Source: a virus | Strand: one strand, 5' to 3' | DNA: 64,000 nucleotides | IMG/VR virus record: IMGVR_UViG_3300017917_002280 | Span: 1-64,000 of that record | In this document: positions 1 to 64,000 of the stretch, one piece after another | Numbering within the stretch: position 1 is the stretch's first letter | How the letters are laid out: each line of letters begins with the position of its first letter | Program-made: the position numbers and the translations under genes | Notes under the pieces: model-generated | Database searches by the model: none | What the model saw: only the letters and a program-made list of their open reading frames with translations | What the model was told of the DNA's origin: nothing

Positions 1-80
1 CCGGGAACAATCTTCATCTTCAGACGCTTGTCAGAGCGAGAAGTAATGACCTCCCAGCCATTAATTGATTTGTCTGTCAT
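1..80 (-). CDS. N-terminal fragment of a probable endolysin or virion peptidase (cut by window edge)
   Basis: Only the first 26 codons are inside the window. The ATG at 80 has an AGGAG box 10 nt upstream. The visible residues include NGWEVI, then KRLKMKIVPG. This resembles the start of M15-type peptidase (D-Ala or L-Ala-D-Glu peptidase) domains in actinophage lysins, where an N-G-W-P-V-I opening is followed by a V-P-G strand. No catalytic residue is visible, so the call rests on this short resemblance. It lies downstream of the 384-residue protein with 21 bases between them, at the end of the leftward transcription unit. Confidence 0.4.
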   Translation of the reverse strand, partial: MTDKSINGWEVITSRSDKRLKMKIVP

Positions 81-101
81 TATTTTGTTTCTCCTTGTTT
101 G

Positions 102-1256
102 TTATCTTAAACCAGTTGAATCAAATGGAGTGTCTGCCCAAAGGGACTTGTTAAACTTTTTCCAATCTTCTGGAAGCATTTCTGTTAAGCCCAAAGCTCT
201 TGCTCTACGAATAATGTGAGCCTTAGCCTGTGCTGCATTTTCTGCTCTTCCATATGACTGAATAGCATTCTTTAAGTCTTGCTCATTTGCAATTGGAAAT
301 GAGCCGTCTGGCAGCGCTTGTCCACGCTGAGCCATTTGGTTTCTTTGTTTGGTATTATAGTCTCTTTTTTCAATATCTTGACTATCCATATTTTTTACCA
401 ACCTTTCTTCTGGAATAATCCATAGCTTACATACGCCTTCTGGATTTATATTTCCTTCAACTATTTCGCAAGCGCCTTCTTCAAAAAATACGCAATTGCC
501 ACACATTAATCCTTCAGATTTAAATGGATTTTCGTCTGAATAGTGCGCCCCATCTGCGCTTGTATCTTGCTTAAATAGTCCAAAATCATTTGCTAAAGAT
601 TCATAGTACTCATACTGGTGAACTTGTCTTTCGTTAAGATTTTCAAGTTCATCTGATGGTTCCATATCTTCTGGCATTTCACCATTTTTTGTAATCTTTG
701 CTGAACGCAATGTGTCAAGTTTGTGACCAACATAAGTGTCTGTTGGTTTTCCGTCACGATACAGTCTAATAAGTGCCGCTGGATTTTCTTTGGTTCCAGT
801 AATTACAAAATCAGAACCCGGAACATTTATTTTTCCAGCAACAACAATTCTTGTAATTTTACCAGTAGCTCTACCACCAGATGAATTCCAAGACACTGTA
901 TCTCCAACCGATAGTTTCATCATCTTCTTCATGTCTTTGTTTTTTAGTTGATTAACTATTTTTCTAGACCAAGAATATCCAGAGTCACCACCCCAAAGAT
1001 CCCAAGCAACTCTTCCCGGACTTGGGTATCCTTCTTCTCCAGCAGAGAATCCAGTTGCCTGCTTGTCTACTTCATGGCGAGAAAAGAATGAATACATTCT
1101 TTTTACTGTTGAATCACTTAATGCTGTGCCATTTACGATTTGGTTAGCTCTGGTTAAACCAATGATAGTACCACCGCGCTTGCCATCTTTTTTCCATGCA
1201 AGTGCTCTTGCAGCGGCAGACTTCATGCCACTAGTTGGTTTATGCCCTTCAGCCAT
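102..1256 (-). CDS. Multi-domain phage protein with Tudor/SH3-like domain and Cys motif (384 aa)
   Basis: Function unknown. The start ATG follows AAAGGAG. Three parts are visible. Residues 1-110 are a basic module (RGGTIIGLTRANQIVNG, then MYSFFSRHE) common in phage morphogenesis proteins. Residues about 113-185 are a small beta-barrel of the HVA1/Tudor type (GDTVSWNSSGGRATGKI ... TKENPAALIRLYRDG). Residues about 255-285 carry CGNCVFF ... C ... C, a likely zinc or Fe-S site. The C-terminus (about 325-370) resembles a short helical DUF6582-like segment found in phage proteins. The Tudor-like part is closely matched in the protease-scaffold fusion at 50,098-51,984, which suggests a virion-assembly role. 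That role is inferred. Confidence 0.6.
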   Translation of the reverse strand: MAEGHKPTSGMKSAAARALAWKKDGKRGGTIIGLTRANQIVNGTALSDSTVKRMYSFFSRHEVDKQATGFSAGEEGYPSPGRVAWDLWGGDSGYSWSRKIVNQLKNKDMKKMMKLSVGDTVSWNSSGGRATGKITRIVVAGKINVPGSDFVITGTKENPAALIRLYRDGKPTDTYVGHKLDTLRSAKITKNGEMPEDMEPSDELENLNERQVHQYEYYESLANDFGLFKQDTSADGAHYSDENPFKSEGLMCGNCVFFEEGACEIVEGNINPEGVCKLWIIPEERLVKNMDSQDIEKRDYNTKQRNQMAQRGQALPDGSFPIANEQDLKNAIQSYGRAENAAQAKAHIIRRARALGLTEMLPEDWKKFNKSLWADTPFDSTGLR

Positions 1257-1261
1257 TCAAA

Positions 1262-1378
1262 TCACTCCTTTGGTTTTATTGTACCACAATTCATGCATTC
1301 GTATTGAGGATCAAACTTGAATGTCTCCTTGTTGACATCCCATTTTGATACCTTCCATATATGACTACACTCACTCAT
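1262..1378 (-). CDS. Small zinc-ribbon protein (38 aa)
   Basis: The short frame starts at an ATG 8 bases inside the end of the groES-like gene and stops just before the 384-aa gene, whose ribosome site lies in its last codons. The protein has Cys4 and His6 near the N-terminus (ECSHIW) and C-M-N-C-G near the C-terminus, with aromatic residues between. This is the usual layout of tiny phage zinc ribbons. Its position and overlaps support a coupled gene; its function is unknown. Confidence 0.6.
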   Translation of the reverse strand: MSECSHIWKVSKWDVNKETFKFDPQYECMNCGTIKPKE

Positions 1379-1667
1379 TGAATGTAGCTATAACTGTATC
1401 TGCATGAACAACAACATATTTCTTATCTTCATGCTCAAATGGAACATCATTATTGAAGCCATACATAATAATATCTCCAGCCTTGAACTTAAGTTCGTGC
1501 CATTTTCCGTCTGGCCCCATATATCCGTCACCTACAGCTAGTACTTCTGCCTTTGGCAAATTCATATTTGGAACATTTGCTAGAATAAGACCAGACTTTG
1601 TTGTCTGCTCTTGCTCTACTTCTATTTTCTTACAAATCATATATTTGCCATTTGGTTGTGCAAACAT
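1371..1667 (-). CDS. groES: GroES-like co-chaperonin
   Basis: A 98-residue protein of co-chaperonin size. It has the mobile-loop and roof pattern of Cpn10: KSGLILAN near residues 24-31, AEVLAVGDG near 40-48, FKAGDIIMYGF near 60-70, and a closing strand YVVVHADTVIATF. Cpn10 heptamers cap GroEL and help fold client proteins; phage versions (for example T4 gp31) can adapt the host chaperonin to fold the capsid protein. No GroEL is seen here, so it would have to work with the host chaperonin. Its stop overlaps the next small gene, and its start abuts the 118-residue protein. Confidence 0.85.
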   Translation of the reverse strand: MFAQPNGKYMICKKIEVEQEQTTKSGLILANVPNMNLPKAEVLAVGDGYMGPDGKWHELKFKAGDIIMYGFNNDVPFEHEDKKYVVVHADTVIATFNE

Positions 1668-2023
1668 TATTCTCCTTCTCCTAATAGTGTTGAGTAAAGT
1701 ATTATATCACTCATCATTTCCCTTTCGGGCTGAGTTAATTCTTCTGAATCTATCCATTCCGCACTTTTTTCTGTAAAGCCAAAATAAACATCTGAATTTT
1801 CATCTAATGAAATGTTTATAAATCCTTTGAACCACAAAGACCTCATTATATCATCGTCCGTATCTTTTACTTTTTGGAAATATTCTGGATAATCATCAAT
1901 GAACTTATCAGTGAATCTTACCATTTCTTTTCCATCTTCATGTGTTCCAAAAATTTCAATGTATTCATTTTCTATCATTTGTTTTTTTGTCAATTTGCTT
2001 AAATCTATTTTCTTTTCGCTCAT
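1667..2023 (-). CDS. Unrecognised protein (118 aa)
   Basis: Not recognised. It is acidic and mixed alpha/beta, with no Cys motif or membrane segment. The start overlaps the terminase stop by 4 bases (ATGA), so it is translationally coupled to the large terminase. The C-terminus is strongly acidic (LGEGE). Position between terminase and GroES is the only functional clue. Confidence 0.6.
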   Translation of the reverse strand: MSEKKIDLSKLTKKQMIENEYIEIFGTHEDGKEMVRFTDKFIDDYPEYFQKVKDTDDDIMRSLWFKGFINISLDENSDVYFGFTEKSAEWIDSEELTQPEREMMSDIILYSTLLGEGE

Positions 2024-3786
2024 AGTATCCTCATCACCCCGAAAGGAGTTTCTTCTTCAAAAACTTCCTGCTCAACCATCTTGGGGTTGTCTTTATAGAA
2101 TGTTTTATATGTGTGAATATCAATTTCTACATCCTCGCTTTGCTTCTTTGTTTCAACAATTGAATTGTATATTGAGCCACATACAGCATCTGACAAGTCT
2201 TTAGATCCCTTTCTTGGGTGATCTACCTTACCTCTAATTATCCTCAGCTGCAATAACTCATCAACAAGCAACTTGATTGTGGGACCATGAACTCTTTCCT
2301 CACCGACCAATATTGCAAAATCATCATAATGCTTTTTGGCTACAGATAACACCTCTGCATTTATTCCAACCATTCTTAATTCACTCATAATGTCGTGAGA
2401 GTTCCATCTGTCAAATGTAACCTTTTTAATGTTAAACCCGCGACTCCTTAAGTCAAGGATAAATTGCTTTACTTCAGAGAAGTCTACAGATTTATCTGAA
2501 GTTGGTGTCCACCATCTGACACAATCAACGATCACATACGGATTGACAACTGTGTGGTCCATAAAGCTTTTTACATTTACCCACTTATCAACATGGCTCA
2601 TTGCAACAGCACAGTGGTCATGCTTTTGTGCAAGGTCAACATGGACATAGTATTCTTTTTCTTCTTGTGGGACAAACCAATTATAGAATCTGCCATCTTC
2701 TGTGACACCATTGTACGGCTGATTGAAACATTCTTCAATTTTCTCTCTTGATTTAAAGAATGCATCTACTGCATCTGGTGGCATACAGGCAAAGCGAGAT
2801 AGTGCATCTACTGTATTATTTAAGAAAGCAAGTTTAAAGTCATTGATATTTCTTGTTGGATTAATGTCCCAAGTGGGTCTTTTAAGTGCAAAAACTTTCG
2901 GGTATTTATACGCAATAATTTCCTCTTCTTCCCAGTCAACTGTGAAGGTATTTCCCTCTATATCTTCGTCTATTTCTTCATCAAGCACGAATGTGTGAGA
3001 TTTAACCGTTATATCTTTTTCTGCAACAACAGCATTATATCTTTGCTGAATAAAGTCTCCCTTGTATCTTGGGAATGAAAGAAGAATTACTTTTCCAAAA
3101 TCTGGAAAACGGGAATCTACAGATGCCCTATACATATCATAGATTGCTTGCGCTGTTTTTGACTGCTCACTGCCCGATGTTGATTCTGAATTAAATCCAG
3201 AAATCTCATCAAGGATTACAACAATAACATTGTAACCCTCCCAAGATTCTCTTTCTGAGTGACCAGAGTGGCAGGTAATTGCTTTGTCAAAGGCTACGGC
3301 ATTAGCTGTGACATTATATTTTCCAGCAAACCAAGGAGAATTTTCAATTCTATTTCTAAATCCTTTGAAGAAAACATTCTTTGCCTGCTCAGAGTTGATA
3401 GCAATATTGATAATATCAATGGCGTCTCCGGGTGGCTTTCCAAAATATCCTGCTGGATCTTTCAGGCATAAAAGCAAATAAACTATATAGGAAACGGCAA
3501 TGGTGGACATATAATCCTTACCAGAACCTTTACCAAGTTGAAGTATAACTTCATTACAGGTTTGCTTCCATCTCTTGCTTCCCTCATCTTCGCCAAAAAG
3601 ACTAATAAGAGTGTTCTTTTTAAACACTTGGGTCATGGCGCGAATTGCCTGATATTGATATTCTGATAGGGGTGGCAATGATAAATAGTTTTTATCTGTT
3701 ACAAATTGCTCTAGTGTTACTGGCTTTTCCTCAAACTCATTGTCACCAAGAACATCTAATATATCTGAAAAATCAAAGCCCGACAT
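2020..3786 (-). CDS. terL: Terminase large subunit
   Basis: ATP-driven DNA packaging motor and headful or site-specific nuclease. At 588 residues it has the family's usual size. A Walker A-like loop (GKGSGK, residues 85-90) and Walker B (VIVVILDE, Asp193-Glu194) lie in the N-terminal ATPase. An RNase H-type nuclease begins near residue 385 (YYVHVDLAQKHDH, where the Asp is the expected metal ligand), with further acidic residues in VTFDRWNS and KDLSDAV. The start shares one base with the stop of the small subunit gene. Confidence 0.93.
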   Translation of the reverse strand: MSGFDFSDILDVLGDNEFEEKPVTLEQFVTDKNYLSLPPLSEYQYQAIRAMTQVFKKNTLISLFGEDEGSKRWKQTCNEVILQLGKGSGKDYMSTIAVSYIVYLLLCLKDPAGYFGKPPGDAIDIINIAINSEQAKNVFFKGFRNRIENSPWFAGKYNVTANAVAFDKAITCHSGHSERESWEGYNVIVVILDEISGFNSESTSGSEQSKTAQAIYDMYRASVDSRFPDFGKVILLSFPRYKGDFIQQRYNAVVAEKDITVKSHTFVLDEEIDEDIEGNTFTVDWEEEEIIAYKYPKVFALKRPTWDINPTRNINDFKLAFLNNTVDALSRFACMPPDAVDAFFKSREKIEECFNQPYNGVTEDGRFYNWFVPQEEKEYYVHVDLAQKHDHCAVAMSHVDKWVNVKSFMDHTVVNPYVIVDCVRWWTPTSDKSVDFSEVKQFILDLRSRGFNIKKVTFDRWNSHDIMSELRMVGINAEVLSVAKKHYDDFAILVGEERVHGPTIKLLVDELLQLRIIRGKVDHPRKGSKDLSDAVCGSIYNSIVETKKQSEDVEIDIHTYKTFYKDNPKMVEQEVFEEETPFGVMRIL

Positions 3787-4301
3787 TAGTAACCTTCTGA
3801 TCTTCCAGTAACAGAACTTAGTCTTTCATAAACCTTTGGCTTGCATTTGTCACATTGAGTAACAACCTCTTTAAGAATTCCCACAAGAATTTCTTGCTTT
3901 TCTTCTGTTTCAATAATCTTTGCAGCCAGCTCGTTATTGTCAATAACGCCAGCCTTTTGAAGCATGTCAATTTGTTTTTGTTGAATATCCGAAATAAGTT
4001 TTAGTGCTGTGGTTTTTTGACTAAGGTTGCCTTGAACATCTGCTTCTCTGACTACAGACCATGCTTCATCAATCAACATTGAGTAATGCTGGTCTGCGCC
4101 AGTCAGTGCCTCTCTTGCGCGAGTTTGAATTTGCTTATCGCTGTGAATAACGGAACGCCATTCATTTAAATAATCAATGACCTGAGTTCTTTTCATTCCA
4201 GTTTCTTTTGCTATTTCGGTTGGATTTGTTTTCCCTTTTAGGAATAACGCAACAACCTTATTGATAGATTCCCATCTATCAGCAAGTTCAATCTCAGACA
4301 T
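3786..4301 (-). CDS. terS: Terminase small subunit-like DNA-binding protein
   Basis: A 171-residue protein directly upstream of terL. Residues about 25-50 form a helix-turn-helix (TEIAKETGMKRTQVIDYLNEW), followed by a long helical segment suited to oligomerisation and a C-terminal pair of Cys (QCDKCK). Small terminase subunits recognise the packaging site and regulate the large subunit. The assignment rests on position, size and the HTH; sequence similarity was not tested. Confidence 0.7.
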   Translation of the reverse strand: MSEIELADRWESINKVVALFLKGKTNPTEIAKETGMKRTQVIDYLNEWRSVIHSDKQIQTRAREALTGADQHYSMLIDEAWSVVREADVQGNLSQKTTALKLISDIQQKQIDMLQKAGVIDNNELAAKIIETEEKQEILVGILKEVVTQCDKCKPKVYERLSSVTGRSEGY

Positions 4302-4590
4302 TCTCTTTCTTCTTTCTGCTTACTTTTGCCACATGAAGACCTTTTATCTTATCCATATAGAAAGATCTAAACTCTCCAGTATTCTTGTCCATGCAGTCAA
4401 TCCAAGTTACATCTTTGTCTTTGTTATGAACAAGTTTAATAAATCTAAAAACACCTCGTTCGTATTTAATCTTTAAAAGATCTCCGGGCTGAACCTTATG
4501 CTTTTTATGCTCAAATTCGTAAGTGACATAAATATTATCGTTGTGAAAATACGGCTTAACTTTTGGCTTATGCTTTTTTCTTTTAATCAC
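4294..4590 (-). CDS. Basic beta-rich unrecognised protein (98 aa)
   Basis: Starts with GTG overlapping the TGA of the zinc-ribbon gene (GTGA), and its end overlaps the small terminase by 8 bases. Both termini are Lys-rich (KRKKHKPK and SRKKKEN). The middle reads as a small beta-barrel (KVQPGDLLKIKYERGVFRF). It may bind nucleic acid. No family was recognised. Confidence 0.6.
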   Translation of the reverse strand: MIKRKKHKPKVKPYFHNDNIYVTYEFEHKKHKVQPGDLLKIKYERGVFRFIKLVHNKDKDVTWIDCMDKNTGEFRSFYMDKIKGLHVAKVSRKKKENV

Positions 4591-4751
4591 TTATATCCTC
4601 CTGCTGTTGGAGCCCATACAAGACCGGGGCGATCAAGACCTCTTTTTAGGTCTTTGCCACAATCACAAACTTGATTATCTCTCTCATCAATTTTGGTTAT
4701 TCTTGTAAATGTCTTATCACATGAGCTGCATGTATATGTATATGTTGGCAT
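4587..4751 (-). CDS. FmdB-type zinc-ribbon protein (54 aa)
   Basis: The sequence opens MPTYTYTCSSCDKTF, the hallmark of the FmdB/CxxC regulatory zinc-ribbon family (MPxYxYxCxxCG). A second Cys pair follows (VCDCG, residues 29-32). The remaining C-terminus (RPGLVWAPTAGGYK) is short. Such proteins are common in phage genomes, with unknown role. A -10/-35 pair lies immediately upstream, so the message may begin only about 3 nt before the ATG. Confidence 0.75.
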   Translation of the reverse strand: MPTYTYTCSSCDKTFTRITKIDERDNQVCDCGKDLKRGLDRPGLVWAPTAGGYK

Positions 4752-4760
4752 AGTACTCCT

Positions 4761-4789
4761 ATTATATCATTAACGGTTGGGTTTGGCAA
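4761..4789 (-). promoter_or_regulatory. Sigma-70-type promoter before the terminase operon
   Basis: On the minus strand TTGCCA (4,784-4,789) is followed after 17 nt by TATAAT (4,761-4,766), with TG upstream giving an extended -10. The -35 lies inside the 3' end of the preceding gene. The predicted start of transcription is about 3 nt before the FmdB-like ATG, so the AGGAG present between box and gene would be mostly outside the message. Confidence 0.6.
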
Positions 4790-5156
4790 TCTTTTTATTT
4801 GTTTGGATTGCTACCTTTGGCTTTGCCTGCATCTTGTCTGCATTTCTCTTTGTATATACCTTGAATAAAATAAGATACCCAAGCAAATCATCTATATCAT
4901 TGTCTCCCGGATATGATTGATTATTTGCAATACGATTTAACTTATCATCAATTCGTGATGCAAGACTTTCTGCATGACTGGACTTTGAAAATATTGGTCT
5001 AGGATTCAAAGCCGAGTCTCCATATGATATATTTTTCTCAATTAAAAGTCTTGTAATCTGCATTCCAACTTCAAAAATATCTCTGCCAGATGGAGCTTTT
5101 TCAATTAGTTCCATAAGGTCGTCCGAGAATAAACTATTCCAATCTTTTTCTATCAT
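4770..5156 (-). CDS. Nmad1/DUF1599-like protein
   Basis: 128 residues from the ATG at 5,156, which has AGGAG at 6-nt spacing and shares ATGA with the upstream stop; an in-frame TTG 6 nt earlier lies too close to that box. The core, LLIEKNISYGDSALNP then RIDDKLNRI and DIDDLLGYLILF, matches the DUF1599 family named nucleotide-modification-associated domain 1, widespread in phages. The name reflects genomic association, and no reaction is established. The C-terminus is a Lys-rich tail. Confidence 0.7.
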   Translation of the reverse strand: MIEKDWNSLFSDDLMELIEKAPSGRDIFEVGMQITRLLIEKNISYGDSALNPRPIFSKSSHAESLASRIDDKLNRIANNQSYPGDNDIDDLLGYLILFKVYTKRNADKMQAKPKVAIQTNKKIAKPNR

Positions 5157-5311
5157 TTCCAACTCCTTTGATTTCTTATAAGACCATATTCTACCAGATA
5201 ACGATAAATTGTTTGGTGGCTAGTGCTGCATTCCTTTGCAATTTCTTCAATTGTTTTCTTATCTATCTGATATCTTTTTGTTAACCACGCCTTGTTTTTA
5301 TAAAGCTTCAT
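5153..5311 (-). CDS. Small helix-turn-helix protein (52 aa)
   Basis: Its ATG lies 14 bases inside the end of the RuvC-like gene and its stop overlaps the Nmad1-like start. Residues 14-45 form a compact HTH (YQIDKKTIEEIAKECSTSHQ, then TIYRYLVEYGL), similar to the DNA-recognition helices of sigma-like and homing-endonuclease-associated domains. It is probably a DNA-binding accessory; the target is unknown. Confidence 0.65.
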   Translation of the reverse strand: MKLYKNKAWLTKRYQIDKKTIEEIAKECSTSHQTIYRYLVEYGLIRNQRSWK

Positions 5312-5873
5312 GATTTATCATCTCATTGTACGCATAGTATGCGATACCGATTGCATCGCCAACATCATTGTCTGTGATTTCCATATTAAATTTCTTATTA
5401 AAGTAATCAAGTGTTCTCTGCTTTCTTATTTCTCTTATTTGGCTTTTATACCATGAATCTTTTCTTCCGGGATTTGCTTGTGCAAAGTTTAATTTTTCCT
5501 GCTTGGTAAAATTTTTATTTCCTATATATGATTGCCAAGTTGTAGGAGAAATATCAATTACCTTATTTCCATTTTTTAATATTGCTGCCACGACAGATCC
5601 AAAAACCATTGACATCTTTATGCTGGCATCATGGGATTTTACCATAATTGGCGATTCTATGCAAACCAAATCAACTTTGTCAATTGAATCCATAAGGCTG
5701 TTAATTTTATTATTTGCATCAATGATTCTGTCGATCACATTGTCACCTTTAAATATAACCTTTCCCCACATTTTAGGCTTGCCGTCAAACAGGCAAAAGG
5801 CGAAAGAATTTGTAGATGAATCTATTCCAATAACAGAGTTTCCACGAATTTTACCTAGCTTGTTTAGCGACAT
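5298..5873 (-). CDS. RuvC-like Holliday junction resolvase
   Basis: RNase H-fold nuclease expected to cut branched DNA before packaging. From the ATG at 5,873 (GGAAG 9 nt upstream; an in-frame TTG 6 nt earlier has poor spacing) the protein has 191 residues. Visible motifs are IGIDSSTNSFAF (Asp18), LVCIESP (Glu73) and DNDVGDAIGIAYYA near the C-terminus, which supplies the last acidic ligands. This is the RuvC/poxvirus-resolvase arrangement. It sits with RecA and other nucleases, consistent with recombination-linked replication. Confidence 0.8.
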   Translation of the reverse strand: MSLNKLGKIRGNSVIGIDSSTNSFAFCLFDGKPKMWGKVIFKGDNVIDRIIDANNKINSLMDSIDKVDLVCIESPIMVKSHDASIKMSMVFGSVVAAILKNGNKVIDISPTTWQSYIGNKNFTKQEKLNFAQANPGRKDSWYKSQIREIRKQRTLDYFNKKFNMEITDNDVGDAIGIAYYAYNEMINHEAL

Positions 5874-6138
5874 AATCAAATGCTTCCTTCAATAACTTTT
5901 TATTATTTTTCTTATTAAAATCTTCACACCTGTAGCAAATTGAATCCGCATTATACATACTTAGTTTTAAATTACATTGCTTGCAAAATCTTACTTTGCC
6001 TTTAAGTCTTTCTTTGTTTTCATAATACTTTTCCATAATCTTTTTATTTGTTGCTTTTCTGCAACAATCTGGATTACAGTACTTTTGATTTTTACTTTTA
6101 GGATAAAATTCTTCATTGCAAAATGCACAACTTTTCAT
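5851..6138 (-). CDS. Double zinc-finger protein (95 aa)
   Basis: Two Cys clusters: Cys4-x2-Cys7 with Cys21 and Cys25 (KYCNPDC), and a second set in RFCKQCNLKL and ICYRCE. The linker is Lys/Asn-rich. The gene overlaps both neighbours by a few bases. It is probably nucleic-acid- or protein-binding; no family was recognised. Confidence 0.6.
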   Translation of the reverse strand: MKSCAFCNEEFYPKSKNQKYCNPDCCRKATNKKIMEKYYENKERLKGKVRFCKQCNLKLSMYNADSICYRCEDFNKKNNKKLLKEAFDYVAKQAR

Positions 6139-6911
6139 ATCTTTTTCACTTTCAGTGGCTCTATTTTTGTTCTTCCATCAGATTTTTCCCAGCAAGCATC
6201 CATAACTGGACAGTATTTACATGGCACATTTGATTTTGTAAAAGGCCTTTTAATGTTTTTGCCTTCTTTCCAAGCAGCATGAACCTCTCGCATCCAGTCA
6301 AATATATAATCTATATATTCTTTATTTTCATCATTCATTATTACTGGTATGGCAACCAAGTCATGGGTATTCTTGCTTTCATATAAAACAACACCCTCTT
6401 GTGCATTTAAGGCTTTCATGTAGATAAGAATTTGTACAAGATGGCTATCCGATGGAGTATTATTATTTTTTCTAACAATAAATTGCTCGTCTTTGATTGT
6501 TTTAATTTCTCCAATTATTTCTTCTCCGTCAATCTCTAGAATAAGATCAACGAATCCACGAATTGGGGGATCTGATAACTTTATTTCTCTTTCATCTTCT
6601 TTAAATATTTCTGTATTTTTCAATACGCTTTGAATTCTTTCATGTGCAGCAGTACCATTACTCATTGCAGCAATACCTTGTGCTGTAAATGTTTCGGTAA
6701 ATTCAACCCCACTAAATGCCAAGCTCCAATATCGTGGACATGTCCCATGACCATAGCCTACTGTTGAGGGGGAAAATGTGAACTTTTGACGATGCTCCGC
6801 TGTATTTTTATTATATAAATACGCTTTACTTATAATTCTCACAAACTTTTTGGGATCAAGTTTTGTATTTTTCGGTTTACTCGTAAGAGTTTTAATTAAA
6901 TTTTTAGCCAT
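6135..6911 (-). CDS. Cas4/RecB-type PD-(D/E)XK exonuclease with predicted Fe-S cluster
   Basis: 258 residues. The nuclease core is readable: His90 in the AAHERIQ helix, Asp122 (IRGFVDLILEI), Glu135-x-Lys137 (IIGEIKTIK) and Gln160 (HLVQILIYMKAL). One N-terminal Cys58 (GTCPRYW) and three C-terminal Cys (231, 234, 240 in CKYCPVMDAC) match the 4Fe-4S arrangement of Cas4 and AddB-like nucleases. It likely processes DNA ends for the phage RecA. No CRISPR array is present, so a spacer-acquisition role is not implied. Confidence 0.82.
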   Translation of the reverse strand: MAKNLIKTLTSKPKNTKLDPKKFVRIISKAYLYNKNTAEHRQKFTFSPSTVGYGHGTCPRYWSLAFSGVEFTETFTAQGIAAMSNGTAAHERIQSVLKNTEIFKEDEREIKLSDPPIRGFVDLILEIDGEEIIGEIKTIKDEQFIVRKNNNTPSDSHLVQILIYMKALNAQEGVVLYESKNTHDLVAIPVIMNDENKEYIDYIFDWMREVHAAWKEGKNIKRPFTKSNVPCKYCPVMDACWEKSDGRTKIEPLKVKKI

Positions 6912-6913
6912 TA

Positions 6914-7246
6914 TTATCCTAAGTTGTATCTTGCTATATATTTCAAAGAATCTACTAATTTATCTAAAGAATCTTTCATTGTATAGTATACATTCTTTTT
7001 AACATAATTTACTGAACCGCTAGGACCTTTGGCAACAGTTGAGTACCAAGTTGCTAAAATACCAAACTTTGCAGACATAGCTTGAAGTTTGTTTATCAAA
7101 GATAGTGCTTGTGCAGGTGGAACATCTGGCTTGGTCATTATCTTTACAATAATACCTAGAGCTTCTCCTAACTCTTCATCTTGAATAAATTCATACATCT
7201 CCTGAAATTCTGATACCTGATTTATAACATCAATTGTCGTCTCCAT
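6914..7246 (-). CDS. Helical protein in the recombination module (110 aa)
   Basis: Not recognised as a named family. The sequence is helical throughout, with VPPAQALSLINKLQAMSAKF and a segment WYSTVAKG ... KKNVYYTMKDSLDKLVDSLKYIAR. It sits between two predicted nucleases and overlaps the upstream one by 17 bases, suggesting a partner role in DNA processing. That role is inferred from position only. Confidence 0.55.
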   Translation of the reverse strand: METTIDVINQVSEFQEMYEFIQDEELGEALGIIVKIMTKPDVPPAQALSLINKLQAMSAKFGILATWYSTVAKGPSGSVNYVKKNVYYTMKDSLDKLVDSLKYIARYNLG

Positions 7247-7535
7247 ATGCCAACCTTTCTAGTTCCTCTAATACCGACCATTCAATAACTGCTAATCTTA
7301 TTTTTTGATCGGAACCCAACACAACTTTGAGTGCCGGGAATTTTTCTCTATCTGTTTTTAAAGTATCTGTAACAATTTTTGCCCATACATCTTTTGTCAA
7401 AGAGAATGACTTTTCATATTCTTTTATATCAACCACAAAGTTTTTCCAAGATGCATCTGCTTTTTGATATTTTCCGCGACCAGAATTCTTATGCCCCTTG
7501 GCATTCATTCTTTTTATTTCTGATCTTTCACTCAT
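7230..7535 (-). CDS. Small PD-(D/E)XK-like nuclease, possible junction resolvase
   Basis: 101 residues. After a basic opening (HKNSGRGKYQK) it has Asp27, then VDIKEYEKSF (Asp36-x-Lys38), then a Trp-containing helix (DVWAKIVTDT) and a strand LKVVLG. This order is that of minimal PDDEXK resolvases and VRR-type nucleases, though an Asp replaces the usual Glu in the E-x-K position. A second branched-DNA nuclease beside the RuvC-like one would be redundant, so the exact substrate is open. Confidence 0.5.
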   Translation of the reverse strand: MSERSEIKRMNAKGHKNSGRGKYQKADASWKNFVVDIKEYEKSFSLTKDVWAKIVTDTLKTDREKFPALKVVLGSDQKIRLAVIEWSVLEELERLAYGDDN

Positions 7536-7732
7536 TGTAAGAATGCTCTAATCTTGTTTTCGTGACCATCCAAACATTTCCAGATAATTAAATTATTAAT
7601 ATCATCTTTATAGACCATATCTGAATATTTTAAGCATCCGTCAACTTGACATTGGTAAGAAGATTCAATTTTTTTAAATGATGAGAAATCTTCTTTCTTT
7701 TTTTTATTAATAAACTCTGAAGGATCTATCAT
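7532..7732 (-). CDS. Small putative zinc-binding protein (66 aa)
   Basis: Shares ATGA-type overlaps with the genes on both sides. Cys residues at SYQCQVDGC and a later WKCLDGHENK give a possible C-C-C-H site. The N-terminus is Lys-rich. Function unknown. Confidence 0.5.
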   Translation of the reverse strand: MIDPSEFINKKKKEDFSSFKKIESSYQCQVDGCLKYSDMVYKDDINNLIIWKCLDGHENKIRAFLQ

Positions 7733-8736
7733 ATCTTTTCATACACCATCTTTCTGATTTCAGATACCTTGTCTGGATTATCTCGCATCATATCTACTAC
7801 TTTAGATCTTCCCTGATATCTTTCTCCAAGAACAGTATACCATGAGCCACCGCGTTCAATAACGCCCATCATTTCTGCAGTATCTACAAGGTCTGCAATT
7901 TCATCTACACCTACGCTGTCACCTTGAAAGTAAAAGTCATAACTTCCTCCAATAAACTGTGGTCCAGTTTTATTGTAATCAACTGTCCAATTGACTGGCC
8001 TTCCAACCTTTTGTTCAATGAGTCTATCCCCAACCTGAACCTTATCTTTAATAGAATTTGCTTCTGCCTCGCTTGACCACAACTTCACAATGGTTGAGGA
8101 AAAGAACTTAACTGCCATTCCACCCGTTGGAATATGAGACGCATGCATTGAACCAAATTGATTTCTCTGCTGTGAAATAAGAACAAGAAGAGTATTTTTA
8201 TTTGCATAATTCATCATTTTTACAGCATGCGTCATGTCTTTTGCTTCAGCACCAATTTGCTTGGTATCTTGAAGCTGCTTCAGTTCTTCTCCATCTTTTT
8301 CAAAATAGATCGCCGGAAGTAGCGCTGAGATTGAATCAACCACAATCATGTCTACGCCTGCCTGCATCAGCTGGGTTGCAACATCAACCATATCGTTGAT
8401 TGTTTTTGCTGGAGAATAGATTAGTTTATCTGAATCCACTCCCAATGCCTCTGCCCATTCAGCAGAATAAGACTGCTCAGAATCAATCCAAGCACAAGTC
8501 TTACCTTCTTTTTGTGCCATTCCGATCATTTGTAAACAAAATGAAGACTTTCCAGCAGACTTATTTCCCCAAATAAGTACTTGTCTTCCATATGCAAAAC
8601 CACCCTTTAGGCCAACATTAAGGCTAAGGCTTGGCGTAGCTTGTTTTTCAATTTTTACATCCGATGCATTTAAAACCTTATTCCTAATTTTTGGATCAAG
8701 CTTCGCTAGGATTGAATCAACATCAATGTCTTTCAT
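7729..8736 (-). CDS. recA: RecA/UvsX-type recombinase
   Basis: DNA strand-exchange ATPase. It has 335 residues, near the usual RecA length. The P-loop is GNKSAGKS (57-64) and Walker B is DMIVVDSISALLP. MAW-like and L1/L2 regions follow (TKQIGAEAKDMTHAVKMM, LVLISQQRNQFGS, TGGMAVKFFSS). The C-terminus is shorter and less acidic than in bacterial RecA. The gene overlaps its neighbours by 4 bases, in an operon with polymerase, MazG-like protein and nucleases. Confidence 0.9.
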   Translation of the reverse strand: MKDIDVDSILAKLDPKIRNKVLNASDVKIEKQATPSLSLNVGLKGGFAYGRQVLIWGNKSAGKSSFCLQMIGMAQKEGKTCAWIDSEQSYSAEWAEALGVDSDKLIYSPAKTINDMVDVATQLMQAGVDMIVVDSISALLPAIYFEKDGEELKQLQDTKQIGAEAKDMTHAVKMMNYANKNTLLVLISQQRNQFGSMHASHIPTGGMAVKFFSSTIVKLWSSEAEANSIKDKVQVGDRLIEQKVGRPVNWTVDYNKTGPQFIGGSYDFYFQGDSVGVDEIADLVDTAEMMGVIERGGSWYTVLGERYQGRSKVVDMMRDNPDKVSEIRKMVYEKI

Positions 8737-9074
8737 CCTGCTACCCCATGCATCTTTGGTCTAGTAATATTATATGCTGCTTTCTTGGCAACTGCCTCAT
8801 TAAGAGAGCTTCCTGCATCAATAACTTTATGCTCCACCAAACCTTCATATAGGTCTAATGTCCTAATAATAATATCTGCAATTTCCTCTATGATCTGCTC
8901 TTGCCCCTTATCTTTTCTAAGAGCTTCTAATACCTCTGTTGCTTCAGAGTGGATCATTGCCAGCTGCTTGGCATAGAAAACAAAATGGTCCATGCCCTTC
9001 TTTTTCATTGGGTCCCAGAAACCCTTTTCTTTTGCAGTTCTATGTATTGTCTTTGCCATTTCGTCTAAATTCAT
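8733..9074 (-). CDS. MazG-like nucleotide pyrophosphohydrolase
   Basis: 113 residues. The pattern EKGFWD, AMIHSEATEVLEALR, then IIEEIADIIIRTLDL provides the paired E-x-x-E / E-x-x-D metal-binding helices of the MazG/dUTPase-like all-alpha superfamily. These enzymes remove pyrophosphate from NTPs or dNTPs. In phages they may sanitise the dNTP pool or lower ppGpp. The gene sits between polymerase and RecA with 4-base overlaps. Confidence 0.8.
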   Translation of the reverse strand: MNLDEMAKTIHRTAKEKGFWDPMKKKGMDHFVFYAKQLAMIHSEATEVLEALRKDKGQEQIIEEIADIIIRTLDLYEGLVEHKVIDAGSSLNEAVAKKAAYNITRPKMHGVAG

Positions 9075-12000
9075 TTTATAAATCCTTTCAATGCTAATGA
9101 ACCTGTTTTAGTGTTTTCAAGTATTGGCTTGCAAGTTCCGCCAATCTTCATATTTACCAATGCATCTGAATACATTGATGGGAAGACGACAACAGATGTT
9201 AATTGCTTATCTTCAGATGCCAGCACAATACTAGCCATTTTATCGCCCTTTTTGGTTTTTCTTGCAGAGAAGTCTACAACATAGAATTCATCTGCAGCAA
9301 GGATAAGAGTTTTCGCTTGAAGATATTTAACAAACGGATTGCTAATGTCTTTAATGTCTTCAACTGCCACATAATTAACGATTCTATTATCTGCAGCGAG
9401 GAAAACATATACTCTTCCTGCTTCAATTTCTGTTTCTTGGTCATGGAATATTCCTGCACCTCCTGTTTTGTCAACCACCTCTATTCTACTCCACCCATCG
9501 CCTCTTTTAATTGATTTTACCATAGCCATGAAGATGAAGCAACCAACCTCTTCGTAGTTTTCAAGGTCGTCAAAATATGCCTTTAACCAATTTGGAACAT
9601 CATTTACAAACTCTGGAATATTAAGATATTCATAAAAGTTTTCTCTTTCATTTCCATCTCTTGGATTATCATCAAATGCTGCAGCCCCGATTTTATTTAA
9701 TGCATCAATAGCACGACTGTTAATGCCGGACCCCTTAGCAGTTGATACCTCAATCAAATTTTTATATGATTGATATGGTCTGTTTTCAATTAGCTTATTG
9801 GCAATATTTTCAGAAATATACTTAATGTTTCCAAGACCAAATCTGATTGCATTACCCTCAAGGCTGAAGTCAATTTCCGACTCGTTAACATGTGGAAGTC
9901 TAACATTAATGTTCATTCTCTTTGCTTCAATCAGATAGTCAGTTCTGGTATCTTTATCCTGCTCGTTTTTAAGCAGAGCAAACATAAATTCTTGTGGATA
10001 ATATTTCTTTAGCCATGCAGTCCAATATGAAATCATTGAGTATGCAACTGCGTGAGACTTATTGAATGAGTATCCTGCGTGTGCTTCAAAGTCGTGCCAC
10101 AATTTTTCTGCGCTTGACTGATTAATATATTGGCTAGCGCCAGATACGAACTTATCTTTAAATGCATCAAACTCTCTTGCATCTTTCTTCTTACCAATAA
10201 TCTTACGCACTTTATCTGCTTCTGCATATGACATTCCACCAAGATGTACACAAGCCTGCATAACCTGCTCCTGATAAAGAATGCAGCCATATGTGTCTTT
10301 TGTATATTCCTTCATATTTGGATGCACATATGTAATAGACGCACGACCCTTTTTGCGCTTAATGTATTCAGCACCGATTGTATTCATTGCTCCCGGACGG
10401 ACAAGGGCGTTAGATGCAACTAGTTCGTCAAAGTTTTCCACACCCATCTTAATTAAAAGATTTGTATATGGCGCTGCTTCTGCTTGGAACACACCCTTTG
10501 TGAATCCTGCGGAAAGATCTGCATAGATTTCTCTATCGTCAAGTGGGATTGAATTGAGGTCAATTGTCTTCTTGTGACGCTTCTCAATGCTTGTTAGCGT
10601 GTCTTTAATAACCGTCAGTGTTTTAAGACCAAGAGCATCAATCTTAATTAGACCAATTTCTGCTGCCTCTTCCATATCAACGGCAACCACAGGGATTCTT
10701 ACATCGCTTTGCGTATCCTTGCGAGTCTCAATAGGAGCAAACTTTTCAATTTTGTCCTTTGCCGTCACAATTCCAGCAGCATGCATTCCAGTTCCACGAA
10801 TACGACCACGCAAACGCTCAGAGTAGAAAACAATTTCTGGATACTTTTGCCTAAACTCAGCAGTGGCTTTTGAAGAAATAAACTCATCCCAAGTCTCAAT
10901 ATTTTTCAGTGCTTTGTTTACTTCAGCGAGTGGGATATTGAATGCTCGTGAAACATCTCGCACAACACCTTTATCCTTAAATGTAAGGAAGGTTGCGATA
11001 GATGCAACATTCTTATATTGTCTGACAAGATAATCTTTGACCTCAGACCTTCGTCTATCTTCATAGTCTGTATCAATGTCAGGGAAGTCGTTTCTTTCGG
11101 GGTTAATGAAGCGGAAAAACAACAGACCATATTTTATAGGGTCTACTTCTGTAATCTCCAGAGAATAGCATACAAGGCTTCCTGCAGCACTTCCACGCCC
11201 CGGTCCAACAAGAATATCGTTCTTTTTAGACCAGCGAATCATATTGGAGACGACAATGAAATATGAAGAGAAGTTTTTATCTTTGATAATATCAAGTTCT
11301 TCAAATAGCCTTGTTCTATATTCTTCATTGTCATAAAGTCCACGCCTTTTGAGTCCGGCAATAGCCATTTCTTCAAGTTGGTGGTTTGGATCTTTATGCT
11401 CAACTGGAAGCAGGTCAAGATTTTCTGGTATTGAATAGCTTTCAATCTTATCGCTAATCTCAACACTGTTTGTGTACAAATCTTCTCTGTCAATACCCTG
11501 CTCAAGCATTCTCTGACGAACATCTTTGTATCCCATCAGATAAATATCTAAGTCCTTGAATGACATTTGCCTATCGCCATAAAGATAGTCAAGTCTCTCA
11601 ATGATGTCTTTAATCTTACGACTACTTTCAAACTTTGCATCTTTATCAATCTTTGGATGAGTTCCAAGAATGAGCATCAACTCTTCTGCAACCCTATCCT
11701 GTGGCGATGCATAATGGCAATCAAGCGTTACAGTAGACTTGATGCCCATAGAGTCTGCAAGAGAAAGCAGGCTGTGGTTTAGCTTTGCCGGATTATGTGG
11801 CTGTAATTCCATATAGAAATCATCGCCAAACATATCCTTGAACCAGCCAGCATAGTTCTTTGCAGCAGTCATATTTTCATTTTCAATTGCCTTAGCAATA
11901 ATACTATTCATGCAACCAGAAAGAACCACAAGCCCACTTGAATATTTTTCAAGTATTTCAAAATCCATTCTTGGTTTAAGGAAGAATCCGTCTTTCCATG

Positions 12001-12331
12001 CATTTTCAGATAGCGCACCAAGATTTTCTAGGCCTGTTTGATTTTTGGCAAGAATAATTAAGTGATTATAAACTTGGTCGTCAGGCTCTCTATCTTTTCT
12101 TGCTCTCTTATCGAATCTATCTGGAGTGAAGTAAGCTTCAACGCCAAGAATTGGCTTAACTCCAGTTTCTGATGCTGCTTTAATCATGCTTCTGTGACCA
12201 CTAAGAGTCCCATGATCTGTAATTGATAGCGCACTCATTCCAACCTCAGAGGCTCGCTTCATCAACTCTAATGGTGATGAATAGCCGTCAAGCAGGCTGT
12301 AATACGAATGGCAATGATGATTGTGATACAT
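9071..12331 (-). CDS. dnaE: DNA polymerase III alpha subunit (family C)
   Basis: Replicative polymerase of 1,086 residues. An N-terminal PHP domain starts at once (HNHHCHSYYSLLDG, SITDHGTLSGH, GVEAYFTPD). The palm has GPGRGSAAGSLVCYSLEIT and the catalytic PDIDTDYEDRRR. IKIDALGLKTL and the fingers region (TYGCILYQEQVM, FNKSHAVAYSMISYWTAWLKKYYP) follow. A C-terminal OB-like segment (GGAGIFHDQ ... YVFLAADN) closes it. The start follows AGGAG. No separate proofreading exonuclease or clamp was recognised, so the phage may rely on the PHP domain or host factors. Confidence 0.95.
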   Translation of the reverse strand: MYHNHHCHSYYSLLDGYSSPLELMKRASEVGMSALSITDHGTLSGHRSMIKAASETGVKPILGVEAYFTPDRFDKRARKDREPDDQVYNHLIILAKNQTGLENLGALSENAWKDGFFLKPRMDFEILEKYSSGLVVLSGCMNSIIAKAIENENMTAAKNYAGWFKDMFGDDFYMELQPHNPAKLNHSLLSLADSMGIKSTVTLDCHYASPQDRVAEELMLILGTHPKIDKDAKFESSRKIKDIIERLDYLYGDRQMSFKDLDIYLMGYKDVRQRMLEQGIDREDLYTNSVEISDKIESYSIPENLDLLPVEHKDPNHQLEEMAIAGLKRRGLYDNEEYRTRLFEELDIIKDKNFSSYFIVVSNMIRWSKKNDILVGPGRGSAAGSLVCYSLEITEVDPIKYGLLFFRFINPERNDFPDIDTDYEDRRRSEVKDYLVRQYKNVASIATFLTFKDKGVVRDVSRAFNIPLAEVNKALKNIETWDEFISSKATAEFRQKYPEIVFYSERLRGRIRGTGMHAAGIVTAKDKIEKFAPIETRKDTQSDVRIPVVAVDMEEAAEIGLIKIDALGLKTLTVIKDTLTSIEKRHKKTIDLNSIPLDDREIYADLSAGFTKGVFQAEAAPYTNLLIKMGVENFDELVASNALVRPGAMNTIGAEYIKRKKGRASITYVHPNMKEYTKDTYGCILYQEQVMQACVHLGGMSYAEADKVRKIIGKKKDAREFDAFKDKFVSGASQYINQSSAEKLWHDFEAHAGYSFNKSHAVAYSMISYWTAWLKKYYPQEFMFALLKNEQDKDTRTDYLIEAKRMNINVRLPHVNESEIDFSLEGNAIRFGLGNIKYISENIANKLIENRPYQSYKNLIEVSTAKGSGINSRAIDALNKIGAAAFDDNPRDGNERENFYEYLNIPEFVNDVPNWLKAYFDDLENYEEVGCFIFMAMVKSIKRGDGWSRIEVVDKTGGAGIFHDQETEIEAGRVYVFLAADNRIVNYVAVEDIKDISNPFVKYLQAKTLILAADEFYVVDFSARKTKKGDKMASIVLASEDKQLTSVVVFPSMYSDALVNMKIGGTCKPILENTKTGSLALKGFIK

Positions 12332-12351
12332 TTATCTCCTAATAAAGTAGA

Positions 12352-12378
12352 GGCGGTGGGTAATTATACACCACCGCC
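12352..12378 (-). terminator. G/C-rich hairpin between ssb and dnaE
   Basis: An 8-bp perfect stem (GGCGGTGG with CCACCGCC) encloses an 11-nt A/T-rich loop. On the minus strand it lies just downstream of ssb but has no strong U-run (TCTACTTTATT follows), so it may be a weak terminator, an attenuator or a message-end stabiliser. The -10 box of the next promoter sits in its loop. Confidence 0.45.
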
Positions 12379-12392
12379 CCCAGCTTTGTCAA
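12363..12392 (-). promoter_or_regulatory. Promoter for dnaE operon, -10 inside a hairpin loop
   Basis: Minus-strand TTGACA (12,387-12,392) and TATAAT (12,363-12,368) are separated by 18 nt, with TG before the -10. The whole element fits between the ssb stop and the dnaE start. It would give dnaE, mazG-like, recA and the downstream genes their own transcription. Confidence 0.6.
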
Positions 12393-12393
12393 A

Positions 12394-13047
12394 TTACCAG
12401 TCTACTGAAGTGCTTACAGTAGTGTCTGCCTCAACACCCATAAAGAAGTTCTCTTGGTCAGAGTAAGGCACTGAACGCACAGCTACCTTCTCAAGATCAA
12501 ACGGCTCCACGCCAGACCAGTCAAACTCTTCTGTGTCAGTAGCAAGTGGAATCAAGGCGTAACTTGTCTGCGTCCCTGTTCCGTTTCGCTTCAATCTCCA
12601 GTTGAGGTTGGTAATTGAATTTGTGTCGCCTGCATATTCAATAAGCATTGTGGTAGTTGGTGACTTTGGACCTACGCCCTGAGAAAATACTGCTACATAC
12701 TTCTCTGTGCCATCATCTACTAGAACATTTGTGTAGAACCGCAACTTTGCCTTCCAGCCAGCCTTTGGGTCCTTACGGTGCTGCTCGCAACCAAAACAAC
12801 GACCCTCTTCCTCTAGGGAACAAAGAGCCTTGCGGCGATAATCTTTTGGATTTGTGTGCTCTGCGACAACAATAGCCAGACCTCTGTCTGGCGAATAACT
12901 AGGCGAATCTGCGTCAACCTCGTTAATAAAACGAATCTTAACGCTTTGCCCATCGGCAAGCTTTAGCCACTTTGCCTTTGGCCCTTCTTCAAACTTGGGG
13001 CCGTCCATCTTTTTTCTAATTGCACTTAGACCTGTGATGATACTCAT
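12394..13047 (-). CDS. ssb: Single-stranded DNA-binding protein, zinc-containing
   Basis: 217 residues. It opens like phage gp32-type proteins (a short helical start, then KAKWLKLADGQSVKIRFI). A zinc-binding cluster follows (ALCSLEEEGRCFGCEQH: three Cys and a His). An OB-like core rich in aromatic strands comes next (LRFYTNVLVDDG, YVAVFSQG). The end is acidic, as expected for a protein-interaction tail. It lies between primase and polymerase and has the best promoter in the window directly upstream, fitting the large amount of SSB needed. Confidence 0.72.
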   Translation of the reverse strand: MSIITGLSAIRKKMDGPKFEEGPKAKWLKLADGQSVKIRFINEVDADSPSYSPDRGLAIVVAEHTNPKDYRRKALCSLEEEGRCFGCEQHRKDPKAGWKAKLRFYTNVLVDDGTEKYVAVFSQGVGPKSPTTTMLIEYAGDTNSITNLNWRLKRNGTGTQTSYALIPLATDTEEFDWSGVEPFDLEKVAVRSVPYSDQENFFMGVEADTTVSTSVDW

Positions 13048-13092
13048 ATATTTCTCCTTAGTAGTTGACCCTATTAGTGGGTCTGTGTGTAC

Positions 13093-13121
13093 ATTATATC
13101 AGAAAAGTGGCGGTGTGTCAA
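13093..13121 (-). promoter_or_regulatory. Perfect-consensus sigma-70 promoter for ssb
   Basis: Minus-strand TTGACA (13,116-13,121), exactly 17 nt, then TATAAT (13,093-13,098), preceded by TG. The -35 lies within the last codons of primase. The leader to the ATG is about 40 nt and contains a small inverted repeat (GACCC ... GGGTC) and AAGGAG. Confidence 0.75.
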
Positions 13122-14028
13122 ATAGGGCAGATATCTGCTCGTCTGACAGGTCACCAACATCTTTTCCGTTAGTTATTTTGATTACTGTAATATCTTTAGA
13201 GTAGATATTATCATTTATTTTCGCAACCATTTCCTTGCCTGCATCATCATTATCTGGAATGATGAATATTGATTTCGCATATTTTTCTAATAGTTCTATT
13301 TGATATCTACTTATTGTTGCGCCAAGACTAGCAACAGCATTATATCCAAGCTGGCATAATCTTATTGCATCAAATGAAGACTCAACAACAACAATGTCAT
13401 TAAATTTACAATTAGATATATTAAAAAGCGTTTTACTTTTTTTCATTCCGGGAGAATTTTTAAAATCTTTTCCCTCAACCGAACGGGCAACAAACCCCAT
13501 ACATTTAGAAAATGGATCATATACTGGAACAATTACCATATCTTGTTTGTCAGAATATCCCAATTTAAACTTTTTAATTGACGAAATATTTATTTTCCTT
13601 GATGCAAAATACTCCATAGCCCTCTCAGAATGCAAGCAGTTATTATGCAAGCGTTCAATTGTTGCCAAATCATATTCTTCTCCTTGCTCAATATCAAGTT
13701 TGTTTATAATAGATAGTGAAATATCTTCAGACTTTTCCTTTGATTTGATAAATCTAGTTGCTTCAAAATACGAACGATTTGTTGTATTCATAACAATATC
13801 CATTAGTGTTCCATTTTCAGAACAAGCAAAGCAAATAAACAGACCGCTTTCCTTATCAACCTCACACGCCGGGGTGTTTGTATTGTAGTGAAATGGACAC
13901 ATAATCATATAGTGTGAATCAATTTCATTTGCTATTGTGATTCCACAAGAGATTAATACCTCTTTAACCTGTGCAGGAGAGTAGTATTCTATCTTATTAA
14001 ATTGTGATTTATTACTCCCGAATAACAT
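13099..14028 (-). CDS. dnaG: DnaG-type primase
   Basis: 309 residues. The N-terminal zinc domain reads MCPFHYNTNTPAC ... ICFACSENG (Cys-x2-His and Cys-x2-Cys). The TOPRIM domain has the catalytic Glu in VVVESSFDAIRL and the Asp-rich motif IFIIPDNDDAGKEM. No helicase domain is fused; the helicase is encoded separately upstream. The start overlaps the upstream gene by 40 bases and has no clear ribosome site, so a slightly different start is possible. Confidence 0.9.
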   Translation of the reverse strand: MLFGSNKSQFNKIEYYSPAQVKEVLISCGITIANEIDSHYMIMCPFHYNTNTPACEVDKESGLFICFACSENGTLMDIVMNTTNRSYFEATRFIKSKEKSEDISLSIINKLDIEQGEEYDLATIERLHNNCLHSERAMEYFASRKINISSIKKFKLGYSDKQDMVIVPVYDPFSKCMGFVARSVEGKDFKNSPGMKKSKTLFNISNCKFNDIVVVESSFDAIRLCQLGYNAVASLGATISRYQIELLEKYAKSIFIIPDNDDAGKEMVAKINDNIYSKDITVIKITNGKDVGDLSDEQISALFDTPPLF

Positions 14029-14270
14029 CTTGCATTTGCCTTTCCAATATAGATACCATAAATTGTCAGTATGAAGTTATATTTATCCTTGTTGTATTTT
14101 ATACTAAAGGCAGAGTCTATGTCAAATATTGGAACATATCCGCGATATTTCATAGTTTTAACTAGTACATCTTCGTATTGTGTCCTAATTCTAGTCATAA
14201 CAGAATCATCAGAGAAACTACCCTCTATATGAAATTCTTTTATTTTCTTATGACCTACATAGGTTTCCAC
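13989..14270 (-). CDS. Unrecognised protein between helicase and primase (93 aa)
   Basis: Not recognised. It is basic and beta-rich in the second half (YNFILTIYGIYIGKANARCY). Its 3' end overlaps the primase gene by 40 bases. Position between DnaB and primase suggests a replication accessory, but nothing in the sequence proves it. Confidence 0.5.
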   Translation of the reverse strand: METYVGHKKIKEFHIEGSFSDDSVMTRIRTQYEDVLVKTMKYRGYVPIFDIDSAFSIKYNKDKYNFILTIYGIYIGKANARCYSGVINHNLIR

Positions 14271-14287
14271 ATGCTAATTATACCAAG

Positions 14288-15514
14288 TTATTGAAAATTA
14301 GGGTCAAGAACTTCCTTAAACCTGCCAGAATCAAAACTGCATTCCATGATGAAATCCCCAAGAAAGCCGTTACGATTCTTTCTAAATGCACATTCAAGGA
14401 TGTCGCTATTCTGCTTTCTTCCCATCGCCAAAACCCAGTCTGCGTCATACGCGATCTGGCGTGACCATGCAACCTGTCCCAACTGAGGAACTGATTCAAG
14501 GTCGGATGAGTCGTCTGGAGTGGCTGATGCAATAGCAACGATTGGAATCTGCTCTGAGATAGCAAGAAGTTTTAGCTCCCTAGACAAGTTTTTAATTTTT
14601 ACGGTTTCATTTCCGTATGTTCCATTGTTATCACTCATTAACTGTAGATAGTCAATGAAGATAATGTCTGGCTTGTACTGGTCAATCTTACCACGAATAA
14701 CATTTGGATTCACTTCAGATCCGGTATCATTAGAAACAATCTTGAATGATTGCTTGCCTTTAAGATTTTGCTCTGCCCAAGATGTAAAACTTTGGGTATC
14801 AACTCTTCCTGCGCTCATTCCACGATGCGAGAATTTACCATCACCCATAATTGTAAAAATACGATTACGAACCTCTTGCTCTGTCATTTCCAACGACATA
14901 ATCATTGGAGTTCTGCCAGTCTTCCAAGCTTGTGTAGCAAAATATAATGCAAGCCAAGATTTTCCAATTGCAGGATAGGCAAGCAAAATACCAAGTTGAC
15001 CCTTTGCAATACCCATTGGCAAACAGGCGTCAAATGATGCGATATTCGTCTTGATTCCAACCTCACCGTTCTTTGCCGACTCTCTAGTCTTATCAAAATA
15101 TAGCAAGGCATCATCAATATCCGTCACATCAATATCTCTAACAGCAGCGGTCACACGAGACATTACGGATAACTCATGGGTCAATTCCTGAAATGCCTTA
15201 GAGGACTCATTGCCCTGAATAAGTGTGGCAGCTTTCTTGATGCTGTTCTTTAAAGAGTCGTCAAGGTAGGCCTGTCTCAACTTATTCATTTGATAAATTG
15301 TTGGTCCGGCATTCTGTGGCTCAAAGTCTCTGAATCTTGTGGCAATAAGTTCTGCGTCTGGAACCTGCTTTGTTGTCTGGTAATAATCTTTTATGAATCC
15401 CCAAACATCAGAACAGTCTTTAATGAGAGTATCTGCATTGTTCTCAAATAGGACATGGATATCCTTATTTTTACATACAGCTGAAATTACTTCAAGTTCT
15501 TCAAGAAATGCCAT
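14288..15514 (-). CDS. dnaB: DnaB-type replicative helicase
   Basis: 408 residues with a short N-terminal domain and a RecA-fold ATPase. The P-loop is AYPAIGKS near residues 175-182. Other visible motifs are PMIMSLEMTEQEVRNR (H1a), DIIFIDYLQLM (Walker B/H3) and DADWVLAMGR near the end. These hexameric 5'-3' helicases unwind the fork and bind primase. The start overlaps the upstream gene by 14 bases. Confidence 0.92.
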   Translation of the reverse strand: MAFLEELEVISAVCKNKDIHVLFENNADTLIKDCSDVWGFIKDYYQTTKQVPDAELIATRFRDFEPQNAGPTIYQMNKLRQAYLDDSLKNSIKKAATLIQGNESSKAFQELTHELSVMSRVTAAVRDIDVTDIDDALLYFDKTRESAKNGEVGIKTNIASFDACLPMGIAKGQLGILLAYPAIGKSWLALYFATQAWKTGRTPMIMSLEMTEQEVRNRIFTIMGDGKFSHRGMSAGRVDTQSFTSWAEQNLKGKQSFKIVSNDTGSEVNPNVIRGKIDQYKPDIIFIDYLQLMSDNNGTYGNETVKIKNLSRELKLLAISEQIPIVAIASATPDDSSDLESVPQLGQVAWSRQIAYDADWVLAMGRKQNSDILECAFRKNRNGFLGDFIMECSFDSGRFKEVLDPNFQ

Positions 15515-15833
15515 TAATGTACTCCTGCCTAATCTTCATTGTCTCTAATCTTCTTTGTTCTCTTAATTCTCTATCTTTTTTTTGTGCGAGCATTGATTGG
15601 TTTAGCGTATCGTAGTTATTATAAAACCAGTTTAGTGGGTGATTATCCTTGCTACAAATAAAATAGTAATCAAGGGTCTCTTTTACACTGTCAACACCAA
15701 AGTCTTCAATCAACGATTTCATGCCCCATTTTTCTTTGTGCTTGTTTATCGCTGGCCTAATGTTATATCTGTTTTCAAATAGCTTTGAGTAATACTGCAA
15801 AGCAGTATAAATAGATGAATCATTTACTGTCAC
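15501..15833 (-). CDS. Possible helicase-loader-like protein (110 aa)
   Basis: Immediately upstream of dnaB and overlapping it. It is helical, with YYSKLFENRYNIRPAINKHKEKW and LDYYFICSKDNHPLNWFYNNYDTL, then a charged C-terminal helix. Small helical proteins encoded next to DnaB often load it or connect it to SSB. This is inference from position and composition. Confidence 0.45.
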   Translation of the reverse strand: MTVNDSSIYTALQYYSKLFENRYNIRPAINKHKEKWGMKSLIEDFGVDSVKETLDYYFICSKDNHPLNWFYNNYDTLNQSMLAQKKDRELREQRRLETMKIRQEYINGIS

Positions 15834-16051
15834 TTCATATCCTCAGCATCGTTTGCTTTTTCCAATAGTTTTGCTTCGACATAATTATACACGCGATTCA
15901 TCGCTTCGTCAACATTCTCATTATCACGCACATAATCTTCTACGCCAAGATCAATATGGATGCTTTCATAATTTCCTAAATTTTTAACAAACTTAAGCCC
16001 GACTCTAACTCTGGTCGTCTGTTTCTCCTGAATTGGTTTGCTCTGTGCCAC
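15830..16051 (-). CDS. Unrecognised protein (73 aa)
   Basis: Coupled to both neighbours by overlaps (4 and 47 bases). It has a beta-rich first half (TRVRVGLKFVKNLGNYESIHIDLGVEDYV), then a helical acidic second half. The beta-strand portion resembles small phage proteins related to single-strand annealing or SSB accessory factors, but no family can be named. Confidence 0.45.
   Translation of the reverse strand: MAQSKPIQEKQTTRVRVGLKFVKNLGNYESIHIDLGVEDYVRDNENVDEAMNRVYNYVEAKLLEKANDAEDMK
15884..15912 (-). promoter_or_regulatory. Intragenic promoter candidate before dnaB genes
   Basis: Minus-strand TTGACG (15,907-15,912), 17 nt, TATAAT (15,884-15,889), with TG before the -10. It lies inside the 73-residue gene and points toward the helicase and primase genes. 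Confidence 0.45.
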
Positions 16052-16337
16052 TGTTTCCTCCTGTGAATCCTATTGGATGTTTTTCTTCTTCATGTTGTTC
16101 TTCGCCATTTTGGTCTAAAATGAGTCGGGTGATATTATACCACCTATCTGCGACAGCAAGCAAGCCGTCCACATCATTTTTATTTTTTGCAATTTCCATA
16201 GATTCAACAAGCACTTTTCCAGTTGCCACAATAGCAGACTCAGCAGATATTTCTGCGCCAATAAACTTTTTTAATTTTTGACTTGAAGATTCTATTTTCT
16301 TTTTCTTTTTTCTTAAGAAAAATCTTGGGATTGCCAT
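16005..16337 (-). CDS. Basic/acidic low-complexity protein (110 aa)
   Basis: Not recognised. The N-terminus is very basic (RFFLRKKKKKIE), a helical middle contains ISAESAIVATGKVLVESMEIA and a conserved-looking DRWYNITRLIL, and the last 35 residues are Gly/Glu/Thr-rich and probably disordered. Overlaps genes on both sides. Confidence 0.5.
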   Translation of the reverse strand: MAIPRFFLRKKKKKIESSSQKLKKFIGAEISAESAIVATGKVLVESMEIAKNKNDVDGLLAVADRWYNITRLILDQNGEEQHEEEKHPIGFTGGNSGTEQTNSGETDDQS

Positions 16338-16849
16338 ATTGGAACAAACTCTCCTTTATCATTTTTTACATAAAGCATTTGTCGTGATCCTAGTATAGCC
16401 TCTAATTCTTCTTTAGTGGGAGTACCTTTTTGAGTTTTTATTATTCCGTCTTTTCTTGGTCTTCCACGATGAGTTTCTACAAAAACCTGTCTAATATTTT
16501 CAATATCATCTGCTGAGAAATAATAATTTCCTTTTTCTCCAGCTTTTTGTGGTTTTGGTAATCTGCCCTGTTCTATTGCAACCCTAATTCTATCTGGGTG
16601 GCGATTTACTGCTTTAGCAGCTTCTCCAATTGTAAATGCTCTTTGTGAAAATTTTTTCATATCACGATATATGTAGGTAATTTCTTTATTCTGTGCAAAA
16701 TTCCAAGTTAGGCAAGTGTTTGCTGGTTTATTTATATAAATAATATGATGAAGTTCATTGTTTATAAAAATACGCCTTCTGGCTTTTCTTTTTTCTAGAA
16801 CCCCATAATTGTTCTTCTTTGGTAGTCCATCTCTATCTTGTGCAACCAT
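16313..16849 (-). CDS. HTH DNA-binding protein, MerR-like helix
   Basis: 178 residues, start ATG after AAGGGG. The first 60 residues are basic (GVLEKRKARRRIFI, TWNFAQNKEITYIYRDM), followed by an excisionase/MerR-type winged HTH (AFTIGEAAKAVNRHPDRIRV, IEQGRLP, YYFSADDIENIRQVF). A segment RGRPRKDG resembles an AT-hook. A similar architecture is familiar from actinophage replication regions, where its role is unknown; a regulator or origin-binding protein is plausible. Confidence 0.65.
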   Translation of the reverse strand: MVAQDRDGLPKKNNYGVLEKRKARRRIFINNELHHIIYINKPANTCLTWNFAQNKEITYIYRDMKKFSQRAFTIGEAAKAVNRHPDRIRVAIEQGRLPKPQKAGEKGNYYFSADDIENIRQVFVETHRGRPRKDGIIKTQKGTPTKEELEAILGSRQMLYVKNDKGEFVPIWQSQDFS

Positions 16850-16989
16850 TTTACGAACCCCTTATGTTTTTGTGGGTACTCAAAGTACCAAGCCTTGCCA
16901 CAACCTAAACAATATAATTCCATATAAGTTTCAGTTGTCAGGTGTCTTTCAATTAGAATCCTTCCCTTACATTTTCTACATATTAACAT
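16795..16989 (-). CDS. Zinc-ribbon protein (64 aa)
   Basis: Two Cys pairs, CRKC (residues 4-7) and CLGC (27-30), separated by 19 residues, form a classic rubredoxin-like zinc ribbon, followed by an aromatic and basic tail. Its last 55 bases overlap the HTH gene, suggesting coupled translation. Function unknown. Confidence 0.6.
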   Translation of the reverse strand: MLICRKCKGRILIERHLTTETYMELYCLGCGKAWYFEYPQKHKGFVKWLHKIEMDYQRRTIMGF

Positions 16990-17013
16990 ATTAATTTTTC
17001 CTAATTGTGCTAT

Positions 17014-17769
17014 TCATGTTTTAAATATCTTTCCATCAACAACGCAAGTATAATCGTTAATTTGAATCAATTGCATGTGTGGATATCCATTGACAACATG
17101 GGCAATGGCAAATCCTGCTTGCCAATTTTTTGTGATGGTGTAGTCCATTTTTGATATATCTGTTAGGTGACCAATTTCATAGCCACGCAACTCCTGACCA
17201 GTGATGCTATATGTTTGATAGTAAGAACCCATGCGATGAGAGTGACCTCTTACAAGAGATACTCCCCAGTTATTTACATCATTTCTTACAGACTCTCCGG
17301 CATGCTTGGAGATCGATTCTCCGTGATGTGCGTACATATCGCCAAACCTATGAACAGGTGCTTGGTCATAATAGTGCCATTCAAATCCTGCGTTCTTATA
17401 ATCATACAGAGATTCAGGAGTAATAATTTCTAGAAAGGCTGGAGCTTTCTTAGCAAGATAATCTCCGTGCCTTGTCCATCCGTGATTTCCATCGTGAAAA
17501 TGTTTATCAGCCTTTGGAACAATCTTGTGAATCTCTTTTAAAAACTGCTTTGTTCCTTCAACGCCGCCGTCTCCTACTGGAATAGAAAATTCCATCGGAT
17601 ACTCTGCAGCCCAACGGCTTGTTGAGTCTGCATCATCAATATCTCCTAGCAAATCTACTGCATCCGGCTTCCAAGCTTTCATTACCTTTAGAAATAGTTC
17701 AACTTTTCTGGGATCATGGCGTGGGAAGTGAACATCGGACACCATCATCCATTTAATATCATTTGTCAT
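17014..17769 (-). CDS. Calcineurin-like metallophosphoesterase
   Basis: 251 residues. The two-metal motifs are in order: SDVHFP (D-x-H), LGDIDDAD (G-D-x-x-D), DGNHGW (G-N-H), then a further His in YAHHGE and VRGHSHRMG (G-H-x-H). This is the phosphodiesterase/SbcD-like fold. In phages such enzymes may act on DNA ends or nucleotides; the substrate cannot be read from sequence. It is the first gene after the tail-fibre block. Confidence 0.85.
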   Translation of the reverse strand: MTNDIKWMMVSDVHFPRHDPRKVELFLKVMKAWKPDAVDLLGDIDDADSTSRWAAEYPMEFSIPVGDGGVEGTKQFLKEIHKIVPKADKHFHDGNHGWTRHGDYLAKKAPAFLEIITPESLYDYKNAGFEWHYYDQAPVHRFGDMYAHHGESISKHAGESVRNDVNNWGVSLVRGHSHRMGSYYQTYSITGQELRGYEIGHLTDISKMDYTITKNWQAGFAIAHVVNGYPHMQLIQINDYTCVVDGKIFKT

Positions 17770-17786
17770 TTATTATCCTTAATTTA

Positions 17787-18215
17787 TTATGCTTGACCAA
17801 TAGCCATAAAATATAATAATGCGTCAGAGATGTCTGATGTTGAATGATTAAAATATTTTATTGAGAACTGTGTTTTATTTTGACCATAAACTTGCAAAGA
17901 AGAAATGTAACTTGATCTAATATAAGGAAGTACAAAAACATTTGCGGAACCAAATGTTGTACCATATTCTATTCCTCTTACTTCACCAGCCGTTCCTTTA
18001 AGCATTTTAGATGTTATGACGGCAGCACCAATATGAATTTTATATTGAGAGTTCCCACTTAAAGCTGGAATTGGTGCTGGTTTATCTCCAACTGAAGTTG
18101 TTGTTATTTCAACAACATTATTTATTTTTGTCTCTAAATCAGAAATAGAAGAAACTAAGCTATTTAGCCATTCAATTGTAAGGGGAGACCCATCGCTTAA
18201 CTTTTGTACTGCCAT
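17787..18215 (-). CDS. Probable tail-tip or fibre-associated protein (142 aa)
   Basis: It starts with a short coiled-coil (WLNSLVSSISDLETKINNVVEI), then a beta-rich C-terminal domain with alternating aromatic and polar residues (VFVLPYIRSSYISSLQVYG), typical of a trimeric fibre knob. Genes on its upstream side encode fibres, supporting a structural role. The family was not recognised. Confidence 0.5.
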   Translation of the reverse strand: MAVQKLSDGSPLTIEWLNSLVSSISDLETKINNVVEITTTSVGDKPAPIPALSGNSQYKIHIGAAVITSKMLKGTAGEVRGIEYGTTFGSANVFVLPYIRSSYISSLQVYGQNKTQFSIKYFNHSTSDISDALLYFMAIGQA

Positions 18216-18397
18216 TACTTATCTTCCTGTGTTGTATTTGAGCCTTGAGAAATCAGTTCCTGAATCTTCTGATCTCTAGCTTGTAGCTGTTCTGTTGCCT
18301 GTGCCTTAAGGACGGCAAGCTTTGTTTCGTAATCAGCAGTCATCTGTCCGATTCTTTGCTGTAGTTCTTGAATAATCAGTTCTAGTGTTTGTGACAT
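18215..18397 (-). CDS. Small coiled-coil protein (60 aa)
   Basis: Almost entirely one amphipathic helix: LIIQELQQRIGQMTADYETK followed by a Gln-rich helix with heptad spacing. The first base of its neighbour's start codon overlaps its stop. It may be a chaperone or spacer for the fibre proteins next to it; this is inference. Confidence 0.5.
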   Translation of the reverse strand: MSQTLELIIQELQQRIGQMTADYETKLAVLKAQATEQLQARDQKIQELISQGSNTTQEDK

Positions 18398-18407
18398 TTA
18401 TATCTCC

Positions 18408-18659
18408 TTAGTTTGGTTCGCTAATTATAGCATACTTTTCTGGTGGTTCAATCCATTGATTGTTTTCCCATTTCCACCCAATTTGTGCAACTCCATTGTC
18501 GCAGCAACATATTATATCTAATTCTTCTCCATAAATCAAGGGGGAGTCATTTTTTATATTTTGCAATAATTCTTGGTCATGTTCTGAAAAGATTAAAACT
18601 TGTTTTACATATCCATTTATATCAATAAGTGCGTGTGGGTGTGTTTCTATATGATCCAT
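18408..18659 (-). CDS. Small fibre-region protein, possible tail fibre assembly factor (83 aa)
   Basis: The ATG at 18,659 forms a TAATG junction with the Gly-rich fibre stop and has AGGTGG about 8 nt upstream. The end, QIGWKWENNQWIEPPEKY, with its V-x-x-G-W-x-W pattern, recalls small proteins that follow fibre genes. CCC near residue 50 is unusual. Function not established. Confidence 0.5.
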   Translation of the reverse strand: MDHIETHPHALIDINGYVKQVLIFSEHDQELLQNIKNDSPLIYGEELDIICCCDNGVAQIGWKWENNQWIEPPEKYAIISEPN

Positions 18660-19546
18660 TATGCCTGCCACCTCACTATAACTATTCCAGCCCCACCAGA
18701 ACCTCCAGTGGTAGATGTTCCAGAAACGGTTGGCCTACCTCCTCCTCCGCCACCGGAACCATATCCAGATGTATTGGCAACAATGGTAGCGTTGGAACCA
18801 TTCACTCCTCCAACTGCTCCATTTCCTCCGCCAGTTGCTCCAGAACCCGCAACAAAGGTAGTTCTAACTCCACCACCTCCTCCGCCAGAAACGGCAATTG
18901 AGTTAGTTCCAGATACAAGACTTATTAAAGATCCAGAAGTGCCATCTGTCCAATAAAATGTTTTTCCCGCACCACCATTTCCAGCAGATGATGAAGCATA
19001 TGAACCTCCAGATGCACTTGATCCACCTCCACCTCCAGATGTTCCGCGAGTATTTCCGCTTCCACCAGCAAATGCATACCCAGTTCCACCAGTTCCAGCA
19101 TTTGCGGTTCCTGCTGGTTGAATTGTATCGCCATTTGCTAAATCATAAAGATAGTATCCTCCACCACCTGCACCACCATTTACTCCGCCAGTTCCTCCAC
19201 CATTTGCAACAACTGCAGCTCCAAATGATGAATTGCTTCCATTGGTACTGCTTCCACCATTATTTCCAATTGTTACCGTGACATTTCCCGTAACTGAAAC
19301 TGCTGATGCGTAAACTACACCGCCAGCACCACCCCCAGCGCCTGCATAATCTGTGGCATTTGCTCCAGATAAAAAGAATCCCGCACCTCCACCAGCACCT
19401 CCAGCTACAACCAAAACCTCAACACTAGAAACTGTAGACGGCTTTGTCCATGTTCCAGTTGTGGTAAATATTTGGGTGTTCCATGATGGTGTTCCAGAAA
19501 CAGATGCTGACTGACTTGATGCTAATATTCCTAGTGAGATTGGCAT
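18659..19546 (-). CDS. Glycine-rich tail fibre tip protein
   Basis: 295 residues from the ATG at 19,546 (TAATG junction). After about 50 residues with WNTQIFTTTGTWTKPSTV, typical of the start of Gly-rich adhesin domains, the protein is dominated by Gly/Ser/Thr with many G-G-A-G and G-G-G-G runs, ending in a hydrophobic strand (GGAGIVIVRW). This matches polyglycine-sandwich tip adhesins such as T-even gp38-like and related Gly-rich domains that touch the receptor. Gly-rich DNA causes a long Pro-rich shadow frame on the other strand, which is not a gene. Confidence 0.7.
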   Translation of the reverse strand: MPISLGILASSQSASVSGTPSWNTQIFTTTGTWTKPSTVSSVEVLVVAGGAGGGAGFFLSGANATDYAGAGGGAGGVVYASAVSVTGNVTVTIGNNGGSSTNGSNSSFGAAVVANGGGTGGVNGGAGGGGYYLYDLANGDTIQPAGTANAGTGGTGYAFAGGSGNTRGTSGGGGGSSASGGSYASSSAGNGGAGKTFYWTDGTSGSLISLVSGTNSIAVSGGGGGGVRTTFVAGSGATGGGNGAVGGVNGSNATIVANTSGYGSGGGGGGRPTVSGTSTTGGSGGAGIVIVRWQA

Positions 19547-20252
19547 TATGCTATATTTCCTATTCCTACCCAGCTTCCAGAGCCACGATATAATAATGTT
19601 ATTGCTGACCATTGGGCTTTTGTTTTACATGTCCCACTTGTGGGCGAATAATAATTAAGAACATCCGTTGATGTTATTTGAACAGAACCAGTTCCTGCCT
19701 GAAGAATATCTATTCTTGTTCCCTTTTTCCAAGAAACTGTGGAAGATGATGGAATTGTAACAGAAATAGTTGAAGATGCTGTAAACTCAATCGCTCTTCC
19801 TGAATCTACGAGCCCAAGAGTATACGATGTCACAGAAGATGTGGTTATTGTTTGATTATAAACAACATTTCCGTCTGTTGTAAAGTTTCCAGAAACATCT
19901 AAAGATGTTACAGACGAACTTCCCTTCCACCATTCTGTTAGGTTAGCAGTACTTGATGCTGTTCCCTGAACAACCAGACCTCTTTGTGTTGTATCTGTTG
20001 ATATTGAAAGTTTTGTGCTTCCAACGCCAGAAGATGAGCCTATATAAAAGTCGTACCATTGATTTGATGTTAAAACTCTTTGTGGATATATTCCATCAAA
20101 TGTGAATACTGCACTTGCAGGCATGTAATAAAACATTTCTCCCGGATTGGCAAATGATGGAAATCCTTGTAGCGGGCCAATACTAATTTGAGTTTGTACG
20201 GGTGTAATAATATATGGGTATGCACTTGCACCAGAATCTTGGTATCCCTGTA

Positions 20253-20256
<4 letters not shown>
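19546..20256 (-). CDS. Tail fibre/minor tail protein with conserved C-terminal cap (236 aa)
   Basis: Beta-rich, Ser/Thr-rich virion protein. Its last 105 residues align with the last 105 of the 627-residue fibre at 22,840-24,723: NVVYNQ versus [19 protein letters not shown] versus [31 protein letters not shown] versus SSTVAWAIGSRIDIVQYG, and a closing WVGIGN versus WVLVGN. The shared part is probably a trimer cap. Its ATG overlaps the stop of the collagen-like fibre by 4 bases. Confidence 0.65.
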
Positions 20257-22453
<2,197 letters not shown>

Positions 22454-22454
<1 letters not shown>

Positions 22455-22810
22455 TAATAAACCACTCCGGGGTCAACATTGAATGTACCCCTTAAAAGGG
22501 TTTTTGCAAAACTTCCGCTTTCCATTCTTAATTGATAAGAAGAGTAAGGAACATCAAACATTTCTGTTTGTTCTGAGGTTAAGTTTACATCAATTATTCC
22601 GCTTGCAGATATTACGGAAAGTCCAGATCCAACATGGGTATCGCCGTCCCAAGTGGCAGAGGCACATAAAAACACACCATCTGTTTGGTCTTTAATTTTC
22701 ATAACAAAATCATATCCGCTTAAATCAACTGGCTGACCGCTAGGATCTTTATATAAAATTCTTATTATAAATGAATCTCCAGATATGATTTCAAAATTTG
22801 TGTTTTCCAT
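22454..22810 (-). CDS. BppU-like N-terminal/Ig-like baseplate protein (118 aa)
   Basis: A single beta-sandwich: [20 protein letters not shown] then YDFVMKIKD, and a closing [17 protein letters not shown]. This resembles the N-terminal Ig-like domain of phage baseplate upper proteins that joins fibres to the tail. It is encoded directly upstream of the collagen-like fibre, with a one-base overlap. A strong AGGAGG ribosome site precedes the ATG. Confidence 0.55.
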
Positions 22811-22826
22811 CAGTCACCTCCTTGTT

Positions 22827-22835
22827 ATTATATCA
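22827..22835 (-). promoter_or_regulatory. Extended -10 promoter candidate in the fibre block
   Basis: Minus-strand TGATATAAT lies in the short gap between the 627-residue fibre and the BppU-like gene. No good -35 is present at 16-18 nt. The same TGATATAAT nonamer is the -10 region of the ssb and terminase promoters. Confidence 0.4.
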
Positions 22836-22839
22836 TTAA

Positions 22840-24723
22840 TTAAGTCAAGTTTCCTACTAAAACCCATTCGTTTGCAGCTCTATACATTAAAGTCGCCGCC
22901 CCATATCTTCCTTTAATTGAAGCTGTTGCAGCACTTGTTGGGGAATAATATCTCAATGTCACGCTGGCGGCAGGAGATATTGTTGTTACTCCTGCTCCAT
23001 ATTGAACAATATCTATTCTTGAGCCTATTGCCCATGCTACAGTTGAAGATGCTGGAACTGTAATTGTATTTGCTACAGATGCTGTCATTTCAACAAATTT
23101 TCCAGAATCGGTTAAGGCTAGGCTGTATGCTGAACTTGACTGGCTATTTGTTGCTTGGTTGTAAATGACATTTCCTGTAGCAATAACATCTCCAGATACT
23201 GATGCGTTCGATGTAAATGAACCAGTTGTTGCTATTAAAGCACCGCCCAAAGTGGTTGTATTTGCATAAACTCTTAAATTTGCAATTGTATTGTTTATAG
23301 TTCCAGTTCTTACTATTCTCATTTCGGCATTTGTATCTGCCGATGATGTTCCCGATTGTAGTAAAAATAATCCACTAGATGCAGTTATAGCACCTGTTAA
23401 ATTAGATAATGATGTCGTATCGTTAAATTTTAATGCACCACTTGAATCAATAGCCGATAGCACGGAACCCGAAGAATTTTGCCATTCTATTAAGTTGGCG
23501 GATTGGGAAGCTATCCCCTGAATTTTTACTGGAACATTTGCCGTATTCCCTGTGGAAAAATATGCAGTTCTATATACTTGAAGAATTCCTCCAGAAGTTA
23601 TGTTTAAAATATTTGTTCCGCCGCTATCTTGCCATTGAGTTAGCGGTGCGCTTTGACCAGCTGCTGCTTTTATTGCTAAATTTCCATCTCCAGCTGTTGA
23701 GTATAAAGATAGTGTTACAGAACTTCCACCCGCTGCAACTATTGCAGCGGAACTACCAACAATAAATTTACCAGCATTATTTATTGCAGATAGTATTGTT
23801 CCTGAATTATTCTGCCATTGCATTAAATCTGCTGTTTGACCAGATGATGCCTTGAATAGCCCGACTATATTACTAGTTGATGTTGATGTTACTGAAAATT
23901 GAGTATTGGAAATATATCCGCTTCCAATTGTTCCTGTTCCAGATAAACCTAAACTTCCCCCGTTATCAATATAGGCAACTTGAGTTGGGGTGGAATTTTG
24001 CCAAGATTGAAGCACTGCAGACTGACCAGAGTTTCCCCTTACTGTCCAAACAACATTTGACGATGTGTGTGGAAACACAATTAGTTCATTTCCACCCGCA
24101 GCACCTATGTATCCGTTTCCAGTATTCCCATAAAGTCTTGTTACTCTCAAATAGCCGTTTGCACTCATATCGGCAAGTGATGTTCCTGATGAATCAATCC
24201 ATCTTTGAAGTGCTTCAGACTGGCTTGCTGCTCCCCTTATGACAATTCCGGGGGTTGTAGATGCACCTGTGTATACACTTAATGTTGCTAAAGAACCATA
24301 GGAAATTGCAACACTTCCACCAACTACAAATTGACCAGATGCATTAACTGTGCTTAATACTGTTCCGCCTGATGTTTGCCATTGTGTTATGTCTTGAGTT
24401 TGACCAGAAGTTCCTCTAATTCTTAACATTATATTTGTTGGGCTATCCCCACTTATATTTAAGAATGTTCCATTCCATTGACCATATTGATCTATTCTTG
24501 ATGAAATTGCACTGGCAGAACTTTGAATTTCAAGTATATTTGTTGACTGTCCAGTTGCTGCTCTTATCACTAAGGGTACAGTTGTGGATGCATTATTGCT
24601 GATAACCTGCCCACCAAATGTGAAAATATTAGATGCTCCCAATTGGGCATAACCAGATGCGGCAATGTTATTAAGTGATGCAGAATTGTTTACATCTGTA
24701 GGCGTAACATAAAATCTGGGCAT
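22840..24723 (-). CDS. Repeat-built tail fibre protein (627 aa)
   Basis: Built from about eight degenerate repeats of roughly 50-70 residues, each containing a core such as IRGTSGQTQDITQWQ, then a Ser/Ala/Gly link and DxxGxF (for example INNAGKFIVG). Comparable beta-helical repeats occur in actinophage fibres. The C-terminal 105 residues are the cap domain shared with the 236-residue neighbour. It lies in a run of structural genes and starts one base into the stop of the upstream gene. Confidence 0.7.
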   Translation of the reverse strand: MPRFYVTPTDVNNSASLNNIAASGYAQLGASNIFTFGGQVISNNASTTVPLVIRAATGQSTNILEIQSSASAISSRIDQYGQWNGTFLNISGDSPTNIMLRIRGTSGQTQDITQWQTSGGTVLSTVNASGQFVVGGSVAISYGSLATLSVYTGASTTPGIVIRGAASQSEALQRWIDSSGTSLADMSANGYLRVTRLYGNTGNGYIGAAGGNELIVFPHTSSNVVWTVRGNSGQSAVLQSWQNSTPTQVAYIDNGGSLGLSGTGTIGSGYISNTQFSVTSTSTSNIVGLFKASSGQTADLMQWQNNSGTILSAINNAGKFIVGSSAAIVAAGGSSVTLSLYSTAGDGNLAIKAAAGQSAPLTQWQDSGGTNILNITSGGILQVYRTAYFSTGNTANVPVKIQGIASQSANLIEWQNSSGSVLSAIDSSGALKFNDTTSLSNLTGAITASSGLFLLQSGTSSADTNAEMRIVRTGTINNTIANLRVYANTTTLGGALIATTGSFTSNASVSGDVIATGNVIYNQATNSQSSSAYSLALTDSGKFVEMTASVANTITVPASSTVAWAIGSRIDIVQYGAGVTTISPAASVTLRYYSPTSAATASIKGRYGAATLMYRAANEWVLVGNLT

Positions 24724-25010
24724 TATACCCCCTGTCTCAGAACATTAACCGTTTGAGTTCCAGAGGCAACCGTTGCATATAATAATTCATCTGATTGTAA
24801 ATCAATTGCTATCGACTGATTAGCCGCTAAAGCAAATCCATAAACTGTTGTTGTAACATCAGCACCACCTAAAAATACTGTTACTGATGATGTGTTCTGA
24901 ACAAGAATTGAAATTCCTGCCTGATTTGATTTTATAGGGTCAACAAACAATGTTGGAGTTAGGGGGGTGGCTGAAGTACCAACTGTTATTCTTAATCCAT
25001 TAATAGCCAT
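24723..25010 (-). CDS. Small structural protein (95 aa)
   Basis: Beta-rich. The pattern ISILVQNTSSVTVFLGGADVT, a hydrophobic AANQSIAIDL and a terminal VNVLRQGV is a common small phage virion protein fold (tip-attachment or decoration). The family name is not known. It is placed between two fibre genes. Confidence 0.5.
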   Translation of the reverse strand: MAINGLRITVGTSATPLTPTLFVDPIKSNQAGISILVQNTSSVTVFLGGADVTTTVYGFALAANQSIAIDLQSDELLYATVASGTQTVNVLRQGV

Positions 25011-25019
25011 TTATGCCTC

Positions 25020-26750
25020 CTATGGTAAATGCTCCAAGGCCAGTCTGTAAAACTCTCCACCACCAGCTCTTTGAAAATAAAGCCACTGTACACCATCAAG
25101 TGAAACAACATTGTCCATTCTTGTTCCATCATATGATGCTGGTGCTGCATAAGGCAAGGTGGCGAGTGGCTCAATAAATCCATCTGTTAGTCTCATTGCA
25201 TACAATCTTGTTGTACCGTTTACATGCAATGCAATTCTATTGAAATCCCATAAACCACAGGCATGTGAGCCTGTTGAAAATGTTTCTAGTGGTCCTATGT
25301 ATGCGTTACCAGAACCAAGTGCAGGGCTTATTTCGGTCCAAGTTTGCAAACCAATATCATATCTATATACCTGTCTATTTGAACCGCCACGCATGGCAAA
25401 TAGAGAAAATGGAGCAAGTTTTCTGCCATGAAATAACTGATGCCCGTTACCAAAAGATGCTGGCGGAGCTGTAATTGCTGTCCATGAACCTTGAGCTGTT
25501 GTATTTGTATTAATATCAAGCCTATATGCGAGTGTGTTTCCATTTCCGGGCGTAGAGTATACAAAATCAGACGAGGGAACAATTTTATAGGTGCTTGTAT
25601 TATCTGGAGTTGTTGTCCAGTTTCCTGTTCTGGCATTACCCGTTGTTGTACCCGCTAATGTCAATGTCGTTCCTGTTGCAGAAGCAATTCTTCTTCTTTG
25701 TCCAGCACCAGTTCCACTTAAAATAATAACATCTGCATCTCTCCATGTGTTTGTGTTTGGAGTTGTTTGGTCTGTTGCAATTGTCAATGTACTTGAAGTA
25801 GAACCTGCTACTGCTGTTCCTTGTGGATATTCAACAGTGTATGCGTCTCCAAATGCTGGCGTGTTAGTAAATGCACTTGATACTGTAATTATTACAATAT
25901 CTGCAACAAATTGAATAGTTCCTGATACTGTTGTGGTATTTGGCACTGTCAGTGTGATTGTTGTTCCAACGATACTTGAAACCTCTGCATTATATCCAAT
26001 TCCGCGACCTGTGACAGACATTCCAACTGAGATACCTGTTGCGTTATTTACTGTAATTGTTGATGTAGCCGCAGTACCTGAAGCAATTGTAAATACTGGC
26101 GTACCCTTTGTGTATGTAACATTGCTGATAATTTTTCTTTGACCAGAATTGTTTCCACTTGTAAATCTAATTGCACATCCAATATGCCCAGCATTTACTA
26201 AACAGTTTGAAATTGCATCATTAAATACAGTTGTGCTTGTTCCCGATGTTACCGTTCCAGTTGCAAATGGCTCAACTGTGCTTATATCTTCAACCAACGC
26301 CATTTGACCTCCGTTTACATTTGTAGTTGTAAGAGCGGGGGTTAAAGTAGTATTTGTATATGGGTTGAATGTTACACCAGAAATTTGAGTATTTCCATTT
26401 GCTAATGTTGCAGATGTATTTAAACTAAAGCATTGAAGTGTTGTTGTGGTTCCACCATTTTGAATTATAAGAACATTTCGCACGGGGTCATACACCATAT
26501 CTCCACCAGATCCGCATGATGTCATTGTTGCAATTCTATGCCAACCATCTGTCCAAGTATCATATTTCCATAATGTAGTTGTGCTGTTTGCAGTAGATGT
26601 AGTTGTTCCAGTCTGATTAATCATATAGTAATATCTAAAGCCATCATATGCCAATGTTGAACCGTGATATGAAAGAGAATCTGGCTGCATGGATAGCCAA
26701 TCCCATGTTGGAAGATCTGTTCCTTTTCGTAAATTACTGCTCCATGACAT
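25020..26750 (-). CDS. Kelch-like minor tail protein (576 aa)
   Basis: Start ATG at 26,750 in a TAATG junction with AGGTGG upstream. Repeated blades are seen: LAYDGFRYYYM, TLWKYDTWTDGWHRI, GGDMVYDPVRNVLII near the N-terminus, and FSLFAMRGGSNRQVYRYDIGLQTW then ACGLWDFNRIALHVNGTTRLYAMRLTDG near the C-terminus. This fits a beta-propeller of the Kelch type with a Thr-rich insertion (about residues 150-370) of Ig-like character. It is likely part of the tail tip and may bind host glycans. Confidence 0.6.
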   Translation of the reverse strand: MSWSSNLRKGTDLPTWDWLSMQPDSLSYHGSTLAYDGFRYYYMINQTGTTTSTANSTTTLWKYDTWTDGWHRIATMTSCGSGGDMVYDPVRNVLIIQNGGTTTTLQCFSLNTSATLANGNTQISGVTFNPYTNTTLTPALTTTNVNGGQMALVEDISTVEPFATGTVTSGTSTTVFNDAISNCLVNAGHIGCAIRFTSGNNSGQRKIISNVTYTKGTPVFTIASGTAATSTITVNNATGISVGMSVTGRGIGYNAEVSSIVGTTITLTVPNTTTVSGTIQFVADIVIITVSSAFTNTPAFGDAYTVEYPQGTAVAGSTSSTLTIATDQTTPNTNTWRDADVIILSGTGAGQRRRIASATGTTLTLAGTTTGNARTGNWTTTPDNTSTYKIVPSSDFVYSTPGNGNTLAYRLDINTNTTAQGSWTAITAPPASFGNGHQLFHGRKLAPFSLFAMRGGSNRQVYRYDIGLQTWTEISPALGSGNAYIGPLETFSTGSHACGLWDFNRIALHVNGTTRLYAMRLTDGFIEPLATLPYAAPASYDGTRMDNVVSLDGVQWLYFQRAGGGEFYRLALEHLP

Positions 26751-27034
26751 TAGTAAGTCCACCTATTTCTTTTAATCTGATCTGCATTTAATTTCATTTG
26801 AATTTTTTGAGTTTCTCTTGCATCTTGGGCGTTCCAAGTATGGTTTGCAAATGGAATTGGCAAAACATCTCCACCCATATTTGTAGATGAGTTTCTATTG
26901 TAAAGAGATATTGAACCACCATCAACAGTTGTTCTAATTCTATCATTTGAGTCGCGGGCGAATGTGAGAAGACTTATAATCTTCCTCAAAGCGTTTTCTG
27001 TAGCTAAATTATCAAATGCGTTTTTTAATGCCAT
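26750..27034 (-). CDS. Small tail-associated protein (94 aa)
   Basis: Residues 1-45 are helical (ALKNAFDNLATENALRKIIS) and are followed by a Gly/Asn-rich section ending in a basic C-terminus. The opening resembles a recurring small protein next to fibre genes in actinophages. Its function is unknown. Confidence 0.5.
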   Translation of the reverse strand: MALKNAFDNLATENALRKIISLLTFARDSNDRIRTTVDGGSISLYNRNSSTNMGGDVLPIPFANHTWNAQDARETQKIQMKLNADQIKRNRWTY

Positions 27035-27042
27035 AAGTTATA

Positions 27043-28932
27043 TTATACACCGTCCTCAATCCAAAGCGTTAAATTACCACCAGATGTATCCCACCATAAA
27101 TATTGGCTTGGAGTTCCAGTTGGCTGCGTTGACTGTATATATGTTGGAGCTCCGGTTCCAGTTACAGTTATTGAGCCACCAAGAGATACAGAAGCGCCAT
27201 TAATAACTATAAATGTATTGCTTGCTGTTATTGCACCAGAAACTGTAAGGTTAGACTTTGTAGCACCAGATGTTGGCCCCACAAAAACATTTCCTCCAAG
27301 TTTATTTATAAACAGTGTTGATCCAGAGTTTGTATAAGCGATTCCATTTCCACCTATTGATGGGTCATAATAGGTGTAAGATGATGTCAAGGTTGACTGT
27401 ATTCCAAAATTGTCCATTCTAATATGTTGTGCAGATGATGTTCCAATTTGAAATGCATGATTATTGTATACAGCAGATATAATTCCGGCATCACCAGTAG
27501 GATTGACCCTTAAATATCTTGACTGCAAAATTCCATTGGGGTTCAATGCTAATAGCACTGTTGAAGCTGAAGTATTTTCTGTTATATAAAGTCTAAATGG
27601 GTCTTCATTGTTTTGACCATTACTTACAACCCTAATATTTGAATCTATATCCCAAGATGTCGCAGAAGCCCCTACCTCTATCTGAGCGCCATCAAAATAG
27701 GCAGTTTGCTGTTGTGTTCCAACACCGTCACCGAATGTTGCACCCTCAATTCCGTATTTAATAAATGCTGCTGCTGATGGAGTGGTAAAAACATAAGAAT
27801 ATCTTTGCCAAGATGAGCTAGTTGATATTACTTGAGAGCCAGACGATATAAATACAGAAGAAGAATTATAAAAACTTGCTGTGAGTGCGTCAATCATCAC
27901 TGATGGGTCGTAAATATATGCTGAATATGTGTATGTTGTGCTTGGACTTATTGGAAGAAAGAAATTAGATATAATTCCAAGGTTTCCAGTTGGTGCTCCA
28001 GTCATTGTTACAGTTATGTTTCCGGAACTCAATCCGAACTTTTTATAAACTGGACTTGTTCCTTTTGCAGAGCTTATTGTTCCAGTTGCTGGAAGGCTTG
28101 TCCTAGTCGCATAGTCTGAATAGTAATTTGCCCAATTTGTTTCAAATCCGGGATCGTAAAGACTTAATAGGTTTTTTAATATGCCCTTTTTAAGTTGATA
28201 TGTGTCGATGGTGAATCCAGCAATATCTCCGAATGTTGCAGTTATTGAACCAGTAATGTTGGCATTTTGAGCATAAAGATTTCCTGTGTTTGTTACATAA
28301 AATGGGGCAAGTGATGCTGTTGAATTTCCAGCATAAAATGAATAACTTGATGTTGTCAAGCCTATTGCACTTGCCCCCTCACCAGATGTTAACGAGCCGT
28401 CTTCAATGTACCAAGGGTTTGCACCACCTATTGTTCCCGTGTCAGAGTTTATATTTCCACGAACATGCACATTTGAAAAAATCGCATTTCCATCTGAGGT
28501 TAGCATCCATCCATTTGAACCCGGAGATCTCATGTCCCAGTCATCTTTATATACCCAAACATATCCAGATGATGCCGATATTGAAGCTGAGTTTATTTTA
28601 TTTATTTCTCCTGCGCCCGTTATTTCATAAAAATATAAACCAAAAGCTAAGGGGTTTGTTTGTACCACAGTGCTTTCAATGGAATATATTAATTTAGCAT
28701 CTGCGGGAGATGATTGATCTGGTGTAGCCGATGATGAAGATATAAAATATGAACCAATTGTTACAAGTGAGGCTGGAACATATTGAAATTTTCTTGGAAC
28801 AAAACCATCAAAATTCATTGAAGTGAATTGATTTTGTAGCAATGATGCTTTTATTGTTGTATCTTTTATTACAGTTAACTGCGACACTTGAGATAAATTT
28901 TTTGAATCATCGGTTGTAATATTAAATACCAT
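27043..28932 (-). CDS. Tail tip/receptor-binding protein (629 aa)
   Basis: The segment WDMRSPGSNGWMLTSDGNAI, then VHVRGNINSDTGTIGG, is the G-W-x-I-x-x-D-G ... V-R-G-x-I signature found at the C-terminal end of lambda J-like tip proteins and their fibre partners. Next come GDIAGFTIDTYQLKKG and a carbohydrate-binding-like beta-sandwich (about residues 300-430, containing YSAYIYDPSV and SSSWQRYSYVF). The end is a repetitive Ser/Gly-rich fibre. Probable role is host recognition. Confidence 0.65.
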   Translation of the reverse strand: MVFNITTDDSKNLSQVSQLTVIKDTTIKASLLQNQFTSMNFDGFVPRKFQYVPASLVTIGSYFISSSSATPDQSSPADAKLIYSIESTVVQTNPLAFGLYFYEITGAGEINKINSASISASSGYVWVYKDDWDMRSPGSNGWMLTSDGNAIFSNVHVRGNINSDTGTIGGANPWYIEDGSLTSGEGASAIGLTTSSYSFYAGNSTASLAPFYVTNTGNLYAQNANITGSITATFGDIAGFTIDTYQLKKGILKNLLSLYDPGFETNWANYYSDYATRTSLPATGTISSAKGTSPVYKKFGLSSGNITVTMTGAPTGNLGIISNFFLPISPSTTYTYSAYIYDPSVMIDALTASFYNSSSVFISSGSQVISTSSSWQRYSYVFTTPSAAAFIKYGIEGATFGDGVGTQQQTAYFDGAQIEVGASATSWDIDSNIRVVSNGQNNEDPFRLYITENTSASTVLLALNPNGILQSRYLRVNPTGDAGIISAVYNNHAFQIGTSSAQHIRMDNFGIQSTLTSSYTYYDPSIGGNGIAYTNSGSTLFINKLGGNVFVGPTSGATKSNLTVSGAITASNTFIVINGASVSLGGSITVTGTGAPTYIQSTQPTGTPSQYLWWDTSGGNLTLWIEDGV

Positions 28933-30317
28933 TATAAACTAACTCCAATAGATTTCGCAACATTTGATAATATTGACGGTTTATTTCCAATTTTTGCAGC
29001 ATCAAGGTCGATTTCTATTATTTGAGTTGGATAAACTGAAGTAGATCCGGGAGTAAATTTGGATGGCGTCCAACTAGTCCCCCCCGTAATATATGTACCT
29101 ACGGCAAATCCTATTTGTATCTTGTCGCATATTCCGTTGTTGGACAAATCTGGATATCCAGAATACACACTTATCTTATACTCAGAGGGGAGTCCTGAAT
29201 TATTTATCATTTGCGATATTTCATTAATTGACACAGTGCCGTCATATTTTGGCTGTAAAAATCTTGCATCTGTGGATGCCGTATTATACAAATAATATTT
29301 ATCTAATATTGCTGGCGGTTGTGATGTTAGCTTTCTGAACGAAGATGTGTCAACTATTGGAACAGATCCATAGCTTGCATTTGTATATAATACTGGAGCA
29401 TAAAATGTATAATTTGCAACATTTGTAGTGCCATCTGATTTTAGCGGGCATATCAACCAGTCAGTCCAAGCAAGAGTGTTTTTTGTTCTGAACCTATAAA
29501 TTGGAATAAGAAAGTCTTTTATTGATGCAGAATTTTTTAAATTTATTTTATCATTATCACTTATTTTAACAGTAATTGTAAAATCTTTTCCAGAACTTTG
29601 TGCTGGAATTGTTGTAGTTGATGCAGTTATAACAAGTGTCTGAAGTAACGGTTTTGCTGCTTTCCCTCCAATGGTAGTGCTTCCCTGCGATGTTGATGTG
29701 ATTGATGTTGAATTAAGCTTTGCGCCATTCATTGCGAATGTTGTTGTTCCTGAAAGTCCAGCAACAGTGCCGCTTGTTAGATTATTTGTTATAGGGAAGG
29801 TTTGAGATGATCTAGTTGCTGTAGCATTTGTAGACATAAACTTCATACTCATATATAAACTTCCAGATGAAATATAAGAGTTTGACCAAGAATCTGCTGA
29901 ATTAAAACATATGGATGCCGTTAAATCTGTTTGTGCTCCAAATGAAACTGATTTAACACTATAGTCTCCACTTTTACCAGATAAAAACGATGACCAGTCT
30001 CCAGAATAACTTCCAGATGGGGCTTGAAATAAAAGTTGGTTTATTGCCTTAGTGGTTGATGTTCCAGCTCTTAAATATACATGTGTATAAAGAATGTTAG
30101 CACATGCTGTTACTGGCGGAATTTCTATCTGTATATTGGTTATTGGAGATGTTGTTCCTTGTGGAGCGCTAACATCAGAAATGAGTTTTTGTATGTCTGA
30201 CCTAGAAATAACTTTAGGGGTTTTTATTTCTATAAATGGAAGATTATATTCTTCACCATTCAAATATATTCTATAAGTTGAGTTGGAATATAGATCTGGA
30301 ATATCTATTCTTGCCAT
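28932..30317 (-). CDS. Minor tail protein (461 aa)
   Basis: Beta-rich and Ser/Thr-rich, with an N-terminal attachment strand (DLYSNSTYRIYLNGEEYNLP) and no catalytic motif. It shares one base with both the upstream and the downstream gene. Assigned as structural from context; no specific family was recognised. Confidence 0.55.
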   Translation of the reverse strand: MARIDIPDLYSNSTYRIYLNGEEYNLPFIEIKTPKVISRSDIQKLISDVSAPQGTTSPITNIQIEIPPVTACANILYTHVYLRAGTSTTKAINQLLFQAPSGSYSGDWSSFLSGKSGDYSVKSVSFGAQTDLTASICFNSADSWSNSYISSGSLYMSMKFMSTNATATRSSQTFPITNNLTSGTVAGLSGTTTFAMNGAKLNSTSITSTSQGSTTIGGKAAKPLLQTLVITASTTTIPAQSSGKDFTITVKISDNDKINLKNSASIKDFLIPIYRFRTKNTLAWTDWLICPLKSDGTTNVANYTFYAPVLYTNASYGSVPIVDTSSFRKLTSQPPAILDKYYLYNTASTDARFLQPKYDGTVSINEISQMINNSGLPSEYKISVYSGYPDLSNNGICDKIQIGFAVGTYITGGTSWTPSKFTPGSTSVYPTQIIEIDLDAAKIGNKPSILSNVAKSIGVSL

Positions 30318-31243
30318 TATATCCCCTCATTAAATCCAAGCGATAAATAATATTCTATGTCAAGTTGTTGATTTTTTGATTTTTCTATTGGGGATGATAA
30401 TACTACTCTTGATAGAAGCGCAGAATCAACGCTGTTTGTTTCTATTGACTGGTTAAATCTGAGCAGGTCCATTGTTACATCTCCGCCAGCACCATTTTGA
30501 ATGTTTATTTTTGTAATATTATTCCAGTCTATTGTTCCAGTTACACCTGAATTTTCTGATATTTGTTTTTTTTGTGATATTATTCCAGACGCAGTACTAG
30601 TAAATGAAAATGAAATATAGTTTGAATCTCCTGAATAAAAAACTAAAGTTACTGTAGATGAAAAAGATGATGCTTTTCTATATACAATTGATATTTCATC
30701 TGAATTGCTTAAGCTTGTTATTTTTTTTACACCAGCTGAATAGGTTGCCGTTCTATTTGGGCCTATTACTATTGCCCCATCACCATATGAATATAAACTT
30801 GTGTCGGTGATTGATGTCACTCCAGCCCCAGTAATAGACTCTGTTGGCTCAAAGGACAGTATAACTTGAGAGTTGTTTGTGCTATTTAGTGGCGGGGAAT
30901 ATAATCCAAGCTCATAAATTGAGCATCTTTCTGCTTTGCTGGATGAAGCCTTGAATATTAATTTTGAATATAGTTCTGATGTATCTACAAATGCCGATGA
31001 TATATCTAGTCTATCTATTTCCCCATCAAGTGTTTGATTTGTTATAAATCTTGAGTTGGCGTCAAGGGTGTTTGCTGTATTTCCTATTCCAATCGCCATT
31101 TTATTTGCAAACCTTGACTGATAGCCTATTAATGTTCTCATGGCAGCATTTTTCCCAGCGACAGTCATAGAGTTTTTTTGCCTATGAACTTCTTTGCCGT
31201 CCAATAAAACTGCATATTCTCCAATAATATCCAAGTTTTTCAT
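30317..31243 (-). CDS. Minor tail protein (308 aa)
   Basis: Starts with a small strand-rich region (MKNLDIIGEYAVLLDGKEVH) and a motif KNAAMRTLIG ... KMAIGIGNT that recurs in phage baseplate proteins, followed by a beta-sandwich that may bind carbohydrate (ADAPTED-type sequence not seen). The gene is one-base coupled to its downstream neighbour and overlaps its upstream neighbour by 4 bases. Structural role inferred from context. Confidence 0.5.
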   Translation of the reverse strand: MKNLDIIGEYAVLLDGKEVHRQKNSMTVAGKNAAMRTLIGYQSRFANKMAIGIGNTANTLDANSRFITNQTLDGEIDRLDISSAFVDTSELYSKLIFKASSSKAERCSIYELGLYSPPLNSTNNSQVILSFEPTESITGAGVTSITDTSLYSYGDGAIVIGPNRTATYSAGVKKITSLSNSDEISIVYRKASSFSSTVTLVFYSGDSNYISFSFTSTASGIISQKKQISENSGVTGTIDWNNITKINIQNGAGGDVTMDLLRFNQSIETNSVDSALLSRVVLSSPIEKSKNQQLDIEYYLSLGFNEGI

Positions 31244-31854
31244 TGTATTTTTTCCACCCTTATGCTATTACCAATTGTACCATCATTTTGTGTAACCAAA
31301 GGAAGTAGCTTATCAGATATTTCTAAAGAAAACTTTAGTTTTGGATCTCCATTATCATCATATGTTACCTGAAATAAATCAAAGTATTCTTTTGATTTTG
31401 CTATTGTTTGATATGTTTTTATAAAGTTGCTAAAAATATTAAGGTAGTCAACTGAGGATAAATAATAGTTTTTTACCCTTGTTACTTCTTGGTCTGTAAG
31501 TTTATCAAATGTTTCCTGACCAGCAGCTAATTGTTGCGGTAAAACTTTATCGTCCTCCTGACCTATGCCCGGAACTGGAGATGGTTTTGTTGGTGGAATA
31601 GATATTGTTGGTGGTATATTGCTATCATCTGGTGGGGTAGTTGGAGTGCCACCGCTAGTAGGAATATCGTCTGCCAATGAATAGTCAATGTCGGTCAATA
31701 GTGTTTTTGATCCATTTAAAATAGAAAGAATAAATTGTTCAATCGGCTTTGTTCCAACACCAATATAATCTTTTGAAAAAAGTCGAGAGTCTATTGATGA
31801 TGCCTGTGTTGTTTTTGAAGCTTTTACAGTTACAAATTTTTTATCTTTACCCAT
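31240..31854 (-). CDS. Tail-associated protein with Pro-rich linker (204 aa)
   Basis: Not recognised. A basic N-terminus and a helix (KPIEQFILSILNGSKTLL) are followed by a Pro-rich linker (PPTISIPPTKPSPVPGIG) and a helical C-terminal part (QEVTRVKNYYLSSVDYLNIF). It overlaps the tail hub gene by 8 bases. The linker suggests two modules joined flexibly. Confidence 0.5.
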   Translation of the reverse strand: MGKDKKFVTVKASKTTQASSIDSRLFSKDYIGVGTKPIEQFILSILNGSKTLLTDIDYSLADDIPTSGGTPTTPPDDSNIPPTISIPPTKPSPVPGIGQEDDKVLPQQLAAGQETFDKLTDQEVTRVKNYYLSSVDYLNIFSNFIKTYQTIAKSKEYFDLFQVTYDDNGDPKLKFSLEISDKLLPLVTQNDGTIGNSIRVEKIQ

Positions 31855-34800
31855 TTAAACACTCCCTTAGTTCAAGTGACATTTTTGGTCCTGCATTTTC
31901 TACAGAATATCCAATTGATGAGATAACAAATGTTTTTTCTCCAGATACTTTTTGACAAATTCCTTTATCTTTATAGAAAAATTTAACCTTATCTCCAATC
32001 TCTAATAAAGGATTTGCAAAAGCATCTACACTTATTGACATTTTTTCAGATGAAGCATTTTTCATAATCCAGTTTGCCAACTCTGTTGCTTCTTTTTGTG
32101 ATGATATAAACTCAGCCTGTAATGATAACGAATTGAGACCATACTTTTCTTTATTCTTTTCCACATTCAAAAACACTGGGGCTATATCGTTCGATGAAGA
32201 ATCTATATTGAATTTATTTTCATTTAGTCCAATTAAATCGTCAATCTTGACCGAAAGATCCTCGTTTGTTGATTTTTTAATTTTATAGCCAATTATCATT
32301 AGCGGAACGCTTGAATCTTCTCCAAGTTTTAGGGTGTCGCAGCAACAGTTTACCATCCAAAACTCTGCCCCAAAAGCTGTTGGCTTAAAATCAACTATTT
32401 TATATCTTCCCAAGTTTGATCCATATTCAGCAATCTGTGGTAAAAGTACTGGTGCGTCAAATCTTGCTTTAAACCTTTTAACCTCTCTACACACTTTTCC
32501 AAAATCATCGTAAAATGTAGATTTTGTTTCTGAATTAAGAAGTGTATTTTGAGTTACGGATTGTGCAGATATTGTTTTATTTTTTGCAGCAGTATATAGA
32601 TCCACATTTGGTGCATATGCTATATCTCCAGCATCATTTTCATCTATCATTCCATAATTTTTAAGTGTTTGACCATCATTTTCAGATGTTGCAAGGAAAT
32701 AGTCAAATAGTGCTTTTGTGTTGCCCCTAACAAAAAGTCCAGATTTCATTGAAGTGCCGTCAAATATTTTTGTTCCGTCTCTGTTTGCAACAATAGCAAG
32801 ATGATCTTCCCAATATACTTTTATTTTATTTGAAGAAATTACCACCCTAAGATCTGAAACAATTGCTTTTGAATCTGGATTTTGTGAATTATAATAAGAG
32901 ACTTCTGGAACTCTTGCGGTTGTAACAACCTTTTTACCAAGTATTTCTGGTTGAAGCTGACCATCTTTTGTTATTATTTTATAAAGATAAAGATTTTCAA
33001 AATCTGCGTCTTGTAATTTTTTAGCATTTGCAGTCGCACCAAAACTTATCAATTCAACAAAATAGCCTGTCGCATTACTTGTTCCATCCCCCTTTAATCC
33101 AAAAAATATACCTGCGTTGCCACTAACATAATCTTTATTGTCAGATGATTTTAAAATTAATTTTAATCTAGTTGACAAAACATTGTATCCTATTTTTGAT
33201 GATATTCCAATTCCAGAAATATATTTTTCAACATTATATAGTGTAGGAAATCCATTAATTGATCCAGAGGTTACTTCTGCAGATCCTAAATCAAGGTTTA
33301 GTCCAGTCATTGTTAAATTTTCAGCGACAGTATATCCATTAACAGATTTCTTTTTGGTACTCTTGTTTAATGTGACCTGAGTGCTTATAGTTTTTGTTGC
33401 TGAGTCAAATATTTTAATTGTGTTGATTGTTGACCAGCTTGATGAAATTCCATCTACTAGATGTTCGCTGATTGGCCCAGAGTTTTTATATGTTTTTGCA
33501 GCCCTTCCATGAGACTTTAAAGTATATTTTTTCAATGTATTTGAAACAAAAAGTAGAGATGCGGTTGGATCGTCAATATCAAAGTCAAGGTAGAGTATTA
33601 AATTGATTGGAGTTAAATATACTCCCGGAGAAGATTCTAGTTGTAATCTTTCCGTGTCGCTAAACAATATAGACGCTCCAATTTGACCTAAACTAGAATT
33701 AATACTATATTGGATTCCTTTATATCTTATTGTTTCATTATCAATATTAAAGTAACCAGTATATGATTTGTTTTTAGCAAGCAGTTGCATGTTTAGATTA
33801 TCAAATTTTATATGTAATTTATTTTTATCTGACTGGTTTAGTGAGTCATAAAATCTTCTAATGGCATCATATTCATTTTCTGCATTTATTTTATACGGAG
33901 TTGAAGATAAATCTGCAATTACTGAAGGGACAGACCCTTCTATTTTTTGAGCAAGTATTGTTGAAAATATTGTGTTTTCTTCATCATTGTCTGATGCCCT
34001 CCAAAGTGGCTCAACTACATAATTCATGTCATCCGATAATAATGAAAGGTCTCCTTTTGTCAAAGAATCTAGTTTATTTACCTCCGCCAGATCTTTTAAA
34101 AACTCTGGACTTTTTTGTAGTCCAAGCCCACTATATTCTATTTGCATGTCTGTAATTGGATACTGTATTGTTTTAGAAAATGAAGATATATTTGATATAT
34201 AACTTCCTGAAGTAATATATGAATATTCTGGGTCGTCTACGCCTACATTGTTTCTGTCACCGACCATCCACCAAGATACATTTGAATTTGAAACGGGCGA
34301 TGTTGCTCTTTCTTTTGTCATAACAGTAAAATTATTATTTGCATCCATGAACATTGCCAATTGACATGACACCGCCATCTCTTGTAATGTTTGGGCTACA
34401 GTATTTTCTTTTCTTGAAAAAAAGAATTGCATTGTTGGATCTTCATTTAAACCTAAATTTGAAACAAATTTATATTTTCCATATCCAATATTATCCAAGA
34501 AGCATAATATTGCCACGGAAGATGGAATACCTCTTTTATTTGCAAATACCATATCTGGTGATGGTGTAGATTTAAAAAACTTCATATAGTCTTCTACTTC
34601 TATAGAAGTTTGAAAACCTTCATCATCTTCTTGCCATGAATTTGAATATAAGGTTTTAATTGGTATTCTTACATCTTCAGAATTTTTCGTAACTATTGCA
34701 CTTATAGAAAATTTAACATTTGGATATAAATATTTACTGACAATTGAAAGATTTTGTAATGGCGAGAAGTATTTATCCACATTAGATAAAACTATTGTTC

Positions 34801-35797
34801 CATTAGAACTTATGATTCCCCCCACCGGAAGCCCAAGTTCCATTTCTGATATAGAAGATTTTATATCAAAGGATTTTGTATATTGAGAAATATCACATAT
34901 TATTCTTGGAGAAATTTCTAATAGCTGTAAGTCTCTTCCAGATACTTTTCCATCTGGTGAATATATCTTATCAACCTTTAATCTAATTCCAGTTATTGTG
35001 TCCGTTTGATTTCCAGAAATAGATATATCGGTTATATACTTTGTTGCACTTGTTGTTAGCACCCAACTAGATGTGGTTGGGTTATAATATAAATCTAAGT
35101 CTCCAGAAGATAAGGTGCTGTTTGCCTCTGTCCCAGTATATTCATAAATCTTAGTCCATGTTGGAGAGTCGCCAGTTGAAGTTGTTTTATAAACTGTGAA
35201 TTTTGATGGAAAGGACAAGTAATATTGACTTCTAATTTTTATTTTATTTATTCTTGCCGATGCAGTATATTGAATAAAAACATCGGAATACGATATATTG
35301 CCAGACCCATCTGCCACCCCAACATTATTTATTCCATTGCTTGCTGAGTTTTGGATTATTCTTGATGATGACCAAAACTTATTAGAAGAGTTTTTTGAAA
35401 TAGGGTAGAATCTTGGCAATGATGATTTTAAGTATCTTAATGATGTTGAGCTAGTTGTCAAACTTGCAGTTGAATCAAATCTTGAAGATACTATTCCATA
35501 TATATTAGAGTCTGTTGTTTTGTAGTCAAATAATGAGTAAAGTGGGGTTGCATTCATTCTATCATAATCAATATCGACACCCGCTGTGGCTGAACCTGAA
35601 AAATCATAATACTTAAAGTGCTGCCCGCTCTTTATAATATTGCCATTTGGGTCAATAAGTCCATATTGTCTTACATCTAAATAAGCATTAAGATTCCACT
35701 CAGCGATAACCTCGTGTTTTGAATCTATTCCATATGAAGATTTATAGTCTTGCAAAATTGAATTTTGTATTGATGCATTTGAATGAACTGTTAACAT
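31847..35797 (-). CDS. Tail hub/large minor tail protein (1,316 aa)
   Basis: The largest tail-tip protein. The region around residues 480-520 (ENTVAQTLQEMAVSCQLAMF, then DANNNFTVMTKE) is characteristic of the hub/baseplate protein of actinophage siphoviruses. A discoidin-like insertion lies near residues 150-300, and a LamG-like segment near 790-960 (KIKVYWEDHLAI and similar). The C-terminus has DAFANPLLEIGDKVKFFYKDKG, typical of a tail-tip hub domain. It follows the distal-tail-like gene, the canonical order after the tape measure. Confidence 0.7.
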   Translation of the reverse strand: MLTVHSNASIQNSILQDYKSSYGIDSKHEVIAEWNLNAYLDVRQYGLIDPNGNIIKSGQHFKYYDFSGSATAGVDIDYDRMNATPLYSLFDYKTTDSNIYGIVSSRFDSTASLTTSSTSLRYLKSSLPRFYPISKNSSNKFWSSSRIIQNSASNGINNVGVADGSGNISYSDVFIQYTASARINKIKIRSQYYLSFPSKFTVYKTTSTGDSPTWTKIYEYTGTEANSTLSSGDLDLYYNPTTSSWVLTTSATKYITDISISGNQTDTITGIRLKVDKIYSPDGKVSGRDLQLLEISPRIICDISQYTKSFDIKSSISEMELGLPVGGIISSNGTIVLSNVDKYFSPLQNLSIVSKYLYPNVKFSISAIVTKNSEDVRIPIKTLYSNSWQEDDEGFQTSIEVEDYMKFFKSTPSPDMVFANKRGIPSSVAILCFLDNIGYGKYKFVSNLGLNEDPTMQFFFSRKENTVAQTLQEMAVSCQLAMFMDANNNFTVMTKERATSPVSNSNVSWWMVGDRNNVGVDDPEYSYITSGSYISNISSFSKTIQYPITDMQIEYSGLGLQKSPEFLKDLAEVNKLDSLTKGDLSLLSDDMNYVVEPLWRASDNDEENTIFSTILAQKIEGSVPSVIADLSSTPYKINAENEYDAIRRFYDSLNQSDKNKLHIKFDNLNMQLLAKNKSYTGYFNIDNETIRYKGIQYSINSSLGQIGASILFSDTERLQLESSPGVYLTPINLILYLDFDIDDPTASLLFVSNTLKKYTLKSHGRAAKTYKNSGPISEHLVDGISSSWSTINTIKIFDSATKTISTQVTLNKSTKKKSVNGYTVAENLTMTGLNLDLGSAEVTSGSINGFPTLYNVEKYISGIGISSKIGYNVLSTRLKLILKSSDNKDYVSGNAGIFFGLKGDGTSNATGYFVELISFGATANAKKLQDADFENLYLYKIITKDGQLQPEILGKKVVTTARVPEVSYYNSQNPDSKAIVSDLRVVISSNKIKVYWEDHLAIVANRDGTKIFDGTSMKSGLFVRGNTKALFDYFLATSENDGQTLKNYGMIDENDAGDIAYAPNVDLYTAAKNKTISAQSVTQNTLLNSETKSTFYDDFGKVCREVKRFKARFDAPVLLPQIAEYGSNLGRYKIVDFKPTAFGAEFWMVNCCCDTLKLGEDSSVPLMIIGYKIKKSTNEDLSVKIDDLIGLNENKFNIDSSSNDIAPVFLNVEKNKEKYGLNSLSLQAEFISSQKEATELANWIMKNASSEKMSISVDAFANPLLEIGDKVKFFYKDKGICQKVSGEKTFVISSIGYSVENAGPKMSLELRECLNG

Positions 35798-36354
35798 TAC
35801 GCCTCCACCAATGTCATATCAATGTTCCACAGATCGTGGTAATGTCCCCTTTTTGTAACTGTAAAGTTGAAATCTTGAAAGAATACATGGATTTTTTCTG
35901 CCCAACCAGATGTTGGCGCAATGTTTGCACTTGCAGATAAAATTGGAGCGTCATAAACTAATAACATCCAGAAGTCCTTTTTATATGTGTTATACCAGTT
36001 CAACATGTCTTGACCCGCCCCTATTCCAGTTATTGAAGAGTCTTGAATAAATTTTTTACCATATCCACGATCTAATGAGCCAGATGTTGGGGTTGCCCTT
36101 GATGGAAAATCGTTCCAAGATGTGCTGAAAGTTCTTTTATCTGCAATAAAATAACTTCTCATTGTTCCATCAATCATTCTATCTTTTGTTTCTATTCTTT
36201 CATACTGGACTTGAACTGCATCTCTACTATCATCGCTTAAATACAAATAATTGGAGCCTAGTGTCCAAGATGTGCCAGAGGCGGTTCCAGTTGGTTCAGT
36301 ATCGCTAAACACTATCATTGATGGTCTAAGCCAGTATTTTTGTAAGGCAGGCAT
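35797..36354 (-). CDS. Distal tail-like protein (185 aa)
   Basis: It lies immediately after the tape measure gene and before the hub, the usual place of the distal tail (Dit) protein that caps the tube. The sequence is beta-rich and Trp/Tyr-rich, with a closing NFTVTKRGHYHDLWNIDMTLVEA. Assignment rests on gene order; it is shorter than many Dit proteins, which makes a related minor tail protein possible. Confidence 0.5.
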   Translation of the reverse strand: MPALQKYWLRPSMIVFSDTEPTGTASGTSWTLGSNYLYLSDDSRDAVQVQYERIETKDRMIDGTMRSYFIADKRTFSTSWNDFPSRATPTSGSLDRGYGKKFIQDSSITGIGAGQDMLNWYNTYKKDFWMLLVYDAPILSASANIAPTSGWAEKIHVFFQDFNFTVTKRGHYHDLWNIDMTLVEA

Positions 36355-39300
36355 TATATTCTCCTAGACATATCTGATGCATTCTCATATCTTTGAAGCT
36401 CTTTCTCAAACTTTCTATACACTTCATTTGCATCAGCACCATTAGCATTAATTATAATGCTATATGTGTTATTTGAAGTTGCCCAAGAGTTTAATCCACC
36501 ATTTGCAAACCTTCTTGGTGTTGGTGGGGAATAGTTGGGTGCGGCATATCCACCTAATGCAAATCCTAAAGAATTAATTCTATCCATTGTTGCAACGCCC
36601 ATTCTTGCTACTGCTGCTGCATTAACAACATATTCCCCATTAGATAACATTGCTGGAATTAAATCTGATTTTGGACCTCCGGGTCCTGAAATATATCCAC
36701 CATTTGCATTTCCTCTAACCATAATGCGCGTTGGTCTTTTTTTAGTGTTTGCTTTTTTACCGCCCGATGCTCCAGCCATCATTGCTTTTTCTTCTTCGCT
36801 TAATGGTGTTGCTTCTGCGGCTGCTAGCATTGCTTTTTCTTCTTTACTTAAAGGTGTTGCTTCTGCATTTGCTAGCATTGTTTTTTCTTCTTCGGTTAAT
36901 GGCGCTGCATTTGCAGGTGCGCTTCCCGGATAGCTCGTTGGGCTAACTCCGGGAAGTTCGTTTGAAAATGATGCACCAAGACTTTGAAGCAATACAGATT
37001 TAAGAGTTTCTTCGTCAACCCCCAATGTTTTTGCTGCTGTTGAGATTCCAGCCTGAATTCCAGACGCAAAGACATCTCCAACTTTAGAGAATGAACCTTT
37101 AAGATTTTTTATTCTTTCATCTAGTGCTGTTTTATCTTCATCTTTAAAAAATTGAGAATTTTTATTTATTGTTCCTAAAACTCCAGATTTCCCATCTTTT
37201 CCAACAAAATCATTTTGAAGTTTAACAATTAATTTTTCTTGTTGTGTTATATCTGCATTAACAAAGGCAGACAAATCATCTATGGCTTCATTAATTTTAG
37301 TATTTATTTGATTTTGTGCAGCAATTGTAGCATTTTTCCATTGTGTAATTTGTGCAAGTCTTTTTTCATGTCTTGTATCTTCAGCTCTCTCTGCATCTTC
37401 AATTGATTTTATTTCTTCTTCTCTAGCTGCAACTGCCGCATCTCTTGTAGACTCAATTCTATCAATTTCGGACTGAATTCCATATTCTCCTGCTTGTGCA
37501 GAAATGTTTTGTCTTGCTTGTAGGAATCCAAAGACATCTCCCTCTGCAAATGCCTTCATTGCCTCAATAGTTGTTTGTCTTTGTCTTGCATAAAAATCTT
37601 CTTCTGTTTTTTTCTTATCAAGGGACTTAATATATGCATCAGTATTCTTATTAATGTCGTCAATTTCGTCCTGCAATTGATCTTTTCTATCGGCATAATT
37701 GTCCATAATGTTTTTGTGATATTCATTTTCGGCATTAGTCATATTATCTAAAGCTGTTTTTCTTTTTTCATAAACTTTGTTTTCTTCTTTTAGTTCATTC
37801 TGTAGTATTGTAATTGCATTTGTGGCAAACTCTGCATTTCTTTGCTGAGCTTCCTTTCTTGCGGTAAAATCTGCCGCAAGATATTGAAGGCCAATTTCAC
37901 CCTTTTCTTTATAAATTCTTTCTAGATCAGATGCTTTGGCTCCAGCATTTATTGCCTCGGCAACATACATTGAAAGATTTGATAGTGGATCTGCTAGTGC
38001 CTGCTTAACCAATGGGCTGTCTGCTGCCATTCCTAATCCAGTAAACAAAGATATGAGATTTTGTGAAATTTTATCCTTAATTTCGGGATTTATTGCAGCC
38101 ATGCTTACAGCATACTCAAATATTGATGTGATTGCTTTTTGAGATCCAGTAATATCTTCTGCCCCCATCAAAATCGCAGTGTTAATTCCACCAATAAATT
38201 TTTCTGCAACAGCTGTTGATTCTGCCTCTCCATTATATTTATCTGCAGCTATTTGCATTGCCGTGCGAATACTTCCAGATAGTCTATCGGACATTGTTTG
38301 TCGTAGTTCTCCCATATGTGAATCTTCATTTCCGGGGAAGAATACGCTCTTCATAAAGGCTGAAAAGTCTACAGATCTGCCAGCCTGTCTTGCAACTTCT
38401 CCTAATATTTCTTCTACTGCTTGAGGCTGTAAACCTTGAGCAATCATATTTTGATATGCAATTGAAAGTTCATTTTGTGCTTCTGTTCCAAGAGCAGCAT
38501 CTTTAATTGTAGAAACAAAATTTTTATAGTCTGTTTTTACAAGTTTTGTTAAATCCTCTTGACCAACAATTGGCTTCTTTTTTCCGGGAATATTAATTTC
38601 TCCAGTAAGCCTTCTATTTTCTTCAAGGACAGTATTTACAGTTTTTAATTCTGCTCCATACATTTTTGCTGCTTCTTTTGCATCTGTGAATGCAGATGAG
38701 GCCTGATCTTTTACTTTTTTGAGCATTTGCTTATGCTTTTGAATAAAGTAATATGTTATTCCACCGATTGCGGCTACTGCTGCTGCACCTGCCAAAACAT
38801 ATGGATTTGAAAGAAGCGGTCCAAGTCTTGTCAACATTGGTCCAGCTTTAGTCAGCAGGCTTTGTCCCTTTTTCATCATATTTGTTACTATTCCAGTTTT
38901 TCCAGCAGCTTCTCTTGCCATTATTTTTGTACTAAGAGAGGCTGCTTTTTCTGCTGACTTTAGTGACAACATTTGCATTTTTCCACCAAGACCAGTAAAT
39001 AGCTTACCTCCAAGTTTTGAGTCAACTATTCCTTTTACTTCATCTGTCATATCTTCTGGTCTGACTTGCTTTCTTAAATTCTTAAGTTTTAAGCCACCAG
39101 CCATTGATTTTACAGACCCAAGAACCCACATTGCTTCCATTGCAGCCATGAACATGTTAATAGCTTTTGTTCCTTTATCAGTGCTAGATGCAAGAGATCC
39201 AAGTGTATATCCAAGGCTTTGAATTGAAAACATGGCATTCATTACTGCCTGACCACCACCCTGCCCACCATTTCTTTCATTTACGAATCCTGAAAGTTTT

Positions 39301-42300
39301 TCTGAATCTGATTGATTTGATGGTGTTGGCCTTGGATTTGTAACATTGTCTAGAGTTCTTCTTGTTCTTCTAAAATCTTCTTCTGACATTCCTGCTGCTG
39401 CTGCTTGCTGACTAACAACCCACGCTCTATATTCTTTAGATGATTTTATTCCTTTTGGTGGTCTTGCACCAGATGGCACTCCACCATCTGAGCCAGATTT
39501 CTTTGGAACATATGGAATAATGTCTAATCCAGCATCTCTAAATTCTTGTTCTTGCCTTCTTCTATTTCCATTATTAAGATCCATGACTGCTTGATAAGAC
39601 TCATTATTTAATTTTTCTGTCATTTGATTAAGTCTTAGCAATGAGCCATTTTCAAGTCTTATTGCATTGCCAAGTTGAAGAATACTTGGATTAATTACAG
39701 CAATTTCTTCTGCTGTCAAGTTCATTTTGACTCTCATTGAGTTTGTTGATTTTCCAAGCGCCTCAAATTTTTCAATTATTTCACCAAATTTCGAATCCAT
39801 AGACTTGACTCTCTTCATTGCTCTTTCCATGATTATTGGAAGATTGGTATCATCTATATGGTCAAAATCTTTAGCGGCAGAAAGAACTTCGACATCTAAC
39901 AACTCTAATGCCTTTTTTGCTTCTGTAATTGAAACTCCGCTTTGTTGTAGTGCAGGAATCCATTTTTGCAATCCTATTGATTTAAATTCAGTTGCAAACT
40001 GTTGAGATGTGACCCCAACATCTTTTAATTTTTGATTCAATTGTGCTGGAAGGTCTACAACTAAATTAGATAGCAATTTAATTTCTACAGCGCCCGCACC
40101 ATACATATCAATAAATTTTTGAAGTTCTAATAATGCCACTTGCATTTTTTCTCTTATATTTATTCCAGAGCCTAAAATATCTGCTGGTGTTGACATTGTT
40201 GGGGAAGTGACATGTGTCATTTCAGTTTCTCCGGGGTTGCCTCCATACTTCAGCTTCTTTACCATTCCACCATATGCATATCTTCCAGCATTTAGATTAT
40301 CCATGAAATCAAGTCCATATTTTTTCACAGAGGAGGCTTTTATCACATATTCTCCATTTGAAAGCATGGCTGGAATTTTATCTTCGGTTGGACCACCTTC
40401 GCCATAAACCTTTCCTCCAGATGCCCTTGAAATCATATCTGTGCTGAATGCTGAGGACATTGCCCCCGGTGAATATGAGCTTTCATACCAACGAGAACCG
40501 CTTCTGCTATATCCAAGAGCCTCTGAAAGAAATCTTCTAACTTGTGAATCTCTAATTATTGAAGAGTCATACTTAGACTTAAATAATTTATCGTGTTTTA
40601 CTTTTTTAAGTTCTGAAAAAGGCATTCCATATTTATCTTCCATATACTTTTTGAGGAATACAATTTCTTTGCTTGTTACACCAAAAATTCTCTTTCTATC
40701 CTTTTCTAGCTCAAAGAGTTTACTCTCTCTGTCTGGTGACATATAAGCTTCACTTCTCTTTTTCAAATACTCATCTGCTTCGTTTCTTAGTGGTCCCTCT
40801 AGGAACATTGGGCGCTTGCCCTCTACTCTATTAAGAATATCTGATATTAAAAAGTCTCTTTCTCCACTTGCCATCGGAGCCGTCAAAAATGATAGGAACT
40901 TATCCTCCGAACCTTCGTGTGCATATGCTGAGAACCCGGAAAGATTAATATATCTTTTTGATTTTGGCAAACCAGCTGATCTTACAATAAACTCGCCTTC
41001 CGATCCAATTTTTGTATGACCAGCATAGTTTACGCCCTGAATTCCAACGATAGCAGATTTTGGAACATCCATTTCAATAATTCTTGGATTTTGTCCAAGT
41101 GAAGAAGCATTAGCAAATTTTAGAATTTTGTGAAGGTCATGTGAGAATGAAAGAAATGGCTGATATGGCTCAACATCTTTTGTTGTGTATCCATAGTGAC
41201 CACGAGTTACATCTGCAGTTTCTGGACCTGTTCTAATTGCTCTATAAAGTCTTACTGTATTTCCGGGGTATTGTGCCAGCATTGCCTGAAGGGATTGTGA
41301 GCCAGCAAGAATATCTTTTTCAGACATATTTCTTAATACATTTTTGTCGCCAAACTCCCCTGATGCGTGAGCTTCTAAAGCCTGTACAAGAGCCTTTTCT
41401 TCATTTGTTCTTGCGGATATTGGCTTTGATAGAATTGCTGCTATATCGACATTTCCTTTTGCCCCCTTAGCCCTTGATCCAAAGAATTGGTCTATTCCAT
41501 ATCCTTGGTATCTTGACTTAGAAGATCTTAAATATCTTTCGGTTGCAGATGCTGTGATTCCTCTTACTCTTGGTCCTGCTGCTGCCAGCAAGCCCAATAT
41601 TCCAGAAACACTTGCATTTTTTCTTGAAAGTTTTTGGTCTCTTTGTCTTATAATTGGTGCAGCAGTAGGAGTTGTTTGACCAGATGATTGGTTGTAAAGG
41701 TAGCTGGGGAAACCAGATGATATTGGAATACCCATTCCAGCCATAGCAATTCCGCCAATATCAAAGTGTGCTGGGCCACCTGTTGCTTTTCTGTTTGCAA
41801 TAAATTTAGATCTTGATATTTGCTTTGATGCAATGTTGGAGAATATTCTTCCAAAAGACTGATCGTTGAATGTTTTATCCTGATTTGCATACATATACTT
41901 ATTCATATTATCTAGTATTGCACCAGATACTGAAAGTGCCTGATCTTTTGACAAACCAGCCTTCATCAATTCGCTTGTAACTGAAATAAAATGCCTTGGT
42001 TCTCTTGCAGATTCTAACCAGTCTCTTCCAGTTGCAGTTCCGGGAGATACAAGCTTTTTGTTAAAATCTTTTGTAATTGTTATATAGCTATTTGGCAAAA
42101 TGTCATATATTTCATTGCCCTTAATTGAGCCAATAAGTCCTTTTGGCATATTAGCACCAGATATTCTTGGCGCAGAACCTCCAGATGCTGGTCCATATTT
42201 TTTCATAAATGATGGAGTAAAAATGTGACCTATTACTTCATTTGAATTTGGTCTTCCAAGCGCAAATGCTTCATTATCATAGAATCCAGAAGTTCTGCTA

Positions 42301-44612
42301 CTTCTCTTTGTGGAATATCTAGAAATTGACTCATATGGGGATGCGCCCTCTTCATATATATTTCTAGTAGATCTTTTTGTTCTTTCTTGACCTGATCTTG
42401 TTATATATCTTGATGATGCTCTTGTTCCACCGATCAGAGAGAAGATATCCATGATTGCTGCTACTGCTGGGTTTCCACCGCGCTTTAGTCCAACAATTCC
42501 GCCATTTGCATATTTACCAGCATTAATATCATCAAGGGTCTGCTTTCCATATTTATTGACAGAAGATGCCTTGATTACATACTCACCATTTGATAGCAGT
42601 GCTGGAATTTTATCATCGGTTGGACCTCCGGGACCTGAGATATATCCACCACTAGCTCTTCTAGTCATTGGTGTAGGATTAAAAAGTCCGGGTCTTGTCT
42701 GGCTAAGTTGTGACAATTTTGCCATATATATTTGAAGTGAGGCATTTAGTTTATTAAGTGCGCCTTCTTGACTTTCAAAGGATTGTGTTAATTTATCAGA
42801 AGCTAGTTTTGCTGCTAGTTGTTCGTCTGAAAGCATTTGGAATCTTCCAGTTTTAATGCCAGCCATTGCTCTAACCATATTGACAAAATTCATGGTGAGC
42901 TTTACAACATTACCGCCAAAGTTGGCAAATAGACCCACAAGCATTACGATTGGTCCAAGAAGTGCTGTAACTGCTGCTGTAATCTTTAAGAAATTCTTTG
43001 TTGGACTTGGCAATTTCTCAAGGAAGTCAACGATGTTTCCAACAATGTCTGCGAATTTTGAGATGATTGGTGTGATATTTTCTGCAATAGTTGCTCCAAG
43101 AGGAAGAAGTTCTGCCTTTAGCGATTCCATTGCTCTTTGCATTCTAACTGGGGCAGATTCTTGAAGAGTCTGCATTTCTCGGTATGCCTGCTTTGCTAAG
43201 TCTATTGCAGACATTGTTGATAGTTCTAGAATTTTTTTAGTTTGAGAGCCTTCTTTATTTAGATTGTCAAACAGGGCAGAGATTCTAGCAAACTGATACT
43301 TTCCGAAAATTTGTTCAATTACTTGGGCTCTTCCAAAAGAATCAAGTCCAGATAATGCTTTTTGGAATCCCATTATTGTTGGCATCAACTCTCCGCGAGT
43401 TGACTGTACCAATTTTTCAATATCTATACCGTACTGCTTGGCAACTTCTGATGCTTTTTTGGTGGGGTTTATAAGAGATGCTAAACCAGACTTAATTGCG
43501 TTAGCACCTTCTCCTGCATCTACTCCACCTTCCTTCATGGCAACAAGAAGAACGGACAGATCTTTAATGTCTCCACCAAGGGCGTTAATTACTGGACCAG
43601 TTTTTGGAATTGCTGTTACTAGGTCTTGCAAAGATGTTGATGTTTGGTTTTCTACTGAGTTCAGGAAGTTTACTGAGTCTGCCAATTGTTTTGTGCTCAT
43701 GTTGAAGGCTGTTTGCAGTGACAAAGTTGCCTTCATAGCCTCTTGTCTATCTACCTCACCAAGCACAGCAAGCTTTGTGGTTTGCTCAACTGTTTTTAAT
43801 AGCCTTTGGCCCTCAAGTCCAGTTGCCGCTAAATCAGCAGCCAAACCAGCAGTTTCTTTTGCTGCAATTCCATATTCTTTAGCTATTGTTTGCGATAGAC
43901 TTAAAACTTGAGCCTTCATTGACTCTGTTGCTTGTTTGGTTGTGCTAGTTAGATCAGAGCCGTAAACTTTGGAAAATCTTGTAAGTTCTTTTTCTACATC
44001 AAGGAATGCTTTTGTTATATTAGTCGCCATTAAAGCTATTGGCAGTGATAAACCGACCATGAGCTGACGGCCAGCCCATTGTGTATTTTTACCAAAGTCA
44101 ATTAGTTTTGTTGCACCATCTTGAACTAAAGTATTAAAAATTTCAAATTGTTTTCTTGCAAGCATTGTCTTTGCTGAAAGACCGCTTAAATCTGCTGTGA
44201 GTGGCTTTATAAGCACACCCTTTTTTCTTCCGCCAACACTTCCAAGCTCTACAAGTGTTGATTGAAGTTTTGCTACTTCTCTTTCCGCAAGTTTTCTTGT
44301 ATTGCTTGTTGATTTGAATGCCTGAGAAGCTTCTTTTGCATATTCTCTTAAAGTTAATTTACTTTTTGATACTGCGTTTCCAAATGAATCAACCGTTGAT
44401 GTAATATCAACGATTGATGTTTTAAAATTTCCTATTGATGCTAAATCTCTTTGAAGAGCACTAGCTAAGCTAAGCATTGACTGCTGAGCGTTTTTATCAA
44501 ATGCTTTAAATTGAACATTTATGGCAGATATGTCTTTAGCCAATAATTTGATCTCAGACCTCAGCGGGCCAAAATCACCATCATATCTAAAGGTAGACGA
44601 TATATCTGCCAT
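36354..44612 (-). CDS. Tape measure protein with embedded ADP-ribosyltransferase-like domain
   Basis: 2,752 residues, the largest protein here, setting tail length. The N-terminal 500 residues are helical with phage tail-tape core patterns (EYGIAAKETAGLAADLAATG, AIPKTGPVINALGGDIKDLS). Membrane-like segments lie near 540-575 (ITAAVTALLGPIVMLVGLFA) and near 1,930-1,955 (YVLAGAAAVAAIGGITYYFI). A glycine-rich motif, GPGGPTDDKIPALLSNGEYVIKA in its first form, occurs three times (about 655, 1,400 and 2,640). Between the first two copies lies an insert with LYRAIRTG (Arg1124), PFLSFSHD (Ser1155/1157) and GSEGEFIV (Glu1205-x-Glu1207): the R, S, E-x-E order of ADP-ribosyltransferases. Long coiled coils fill residues 2,230-2,500. 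Confidence 0.9.
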   Translation of the reverse strand: MADISSTFRYDGDFGPLRSEIKLLAKDISAINVQFKAFDKNAQQSMLSLASALQRDLASIGNFKTSIVDITSTVDSFGNAVSKSKLTLREYAKEASQAFKSTSNTRKLAEREVAKLQSTLVELGSVGGRKKGVLIKPLTADLSGLSAKTMLARKQFEIFNTLVQDGATKLIDFGKNTQWAGRQLMVGLSLPIALMATNITKAFLDVEKELTRFSKVYGSDLTSTTKQATESMKAQVLSLSQTIAKEYGIAAKETAGLAADLAATGLEGQRLLKTVEQTTKLAVLGEVDRQEAMKATLSLQTAFNMSTKQLADSVNFLNSVENQTSTSLQDLVTAIPKTGPVINALGGDIKDLSVLLVAMKEGGVDAGEGANAIKSGLASLINPTKKASEVAKQYGIDIEKLVQSTRGELMPTIMGFQKALSGLDSFGRAQVIEQIFGKYQFARISALFDNLNKEGSQTKKILELSTMSAIDLAKQAYREMQTLQESAPVRMQRAMESLKAELLPLGATIAENITPIISKFADIVGNIVDFLEKLPSPTKNFLKITAAVTALLGPIVMLVGLFANFGGNVVKLTMNFVNMVRAMAGIKTGRFQMLSDEQLAAKLASDKLTQSFESQEGALNKLNASLQIYMAKLSQLSQTRPGLFNPTPMTRRASGGYISGPGGPTDDKIPALLSNGEYVIKASSVNKYGKQTLDDINAGKYANGGIVGLKRGGNPAVAAIMDIFSLIGGTRASSRYITRSGQERTKRSTRNIYEEGASPYESISRYSTKRSSRTSGFYDNEAFALGRPNSNEVIGHIFTPSFMKKYGPASGGSAPRISGANMPKGLIGSIKGNEIYDILPNSYITITKDFNKKLVSPGTATGRDWLESAREPRHFISVTSELMKAGLSKDQALSVSGAILDNMNKYMYANQDKTFNDQSFGRIFSNIASKQISRSKFIANRKATGGPAHFDIGGIAMAGMGIPISSGFPSYLYNQSSGQTTPTAAPIIRQRDQKLSRKNASVSGILGLLAAAGPRVRGITASATERYLRSSKSRYQGYGIDQFFGSRAKGAKGNVDIAAILSKPISARTNEEKALVQALEAHASGEFGDKNVLRNMSEKDILAGSQSLQAMLAQYPGNTVRLYRAIRTGPETADVTRGHYGYTTKDVEPYQPFLSFSHDLHKILKFANASSLGQNPRIIEMDVPKSAIVGIQGVNYAGHTKIGSEGEFIVRSAGLPKSKRYINLSGFSAYAHEGSEDKFLSFLTAPMASGERDFLISDILNRVEGKRPMFLEGPLRNEADEYLKKRSEAYMSPDRESKLFELEKDRKRIFGVTSKEIVFLKKYMEDKYGMPFSELKKVKHDKLFKSKYDSSIIRDSQVRRFLSEALGYSRSGSRWYESSYSPGAMSSAFSTDMISRASGGKVYGEGGPTEDKIPAMLSNGEYVIKASSVKKYGLDFMDNLNAGRYAYGGMVKKLKYGGNPGETEMTHVTSPTMSTPADILGSGINIREKMQVALLELQKFIDMYGAGAVEIKLLSNLVVDLPAQLNQKLKDVGVTSQQFATEFKSIGLQKWIPALQQSGVSITEAKKALELLDVEVLSAAKDFDHIDDTNLPIIMERAMKRVKSMDSKFGEIIEKFEALGKSTNSMRVKMNLTAEEIAVINPSILQLGNAIRLENGSLLRLNQMTEKLNNESYQAVMDLNNGNRRRQEQEFRDAGLDIIPYVPKKSGSDGGVPSGARPPKGIKSSKEYRAWVVSQQAAAAGMSEEDFRRTRRTLDNVTNPRPTPSNQSDSEKLSGFVNERNGGQGGGQAVMNAMFSIQSLGYTLGSLASSTDKGTKAINMFMAAMEAMWVLGSVKSMAGGLKLKNLRKQVRPEDMTDEVKGIVDSKLGGKLFTGLGGKMQMLSLKSAEKAASLSTKIMAREAAGKTGIVTNMMKKGQSLLTKAGPMLTRLGPLLSNPYVLAGAAAVAAIGGITYYFIQKHKQMLKKVKDQASSAFTDAKEAAKMYGAELKTVNTVLEENRRLTGEINIPGKKKPIVGQEDLTKLVKTDYKNFVSTIKDAALGTEAQNELSIAYQNMIAQGLQPQAVEEILGEVARQAGRSVDFSAFMKSVFFPGNEDSHMGELRQTMSDRLSGSIRTAMQIAADKYNGEAESTAVAEKFIGGINTAILMGAEDITGSQKAITSIFEYAVSMAAINPEIKDKISQNLISLFTGLGMAADSPLVKQALADPLSNLSMYVAEAINAGAKASDLERIYKEKGEIGLQYLAADFTARKEAQQRNAEFATNAITILQNELKEENKVYEKRKTALDNMTNAENEYHKNIMDNYADRKDQLQDEIDDINKNTDAYIKSLDKKKTEEDFYARQRQTTIEAMKAFAEGDVFGFLQARQNISAQAGEYGIQSEIDRIESTRDAAVAAREEEIKSIEDAERAEDTRHEKRLAQITQWKNATIAAQNQINTKINEAIDDLSAFVNADITQQEKLIVKLQNDFVGKDGKSGVLGTINKNSQFFKDEDKTALDERIKNLKGSFSKVGDVFASGIQAGISTAAKTLGVDEETLKSVLLQSLGASFSNELPGVSPTSYPGSAPANAAPLTEEEKTMLANAEATPLSKEEKAMLAAAEATPLSEEEKAMMAGASGGKKANTKKRPTRIMVRGNANGGYISGPGGPKSDLIPAMLSNGEYVVNAAAVARMGVATMDRINSLGFALGGYAAPNYSPPTPRRFANGGLNSWATSNNTYSIIINANGADANEVYRKFEKELQRYENASDMSRRI

Positions 44613-45276
44613 TATGCTCTATAGACCTCATAATCCATTCCCATATCTAATGGAATTCCATGCTCTATTGCCCCAGCATCATTTTCATTAGCGCCAAGTC
44701 TTCTTGCAACTCTTGCATAAATTTCCTCATGAGTCGTAACCTTTTCAGAATCAGAGTTGCCCTCTTCTTTTCCTAGGTCTATTCCCTGTAGAGATGCCAT
44801 GAATTTATTGTGCCTATTCTCCCTTTCATAAAGTGCTTTCAATGTCGTGAATAGTTCAGGCATTGAAAGATTTTCTTCTAGCTCGTTATAATCTTTCCAG
44901 TGACCTAGAAGAAAAACCTCTGCTTCGCTCGCGGCGAGATCTAGCTCATCCCAAGTGCTTCCTGAGCCGCCGCTAGTAGATTTGGGTCGTTCAACTTAAT
45001 CTCCGCTGCTACCTCAAGAATCTTGTACATTGTCTGTAGATCGATTACATCCTCAACAATGTCCTCTGGCTCAAGCAATCCGGGAGCTAGCTGCTTCATT
45101 GCAATTTTTGTGCAGTCAACAAGGACCTGAATAAACTCATCCTCTGTCTCTACATTTGAAGCCTTGGCCCACTCCTTCATAAGCTCTCTTAGTTTTTTAA
45201 GATTTAGTGGCTTTACTACAATTGTAGAGCCATCTAGGAGTTCAAGCTCTACTGTTTCATATACCTTTGTTGCCAT
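44612..45276 (-). CDS. Tail assembly chaperone, -1 frameshifted fusion (GT-type)
   Basis: Predicted product of a -1 ribosomal frameshift at 44,980-44,986, giving 221 residues. After the shift the reading frame is open and continues TWDELDLAASEAEVFLLGHW into the downstream frame, which also contains ATG at 44,863. This is the usual T-part of lambda gpG/gpGT-type chaperones that coat the tape measure before tube assembly. The region downstream of the shift ends just before the tape measure gene, with which its stop forms a TAATG junction. Confidence 0.75.
44941..45276 (-). CDS. Tail assembly chaperone, unshifted form (G-type)
   Basis: 111 residues from the ATG at 45,276, which has GAAAGGA 6 nt upstream; an earlier in-frame ATG has no such site and overlaps the terminator. 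The protein begins with a small beta-sheet (VYETVELELLDGSTIVVKPL) and is helical after that, as in other gpG-like chaperones. It sits between the major tail protein and the tape measure, the conserved place for this pair. Confidence 0.8.
   Translation of the reverse strand: MATKVYETVELELLDGSTIVVKPLNLKKLRELMKEWAKASNVETEDEFIQVLVDCTKIAMKQLAPGLLEPEDIVEDVIDLQTMYKILEVAAEIKLNDPNLLAAAQEALGMS
44980..44986 (-). promoter_or_regulatory. -1 frameshift slippery heptamer CCCAAAT
   Basis: In the reading frame of the G-type chaperone the codons are GAC CCA AAT, so the heptamer is C CCA AAT. This is the X XXY YYZ form, in which both tRNAs can re-pair one base back on CCC AAA. The -1 frame is open from an in-frame TAA about 18 nt upstream of the heptamer through to the end of the downstream frame. 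The zero-frame stop is 40 nt further on. Confidence 0.75.
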
Positions 45277-45315
45277 GTTAATTCCTTTCGCTTTCCTTAT
45301 ATTATACATTAAAAA

Positions 45316-45347
45316 CAATTATGGCAGAGAAAACTCTGCCATAATTG
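45316..45347 (-). terminator. Rho-independent terminator after the major tail protein gene
   Basis: Perfect 14-bp stem (CAATTATGGCAGAG and its complement) with a TTTT loop, followed on the minus strand by TTTTT. It lies 20 nt after the major tail protein stop and before the chaperone genes. A TGTATAAT (extended -10) lies just downstream, suggesting a fresh start of transcription for the chaperones and tape measure. Confidence 0.88.
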
Positions 45348-45367
45348 CAAAACAATATTAAGTTATA

Positions 45368-46177
45368 TTATGCTATTGTGTAAATCCTGTCAATGATTCT
45401 TCCGTAAAGCGCACTTCCGTCTCTACCACCCTGTCCTTCATATGGTAGCATTCGGAAAGAAACGGGGAATACGGTCATTTCATCTCTTCTCACTGGAATT
45501 GCTGTTGCATCCATCTGAAATGTTCTGAATCCGATGTAGATTCTGTCGCATCTATCAGCTGTTGCAGTTGGTTGTGGACCTGCAGCAATAACACAAATTG
45601 ATCTTTCAACTGGTGCATATCCAAGAGCTCCACCATTGATGTTGTAAACAGAAGCAATGTTGTTTCCATCCATTGATGCTGTGGTTGTTGTTACTCCAGC
45701 GAATGCTGATGCAGCAACTGCAATACCACCAGCGGAAGCTGTTGAAGCTGCAAGGTTTGCTACTGTTAGCTGTGCCAGTGTTGCTGAAGCAGTTAGGTTT
45801 GCTGTAGTAACCTTTGCTGAAGCAGGACCAACTGCAACATCTGTCTGGTCGGCGTTAAGAGCAACCAAAAGGTTCTCAAAAGAAGCCTCAGCAAAAGATG
45901 TAGCTGCTGTTACTCTCATAGATGTTCTGTAAAGTCTTGCAACATCAAGGAGCTGGTCAACCATTGCTTCGCCGTATGTTGGTTCAATTGTTACATTTGT
46001 ACCTTCTGTTGTGTAACCAACGCTATTCCATGCAGTATCGTTAACATTGTCAGCGATCTGTAGTGTTGCTGAAGTTGAGATTGCTGTTGGAATCTGTGTT
46101 CTGAAGTTGTTGTTGGCTGTTACAAGGAATTGCCCTGCTCCAACAACGATATTCTTAGCCTCATTAGTTCTTGCCAT
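45368..46177 (-). CDS. Major tail protein (tube subunit)
   Basis: 269 residues. Beta-rich core with an Ala/Thr/Ser-rich inserted domain (about residues 115-185) of Ig-like or decoration character. The opening ARTNEAKNIVVGAGQFLV, the middle LLDVARLYRTSMRVTAATSF and a C-terminal FRMLPYEGQGG agree with actinophage tube proteins. It lies between the tail terminator and the chaperone pair, isolated by its own terminator and an AGGTG ribosome site, consistent with high expression. An extended -10 (TGTATAAT) lies in the 78-bp gap upstream. Confidence 0.78.
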   Translation of the reverse strand: MARTNEAKNIVVGAGQFLVTANNNFRTQIPTAISTSATLQIADNVNDTAWNSVGYTTEGTNVTIEPTYGEAMVDQLLDVARLYRTSMRVTAATSFAEASFENLLVALNADQTDVAVGPASAKVTTANLTASATLAQLTVANLAASTASAGGIAVAASAFAGVTTTTASMDGNNIASVYNINGGALGYAPVERSICVIAAGPQPTATADRCDRIYIGFRTFQMDATAIPVRRDEMTVFPVSFRMLPYEGQGGRDGSALYGRIIDRIYTIA

Positions 46178-46255
46178 TTATTTTTTCACCTCCATGAAAT
46201 CTAAAATAATTTTATATAGCGTAGAAACGCTTCCTCACTTAAATTATACACTATT

Positions 46256-46744
46256 TTATTTAGTATACTCATAACATACCTTTAAGGTTGTTATATATTT
46301 GGGCTTATAACTTTCAATTCTTTTCTCATCTAAAATAAAATCATCTTGGTAGCAGTCAACCCATTTAAAGTTTATTGTTGATCTTGAATGATTGTTTATT
46401 TGCATTGCCGTATCATCCATATTTGATAAATTACTCATAATAAAATTCTTCAAATAGAATATTTGGGGAACTTCGCCAACTATTGTGTATGTTGCCTCTT
46501 CTCTATAAATTGCATAAAGGGTGTTAGCTTTTCTATTTTGATAAATAAAGTCATACAGGACATATGGTGTTGTTTTTGATTCTGGAGCCAAACTTTCAGT
46601 AATTGGATATATTGGTCTATATTTATATAGTCCAGTATTCCATACCGCAGATGATACTGCTGTTTCGCCAGCAACATTTCCTTTTGCTAAATCCCAAATA
46701 TAATTATTTATTAATGTTATTGGAAGTTCTGTATAACTAGTCAT
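46256..46744 (-). CDS. Probable tail terminator protein (162 aa)
   Basis: Just upstream of the major tail protein. It is mixed alpha/beta with YVLYDFIYQN, EATYTIVGEVPQIFYLKNFI and a C-terminal strand YITTLKVCYEYTK, which fits the alpha-beta-beta-beta-alpha fold of lambda gpU-like terminators (about 130-165 residues). Called by position and size. Confidence 0.55.
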   Translation of the reverse strand: MTSYTELPITLINNYIWDLAKGNVAGETAVSSAVWNTGLYKYRPIYPITESLAPESKTTPYVLYDFIYQNRKANTLYAIYREEATYTIVGEVPQIFYLKNFIMSNLSNMDDTAMQINNHSRSTINFKWVDCYQDDFILDEKRIESYKPKYITTLKVCYEYTK

Positions 46745-47438
46745 TGATTAACTCTCCCGCCAAATTTGCAATTTTATTAGCAGATTGTTTTGCGTATTTG
46801 ATTCCAGATCCAGTGGACATTGTAATCTTTTTGCCAGCAACTGCAGCTTCTCTTTTTAGTAAAAGGCTTATTTTTTTATTGAATCCTGAAGACATTAATA
46901 CTTCACTTGCATTTGATTTCATATATTTATTAAATTGCTCTTCAAAGTTTCCAGCAACATTTCCTCCGGGATTTTTAATTTTAATTTCAGATTTTGTGAA
47001 TACAGTTTCACTTCCAACATCAAATCTAAGAACATTGGAGTTTTTGGGTTTGATTGTTACCTGTCTGCCAGATTCCATTATCTCTGCTTTATTTTTAAAA
47101 ACATACCCATTTTTATTTGGTATTGTTGAGTTTAAAAACTTATATTTTATGTTAACATTGCCAAATCCAGCACTTATATCTGCTTTAAATAATTTATACT
47201 TATTATCTCCAGCCATATCAAATTCATAAACATGTTGATATAGGTATCTATTTGTTCTTGCTAAGCTGGCATAATACTCTTCAAAATATTTAACAAGAGT
47301 TTTACCAGCAGCTAAATTGATTTTAGAAACTATCTCTGGACTATTATGTAAATGATCCAATGTTTTAATTTGATATTGAGCCATATCTAATATTTTTTCT
47401 GGCATTTCTCCAGTGTTCATTTTCATCATTAATCTCAT
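46737..47438 (-). CDS. Head-tail joining/tail completion protein (233 aa)
   Basis: It overlaps the terminator gene by 8 bases. Its helical N-terminus, then basic beta segments, then a C-terminus rich in Lys and Ala, resemble HK97 gp10-type neck proteins. It is about 100 residues longer than typical members. No motif is decisive; gene order between connector and tail terminator supports the role. Confidence 0.5.
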   Translation of the reverse strand: MRLMMKMNTGEMPEKILDMAQYQIKTLDHLHNSPEIVSKINLAAGKTLVKYFEEYYASLARTNRYLYQHVYEFDMAGDNKYKLFKADISAGFGNVNIKYKFLNSTIPNKNGYVFKNKAEIMESGRQVTIKPKNSNVLRFDVGSETVFTKSEIKIKNPGGNVAGNFEEQFNKYMKSNASEVLMSSGFNKKISLLLKREAAVAGKKITMSTGSGIKYAKQSANKIANLAGELIND

Positions 47439-47869
47439 GATAACTTTTGAACCTCCTGTCTAAATAATGCCGTCTCGTATTCAAGCACTGATCCGTCAAA
47501 GTTGATTATTGGAGTACTTCCCCTTGGCTCAAATATTGTTGAGCCCTCGTATCCGCCAGAGCTTGACGGATCTTGAGATTCTAAAAATATATTACCATTA
47601 TTATTTCTAATTTTAACAACTCTTCTGTCTGATGGTATAAGTTGGTTGCATCTTATTTTTATAACTCCATATAAAAAGTTTGTGTAGTCTTCAATATTTC
47701 CAACAAATGAATTATCTCTTAGTCCAGATTTTATATCAGTTTTTACAAGACATTCAACTGTTTTTTCAAACACATATGTTTTTGTTACCGCTCCAATATC
47801 ATCTTGGCTTATTGTTGGCTTATATATATCCGCCTTCATCGTATAACTTATTGATGTTAGGCACACCAT
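47435..47869 (-). CDS. Head-tail stopper-like protein (144 aa)
   Basis: The ATG at 47,869 follows the upstream stop by one base (TAACATG) with AAGGA just upstream, so I prefer it over an earlier in-frame ATG that would extend into the upstream gene. The sequence is beta-rich, with ADIYKPTISQDDIGAVTKTY and CNQLIPSDRRVVKIRN. Position after the adaptor agrees with a head-closure or stopper protein. Confidence 0.5.
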   Translation of the reverse strand: MVCLTSISYTMKADIYKPTISQDDIGAVTKTYVFEKTVECLVKTDIKSGLRDNSFVGNIEDYTNFLYGVIKIRCNQLIPSDRRVVKIRNNNGNIFLESQDPSSSGGYEGSTIFEPRGSTPIINFDGSVLEYETALFRQEVQKLS

Positions 47870-47870
47870 G

Positions 47871-48827
47871 TTATATAATCCTTGGATTAATTTTAAGACT
47901 TTTATATTTTTGTATAATGTGATCTGCCAAAATATTGCCAGAGCCATCTTGGAATCCATCGGCGTATTCTATAGTGTAGGAGTCATTTTGTAATTTCTTT
48001 ATGTTTTTATTTCTAACTGCAATATCTCTACAGAACCTATCTTCAACCATCATAACTGTTGCCATTTCAATTTCTGATGGAACTATGTCCCAACCAAAAA
48101 CACCCTTTACGGTATATCTAGTATTCTTTTTAAATAAATTTTCATATGTTATTAGATATACTCCGGTGTGTTCAAATACTCTGTCTCCAGTTCCAGTTAT
48201 ATAGTCTACAGAAATTGAATTACCTTCTGTGTTTCCTTCAGCACCGATAGCTCTGACAGAATATTTATCAACATCACTTTCTGAAACATAGCTTGCGCTG
48301 AATGGATCGGCTGATGATGTATAAACAAGAACATCCTCTTCATATATTTCATTAATAAATAAAATTCTTTTATCTAAATAAAGAACATCAGAATCTTCTC
48401 CATATGCAACAACTATTTTATTTTCTCTATAAAAATTTTCAAGAACCTCAGATTGAATATATGTTCTTACTCTTCTTTCTTCAGTAATTAATTTTCTATC
48501 ACTTACCGGAGATGGAAATTCTATATCTTCTCTTAATTTATTTAATGTTGCAAAAGGCCTGCTGATTTCAAAAAAGTTAGTTTGTGTTGCGGATGAACTG
48601 ACAAAGCTTGATGTTGTTATAATCTTTACTTTTCTATCGTAAGATGAGGAATCATCGTCTAATGTAAGATTAAAATATCCAGTGCTTCCAGAATAAACCG
48701 CCTGTCCTTGAAAAACATCTTGTAGGGTATCCATATCTGTAACAATACAGTTGACAGAAACAGGACTACCTGATATTGGAATCGGGATTATTGTGTTTTC
48801 TGTGTCAGACCTTAAAATTTCTTGCAT
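47871..48827 (-). CDS. Head-tail adaptor-like protein (318 aa)
   Basis: First gene after the capsid terminator. An N-terminal beta domain with SGSTGYFNLTLDDDSSSYDR is followed by a helical segment with EIEMATVMMVEDRFCRDIAVRN, typical of the helical adaptor ring that docks under the portal. It is longer than common adaptors (about 100-200 residues), the extra part being the N-terminal beta domain. Confidence 0.5.
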   Translation of the reverse strand: MQEILRSDTENTIIPIPISGSPVSVNCIVTDMDTLQDVFQGQAVYSGSTGYFNLTLDDDSSSYDRKVKIITTSSFVSSSATQTNFFEISRPFATLNKLREDIEFPSPVSDRKLITEERRVRTYIQSEVLENFYRENKIVVAYGEDSDVLYLDKRILFINEIYEEDVLVYTSSADPFSASYVSESDVDKYSVRAIGAEGNTEGNSISVDYITGTGDRVFEHTGVYLITYENLFKKNTRYTVKGVFGWDIVPSEIEMATVMMVEDRFCRDIAVRNKNIKKLQNDSYTIEYADGFQDGSGNILADHIIQKYKSLKINPRII

Positions 48828-48870
48828 GCAAGCAACAACTCCTTTAGTATATTTTACTATATAAATAATA

Positions 48871-48902
48871 ATAAAGGGGTGGCATTGCTGCCACCCCTTT
48901 AT
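48871..48902 (-). terminator. Strong terminator after the major capsid gene
   Basis: Perfect 14-bp stem (ATAAAGGGGTGGCA and its complement) with a 4-nt loop; on the minus strand it is followed by an A/T-rich stretch (TATTATTT). It begins 16 nt after the capsid stop. It would separate abundant capsid message from connector genes. Confidence 0.85.
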
Positions 48903-48917
48903 TGTTGATAAGGATTA

Positions 48918-50066
48918 TCAGCTCTTTACATAAGCAAATGCTGAAGCCTCTTCGATGTTTACGCCCATACGGACATAGACTGTGTACTCTACTGTGTCCT
49001 TCTTTGGCTTGAACTCGCGGTGTACAGTGATGTCTCTCTGGAATCCCCAAACGCGGTTGGTTGGGAATGTTAGGTCAACATAAGTGTCTGGGTACAATGG
49101 AACCTCAAGAACTGGGATTCCGAATACCTGATACTGAGCTCCTGCTGGTCCTCCAACTCTTGGACGACCACCATTGAGAACTTCGTTGGCGATTTCCTGA
49201 GTTGAGTTACCGATTCCTCCTGAGTATCCAACCTTTCTTAGATCTGAGAGTAGGGTCTGAATGTTCTTTGTAGAACCATAAACCTTAAGCTCATTTCTTC
49301 TTTGCTGGAACTTACGGGGGAGTGCGTTGTATAGTGCTTCAATTGCTAGAATTGCAGAACCTGCAGCTGTGCTTAGACCAGTTGCTGTGAAGTAAGTTGC
49401 AGATGCAATTCCAGTTGCTGCTCCAAAGTGATTGTCACCAGATGCAGATGAACCTACAAGCTGAACGAATCCGTCCAGTGTGTATGGGTATGTTGCTCCG
49501 GTGTAAACTCCAGCAGATGCTGCAACACCGTTAATTGCAATGTCCTCAAGGTCGTTACCGAACTGTACAGCCATTAGTCTTGCGATGTGATCTTCCAAAC
49601 CAGCTCCCTCAATGTTATCCTCAAGGGCCTCTGTTGAAAGCTCGTAGTCAAGACGGAACTTGGTTGTTACAACCTCAACCTTGGTGAACTGTGCGTTACC
49701 CAAGTTGTCTGCATAGGGATAGTCTGGGCTTGTTGCTGCGGCAGTACCTGCCTTGAATACACCAATACCAGCCTGATTTGCCTTACGAACAACTCTTGAT
49801 CCAACCTGAATCTTGTCAAGTTCCATTGTGTTTGCCTGCATGACAACTCTACGACCATCCTTTGCCAAAACCATCTGGTCAAAGATGTAGTCAATGAACT
49901 GACGACTCTGTGTTGGGAGTAGAGCACCACCAGCGTTAGCAGTTAGATCTGAACCACCATTTCCACCGTATGTTCCAGATGTACCAATTTCACCATTTAG
50001 ACCAGTACGGATGGACTGAGTAATGTTACCGGGAGAACCCGCTGCCTTCTCTATTATTTCACTCAT
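48918..50066 (-). CDS. Major capsid protein (HK97 fold)
   Basis: 382 residues. The features fit an HK97-type capsid: a flexible N-terminus, FIDYIFDQMVLAKDGRRVV and KANQAGIGVF in the N-arm/E-loop part, LSTEALEDNI then LEDHIARLMAVQFGNDLEDIAING (spine helix), and a C-terminal RVWGFQRDITVHREFKPKKDTVEYTVYVR with MGVNIEEASAFAYVKS. It follows the protease-scaffold gene and has AGAGGTG before the start. This is the expected substrate for the GroES-assisted folding encoded at 1,371-1,667. Confidence 0.88.
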   Translation of the reverse strand: MSEIIEKAAGSPGNITQSIRTGLNGEIGTSGTYGGNGGSDLTANAGGALLPTQSRQFIDYIFDQMVLAKDGRRVVMQANTMELDKIQVGSRVVRKANQAGIGVFKAGTAAATSPDYPYADNLGNAQFTKVEVVTTKFRLDYELSTEALEDNIEGAGLEDHIARLMAVQFGNDLEDIAINGVAASAGVYTGATYPYTLDGFVQLVGSSASGDNHFGAATGIASATYFTATGLSTAAGSAILAIEALYNALPRKFQQRRNELKVYGSTKNIQTLLSDLRKVGYSGGIGNSTQEIANEVLNGGRPRVGGPAGAQYQVFGIPVLEVPLYPDTYVDLTFPTNRVWGFQRDITVHREFKPKKDTVEYTVYVRMGVNIEEASAFAYVKS

Positions 50067-50097
50067 TTTTTGCTTTCACCTCTTTTCCTTTTTTATT

Positions 50098-50628
50098 TTA
50101 GTTGAAGATATTTTCTTTGCCGAGGAAGCGTCCACCCCAGATTGACTTTTCAGTCTCTAGGGCTTCTGGAAGAGCACCTTCAAACTCTCCAGACTTCTTT
50201 ATGGCAGTATCATTTTCTACAGATTCTACTCTGTTAATGATTGCTACCAAACCTTTTTCCAACTCTTCATATTTTGCCTGAAGAGTTCCAACCTTATCAT
50301 CAAAGGACTTAACCAGTCCCTCTACAACTGTGTTTACCTTTGACAAGGAATCGTTTGTTGAATCAAAACTCTTTGAGATTGATTCTCCGATGAATGACTT
50401 GATTTCATCCAAAGCCTTTGTAATTTCTACTTCTTCGGAGGCGTCTGCGGCATTCTCAGTCTCATCTTCTGGACTGAGAGACTTCTCAACAACATCGGAG
50501 GCTTCTTCAGTTGCCTCTTCTACCGTCTCCTCAATTTCGAATTCAACTTCTTCTGTCTCTACAGTTTCAGTTGTTTCTTCAGCCTTGGCGGTGTCAAGTT
50601 CTTCATGACTGTCTGTGTTTTCAGCCAT
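50098..50628 (-). CDS. Scaffold protein from an internal in-frame start
   Basis: An ATG at 50,628 inside the protease gene is preceded at 5-6 nt by AAGGAGGTG (50,634-50,642), the best ribosome-binding site in the window. It would give a separate 176-residue protein, Glu/Val/Thr-rich at first (TAKAEETTETVETEEVEFEI) and coiled later (SKVNTVVEGLVKSFDDKVGT). The arrangement matches the lambda C/Nu3 rule, where scaffold is the C-terminal part of the protease gene made from its own start. The scaffold would outnumber the protease. Confidence 0.72.
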   Translation of the reverse strand: MAENTDSHEELDTAKAEETTETVETEEVEFEIEETVEEATEEASDVVEKSLSPEDETENAADASEEVEITKALDEIKSFIGESISKSFDSTNDSLSKVNTVVEGLVKSFDDKVGTLQAKYEELEKGLVAIINRVESVENDTAIKKSGEFEGALPEALETEKSIWGGRFLGKENIFN

Positions 50629-51984
50629 TTCAACACCTCCTTCATTAGTGTTTGAATTTAAAGACTTTATGAGAATATCACTCACAATAGTCTTTTCTGC
50701 CAGAGCTGACTCTGACAAATCTATTTCTTTTTTTATACCAAAAAATCTAGAAAGAAACTTTTTCATTGTTTGGGAGCCCTTTCTATCTGACTTTGCAATC
50801 TGAACAGAGTATTCCCCCATGCTTTCTTCTACCCAGACATTTTTTGGTTCTTTTTGATTTACAAGCGATGAAACTTTAAGTTTTTTTGCTTCTGAAATAT
50901 TTACAGCAGTAACTTTCTTCGACAAAGAATGTTTTCCATTTTCCAATTGCTTATATACACTAATTATAGCAACAGGATTTTCTTTGGTTGCTTTTATTAT
51001 TTTCCCAGATTTATTGAATTTAAATGTTCCAGATTCTTTTATATCTGAAACCATTCCTTTTTCATATGAATCGCCATCTTTATAAATTACAAAATCTCCA
51101 GTCTTTGGCTTTCCAGCAACAGTTTTCCAAACTATCTTCTTTTTCTTTACCGTTTTTTGGGGAAGTCCACCCTTAACTCCTTGGACTGGTTTTTTAGCAG
51201 TAGCAGGCGGGGCAGTAACAACTTCCTTCTCAATTGTCATTGATTTTACAAGTGTAGACATTGCTTTTGAGATGCCTTCTTCATCTGTTTCATCTATCCA
51301 TCCAATTTGTGATGTTGAGCATTTACAGAAAACACATTCATGTTTATCGCCTTCCGATAAGAAGGCTTTTTTGTCTGATTCACACCAAAAAACATTTTGA
51401 ATGTTTGATTTATTGAAAATTCCGTCTGCTACGAACCTGCCATCATCAGTTTTTTGAATAGAAAAAATATTTGCAAGTTGATTTGCTGGCGTATCCACAA
51501 GTGAAAGTTCTGTAATTTCATAATCTTTTATAATTCTAACTGGAGCCTCATCTTCATCATCCATCATCATTTCAGTGTCTAGAGCTCTTCCGCCAATACT
51601 AAATCCAGTAAGTGTGCCATCTAAAACCATTTGCCAGATATTTTCTGCGCCTTTTGAAATGTAGGCATCAACAAAAACTCCGGTGTATGTTTTTTTAGTT
51701 TGAGGATCAAAAAAGTCATTTTGTCTAAAAGAAACAAGTTTTCCAGCAGGAATTGGCTGGTGCATCAATCTTACATTGCCGCGAAAATTTTCAAATGCTT
51801 TTAACGATGCTTCAATGAGAACTTTATCGCCTTGGCGGTCAACATTGTCAAGAGTGGCAAACCCACTTACTATTCTTTTCTCAACATCCACTTTTGAGAC
51901 TGGCATTGAAAGTTTTATTGTTTCGTTATCATTCTCAAAATGGGCCTTAATTATAAAATCCATAGCTATATCATTATAATGCAT
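50098..51984 (-). CDS. Prohead protease fused to Tudor-like domain and scaffold
   Basis: 628 residues. Residues about 15-180 are an HK97-family maturation protease (SGFATLDNVDRQGDKVLIEA, VRLMHQP with the catalytic His, GFSIGGRAL, ITELSLVDTPAN with the Ser region). Residues about 205-240 have CxxxxxxFL ... CVFCKC, a likely zinc site. Residues about 300-370 form a Tudor/SH3-like barrel (TGDFVIYKDGDSYEKGMVSD). The last 176 residues are an acidic coiled scaffold. The ATG at 51,984 and another 21 nt downstream both lack a good ribosome site, so the exact start is uncertain. It sits between portal and capsid. Confidence 0.8.
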   Translation of the reverse strand: MHYNDIAMDFIIKAHFENDNETIKLSMPVSKVDVEKRIVSGFATLDNVDRQGDKVLIEASLKAFENFRGNVRLMHQPIPAGKLVSFRQNDFFDPQTKKTYTGVFVDAYISKGAENIWQMVLDGTLTGFSIGGRALDTEMMMDDEDEAPVRIIKDYEITELSLVDTPANQLANIFSIQKTDDGRFVADGIFNKSNIQNVFWCESDKKAFLSEGDKHECVFCKCSTSQIGWIDETDEEGISKAMSTLVKSMTIEKEVVTAPPATAKKPVQGVKGGLPQKTVKKKKIVWKTVAGKPKTGDFVIYKDGDSYEKGMVSDIKESGTFKFNKSGKIIKATKENPVAIISVYKQLENGKHSLSKKVTAVNISEAKKLKVSSLVNQKEPKNVWVEESMGEYSVQIAKSDRKGSQTMKKFLSRFFGIKKEIDLSESALAEKTIVSDILIKSLNSNTNEGGVEMAENTDSHEELDTAKAEETTETVETEEVEFEIEETVEEATEEASDVVEKSLSPEDETENAADASEEVEITKALDEIKSFIGESISKSFDSTNDSLSKVNTVVEGLVKSFDDKVGTLQAKYEELEKGLVAIINRVESVENDTAIKKSGEFEGALPEALETEKSIWGGRFLGKENIFN

Positions 51985-51996
51985 TTTTGTTTATTA

Positions 51997-53640
51997 TTAG
52001 GCTTGTTGCCTTCCCTCCCCTTTTGGAGAGCGTGGATTTCCATCTGAATCTGAAGCATTGGACTGTCTATTTTGATCCCTAAGTCTATTTCCAGTATTTT
52101 GTGTGTTTACCTCAGCCTTTTGCTGTGCATTTAATTCTACTGGCTCGTCTCCTGAATCAAGTGATGATAGGTTTAGTCTGTTTCTGACTTCATTAGGTAC
52201 AATAACCTTCATTCTTAAATATCTCTCATCAATCTTTGATTGAGTTTCTTCATCAGTCATTGTAAGTTCATTGAACTGTAGTTTGAATGAATCTGTTTTC
52301 TCCGCGACAATCTGATTAATTCTTTTTTCTAGTGCATCCTGAGCTGGACGACAAACCTGCTCTTTAAATGTTCTATCATATTCTCTAGCTGCTGCTAAAC
52401 TGACATTATCACTTGAACCAATTTTGGATGCTGGCATTCTGTGTGCCATTAGAATCTCTGCATTATTCATCTTCTTGTACTTCTCAAATGATGCGTCTTG
52501 AATATCTGTTTCAATCGGCTCCATCTTCATTTCAACTTTTTGAGTTTCTGTGTCTCCCGGAATTGGAATAATAACAGTTCTGTGGTTTGCCCCACGCAGA
52601 TTTCCTTGGAAGAACTCAAATAATCTTTGTTCTGCTGCAGGAGACATTTTTGCTCCCTTTAGCCAGAAAATGTACCTTGGAGTTGCTTTGTTTTCAAAGT
52701 AGTCAAGGTTGAACTTGGCTGAGAGTTCGTTTCCACTCATTGCCATTTGTGCTGGTACAATTGCAGGAATTCCGTAGTATGTATTTGTGGGTGTGTAATT
52801 CTTAATATGAATAATCTCATTTGGTCTTTCATCAATTCCGAATGGGTTTGTTTCTTTTCCTTGGAAATTTCTAAAGAAGACGGCTCTGCCCTGAACAATC
52901 TGAACAAATCCATCTCTTAGTCTTCTTACACGCATTGTTGAAGATGGAATGTGTCCAATATATCCAATCTCTCCAGTTGTCTTTCTTCCAATTTCGATAT
53001 ACCCGTTTCCAGTTGCCTCAGCATCAATAAATACCTTCATCAGTGTTGAGGTAAGAGTATCATCGTCATTTCTTGATTCGAGCCAGTCTAATACTTCTTC
53101 CTTTTGTCTTGCAAGCTTCTTTCTTGCACGAGAAAGCATTTCTGCATCATCAAGATCTTCAAGCTTTTGCTTAACAATTAGTGTTGGAACAAGGTCATAT
53201 CCTAATCCAACAATATTAGCTGCTTTGGCATTAATTGCTGCATAGTTTGGCGCAGAAGTTTCATAAATCTTTGATAGTTGATATAGATTATATGGTGGCT
53301 CTACACAGTCAAAGAGTCCGTATCCGGCCCTCATTAAGACAATTTGTTTCGTCTTTGCTTGATCTCCAGAATATTCATTATTATCTGCAATCATCGGTCT
53401 GCCGTATCTATCATACTGTGTTACGGTAGTTGTGCTGTTACTAATTTGCATTGTTGTTGTAGAAACAGCTTTCTCAATTTTTCTTTTAGCAGATCTTTTA
53501 AAGTTTGTACTTAGCCCACCAAGTGTTAAAATTTCATTATACGACTTTGAAAACTCGTCTTTAAATTGTGGCACAGGGCTTTCTAATGCAGAGCCAATGC
53601 TAATATTATTGATTGTGTTGTCGTCTTGCTCTAGCGGCAT
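51997..53640 (-). CDS. Portal protein
   Basis: 547 residues. The wing and stem pattern of phage portal families is visible: LSKIYETSAPNYAAINAKAANIVGLG, FFRNFQGKETNPFG, EIIHIKNYTPTNTYYGIP, PAQMAMSGNELSAKFNLDYFENKATPRYIF, NNAEILMAHRMPASKIG and AREYDRTFKEQVCRPAQDALEKRINQ. The C-terminus is Gln/Asn-rich. It forms the dodecameric DNA channel. The gene overlaps the upstream small gene by 35 bases. Confidence 0.9.
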   Translation of the reverse strand: MPLEQDDNTINNISIGSALESPVPQFKDEFSKSYNEILTLGGLSTNFKRSAKRKIEKAVSTTTMQISNSTTTVTQYDRYGRPMIADNNEYSGDQAKTKQIVLMRAGYGLFDCVEPPYNLYQLSKIYETSAPNYAAINAKAANIVGLGYDLVPTLIVKQKLEDLDDAEMLSRARKKLARQKEEVLDWLESRNDDDTLTSTLMKVFIDAEATGNGYIEIGRKTTGEIGYIGHIPSSTMRVRRLRDGFVQIVQGRAVFFRNFQGKETNPFGIDERPNEIIHIKNYTPTNTYYGIPAIVPAQMAMSGNELSAKFNLDYFENKATPRYIFWLKGAKMSPAAEQRLFEFFQGNLRGANHRTVIIPIPGDTETQKVEMKMEPIETDIQDASFEKYKKMNNAEILMAHRMPASKIGSSDNVSLAAAREYDRTFKEQVCRPAQDALEKRINQIVAEKTDSFKLQFNELTMTDEETQSKIDERYLRMKVIVPNEVRNRLNLSSLDSGDEPVELNAQQKAEVNTQNTGNRLRDQNRQSNASDSDGNPRSPKGEGRQQA

Positions 53641-53947
53641 CCTGCCACGCTCCTAAATCTCCTAATGGAAGAAGACCATTATTAATTCTATCTAGGTCCT
53701 CTTGATATTCTTCTTCTGTTGCCCTTCCGACACCCGCCAAAAAGACTGGTTCCCCTTCTGGTTGACCATAGTACTCTGCAGCTTTTCTAATTGTAGCCAT
53801 CTTAGAAAAGTCATATCTCGTTGATGGAATGTTTAACACATTGCCATTTTCATCCATAAATAGCTTCCCTGTGGGCAATCTCCAAGCATAAAGACCATAA
53901 TCTGCCTTGTTCTCTACCACAGTAAGCTTACTATTTTGCATGTCCAT
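53606..53947 (-). CDS. Unrecognised protein upstream of portal (113 aa)
   Basis: Contains DYGLYAWRLPTGKLFMDENG, then STRYDFSKMATIRKAAEYYG, an acidic middle and an Arg/Gln-rich end that overlaps the portal gene by 35 bases. Similar small proteins precede portals in actinophages, but no function is known. Two ATG codons 6 nt apart can serve as start. Confidence 0.55.
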   Translation of the reverse strand: MDMQNSKLTVVENKADYGLYAWRLPTGKLFMDENGNVLNIPSTRYDFSKMATIRKAAEYYGQPEGEPVFLAGVGRATEEEYQEDLDRINNGLLPLGDLGAWQDAARARRQHNQ

Positions 53948-53977
53948 ACACCAATGATACCATTTTTTGATTATCTA

Positions 53978-56900
53978 TTATCTAGAAATATATTTAACTT
54001 TATATCTATCTTCAAAAATATTAAGTTTAAGGTTTCCAGATATTCTGTCAACTGAGCAGTATATGTCTGCATATTGCTGTCCTTCTGAAACAAAGAATAA
54101 TTTTTTGTCGTCAAGCGCCACCTTTGTTGATGAAGGATAAACAACGCTTCCACTAGAAACTGAAACTGTATAGATTCCAGCTGTTGAAGCATCTCCACTT
54201 GTAAGTTTTATTTGTGTTCCTGCTGCTACTGAAGATGATAGGAATATTAGGTCTGTGATAATACTTGAAGATAAGTAAACATTTTGACTTGATCCTAGCG
54301 TTCCCAAATCAAGATATGGAGCGTAATATGATGAGACATATGAACCACTAAGAGATGGGTATGACGGAATAGTTATTGACCAAGATTTTGGCGGACTTGC
54401 TTTTACAGAGTTTAACATTTTATTGTAATTTTCTACATCAGAACTGGTTGTTAAGTCTATTGCTAAAAATTTCTGTGTATTTGTTTGAGTGAATCCTGAG
54501 ATATTAAATGAATAAGACTCTTGATTGGTATCACCATCATAGACGAGAACCTTATCGCCATTTTGTAAACGATACCCATCGATAAACTGATCGCTAAATG
54601 CTGTATATGATGCATTTACAGACACTGAGGATGTTTTTAAAGCTTTCACATAATTAACAGATCCGGACTTGTTTTCTCCAGTAAACAGTTGAATTTTATC
54701 AGATAGTGCTATAGCAGATGCAGAAATTTCTTTGTCCATAAAAGCAATTGAAACTCTTGAGGACGATGTAGATCCATATGTTTTTGTTAGGTCGTATGTG
54801 GCACTTGCACCATCTTTAATTATATTTACTGGATACGCATAACCAGAAACTTGCAAATCGTACAAGCTTTTGAAATCTTTATCTGCCATTGTCTTTCCAA
54901 TAAATAAGAGTTCGTCAACGAAATACGGTATTGCGCTTGATGATTTTGATCCAATTGTTAGAACAGATCCAGATGAGTTGCTTATTGCATTTGTAAGCAC
55001 TATTCCTACAGAAACCCATCTATCCTTATAGAATGCAACGCTTCCAGATGTTGGAGTTAGACTCGCTCCATTTATATATATTTTACTTACAAACGATGTG
55101 TTTATATTTATTGATGCACCAGAATTTGTTATTGTTAGCAGCGGCGAATTACCTATTGAAAATACTGGAGCTTGTGTTAATCCAGCAATTGTTGATGGGG
55201 CATAAATGTATGATGATATTGCTGTTGTGCTTGATGTGCTAAAGGATAATGGTATTTCTGCATAATTTCCACTGCCCGATAATAATAATCCAGAATCTTC
55301 AATTGAATTATTTATAAATGGAGTTAATTTTGCTGGTGGCAACATTCCTAGACCATTATTATTTTTATTAAATAAAGAAATGTTTGGTGTTCCAGTATTC
55401 ACAACCAACGATGATGATTGCAATCCATAAAATTTAAAATATGAAAGATGTGGTAAATATGTGTCTACATCATCTGTATTGAAAATAATATCAAACGATA
55501 TTGCCGAGGAAGAAATAGCTGAAAGTTCAGAGTATGACGCGGGATAAACAATGCATTGTGATGATGAGAATATTCTAACGCTTGATGTTAAAACTCCGCT
55601 AATGTATGAATTTATTTGTATTTTTATGGCTGAAGATGATGTAGAAATATTATCTTGGTCTGGAAATGAAAAATCTAATCTATTATTATAGATATAATAT
55701 CCATCAGATTCTAATTTTGCTATTGATGCTAATTGTATTTTTTCAGTTGAAAGTTTTTCATTATACATTCCATATGCCATCTTTCCGGTTGATGGCTGAT
55801 ATTGCATTAAATGATATGGAAGTGTATCGTCATTGTTTGTGTATGCATATGGCAAACCAAATTTTATTGACTTTACATAGCCAAGGTATGAATTATCTCC
55901 TGCAATAGATGAGTATGCAACACCTCCAGTATCAGTTTGCGACCCAATTCTAAGTGAGTTTGTTGAGGAAATCCAAGAATAATTTGAATCGGCTCCAATT
56001 CCAAATGAGTATGAGCTTGTTACTGTTGGCGGGTTTCCAGTTTTTTGATATAAATATATCCCTTCTGAGTATTTTGCTATTCCAACAACAAAAGCTTCTC
56101 CAGCAGATATGCTTGCAGAAAAATATCCAGACGCTGCAGCATTGCCTCCCCAATCAGAGATAACATATTTTGTTACATTTTTTGATGCGGTTGCTCTTTC
56201 TTGGTATATCCAAACATTAGAAAGAGAATTTGTTGAATATAAATAATAAAGTGTTGCAGATGATCCTGCAGCAAATATAGAGCTTGCTGTTATCGTTGAC
56301 TCTATCCAAAAACTATTAGTTGAATCAAGTGAATACTTTGATATTGGTGATATCTGAACTATATTGCCTTTTTGTAATATCGCACCGCTTGATGTTCCGG
56401 AATTTAAGGTAAATGTTCCAGTTGCTTTTCTTAAAAACTCAGTATTGTAATTTTTATTTTGCGATGATAGAAATATTGAATTTGATGTTGGATTTATTTT
56501 TAATCCGTTTGTGGCAGTGATTGCACCTGCATCGAACAATGCCGACCATTGCTCATATGAATTTGCATTTAATGGTGTGTTTTTTACCTGATAATATGTT
56601 ATCTTGTCACTTTGCAAATTCATTGAATAAGAAAAGGCACTTAAATCTTTATAGTATTCGCTTGGAATTGAATAGCCCTGCCCCTTAATATAATGTTGAT
56701 ATATTGTAGTGTCCGACAAGACATAATCATATATTGATATGCAAGATATTTCCATGCTTGAATATGAACTTCCAAAAACAATATAATCATCATTTACATT
56801 GTATGTGGGAAGGCTTGGTGGAGTTGTGAATGATTGTGATACTTTTATTCCATTGCATATCAAAAACATCGCACCTTTTGTTGTTCCAGCAACAATATGA

Positions 56901-57400
56901 AGCGGCTGATTAAATTTATCTATTGGTAAAGATAATGTTTTTTGATCTTTAAGATTTATATTATCTCCACCATATGTAAAAATTATATGTTGGTCCTTCA
57001 TGGAAATTCCGCTTGGAATTCCTGAAGTATTGAAGCCATACCAATCTCTCATTATCCATTTTTCAGTTGATGATACATCTGATGGAGAAAGTCTAATCCA
57101 AAATTCTATTGATTGATCTTTGAATCTATTTCTTTCTGTAAGAAAAAGAAATCCGGGAACTTTAAGATAAAATGCAGATGCAGTTCCTCCAAAATAATTG
57201 CTTACATTATTTCCATTAACCAGTGGAACTTCATATGATGGCAGAGCATTTGATGTGCTAAATGTTTTAGAGTTATTCAAAACAGATGCAGACTGAGATG
57301 TATAAATTGAATATGCATCAAAGTATCCATTTGAAGACTTTTGATCTAATGGATATGTGACAAATGGAATGTCTTTTTGTATCAGATGCTTATAGGCCAT
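53978..57400 (-). CDS. Large LamG-like virion protein (1,140 aa)
   Basis: A Ser/Thr/Tyr-rich, beta-rich protein. Residues about 80-240 form a concanavalin/LamG-like sandwich (SIEFWIRLSPSDVSSTEKWI, HIVAGTTKGAMFLICNGIK, YIVFGSSYSSMEISCISIYD). A second related module appears near 360-510 and a third near 720-850. It is probably a fibre or adsorption protein, or a head appendage, given its place between RNR and portal and away from the tail block. No enzyme motif was seen. Confidence 0.55.
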   Translation of the reverse strand: MAYKHLIQKDIPFVTYPLDQKSSNGYFDAYSIYTSQSASVLNNSKTFSTSNALPSYEVPLVNGNNVSNYFGGTASAFYLKVPGFLFLTERNRFKDQSIEFWIRLSPSDVSSTEKWIMRDWYGFNTSGIPSGISMKDQHIIFTYGGDNINLKDQKTLSLPIDKFNQPLHIVAGTTKGAMFLICNGIKVSQSFTTPPSLPTYNVNDDYIVFGSSYSSMEISCISIYDYVLSDTTIYQHYIKGQGYSIPSEYYKDLSAFSYSMNLQSDKITYYQVKNTPLNANSYEQWSALFDAGAITATNGLKINPTSNSIFLSSQNKNYNTEFLRKATGTFTLNSGTSSGAILQKGNIVQISPISKYSLDSTNSFWIESTITASSIFAAGSSATLYYLYSTNSLSNVWIYQERATASKNVTKYVISDWGGNAAASGYFSASISAGEAFVVGIAKYSEGIYLYQKTGNPPTVTSSYSFGIGADSNYSWISSTNSLRIGSQTDTGGVAYSSIAGDNSYLGYVKSIKFGLPYAYTNNDDTLPYHLMQYQPSTGKMAYGMYNEKLSTEKIQLASIAKLESDGYYIYNNRLDFSFPDQDNISTSSSAIKIQINSYISGVLTSSVRIFSSSQCIVYPASYSELSAISSSAISFDIIFNTDDVDTYLPHLSYFKFYGLQSSSLVVNTGTPNISLFNKNNNGLGMLPPAKLTPFINNSIEDSGLLLSGSGNYAEIPLSFSTSSTTAISSYIYAPSTIAGLTQAPVFSIGNSPLLTITNSGASININTSFVSKIYINGASLTPTSGSVAFYKDRWVSVGIVLTNAISNSSGSVLTIGSKSSSAIPYFVDELLFIGKTMADKDFKSLYDLQVSGYAYPVNIIKDGASATYDLTKTYGSTSSSRVSIAFMDKEISASAIALSDKIQLFTGENKSGSVNYVKALKTSSVSVNASYTAFSDQFIDGYRLQNGDKVLVYDGDTNQESYSFNISGFTQTNTQKFLAIDLTTSSDVENYNKMLNSVKASPPKSWSITIPSYPSLSGSYVSSYYAPYLDLGTLGSSQNVYLSSSIITDLIFLSSSVAAGTQIKLTSGDASTAGIYTVSVSSGSVVYPSSTKVALDDKKLFFVSEGQQYADIYCSVDRISGNLKLNIFEDRYKVKYISR

Positions 57401-57408
57401 AAACTATA

Positions 57409-59334
57409 TTATACCTTAGTAATATCGCAGGCTCCAGCCACACATGCAAGCTCTTGGCTTCCAGTCGTATTGTCAGATGTTTCATAGTTCTGAAGCCAAT
57501 TCCAATCTAAATCGGCTGGTGTCTCTGATAATAGTTTAGCATATTCTGATTCAGAAATCTCCTGATATGGAGCTTGCTGGTAAACATGGTCTGAATATGG
57601 CAGGAATGAAATTCCAGAAAGTTCATCGATGTGGTCATAAACCCAAGCACCTACTGCCATCCATTCATCCTCTCTTACTGAAATTGTAATTGACGGCTTG
57701 TGCTCTGTCCAGTAACGCTGGTATGCCAACCATAGCTCAAGGTGTTGAATTGCAGTAAGGTCTTCTCTTGTAAGGGCATCCTGTGGAGCCTTTATTGGGA
57801 ATGTAAAAACAACTGTGTCGTTTGGCTTCATGACATCTGGCTCGCTCTTGATTCCCATATCCTTTAGGAAGTCTGTCACTGGATCTTTTACATCTGCGCG
57901 AATTGTTCTTGCGTAAAATTGACTGTGCCAAGTGTGCATTCCAGAAGAACAGTTGACCAATTGCGACACTGTTCCGGAAGGTTTTACGCAAGTAATTGCT
58001 GCTGCTGGTTTAATGTTCAGCTTATCTGCATATTCTTTGTTTATGGCGACAGCATGCTCTCTAAGTTCATCAAGCCATTGTGTTAACTTTTCGTACCCTT
58101 CTTTTCCGTTTAGAACGGAGTGTCCCAACTGACCTGTAAGCGAGACTCCAAGAAGTCTTTCCTCTTCACAGTTATTCTGCCACTGCTTTCTTAGATACTT
58201 GAATCTTGTAAATGTTGATTGGAATGTTCCAAGAATTGTTGCAAGCTCAACTTTCTTCTTTAGGTCTTCAAGGGTGTCTGTTTCTCTTACGACAACCTCT
58301 GTCAAGTTGCAAAATTCAAACGGTCTCAAAATAATTTCAGAGCACGGATTGGTTCCGAAATCAAAGCTCGCGTCTCTTCTTCCATTTTTTGCTGCGACTC
58401 TTTTAGCAGCATCTCTTGAGAAGATTCCTCTTTCTCCAGACTTTGAATCATACAAGGACTTCCACTCAGCCATGAATACTTCCATAGTTGGTTTTGTCTC
58501 ATATGTCGCAGAGTTGTTTGCAAGTGCTCTTTGACCATTGTACTCCCACCAAGAACCAGCTTTGGCTGCTGCCATATTTCTATCCTCAAGATCTGACAAA
58601 GAAATCATGGCGCTTCTACGAACACCACCAACAACAACAACTTCTGCAATCTTACACATAATGTCATGTGCCTCAATCGGGGTAATCTTTCTTCCAGCAG
58701 CATTGCGAATTGTTGAAATTGTAAACTTGAAAAGTCTGTTTAATGGCTCTGGGCCTGAAGCGCGACCTCCGAAAGTCTTAAGTCTTGCGCCTGCAGGACG
58801 CACTCTAGTCAAATCCCAATCTGGGATCTGACCTTGATAAAGGAGGGCAATGAGCTCTCTTAGAGCCTTTGCCCAGCCAGCTTTGGAATCCTCAACAACA
58901 ATGGTGGTATCGCTCTTCTCAAAGTGCTCGTTTACAACTGGAAGTTGATTTACATACTTTGACTCTACAGAGTACCCCACGCCTGTTCCACACATCAGAA
59001 TATACATGGCCTCGTCAAACGAGCGCAGGGAGTCTACTGGCAAATATGAACAGTTATAAATGCAAGTGTTATCTCTTTCAAGTGCTGGTCCTGCTGTCAT
59101 TAGCGCTCTCATTGAAGGCATAACATTGGTGTGTAAAATAGCACTTTCAATGTCGGACTTTATATTAGTCGGAACAGAATAATTGTTGTATTTTTCCAGT
59201 GCGTCAAAAATGTAATCTGTGAATCTAGAAACAGTCTCGTGCCAATCCTCCCTACGGTTTTCTTCCTCAATCCATCGTGCATATCTGGTCTTGTGAATAA
59301 CCTGCTGGTAGGCAGTTGGTAATGAAACTGTCAT
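57409..59334 (-). CDS. nrdJ: Class II (adenosylcobalamin-dependent) ribonucleotide reductase
   Basis: Reduces ribonucleotides for DNA synthesis. The ATG at 59,334 has GGAG about 9 nt upstream; an ATG 15 nt earlier is part of that site. The sequence is of the monomeric RTPR type: AYQQVIHKTRYARW at the start, CGTGVGYSVE, NPCSEIILRPFEFCNLTEV (Asn, thiyl-forming Cys, Glu, and the second redox Cys), KPSGTVSQLVNCSSGMHTWH, and a C-terminal Cys-x4-Cys pair in ELACVAGACDI for re-reduction. With 641 residues it is shorter than the Lactobacillus enzyme (about 740). Confidence 0.9.
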   Translation of the reverse strand: MTVSLPTAYQQVIHKTRYARWIEEENRREDWHETVSRFTDYIFDALEKYNNYSVPTNIKSDIESAILHTNVMPSMRALMTAGPALERDNTCIYNCSYLPVDSLRSFDEAMYILMCGTGVGYSVESKYVNQLPVVNEHFEKSDTTIVVEDSKAGWAKALRELIALLYQGQIPDWDLTRVRPAGARLKTFGGRASGPEPLNRLFKFTISTIRNAAGRKITPIEAHDIMCKIAEVVVVGGVRRSAMISLSDLEDRNMAAAKAGSWWEYNGQRALANNSATYETKPTMEVFMAEWKSLYDSKSGERGIFSRDAAKRVAAKNGRRDASFDFGTNPCSEIILRPFEFCNLTEVVVRETDTLEDLKKKVELATILGTFQSTFTRFKYLRKQWQNNCEEERLLGVSLTGQLGHSVLNGKEGYEKLTQWLDELREHAVAINKEYADKLNIKPAAAITCVKPSGTVSQLVNCSSGMHTWHSQFYARTIRADVKDPVTDFLKDMGIKSEPDVMKPNDTVVFTFPIKAPQDALTREDLTAIQHLELWLAYQRYWTEHKPSITISVREDEWMAVGAWVYDHIDELSGISFLPYSDHVYQQAPYQEISESEYAKLLSETPADLDWNWLQNYETSDNTTGSQELACVAGACDITKV

Positions 59335-59370
59335 AAAAATCTTCTCCATCTTTTAGTAAAGTTAAATAAT

Positions 59371-59386
59371 GCCACCAAAAGGTGGC
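59371..59386 (-). promoter_or_regulatory. Hairpin in the RNR leader
   Basis: GCCACC-TTTT-GGTGGC on the minus strand: a 6-bp perfect stem with a 4-nt loop, followed by ATTATTT. It lies between the predicted RNR transcription start and the ATG. It may be a weak attenuator or a message-stabilising leader element; it is too small for a cobalamin riboswitch, and no B12-box was seen. Confidence 0.4.
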
Positions 59387-59394
59387 GTTGGTAT

Positions 59395-59423
59395 ATTCTA
59401 TCAAATTATCTGTTAGTGGTCAA
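59395..59423 (-). promoter_or_regulatory. Promoter for the RNR operon
   Basis: Minus-strand TTGACC (59,418-59,423), 17 nt, TAGAAT (59,395-59,400), with TG before the -10. It would drive RNR and possibly the LamG-like, portal and capsid genes beyond it, since no terminator was seen before 48.9 kb. Confidence 0.55.
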
Positions 59424-59427
59424 ATTG

Positions 59428-59436
59428 TGGTAAGAT
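59428..59436 (+). promoter_or_regulatory. Extended -10 for the 69-aa gene, probably leaderless
   Basis: TGGTAAGAT ends 6 nt before the ATG at 59,443, so the transcript would start at or next to the initiation codon. No Shine-Dalgarno box precedes that ATG. The element overlaps the opposing RNR promoter region (face to face). Confidence 0.45.
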
Positions 59437-59442
59437 ACCTCC

Positions 59443-59652
59443 ATGATAACAATACAAGAAATACATGCGTATCAAAATCTAGTTGAATCTGGTGATGTGA
59501 AGCCAGTTATTTGCATATCAAACAAGGATCATGGGAAGATGATTCCTTGGATAAATGAAGATAAGCCCTGTTTTAAATGTTTAGCTTGTGAAACAAAAGT
59601 TTATCCAAGTATTAAAATCACTGAAGCAATTAAAAAATATTCAACTAAATGA
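59443..59652 (+). CDS. Small zinc-binding protein (69 aa), plus strand
   Basis: The only rightward gene inside the leftward block. It has CFKCLAC near residue 43 and a hydrophobic KPVICISNKDHGKMIPWI stretch, a likely zinc knuckle. It converges on the DUF2746-like gene with an 8-base overlap at the 3' ends. Codon pattern and the promoter-like box support it as real; the function is unknown. Confidence 0.6.
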   Translation: MITIQEIHAYQNLVESGDVKPVICISNKDHGKMIPWINEDKPCFKCLACETKVYPSIKITEAIKKYSTK

Positions 59653-60025
59653 TTTCGTCTTCTAGTTGAAGAACTCTTTTCTCAATCCTACCTATTTGAT
59701 CTTTGATAGATGTTCCATGATTTGGAGTAACTTCTTTTTCAACACTATCGATTCTCAGGCATAGGTAGCCAAGATTTTCTTCTATATTTTTAATTCTTTC
59801 AGCAACTCCGGGAACTTTGTCAAATCCCGGTCTCTCTTCAATTCCAAAATAATCGTCAAGGAAGTGTATTATTCTTTTCACTATCTTGAATATTTTTCTC
59901 AAGAAAATAGAAGCGGTGGTTGCAGCACCAATAATTGTGATAATTGTCATTAACCAGCCAGTATTATTCACGCCACAACCACCAATTCTATTACTCTGCT
60001 GAGTTCCTTCCATAGCGAGTGTCAT
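59645..60025 (-). CDS. DUF2746-like membrane protein, lysis accessory
   Basis: 126 residues. One N-terminal transmembrane helix (about 24-45: GWLMTIITIIGAATTASIF), a basic patch (KIFKIVKRI), then FGIEERPGFDKVPGVAERIKNIEE and TPNHGTSIKDQIGRIEKRV, which match the E-R-P-G ... G-V-x-E-R ... P-N-x-G-x-S-x-x-D pattern of the DUF2746 family encoded beside actinophage holins. It is probably a holin partner or regulator. Its 5' end overlaps the holin gene by 35 bases. Confidence 0.68.
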   Translation of the reverse strand: MTLAMEGTQQSNRIGGCGVNNTGWLMTIITIIGAATTASIFLRKIFKIVKRIIHFLDDYFGIEERPGFDKVPGVAERIKNIEENLGYLCLRIDSVEKEVTPNHGTSIKDQIGRIEKRVLQLEDEII

Positions 60026-60209
60026 TGGGGTCTAGCATTCCATAGCCAAGTGTAATTACTGCTGCAATACCTGAGCTTGCAATTGCCTTCCAGCCCTCGC
60101 CATCAATCTCAAAAACATTCTGACCAAGAGCAATGTACTGAGCAAGTGCTGTAGCACCAAATGTCTTGAGCAGGGTCTTTAGAGCTGCTTTTGTCTTTTT
60201 GTTTAGCAT
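59991..60209 (-). CDS. Holin
   Basis: 72 residues with two hydrophobic helices (about 13-30, LKTFGATALAQYIALG; about 39-58, WKAIASSGIAAVITLGYGML) and a short polar C-terminus PNDTRYGR. This is the familiar actinophage holin plan, including the W-K-A ... P-N-D-x-R-Y-G ending. Holins puncture the membrane to time lysis. It is the first gene of the leftward block, right beside the A/T-only divergent region, with AGGAG in its leader. Confidence 0.72.
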   Translation of the reverse strand: MLNKKTKAALKTLLKTFGATALAQYIALGQNVFEIDGEGWKAIASSGIAAVITLGYGMLDPNDTRYGRNSAE

Positions 60210-60226
60210 AGTGTATAATCTCCTTC

Positions 60227-60315
60227 TATATTTATAATATATATAATATATATAAATTTTAAATATTATTTATATTTATTATTATTTATATATAAATAAT
60301 AATAAATAAATTATA
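60227..60315. promoter_or_regulatory. A/T-only divergent region with 36-nt palindrome
   Basis: 89 consecutive base pairs contain no G or C. Between 60,273 and 60,308 lies a perfect 36-nt palindrome with its centre between 60,290 and 60,291. Other A/T inverted repeats precede it. The region separates holin (leftward) from thyX (rightward), so promoters in both directions are expected; TATA-like hexamers are numerous but none can be singled out. It could also be a DNA-unwinding element of an origin. Confidence 0.6.
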
Positions 60316-60332
60316 CACGAAAGGTTTTTATC

Positions 60333-61025
60333 TTGATTAAAGTTCTTGACAATGGTTATGTAAAATTGATTAACAATATGGGTTCTGACATTGATGTTGT
60401 TAATGCTGCTAGAGCTTCTTTTGAAAAAGAAGTTTCTGAAATGTCAGAGGGTGATGATAAACTATTACGATTCCTGATTGAACATAAACATGATTCAACT
60501 TTGAGGCACTGCACTATGACTTTTGAAGTCTACGCACCGTTGATGGTCGCTCGCCAATGGTATAAGCATGCGGTAGCAAGCACACACTTGGACGACCAGA
60601 TGGGCTGGAACGAGTCAAGTCGCAGGTATATAACCGAAAATGAGGTCTTTTATATTCCCGAGCCAGAGCAATGGCGTTCCATGCCGGAAAATAAGAAGCA
60701 AGGCTCTGGTGGTCCGGTTTCGCCAGAAGTCGGCAACAAGTTTGAGGAATTGATGAATCGCACGGTGGAACTAGGGCTTGCGAATTACAGAGAAGCACTT
60801 TCGGCAAATATAGCCCCAGAACAGGCAAGGCTACTATTGCCTGCATACTCTATGTATGTTCGCTGGCGTTGGACAACATCTTTGAACTCCGTTCTTCACT
60901 TTCTTTCTTTGAGATTGAAGAATGATTCCCAATTTGAAATCCGGGAATACGCAAAGGCCATCTTGACTCAAATTGAGGATATATATCCAAGATCTATCGA
61001 ACATTGGATGAATACCCGTGTCTGA
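60333..61025 (+). CDS. thyX: Flavin-dependent thymidylate synthase
   Basis: Makes dTMP from dUMP using FAD and methylenetetrahydrofolate. 230 residues; starts with TTG after GAAAGG. Family patterns: HDSTLRHCTMTFEV (H-x-S-x3-H), VARQW (residues 72-76), NESSRRY (93-99) and a C-terminal LPAYSMYVRWRWTTSLNSVL, then FLSLRLKNDSQFEIREYAKAI. The signature R-H-R-x7-S region is altered: it reads K78-H79-A80, with Ser83 separated from Asn93-Glu94 by nine residues instead of one. Confidence 0.88.
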   Translation: MIKVLDNGYVKLINNMGSDIDVVNAARASFEKEVSEMSEGDDKLLRFLIEHKHDSTLRHCTMTFEVYAPLMVARQWYKHAVASTHLDDQMGWNESSRRYITENEVFYIPEPEQWRSMPENKKQGSGGPVSPEVGNKFEELMNRTVELGLANYREALSANIAPEQARLLLPAYSMYVRWRWTTSLNSVLHFLSLRLKNDSQFEIREYAKAILTQIEDIYPRSIEHWMNTRV

Positions 61026-61230
61026 GTCAAATGAAAACACCCCCGAAATTTTGAACATGGATGAAAATCTAGGCGCTCTTCTTTACATTATGCTTGGAAG
61101 AGTGTATGATATGCTCGTGATTATCGCAGATAGTCAAGGAAAGGGTGAAGACGCAGCGAAGCTGATGAAACTTCACCAAGAGGGACAACTTATGTGTCCC
61201 CCGCCAAGTTTGGCTTTCGACAACGAATAG
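61018..61230 (+). CDS. Small helical protein between thyX and the Ntn-hydrolase (70 aa)
   Basis: Starts with GTG 8 bases inside the end of thyX. The body is one long helix (NLGALLYIMLGRVYDMLVII) followed by a helical AKLMKLHQEGQL and CPPP near the C-terminus. It is probably real because of coupling and spacing to the next gene (9 bp). No function recognised. Confidence 0.55.
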   Translation: MSESNENTPEILNMDENLGALLYIMLGRVYDMLVIIADSQGKGEDAAKLMKLHQEGQLMCPPPSLAFDNE

Positions 61231-61239
61231 GAGAAAAAA

Positions 61240-61764
61240 TTGACTTGCATTGTTGCTGTAACAGATGGTAAAACCGTTCATATGGCTGCCGATAGAGGTG
61301 CTAGCGATGGACATGTGATTTTGAAGCTAGCAAAGCCTAAGATTCATAAAAATGGAGAATATCTCATCGGATATGCTGGATCTATGTCTGGTGGACAGCT
61401 TTTGCAATCAATCGCCCTTCCCGCCATTCCTAAGAAGGAACTTCACTCATTCATGCGTACAGGCTTTTTAAAGGCCCTTAGAGACGCGATTGAAAATTAT
61501 GGTATTGGAACATCAGAAGCAGATGAATCTGTCATCCTCGTGGCTTGTAGGGGTCGTATATTCGAAATTAGCCCTAGTGATTGGAGTGTTGCAGAATGGA
61601 GATCAACTGCCATCGGTTCTGGAGCACCTGTGGCTCTTGGAGCCATGTATGTCATGGAGTCAAATGGAGTTGAAGATTACAAAACCATTGTTACCACCGC
61701 CGTTGAAGCTGCCTGCGAATTGTCTCCAACTTGCAAATTGCCCATCGATTACGAGACAATTTAA
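61240..61764 (+). CDS. Proteasome/HslV-like Ntn-hydrolase
   Basis: 174 residues, about the size of HslV. It starts with TTG after AGGAG at 6-nt spacing. The next residue is Thr, which would be Thr1 after Met removal. Counted from it, Asp17 (MAADRG) and Lys33 (LAKPKIHKNGE) are at exactly the positions used by proteasome beta subunits and HslV. IGYAGSMSGGQLLQ fits the Gly-rich S-loop, and AIGSGAPVALGAMYV the later Gly-Ser-Gly motif. It is expected to be a threonine peptidase or related amidohydrolase; no ATPase partner was seen. Confidence 0.75.
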   Translation: MTCIVAVTDGKTVHMAADRGASDGHVILKLAKPKIHKNGEYLIGYAGSMSGGQLLQSIALPAIPKKELHSFMRTGFLKALRDAIENYGIGTSEADESVILVACRGRIFEISPSDWSVAEWRSTAIGSGAPVALGAMYVMESNGVEDYKTIVTTAVEAACELSPTCKLPIDYETI

Positions 61765-61890
61765 AACACCCACACAAATAGTACCTATTTTAGAAAAATG
61801 TGAATAATATTTTTTCTTGTACGATACACGATTTCTGGCAAAAAATCCCTTAATAAATAGTGAGCACATACGGCGTGTCGCCTTTGCGAT
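61765..61890. other. Non-coding spacer before the rightward cassette array
   Basis: No convincing gene. It is A/T-rich at first (ATATTTTTTCTTG near 61,808) and includes a CCCTT (61,845-61,850 area) with no matching AAGGG, so it resembles half of the array's terminators. At 61,871-61,881 is CGGCGTGTCGC, which recurs at the same distance upstream of the last promoter of the array. Confidence 0.5.
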
Positions 61891-61911
61891 GTCGTACCCC
61901 TATGCTAGTGT
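61891..61911 (+). promoter_or_regulatory. Array promoter P1
   Basis: GTC (61,891-61,893), 12 nt, TAGTGT (61,906-61,911), with TG two bases before the -10. The upstream box CGGCGTGTCGC is at 61,871. It drives the 41-residue peptide gene; the leader ends in CGAAAGG. Confidence 0.65.
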
Positions 61912-61947
61912 TCTACCTATCAGCAAGGACAACCGAAAGGAAATGAA

Positions 61948-62073
61948 ATGCTCTCCATCGCCACCTACGCCGCCGTCCTCTCCCGCATGGTCGGTGAGGG
62001 TACTTTCGACCTGACGGCTGATGAGGCTCAGGCTCTCATCGCCGCCGCCGTCAACGACAAGGCGTACCTCTAA
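61948..62073 (+). CDS. Small Ala-rich protein (41 aa)
   Basis: ATG after GAAAGG. Sequence begins MLSIATYAAVLSRMVGEG, then FDLTADEAQALIAAAVN. It looks like one or two amphipathic helices. G/C-rich codons (GCC, ATC, CTC) contrast with the A/T-rich genes to its left. Function unknown. Confidence 0.55.
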   Translation: MLSIATYAAVLSRMVGEGTFDLTADEAQALIAAAVNDKAYL

Positions 62074-62080
62074 CGACTAA

Positions 62081-62102
62081 GGTGGGGGCGAAAGCCCCCA
62101 CC
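62081..62102 (+). terminator. G/C-rich hairpin with GAAA loop
   Basis: Perfect 9-bp stem GGTGGGGGC/GCCCCCACC closed by a GAAA tetraloop, 7 nt after the stop of the 41-residue gene. It has no U-run, so it may act as an RNA-stabilising hairpin or a U-less terminator rather than an intrinsic terminator. Confidence 0.6.
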
Positions 62103-62105
62103 GAT

Positions 62106-62126
62106 GTCAGACCCTTGTGCTAGTAT
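62106..62126 (+). promoter_or_regulatory. Array promoter P2
   Basis: GTC (62,106-62,108), 12 nt, TAGTAT (62,121-62,126), with TG before the -10 (CCCTTGTGC). It begins 4 nt after the GAAA hairpin. Leader ends in GAATGAAAGG. Confidence 0.68.
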
Positions 62127-62156
62127 CTGACTAAGAACCGAATGAAAGGCTACAAA

Positions 62157-62300
62157 ATGAACGCAAAGACTATCGCCACCTACCGCGCCAAGTGCGAGGC
62201 TCAGGGTTTCGATTGGGCAGACTACTGCGACTGTGACGAGTGGACACTCTCAATGCTGTTTGACACTTGGGAAGAAGACGAAAGCGAGGACTACCTCTGA
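62157..62300 (+). CDS. Small acidic protein (47 aa)
   Basis: ATG with GAAAGG 7 nt upstream. Contains AKCEAQGFDWADYCDCDEWT (three Cys) and an acidic C-terminus (WEEDESEDYL). The stop overlaps the next start (TGATG). Function unknown; first of a three-gene cassette. Confidence 0.6.
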   Translation: MNAKTIATYRAKCEAQGFDWADYCDCDEWTLSMLFDTWEEDESEDYL

Positions 62301-62545
62301 TGAGTGACCGTAACGAAATGTTTGACCACTTTCTAGATGAGTGCTACCCAACTGTAAACATTGTGGGGATTGACTTCTACCCTGCCGACATTCTGTTTGA
62401 GTGTGACCCGATTGCGTATCGCGTTGCGATGAATGATTGGTTTGACGCGCAATGCTCTGACGGCATTCACAACTCAATCAGCGAAGGCTACAGCGTTTGC
62501 GATTGGTGCGGTGAGGATGTGCGCGATGAGGATGGTGACGAATGA
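62300..62545 (+). CDS. Small acidic protein with CxxCGED motif (81 aa)
   Basis: The start at 62,300 is in a TGATG junction; an earlier in-frame ATG would run backward through the 47-residue gene and is not preferred. Sequence MSDRNEMFDHFLDECYP ... DPIAYRVAMNDWFDAQC, ending CDWCGEDVRDEDGDE. The C-x-x-C-G-E-D end is shared with the 45-residue protein of the second cassette. Confidence 0.65.
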   Translation: MSDRNEMFDHFLDECYPTVNIVGIDFYPADILFECDPIAYRVAMNDWFDAQCSDGIHNSISEGYSVCDWCGEDVRDEDGDE

Positions 62546-62601
62546 CCACACTATTTATTCTCGCCATCATCCTGTTTGCTTCTGCGATGTTCGTGCCTTA
62601 A
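62542..62601 (+). CDS. Single-helix membrane peptide (19 aa)
   Basis: ATGA overlap with the CxxC gene. MTTLFILAIILFASAMFVP is almost wholly hydrophobic and just long enough to span the membrane. Very short, but the coupling and a matching membrane peptide at the same place in the second cassette support it. Confidence 0.5.
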   Translation: MTTLFILAIILFASAMFVP

Positions 62602-62603
62602 AT

Positions 62604-62625
62604 CCCTTGTAAATAAAGGGTTTTT
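62604..62625 (+). terminator. Intrinsic terminator h1
   Basis: CCCTT-(7 nt)-AAGGG hairpin followed by TTTTT, 2 nt after the 19-residue peptide stop. It is preceded by AAAT. It is one of five hairpins with the same stem and 7-nt loop. Confidence 0.75.
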
Positions 62626-62640
62626 CGCACCCTCAAATTT

Positions 62641-62663
62641 CCCTTATTCCATAAGGGTTTTTT
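62641..62663 (+). terminator. Intrinsic terminator h2
   Basis: CCCTT-ATTCCAT-AAGGG followed by TTTTTT. Second of a tandem pair with h1; its hairpin sequence is identical to h4. Confidence 0.78.
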
Positions 62664-62672
62664 GGGGGTCGC

Positions 62673-62703
62673 GGAGCGCCCCCGGACAAATCCGACATTT
62701 AAG
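62673..62703 (+). repeat. 31-nt duplicated element, copy A
   Basis: GGAGCGCCCCCGGACAAATC, then CGACATTTAAG; 28 of 31 positions agree with copy B at 63,680-63,710. In both copies it follows the terminator pair and is followed by a TGTGA/TCACA-type hairpin and CAGAAA-x-TCT. Confidence 0.85.
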
Positions 62704-62790
62704 ACAGTTACGAATGTGACGCAGTTCACAGAAAATTCTAAATTCGGACATTCAGGACATACATTTATGCATTCGGAGTGCATAAAAAAT

Positions 62791-62812
62791 CCCTTACGGA
62801 ATAAGGGTTTTT
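62791..62812 (+). terminator. Intrinsic terminator h3
   Basis: CCCTT-ACGGAAT-AAGGG followed by TTTTT, about 50 nt before promoter P3. Same 5-bp stem and 7-nt loop as the other four. Confidence 0.75.
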
Positions 62813-62865
62813 CAGCTGTCTATGCATAGGTATGCATAAGAAATACCTACCCCGCTGTGAAGTGT

Positions 62866-62886
62866 GTCAGGGGGGTATGCTAAGAT
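62866..62886 (+). promoter_or_regulatory. Array promoter P3
   Basis: GTC (62,866-62,868), 12 nt, TAAGAT (62,881-62,886), with TG before the -10 (TATGC). The intervening segment is G-rich here instead of ACCC. Leader ends in AACGAAAGGG. Confidence 0.62.
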
Positions 62887-62917
62887 GGGGGGTATCAACC
62901 AAACGAAAGGGCATCTA

Positions 62918-63163
62918 ATGTCTACTGTGAACCTTGTCAAGTCCCGTACTGTTGGTGGTATCCGCTTCACCACCCCCGCCATCGGCATGGAAATCACCAC
63001 GCCTAGCGGCGATTGGGGTATGGTGTATGAGGTCGCACCTCACACCACCAAAGATGGGCGCGAGTCGTATCGCTGTCGCATCGCCAAGTCTCACCGCCAC
63101 GAGTCTCGTTGGGTGACTGTCTATTGGTTGCGCTGTGATGGTGAGCGTTACACCGTAATCTAA
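62918..63163 (+). CDS. Small basic beta-rich protein (81 aa)
   Basis: The ATG at 62,918 follows GAAAGGG; longer versions starting upstream would read through promoter P3. Sequence MSTVNLVKSRTVGGIRFTTP, GDWGMVYEVAPHTTKDGRES, then RESYRCRIAKSHRHESRWVT. Probably a small SH3-like or OB-like barrel. Function unknown. Confidence 0.62.
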   Translation: MSTVNLVKSRTVGGIRFTTPAIGMEITTPSGDWGMVYEVAPHTTKDGRESYRCRIAKSHRHESRWVTVYWLRCDGERYTVI

Positions 63164-63164
63164 T

Positions 63165-63185
63165 GTCGTACCCTTGTGGTACACT
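63165..63185 (+). promoter_or_regulatory. Array promoter P4
   Basis: GTC (63,165-63,167), 12 nt, TACACT (63,180-63,185), with TG before the -10 (CCCTTGTGG). It overlaps the stop of the 81-residue gene by almost nothing, so no terminator separates the two units. Leader ends in AACGAAAGGC. Confidence 0.65.
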
Positions 63186-63216
63186 CACCCTAACCAACCA
63201 AACGAAAGGCAAACTA

Positions 63217-63381
63217 ATGGCTAGTCTTGAATCTGTCGGCGCACTTGTTGACGCTATTCAGGCATCGGGCAGGACAACCGACAGGGGTTCCGCTTATGCC
63301 TACGCTATGGGTATGGTTTCATCATACCTTGACGATGCGCTTATTGAGCGCATGACCAACGACATGAAGGCAGGTGCGTGA
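63217..63381 (+). CDS. Small helical protein (54 aa)
   Basis: ATG at 63,217 after GAAAGG. MASLESVGALVDAIQASGRT, then YAYAMGMVSSYLDDALIERM. Helical, Ala-rich. The stop forms TGATG with the next gene. First gene of the second three-gene cassette. Confidence 0.62.
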   Translation: MASLESVGALVDAIQASGRTTDRGSAYAYAMGMVSSYLDDALIERMTNDMKAGA

Positions 63382-63518
63382 TGGGTGCGATGAAAGACCT
63401 TGTGAATGCAGGGTGCTACTACTGTGGCGAGGACAACCCAACCGAACTGCGTAACTATGGCGAGATTGTTGCTATCTGCGAAAACTGTGCAACACTTGAG
63501 AGTGGGGAGTGTGTCTGA
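63381..63518 (+). CDS. Zinc-ribbon protein with CxxCGED motif (45 aa)
   Basis: GCYYCGEDNPTE (Cys12, Cys15), then AICENCATLE (Cys33, Cys36): a four-Cys zinc ribbon. The CxxCGED repeats that of the 81-residue protein in the other cassette. Stop and next start overlap (TGATG). Confidence 0.65.
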   Translation: MGAMKDLVNAGCYYCGEDNPTELRNYGEIVAICENCATLESGECV

Positions 63519-63625
63519 TGTTTTTATTCTATGCGCTTGTTTCTGTTGGTGCTGTGTTGTGGTTTGTTGATTTCATCGGTTGGGTGAATAAGCAAATCGA
63601 ACCCGAGAAATCCCTTATTCCATAA
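63518..63625 (+). CDS. Single-helix membrane peptide (35 aa)
   Basis: MFLFYALVSVGAVLWFVDFI is one membrane helix; the short C-terminus (NKQIEPEKSLIP) is polar. The stop codon lies inside terminator h4. It parallels the 19-residue membrane peptide of the first cassette. Confidence 0.58.
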   Translation: MFLFYALVSVGAVLWFVDFIGWVNKQIEPEKSLIP

Positions 63626-63634
63626 GGGTTTTTT
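63612..63634 (+). terminator. Intrinsic terminator h4
   Basis: CCCTT-ATTCCAT-AAGGG followed by TTTTTT; hairpin identical to h2. The last codons of the membrane peptide form its 5' arm. Confidence 0.75.
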
Positions 63635-63648
63635 CGACCCCCGAAAAT

Positions 63649-63670
63649 CCCTTTGTTTATAAGGGTTTTT
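63649..63670 (+). terminator. Intrinsic terminator h5
   Basis: CCCTT-TGTTTAT-AAGGG followed by TTTTT; second of a tandem pair with h4. Confidence 0.75.
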
Positions 63671-63679
63671 CGCCCCTGC

Positions 63680-63710
63680 GGGGCGCCCCCGGACAATTCG
63701 GACATTTAAG
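63680..63710 (+). repeat. 31-nt duplicated element, copy B
   Basis: GGGGCGCCCCCGGACAATTC, then GGACATTTAAG; three differences from copy A. Its first half can pair with upstream GCCCC-TGC (hairpin near 63,672). It is followed by TGTGAT-ACGA-ATCACA (63,713-63,728) and CAGAAACTCT. Confidence 0.85.
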
Positions 63711-63779
63711 TCTGTGATACGAATCACACAGAAACTCTCAGGAAACTCTAAAGATTCATCGGCGTGTCGCGTAGGTAAT

Positions 63780-63800
63780 GTCAGTACCTTGTGCTAAGAT
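63780..63800 (+). promoter_or_regulatory. Array promoter P5
   Basis: GTC (63,780-63,782), 12 nt, TAAGAT (63,795-63,800), with TG before the -10 (CCTTGTGC). The upstream box CGGCGTGTCGC at 63,760-63,770 is at the same distance as in P1. Leader ends in GAATGAAAGGG. Confidence 0.68.
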
Positions 63801-63829
63801 GAGGGCATCACCGAATGAAAGGGCAACTA

Positions 63830-63994
63830 ATGACCACTCTCAAACTTCCGACCTCTTGGAACTACAGCACTTCTATGTACCGCAAGTGGACTTGTAAGGA
63901 CTGTGGCTTCTCCATTGAGGGTTCCACCTCTTACCGCCTGTTCCGAAAGGCTTGGGACGCTAACCACCTCACCAAACACAATGCGAATGCCTGA
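63830..63994 (+). CDS. C2H2-like zinc-finger protein (54 aa)
   Basis: ATG after GAAAGGG. WTCKDCGFSIEGSTSYRLFR then AWDANHLTKH gives Cys22-x2-Cys25 and His46-x3-His50, a C2H2-type finger with a long loop. Probably DNA- or RNA-binding. The gene ends 6 bases before the window edge. Confidence 0.65.
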   Translation: MTTLKLPTSWNYSTSMYRKWTCKDCGFSIEGSTSYRLFRKAWDANHLTKHNANA

Positions 63995-64000
63995 CCTTTG

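What the first reader, a model, noticed from the sequence alone, without database searches (positions are those of the whole stretch)
40960..41345. ADP-ribosyltransferase-like domain embedded in the tape measure protein
Within the 2,752-residue tape measure, residues about 1,090-1,220 contain Arg1124 in an L-Y-R-A strand, Ser1155/Ser1157 in F-L-S-F-S, and Glu1205-x-Glu1207 in S-E-G-E-F-I-V. That is the R, S, E-x-E order and spacing of the arginine-type ADP-ribosyltransferase fold. It sits in an insert of about 700 residues bracketed by two copies of the Gly-rich tape motif. Because the tape protein exits ahead of the DNA, this enzyme could be delivered into the host at injection and modify a target at once. 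Known phage ARTs such as T4 Alt are injected internal proteins; I do not recall one carried inside a siphovirus tape measure.
Basis: partly seen in the sequence, partly recalled or inferred. Interest (0 to 1): 0.78.

Follow-up and report, generated by a model that had tools for sequence, protein, structure and literature searches.

The report
ADP-ribosyltransferase carried inside phage tape measure
The protein that sets this phage's tail length very probably carries a spliced-in enzyme of the ADP-ribosyltransferase kind, and many related uncultured phages carry similar enzymes (and kinase-like ones) in the same protein, which suggests that the tail itself, and not only the head, injects host-reprogramming enzymes.

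Summary
The 2,752-aa tape measure protein (36354-44612, minus strand) has R1124, S1155-F-S1157 and E1205-x-E1207, inside a 744-aa module between two copies of a Gly-rich motif. A relative 65% identical in its N-terminus (L001) has one motif copy and no module.

The window's domain is an orphan: no Pfam, PDB or phage match, and the AlphaFold model without an alignment is useless (pLDDT 35). Its case rests on motif identity and spacing: in a four-block model trained on real PF03496 domains it ranks first of 1,758 tape-protein segments.

Related tape proteins settle that such inserts exist. Three further insert families have ART signatures. One (L003 type) folds as an ART (pTM 0.66; the 50 best PDB matches are all ART proteins, best E 3.6e-6). 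Another (L100 type) keeps R, S-W-S and E-x-E in 49 of 49 loci, 48 of them in tape proteins. A kinase-like family and a nucleotidyltransferase-like domain occupy similar inserts; peptidoglycan hydrolases mostly sit towards the C-terminus. No named phage matched any ART family tested, and two dedicated surveys do not mention tape proteins.

Likely role: an enzyme ejected with the tape to modify a host target early. Target and delivery are inferred.

The parts
36354..44612 (-). Tape measure protein, 2,752 aa
   Evidence: single ORF; PhageMin_Tail E 7e-30; PHROG tape families down to 4e-123
43302..43883 (-). PhageMin_Tail core, residues 244-437
   Evidence: Pfam PF10145
42465..42668 (-). Gly-rich motif copy 1 (residues 649-716), left bracket of the module
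   Evidence: sequence; 69% aa and 77% nt identity to copy 2
41772..42410 (-). First cargo domain of the module (residues about 735-947), function unknown; its relative sits in another tape protein without an ART next to it
   Evidence: 30% identity over 230 aa to L120 tape residues 986-1203, E 4e-25
40863..41495 (-). ART-like domain, residues about 1040-1250
   Evidence: four-block ART model rank 1; fold not confirmed directly
41241..41243 (-). R1124 codon, NAD-binding Arg of the strand-1 motif LYRA
41142..41150 (-). S1155-F-S1157 codons, the STS-type motif
40992..41000 (-). E1205-x-E1207 codons, the ExE (ARTT-loop) motif
40428..40862 (-). Rest of the module (residues 1251-1395), no relative found
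40233..40436 (-). Gly-rich motif copy 2 (residues 1393-1460), right bracket; continuous with L001 downstream sequence
36516..36719 (-). Gly-rich motif copy 3 (residues 2632-2699), near the C-terminus

Best explanation
The tape measure protein carries a modular cargo insert that includes a probably active mono-ADP-ribosyltransferase domain of the R-S-E (VIP2/C3/Alt-like) clade. The insert lies between two copies of a Gly-rich tape motif and can be lost or swapped between phages without disturbing the tape core. Tape proteins of tailed phages leave the tail tube at ejection, so the domain would enter the envelope or cytoplasm with or ahead of the DNA, refold, and use host NAD+ to modify a host protein (or other target) before any phage gene is expressed, in the way T4 Alt does from the head. 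Shown here: the module, its boundaries, the motif set and spacing, and the existence of ART-fold inserts in related tape proteins. Inferred: the ART fold of this particular copy, catalysis, delivery, target.
For: Motifs and spacing at the named residues, rank 1 in a model trained on independent PF03496 domains. Motif-bracketed, precisely absent in L001. Three other ART families occupy inserts of related tapes. L003 type: R, S-F and the catalytic E invariant in 15 copies; AF2 pTM 0.66 with R, SFS and E on strands; Foldseek prob 1.00 and E 3.6e-6 to ARTs, the 50 best PDB hits all ARTs; VIP2/Alt phage ARTs in BFVD. L100 type: R/SWS/ExE 49 of 49, 48 in tape proteins; sub-threshold Pfam PF03496 (E 0.049) and DRAT hits. 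L002 type: R, SxS, ExE invariant at 38% identity and the top hit of a PF03496 profile over 1,236 tape segments. The L100 type matches the other two by profile (E about 3e-5). All families have an aromatic between the serines (S-F/W-S) in at least one copy, as in the window. Other inserts are kinase-like and nucleotidyltransferase-like, a typical injected-effector repertoire.
Against: No Pfam, PHROG, PDB or phage sequence match for the window domain. Profile methods do not find it: rank 149 and rank 59/175; its comparisons with A10 and A3 are only p 0.05 and 0.13, though in the right register. Structure prediction without homologs failed. The blocks were chosen after the candidate was known. 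A folded ART of about 25 kDa hardly fits beside a tape bundle in a tail tube, so it would have to travel unfolded. No virion, ejection or enzymatic data.
Confidence: 0.7

Rival explanations
1. The window insert is not an ART: the R, SxS and ExE residues are a chance arrangement in another fold, although related tapes do carry ARTs.
For: No homolog, no family hit, failed fold; HMM and HHalign ranks are unremarkable.
Against: Rank 1 in the block model with all four blocks in canonical spacing and 0 of 9,300 shuffles in the window; other ART lineages in the same protein family raise the prior.
Confidence: 0.18
2. It is an ART fold but catalytically dead, kept as a spacer or binding domain in the tail.
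For: Some L003-type copies have lost the first Glu of ExE, so drift within inserts does occur.
Against: R, SxS and ExE are all intact in the window; the L100 type keeps all of them in 49 of 49 loci, which is best explained by selection for catalysis.
Confidence: 0.08
3. The domain is an active ART but works in the producing cell (late infection, tail assembly, or modification of the virion) and not by injection.
For: Structural proteins such as the tape are made in the infected producer cell (general knowledge); location in the tape alone does not prove delivery.
Against: Fusion to the ejected tape core, repeated in several ART families and beside kinase-like and nucleotidyltransferase-like inserts, is best explained by delivery; peptidoglycan hydrolases in the same proteins are expected to act during entry.
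Confidence: 0.1

Closest known systems
T4 Alt and Alt/VIP2-family ARTs fused to MuF head proteins (PMC9503650, PMC7302621)
   Same: Phage-carried R-S-E ART thought to enter the host with the DNA; the L003-type model matches VIP2 and Alt proteins by fold.
   Different: Those are head proteins; here the carrier is the tape measure, a tail protein. The survey of 21,191 viral proteomes describes head, portal and MuF fusions and contains no mention of tape proteins.
Polyvalent proteins of phages and conjugative elements (PMC5512222)
   Same: Large virion proteins with several effector domains, ARTs and kinases among them.
   Different: The paper does not mention tape measures; the ART family it highlights is of H-Y-D type, unlike the R-S-E type here; hub domains such as MPTase were not seen here.
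Tape measures with peptidoglycan hydrolase domains (general knowledge; M23, SLT, NlpC/P60, CHAP, amidase in relatives here)
   Same: Enzymatic inserts in a tape protein that act at entry.
   Different: Those act on the wall; ART and kinase-like domains need cytosolic substrates (NAD+, ATP).
Tape-measure-related CIS effectors Sle1 and Tme in Actinobacteria (PMC13277306)
   Same: Tape-like protein with exchangeable functional domains, ejected from a phage-tail-like machine.
   Different: Contractile bacterial machine with C-terminal helical effectors, no ART mentioned in the paper; here it is a phage tape with internal, motif-bracketed inserts.

Membership tests
ART superfamily, R-S-E clade (window domain) | Arg in strand 1, S-x-S motif, E-x-E motif in that order | tested here: met
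   R1124, S1155-F-S1157, E1205-x-E1207; middle residue is F where PF03496 mostly has T
ART superfamily, R-S-E clade (window domain) | Canonical spacing and the hydrophobic strand plus PK block between SxS and ExE | tested here: met
   gaps 31/24/28 against 28-76/15-30/25-28 in PF03496
ART superfamily, R-S-E clade (window domain) | Significant match to a curated ART profile | tested here: not met
   no Pfam hit even at E 10; HHalign rank 149. So it is called ART-like, not filed as a Pfam member
ART superfamily, R-S-E clade (window domain) | Split beta-sheet ART fold | tested here: inconclusive
   AF2 without an alignment pLDDT 35.5
ART superfamily, R-S-E clade (L003-type insert of related tapes) | Split beta-sheet ART fold | tested here: met
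   pTM 0.66, Foldseek prob 1.00, E 3.6e-6 to ARTs
ART superfamily, R-S-E clade (L100-type insert of related tapes) | Catalytic residues conserved across the family | tested here: met
   R, S-W-S, E-x-E in 49 of 49 loci
ART superfamily | NAD+ binding and ADP-ribosyl transfer | not testable with these tools
   needs protein
Tape measure protein | PhageMin_Tail core and position between tail chaperones and minor tail genes | tested here: met
   gene order as in Stanwilliamsviridae
Polyvalent protein | Several injected effector domains in one virion protein | tested here: inconclusive
   two cargo domains here; relatives combine tandem ARTs, or an ART with a nucleotidyltransferase-like domain; injection not testable

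The most novel reading that the evidence does not exclude
Tape measure proteins of a large, mostly uncultured siphovirus group are general carriers of host-directed effectors. Central, motif-bracketed sites hold exchangeable ART, kinase-like and nucleotidyltransferase-like domains for the cytoplasm, while sites nearer the C-terminus mostly hold wall hydrolases; the flanking Gly-rich motif copies act as the seams along which cargo is exchanged. The tail tube would then be a second protein-injection route beside the head.
Probability: 0.5. Interest if true: 0.85.

Novelty: new variant of a known kind. Interest (0 to 1): 0.74.

Why it matters
Phage ARTs such as T4 Alt are known as head-packaged proteins. 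ARTs built into the tape measure would place host-modifying enzymes in the first protein to leave the virion and would help explain why tape proteins of this group vary from about 1,200 to 3,900 residues. It gives a direct test of an open question, whether tape proteins reach the cytoplasm: the ART and kinase-like domains are built-in reporters that work only where NAD+ or ATP is present.

Tried and rejected
Sequence-only searches of the window domain in Pfam, PHROGs, PDB, phages and IMG/VR: nothing. Weak tblastn hits to cyanophage S-TIM5 and Streptomyces phage Hank144 were followed up and are chance: a repetitive structural protein and a head protease. AF2 on the window domain alone: uninformative. 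Alignments pairing the window domain with the other families for a second fold were rejected because MAFFT misplaced its Arg and the result would have been close to homology modelling. A regex motif scan is post hoc and was not relied on. Search of G000 with PF03496 and PF01129: nothing, and the controls were silent in those two runs. One scan of GTDB genomes with the tape N-terminus found a single relative, a cyanobacterial MAG contig, so the host remains unknown. Core against total length of tapes gave no clear ruler relation.

Full report
Observation. The window's largest gene (36354-44612, minus strand, 2,752 aa) is a tape measure protein by Pfam and PHROGs. The window lies in a 66,306-base IMG/VR virus record.

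The module. The Gly-rich motif occurs three times (655, 1399, 2638). The first two copies bracket 744 residues. In L001, whose first 641 residues are 65% identical, there is one copy, followed at once by sequence matching what follows the window's second copy, so the bracketed piece is a unit that was gained or lost. GC content inside (0.38) is like that outside (0.36-0.38), so there is no sign of a chimeric assembly. The module has a first domain, related to an insert of the L120 tape where no ART was seen next to it (E 4e-25), then the ART-like domain, then about 145 residues without relatives.

Is it more than chance? The window domain has no detectable homolog. I fetched 30 genuine PF03496 domains from genomes of the cyanobacterial phylum and made a four-block model from 19 of them (R strand, STS block, the strand ending in PKG, ExE block) with their spacing limits. 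Over 1,758 segments of the related tape proteins the window domain came first, at exactly R1124, S1155, 1179 and E1207. Six genuine domains not used for training scored 30-62 bits, the window 21.5, so it is a divergent case; 2 of 8,790 shuffles reached it. With the tape-ART families added the score separates fully from shuffles. Caveat: I defined the blocks knowing the candidate, although from independent sequences and standard ART motifs. HMM and HHalign searches do not find the window domain.

What related tapes carry. 135 IMG/VR regions were fetched by the tape N-terminus, 15 more by two ART families and 49 by a third; some contigs appear more than once. Between conserved tape segments they hold inserts that differ from phage to phage. 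ART families: (i) L002/L007/L071, R25, S50, S52, E238, E240 invariant, and the top hit of a PF03496 profile over 1,236 tape segments. (ii) L003/L072/L070 and relatives, two or three tandem copies in most of the complete tapes, with R63, S107-F108 and E181 invariant over 15 copies; only copy type a keeps the full ExE. (iii) L100 type, first seen as the runner-up of the block model, 35-45% identical across six tapes of the first set, then 49 loci, 48 with the domain in the same ORF as a tape N-terminus, and R, S-W-S, E-x-E without exception. Among 100 non-redundant tapes, 12 carry one of these families, 13 with the window.

Fold. The one structure job left was given to family (ii), which had a real alignment: pLDDT 65.5, pTM 0.66, secondary structure in ART order with R63, S107 and E181 on strands. 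The 50 best of 356 PDB matches are all ART proteins: C3 exoenzymes, VIP2 and other binary-toxin A components, Vis, Plx2a. The viral library returns VIP2, Alt and other phage ARTs. TM-scores near 0.47 mean the right fold with imprecise geometry. Families (i), (ii) and (iii) are linked by profile comparison at E about 3e-5 with R and SxS in register; family (iii) aligns with PF03496 over 127 columns with R, S and E paired, p 0.003 against 0.12 for a reversed decoy.

Other cargo. A kinase-like domain occurs in 16 of the 100 non-redundant tapes, at varying positions, with invariant K62, E73, D142, N147 and D155-x-G157, the K-E-D-N-DxG pattern of kinases (assignment by motif only). L071 has a cytidylyltransferase-like domain over the Pfam cut-off right after its ART. 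Peptidoglycan hydrolases (SLT_3, M23, NlpC/P60, amidase, CHAP, LysM) were found beyond residue 2000 wherever I read their coordinates. ARTs of the first set are at residues 780-1760; most kinase-like inserts at 730-1590, with L079 at 2799-3028 as an exception.

Mechanism. A tape protein that leaves the tube C-terminus first would present wall hydrolases first and central domains later, which fits the arrangement; this is inference from general knowledge of tape proteins. An ART needs NAD+, hence cytosol. A globular domain may have to change shape to travel in the tube, as discussed for tape-like effectors in PMC13277306. The host target is unknown; RNA polymerase, as for T4 Alt, is the obvious guess.

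Known or new. The surveys of polyvalent proteins (PMC5512222) and of viral NAD+/ADP-ribose systems (PMC9503650) describe head, portal and MuF fusions; neither mentions tape proteins. Full-text searches found no tape-ART report, but preprints and subscription papers are largely not held. None of 50,697 named phage records carries a significant match to the ART domains tested; for the L100 type only the tape motif matched in the rows listed. The Streptomyces phages with the closest tape and the same gene order lack the inserts.

Verdict. ART inserts in tape measures of this virus group: well supported. The window's own copy: probable, not proven. Delivery and effect: plausible, untested.

Noticed in passing
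L017:12173-12865 and 15 further non-redundant tape proteins (alignment A12): Kinase-like insert with invariant K, E, D...N and DxG pattern ('DKDLQPDNLYGNVVTDVG') at varying places in tape proteins; no Pfam hit for the members scanned.
   Followed up: partly
L071 tape, residues about 1450-1620: Cytidylyltransferase/NMNAT-like domain (PF01467, over cut-off; 'FGRMNPPTSGHKKLL') directly behind an ART in the same tape protein, a possible NAD-related pair.
   Followed up: partly
L070 tape, residues about 760-1000: A second, different kinase-like insert ('GNADTHSGNFGI...VMLDN', HipA/PI3K-like by eye) in front of an ART copy.
   Followed up: no
L003, L072, L146, L151 tapes: Two or three tandem ART copies per tape, each ending in GGRV/GGRI; copies b and c have lost the first Glu of ExE, perhaps a changed reaction.
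   Followed up: partly
window 41772-42410: First cargo domain of the module (residues 735-947), shared with L120 and weakly with L124 tapes, unknown function; it contains a 'GHIF/GHIY' stretch resembling an xHh start seen in many other inserts.
   Followed up: partly
L100-type tapes, behind the ART: Motif 'GGPVNAGRPYLVGEKGPE.FVP' borders the ART and recurs in tape proteins of many named phages: a second kind of seam motif.
   Followed up: no
window 57409-59349: Ribonucleotide reductase (phrog_367, E 4e-189) next to the structural genes.
   Followed up: no
L136 (CAINGU010000031.1): Related tape protein (36%) on a contig binned into a cyanobacterial MAG; the only cellular-genome hit.
   Followed up: no

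Follow-up and report, generated by a model that had tools for sequence, protein, structure and literature searches.

A promoter array in an environmental actinophage shares its −26 element layout with the PafBC promoter motif

Results

Five promoters in front of small genes

The 64,000-nucleotide viral stretch analysed here (the window; positions 1 to 64,000 of IMG/VR record IMGVR_UViG_3300017917_002280) carries an array of promoters in which a TGTC-containing element lies at one rigid distance upstream of an extended −10 box, in the layout of the mycobacterial PafBC (RecA-NDp) promoter motif. From this analysis, we consider these to be extended −10 promoters of sigma-A whose −26 element is probably served by PafBC, a single-stranded DNA-sensing activator that the host is assumed to possess, or by a WYL sibling.

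The plus-strand −10 hexamers originally predicted at 61906, 62121, 62881, 63180 and 63795 were all confirmed, each with GTC exactly 12 nt before the hexamer and TG two bases before it. The leaders terminate in a GAAAGG ribosome site, as had been proposed, and CGGCGTGTCGC is indeed common to P1 and P5, 20 nt upstream of GTC in both. The finer consensus held only in part: ATGTC occurs in four of the five promoters (P3 reads GTGTC), and the ACCC described as usual between the two elements is present in the spacers of P1, P2 and P4 but not in the other two. The promoters and the features around them are as follows.

61871–61881, plus strand: CGGCGTGTCGC at about −47 to −37 (20 nt upstream of GTC), a second upstream element belonging to P1
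61890–61911, plus strand: P1, TGTCGTACCCCTATGCTAGTGT, −26 element and extended −10
61948–62073, plus strand: 41-aa ORF downstream of P1, with a GAAAGG site and without a family match
62105–62126, plus strand: P2, TGTCAGACCCTTGTGCTAGTAT
62157–62300, plus strand: 47-aa ORF downstream of P2
62300–62545, plus strand: 81-aa ORF of the P2 unit, matching PHROG 9294 (unknown function)
62604–62620, plus strand: terminator-like hairpin after the P2 unit
62641–62657, plus strand: terminator-like hairpin, CCCTTATTCCATAAGGG-T6
62791–62807, plus strand: terminator-like hairpin before P3
62865–62886, plus strand: P3, TGTCAGGGGGGTATGCTAAGAT
62918–63163, plus strand: 81-aa ORF downstream of P3
63164–63185, plus strand: P4, TGTCGTACCCTTGTGGTACACT
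63217–63381, plus strand: 54-aa ORF downstream of P4
63381–63518, plus strand: 45-aa ORF with CxxC pairs, P4 unit
63518–63625, plus strand: 35-aa hydrophobic ORF, P4 unit
63612–63628, plus strand: terminator-like hairpin
63649–63665, plus strand: terminator-like hairpin
63760–63770, plus strand: CGGCGTGTCGC, second upstream element of P5
63779–63800, plus strand: P5, TGTCAGTACCTTGTGCTAAGAT
63830–63994, plus strand: 54-aa ORF with CxxC, downstream of P5
63999–64000, plus strand: first two bases of P6 (full P6 at record 63999–64020)

Over the whole window, the loose pattern GTC-N12-TANNNT shows no enrichment (25 matches against 26.8 expected), but it is enriched in the array region. Between 61800 and 64000 there are five matches on the plus strand and none on the minus strand, against a local shuffle mean of 0.39, and none of 2000 local shuffles gave five; with the TG added, the five observed in this interval compare with 0.008 expected by local shuffling. 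The motif lies mostly outside ORFs of at least 120 aa. No sigma-70-type promoter with a TTGACA-like −35 at 16–18 bp was found in the array, where shuffles gave 4.3 expected; the promoters of the leftward genes are of the TTGACA/TATAAT type, and the contrast drawn by the original prediction stands. An Rfam search of L001 and the near relative L136 and a plasmid search with one cassette each gave no match.

The array in the rest of the record and in other viruses

The array comprises at least 11 promoters within the 66.3-kb virus record, six of which follow P5 (P6 to P11, starting at record positions 63999, 64542, 64732, 65013, 65642 and 65937), and the near relative L136 has 14. A site at record 60442 (TGTCAGAGGGTGATGATAAACT) was excluded from the array because it falls in coding sequence shared with L135 and L136, as was a match at L001 5312, which lies inside an ORF. 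The strict motif with N12 spacing occurs in at least 119 IMG/VR stretches, and the one-base variants in five (N11) and two (N13). TGTCAG-N7-TG-N-TANNNT was present in all 50 motif-bearing records tested, with no matches to the reversed control. Hundreds of promoters on this plan, which is also that by which the hosts activate DNA-repair genes, were found in other environmental viruses and suggest that such phages tap into a host damage alarm.

Among cultured phages, in the interval that separates the genes for a RecE-like exonuclease and Erf, Microbacterium phages carry TGTC(A/G/T)GACCC-N-ACGCTAACCT or a closely similar sequence. BLAST searches of consensus 30–34-mers against cultured phages gave chance-like matches, with the exception of Microbacterium phage Savannah. 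No array was found in the Streptomyces relatives Gilson and BillNye or in the mycobacterial phages TM4 and Patience, and both absences count against the PafBC reading; matches in Patience were inside or at the end of genes and were not counted as support. The near-exact phage consensus had three matches in GTDB genomes, none of them actinobacterial, the pattern being too strict for chromosomal promoters.

A −26 element locked to the implied start of transcription

An A is found at offset 28, seven nt past the −10, in 544 of 657 unique sites. The implied start at this position places GTC at −27 to −25. ATG codons also peak at offset 28 (62 sites, against about 10 or fewer at neighbouring offsets; peak region 28–29), which marks leaderless starts, and the A together with these ATGs points to a start that would centre the element at −26. 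ATGs of the Shine–Dalgarno type are scattered over offsets 46–58, at no fixed distance from the motif; the motif is thus tied to transcription and not to translation. The proposal of a promoter class with an element near −26 is therefore strongly supported. TG stands at −15/−14 in 414 of the 465 sites that have TGTCAGA. TTGA is also present at −35 in 69 of the 657 sites, which counts against the PafBC reading. Further spacing peaks at N5, N15 and N16 are read as putative decoys produced by overlap, namely TATGCT within the spacer and a TA that follows the −10.

Match to the PafBC promoter motif

The published PafBC motif is tTGTCRgtg-8nt-TannnT, the lower-case gtg being weaker (PMC5656591), and it is given elsewhere as the directional TGTCAG-10N-TA-3N-T (PMC8151990). 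The phage layout, TGTCAG-N10-TANNNT, is the same. TGTCRG-N10-TANNNT is found in 9 of the 11 array promoters of the record and in three of the five in the window; the TGTCGT that P1 and P4 have instead counts against PafBC. The full mycobacterial half-site TGTCRGTG is absent from all 11 promoters of the record and occurs in 70 of 645 sites of the wider set, spread over 41 of 122 loci. Also counting against PafBC are the continuation of the phage consensus as ACCC where mycobacteria have TGG and the downstream genes, which show no bias toward repair functions. In literature searches, mostly at index level, no paper on PafBC promoters serving phages was listed.

Discussion

We propose that the array would act as a series of actinophage transcription units, all of them short and each beginning at an extended −10 (TGNTANNNT) that the host housekeeping sigma-A polymerase could read, with TGTCAG, the −26 element, standing where a −35 would be. 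This element would most likely be recognised by host PafBC, or by a sibling with a WYL domain, through sigma adaptation; in PafBC, the PafB HTH contacts the −26 motif and PafC contacts sigma-A domain 4 (PMC11804915). Since PafBC is activated by single-stranded DNA, the small genes would be turned up on phage entry, replication or host-DNA breakage. Actinobacterial hosts are indicated by WhiB, found in 18 of the 50 motif-bearing records, and by the window portal and polymerase, which are closest to those of Streptomyces phages.

The original prediction had named a distinct sigma factor or a phage activator, both of which we regard as less probable than a host activator of the PafBC type. A distinct sigma factor is not supported: the −10 has the form of a normal extended box of sigma-A, and none of the 50 motif-bearing records, most of which are fragments, gave a match to sigma-70 region 4 that passed the cut-off. 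An activator or sigma-binding protein that the phage itself encodes (WhiB-like, MerR-like or other) and that acts on the −26 element is a doubtful candidate. The WhiB matches would fit it, as would a single MerR/HTH_17 match in the window phage, and the fragmentary records may hide a common factor. But neither a WYL regulator nor HTH_11 was detected in any of the 50, mostly fragmentary, records, which leaves a phage activator unsupported so far, and in the window record WhiB, WYL, HTH_11 and sigma-70 region 4 all gave no match. A host factor is also the simpler explanation, because the motif is common to very different viruses and to Microbacterium phages.

It is unlikely, if somewhat less so, that host sigma-A polymerase reads the extended −10 and spacer motif alone or with a general factor, GTC and ACCC being polymerase contacts with no damage-response activator involved. 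The TG at −15/−14 in 414 of 465 TGTCAGA sites could give activator-free activity, the same viruses use an extended −10 in other promoters, behind GGCGTGTCG-TTGAC, and no phage regulator was found in the 50 records. However, the conservation of six letters, from about −28 to −23 and at a single fixed spacing, resembles that of an activator half-site, the layout is that of a known activator motif of the same phylum, and the motif is missing from the TTGACA-type promoters of this phage. Very improbable is the view that the repeats serve a phage repressor as operators that overlap ordinary promoters, in the manner of mycobacteriophage stoperators. Their many copies, single orientation and TGTCA core, which may resemble that of L5 stoperators, are what it would predict, but a repressor operator does not need the base-exact spacing to −10 and start seen in hundreds of sites. 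Among 47 other window proteins (a subset of the ORFs), 23 Pfam families were found; none is an integrase, and lysogeny is thus not indicated there.

If the PafBC reading is true, many environmental actinophages draw on a bacterial repair alarm as a main power line for their genes. This would account for the reading of genes that have no −35, offer a route to the small genes of such viruses in metagenomes and turn PafBC into a phage host factor open to testing in Microbacterium or M. smegmatis. More tentatively, a large and mostly uncultured set of actinophages might drive small, fast-changing genes by the host single-stranded DNA-sensing activator as a general, damage-wired strategy, with interchangeable promoter–gene cassettes and a second putative activator site, CGGCGTGTCG, upstream.

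Comparison with known systems

The phage promoters resemble RecA-NDp/PafBC promoters in having TGTC(A/G)G, ten bases and TANNNT in one orientation, with a −26 element and no requirement for a −35. They differ in that the phage copies are arrayed before tiny genes, usually carry ACCC in place of TGG, have a nearly fixed extended −10 TG and sometimes possess the CGGCGTGTCG element at about −47. The WYL activator SiwR of actinobacteria likewise depends on a triplet at −26 (PMC10693628), which makes for a common position, phylum and, if PafBC is the factor, regulator family; the SiwR triplet, GGA, serves one operon, whereas the phage GTC recurs in many viral units. Ordinary sigma-A −35/−10 phage promoters share the −10 and start-site geometry, but the −35, which is present at the leftward genes of this phage, is absent from the window array. 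Mycobacteriophage SAS/ESAS sequences and stoperators likewise recur as brief conserved words ahead of numerous small phage genes, SAS being tied to the start codon and stoperators free-standing; the window motif, in contrast, is tied to the −10 and the start site.

A promoter array that runs to the end of the viral record

The five plus-strand GTC-N12-TANNNT sites of the original prediction were recovered both by direct reading and by pattern search. Over the whole window the loose pattern occurs at chance level (25 observed, 26.8 expected); the array claim stands because the five sites share one strand within 2.2 kb, against a shuffle mean of 0.39, or 0.008 when TG is required two bases before the -10 box, and with either form none of 2,000 shuffles reached such a cluster. 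The window covers bases 1-64,000 of a 66,306-base IMG/VR virus record, and the array extends past it, with six more sites in the remainder. These 11 sites are almost certainly promoters.

Features of the array and of a related region in a cultured phage (record coordinates unless stated)
61890, plus strand, promoter start
62105, plus strand, promoter start
62865, plus strand, promoter start
63164, plus strand, promoter start
63779, plus strand, promoter start
63999, plus strand, promoter start
64542, plus strand, promoter start
64732, plus strand, promoter start
65013, plus strand, promoter start
65642, plus strand, promoter start
65937, plus strand, promoter start
61871, second upstream element
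63760, second upstream element
L142 607-660 (Savannah 33606-33660), PafBC-like motif region

Ten of the 11 promoters have leaders of 17-25 nt from the implied start to the ATG, and in the eleventh the leader is absent or nearly so. Several units end in terminator-like hairpins (CCCTTATTCCATAAGGG and kin), and the region has a GC content of 0.50, compared with 0.32-0.42 elsewhere in the window, measured in 2-kb steps. The gene products are tiny; none of the nine scanned reached the Pfam cut-off, and one strongly matched uncharacterised PHROGs. Adjoining the array lies a gene of the HslV-like peptidase/proteasome-subunit family (61240-61764; PHROG 1040; Pfam Proteasome, 4e-05), which as a query retrieved two close relatives: its protein is 93% identical in L135 and L136. 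Downstream of the same gene, L136 carries 14 motif promoters and L135, whose sequence ends soon afterwards, carries two. BLAST blocks shared by the two arrays are partly in different order, which indicates that promoter-gene units move.

Spread, spacing and implied transcription start

The pattern GTCAGACCCYTRTGSTANNNT matches at least 119 stretches of IMG/VR, whereas a spacer one base shorter gives five matches and one base longer gives two, a control independent of locus selection. In the fetched loci, TGTC stands at N12 from TGNTANNNT 735 times, a count that includes at least one site per locus present by selection, versus 9-31 times at each of the remaining spacings between 7 and 19. The selecting pattern is matched by 166 of 645 unique sites, leaving 479 that do not match it. 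Whole-record searches were made for 50 loci, mostly site-rich, out of the 120 (L001-L120), and found TGTCAG-N7-TG-N-TANNNT in 50/50 records and the reversed pattern in 0/50.

In a logo built from 629 unique sites, the sequence is ATGTCAGACCCCTRTGCTARRAT followed by a Y-A-T triplet; the letters TGTC, TG, TA and T in it were set by the search pattern. Across the final site set, A occupies offset 28 in 544/657 and is preceded by T or C in 581/657. ATG counts reach 62 at offset 28 and 15 at offset 29 (77/648 leaderless-looking sites), with about 10 or fewer at most surrounding offsets, while Shine-Dalgarno-type ATGs are scattered over offsets 46-58. The element thus appears fixed to the transcription start and not to the start codon, and a start at offset 28 would place GTC at -27 to -25. 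Equal frequency in coding regions, which would have spoken against the prediction, was not seen for the strict motif: 57 of 645 centres (0.088) fall within ORFs of at least 120 aa, which cover 0.395 of the loci.

A second upstream element

The upstream sequence CGGCGTGTCGC that two of the predicted promoters were said to share is indeed present, and is more widespread than had been noted. In the 122 motif-bearing loci (L001-L120, L135 and L136), GGCGTGTCG was counted 247 times, versus 0 for the reversed word. Among its 206 unique places, TTGAC follows at offset 11 in 62 and GTC-N12-TANNNT at offset 19 in 26, which puts it near -47 in each of the two promoter classes; about half of the places (95) have neither neighbour. 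TTGA occupies the -35 place in 69/657 of the -26 sites, versus 9 at a control position, so there is overlap between the two classes. The TTGACA/TATAAT-type promoters ascribed to the leftward window genes are likewise present, for example at 12363-12392 upstream of the polymerase gene. In several loci (L003, L010, L044 and L053), GGCGTGTCG is followed by TGTGA-N6-TCACA-like sites, which resemble CRP/GlxR boxes.

Downstream genes, candidate readers and host

By our own rule an ORF was assigned to 489/648 sites (median 58 aa; 87% below 100 aa). Among 80 longer downstream ORFs, chosen from 473 distinct proteins, 15 were DUF932, from many loci (genes of about 335 aa that follow the promoter, e.g. 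L050:115-1173), and 6 were DUF7178. No repair-gene bias was seen among the downstream genes, a result that counts against a role in damage repair alone and is consistent with small take-over genes.

The original prediction had offered a distinct sigma factor, a phage activator or an operator. Across the 50 motif-bearing records searched, WYL domains and HTH_11 were found in none, and sigma-70 region 4 reached the cut-off in none, with three weak matches; the window proteins gave one MerR/HTH_17 match. WhiB was present in 18/50, and 13 of the 18 records of at least 60 kb carry it. Since WhiB is described as exclusive to Actinobacteriota and their phages (PMC10202952), its frequency supports actinobacterial hosts. 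The window's portal shares 51% identity, and its polymerase 57%, with the counterparts in Streptomyces phages (Stanwilliamsviridae). The window also encodes RecA/UvsX, single-strand DNA binding protein, ThyX, DnaB-type helicase, primase and DnaE-type polymerase. A phage-encoded GroES-like co-chaperonin (Cpn10, 2.6e-14) lies at 1371-1667.

Comparison with PafBC promoters

Among cultured phages, Microbacterium phage Savannah carries a PafBC-like motif, TGTCAGACCCCTACGCTAACCT, between its RecE-like exonuclease and ERF genes, and DNA similar to this region occurs in 56 Microbacterium phage records. Five aligned phages retain TGTC, GA, CC and the -10 box; the fifth letter is A, G or T, and in Merry AACC replaces ACCC. 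The TG pattern has three matches in Gilson and none in BillNye, and TGTCRG-N10-TANNNT has none in TM4 or phiC31 and two in Patience, neither at a gene start. The array is therefore not a feature shared by cultured actinophages in general.

The published mycobacterial motif is given as tTGTCRgtg-8nt-TannnT (PMC5656591) and as TGTCGG or TGTCAG-10N-TA-3N-T, a form that works in a single orientation (PMC8151990); the viral GTC-N12-TA has the same arithmetic. The literature also places ssDNA-activated PafBC between the promoter and sigma-A domain 4, with the PafB helix-turn-helix on the -26 motif (PMC11804915), reports RecA-NDp promoters in other actinobacteria (PMC8223512; PMC5087735) and records PafBC orthologues in Arthrobacter, Kocuria and Thermobifida (PMC6789036). 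At the 479 unselected sites, letters 6-8 (T = 0) are most commonly ACC, then TGG, TCC, CCC and AGG. Across all 645 sites, the mycobacterial form TGTCRGTG accounts for 70, in 41 loci. The strongest evidence connecting the viral sites with PafBC promoters is that ACC-type and TGTCRGTG forms share one position and occur in the same viruses. Induction of the viral promoters by ssDNA, like their timing in infection, is inferred. These promoters share the layout of PafBC promoters, and their -26 element is probably read by PafBC or a WYL sibling.
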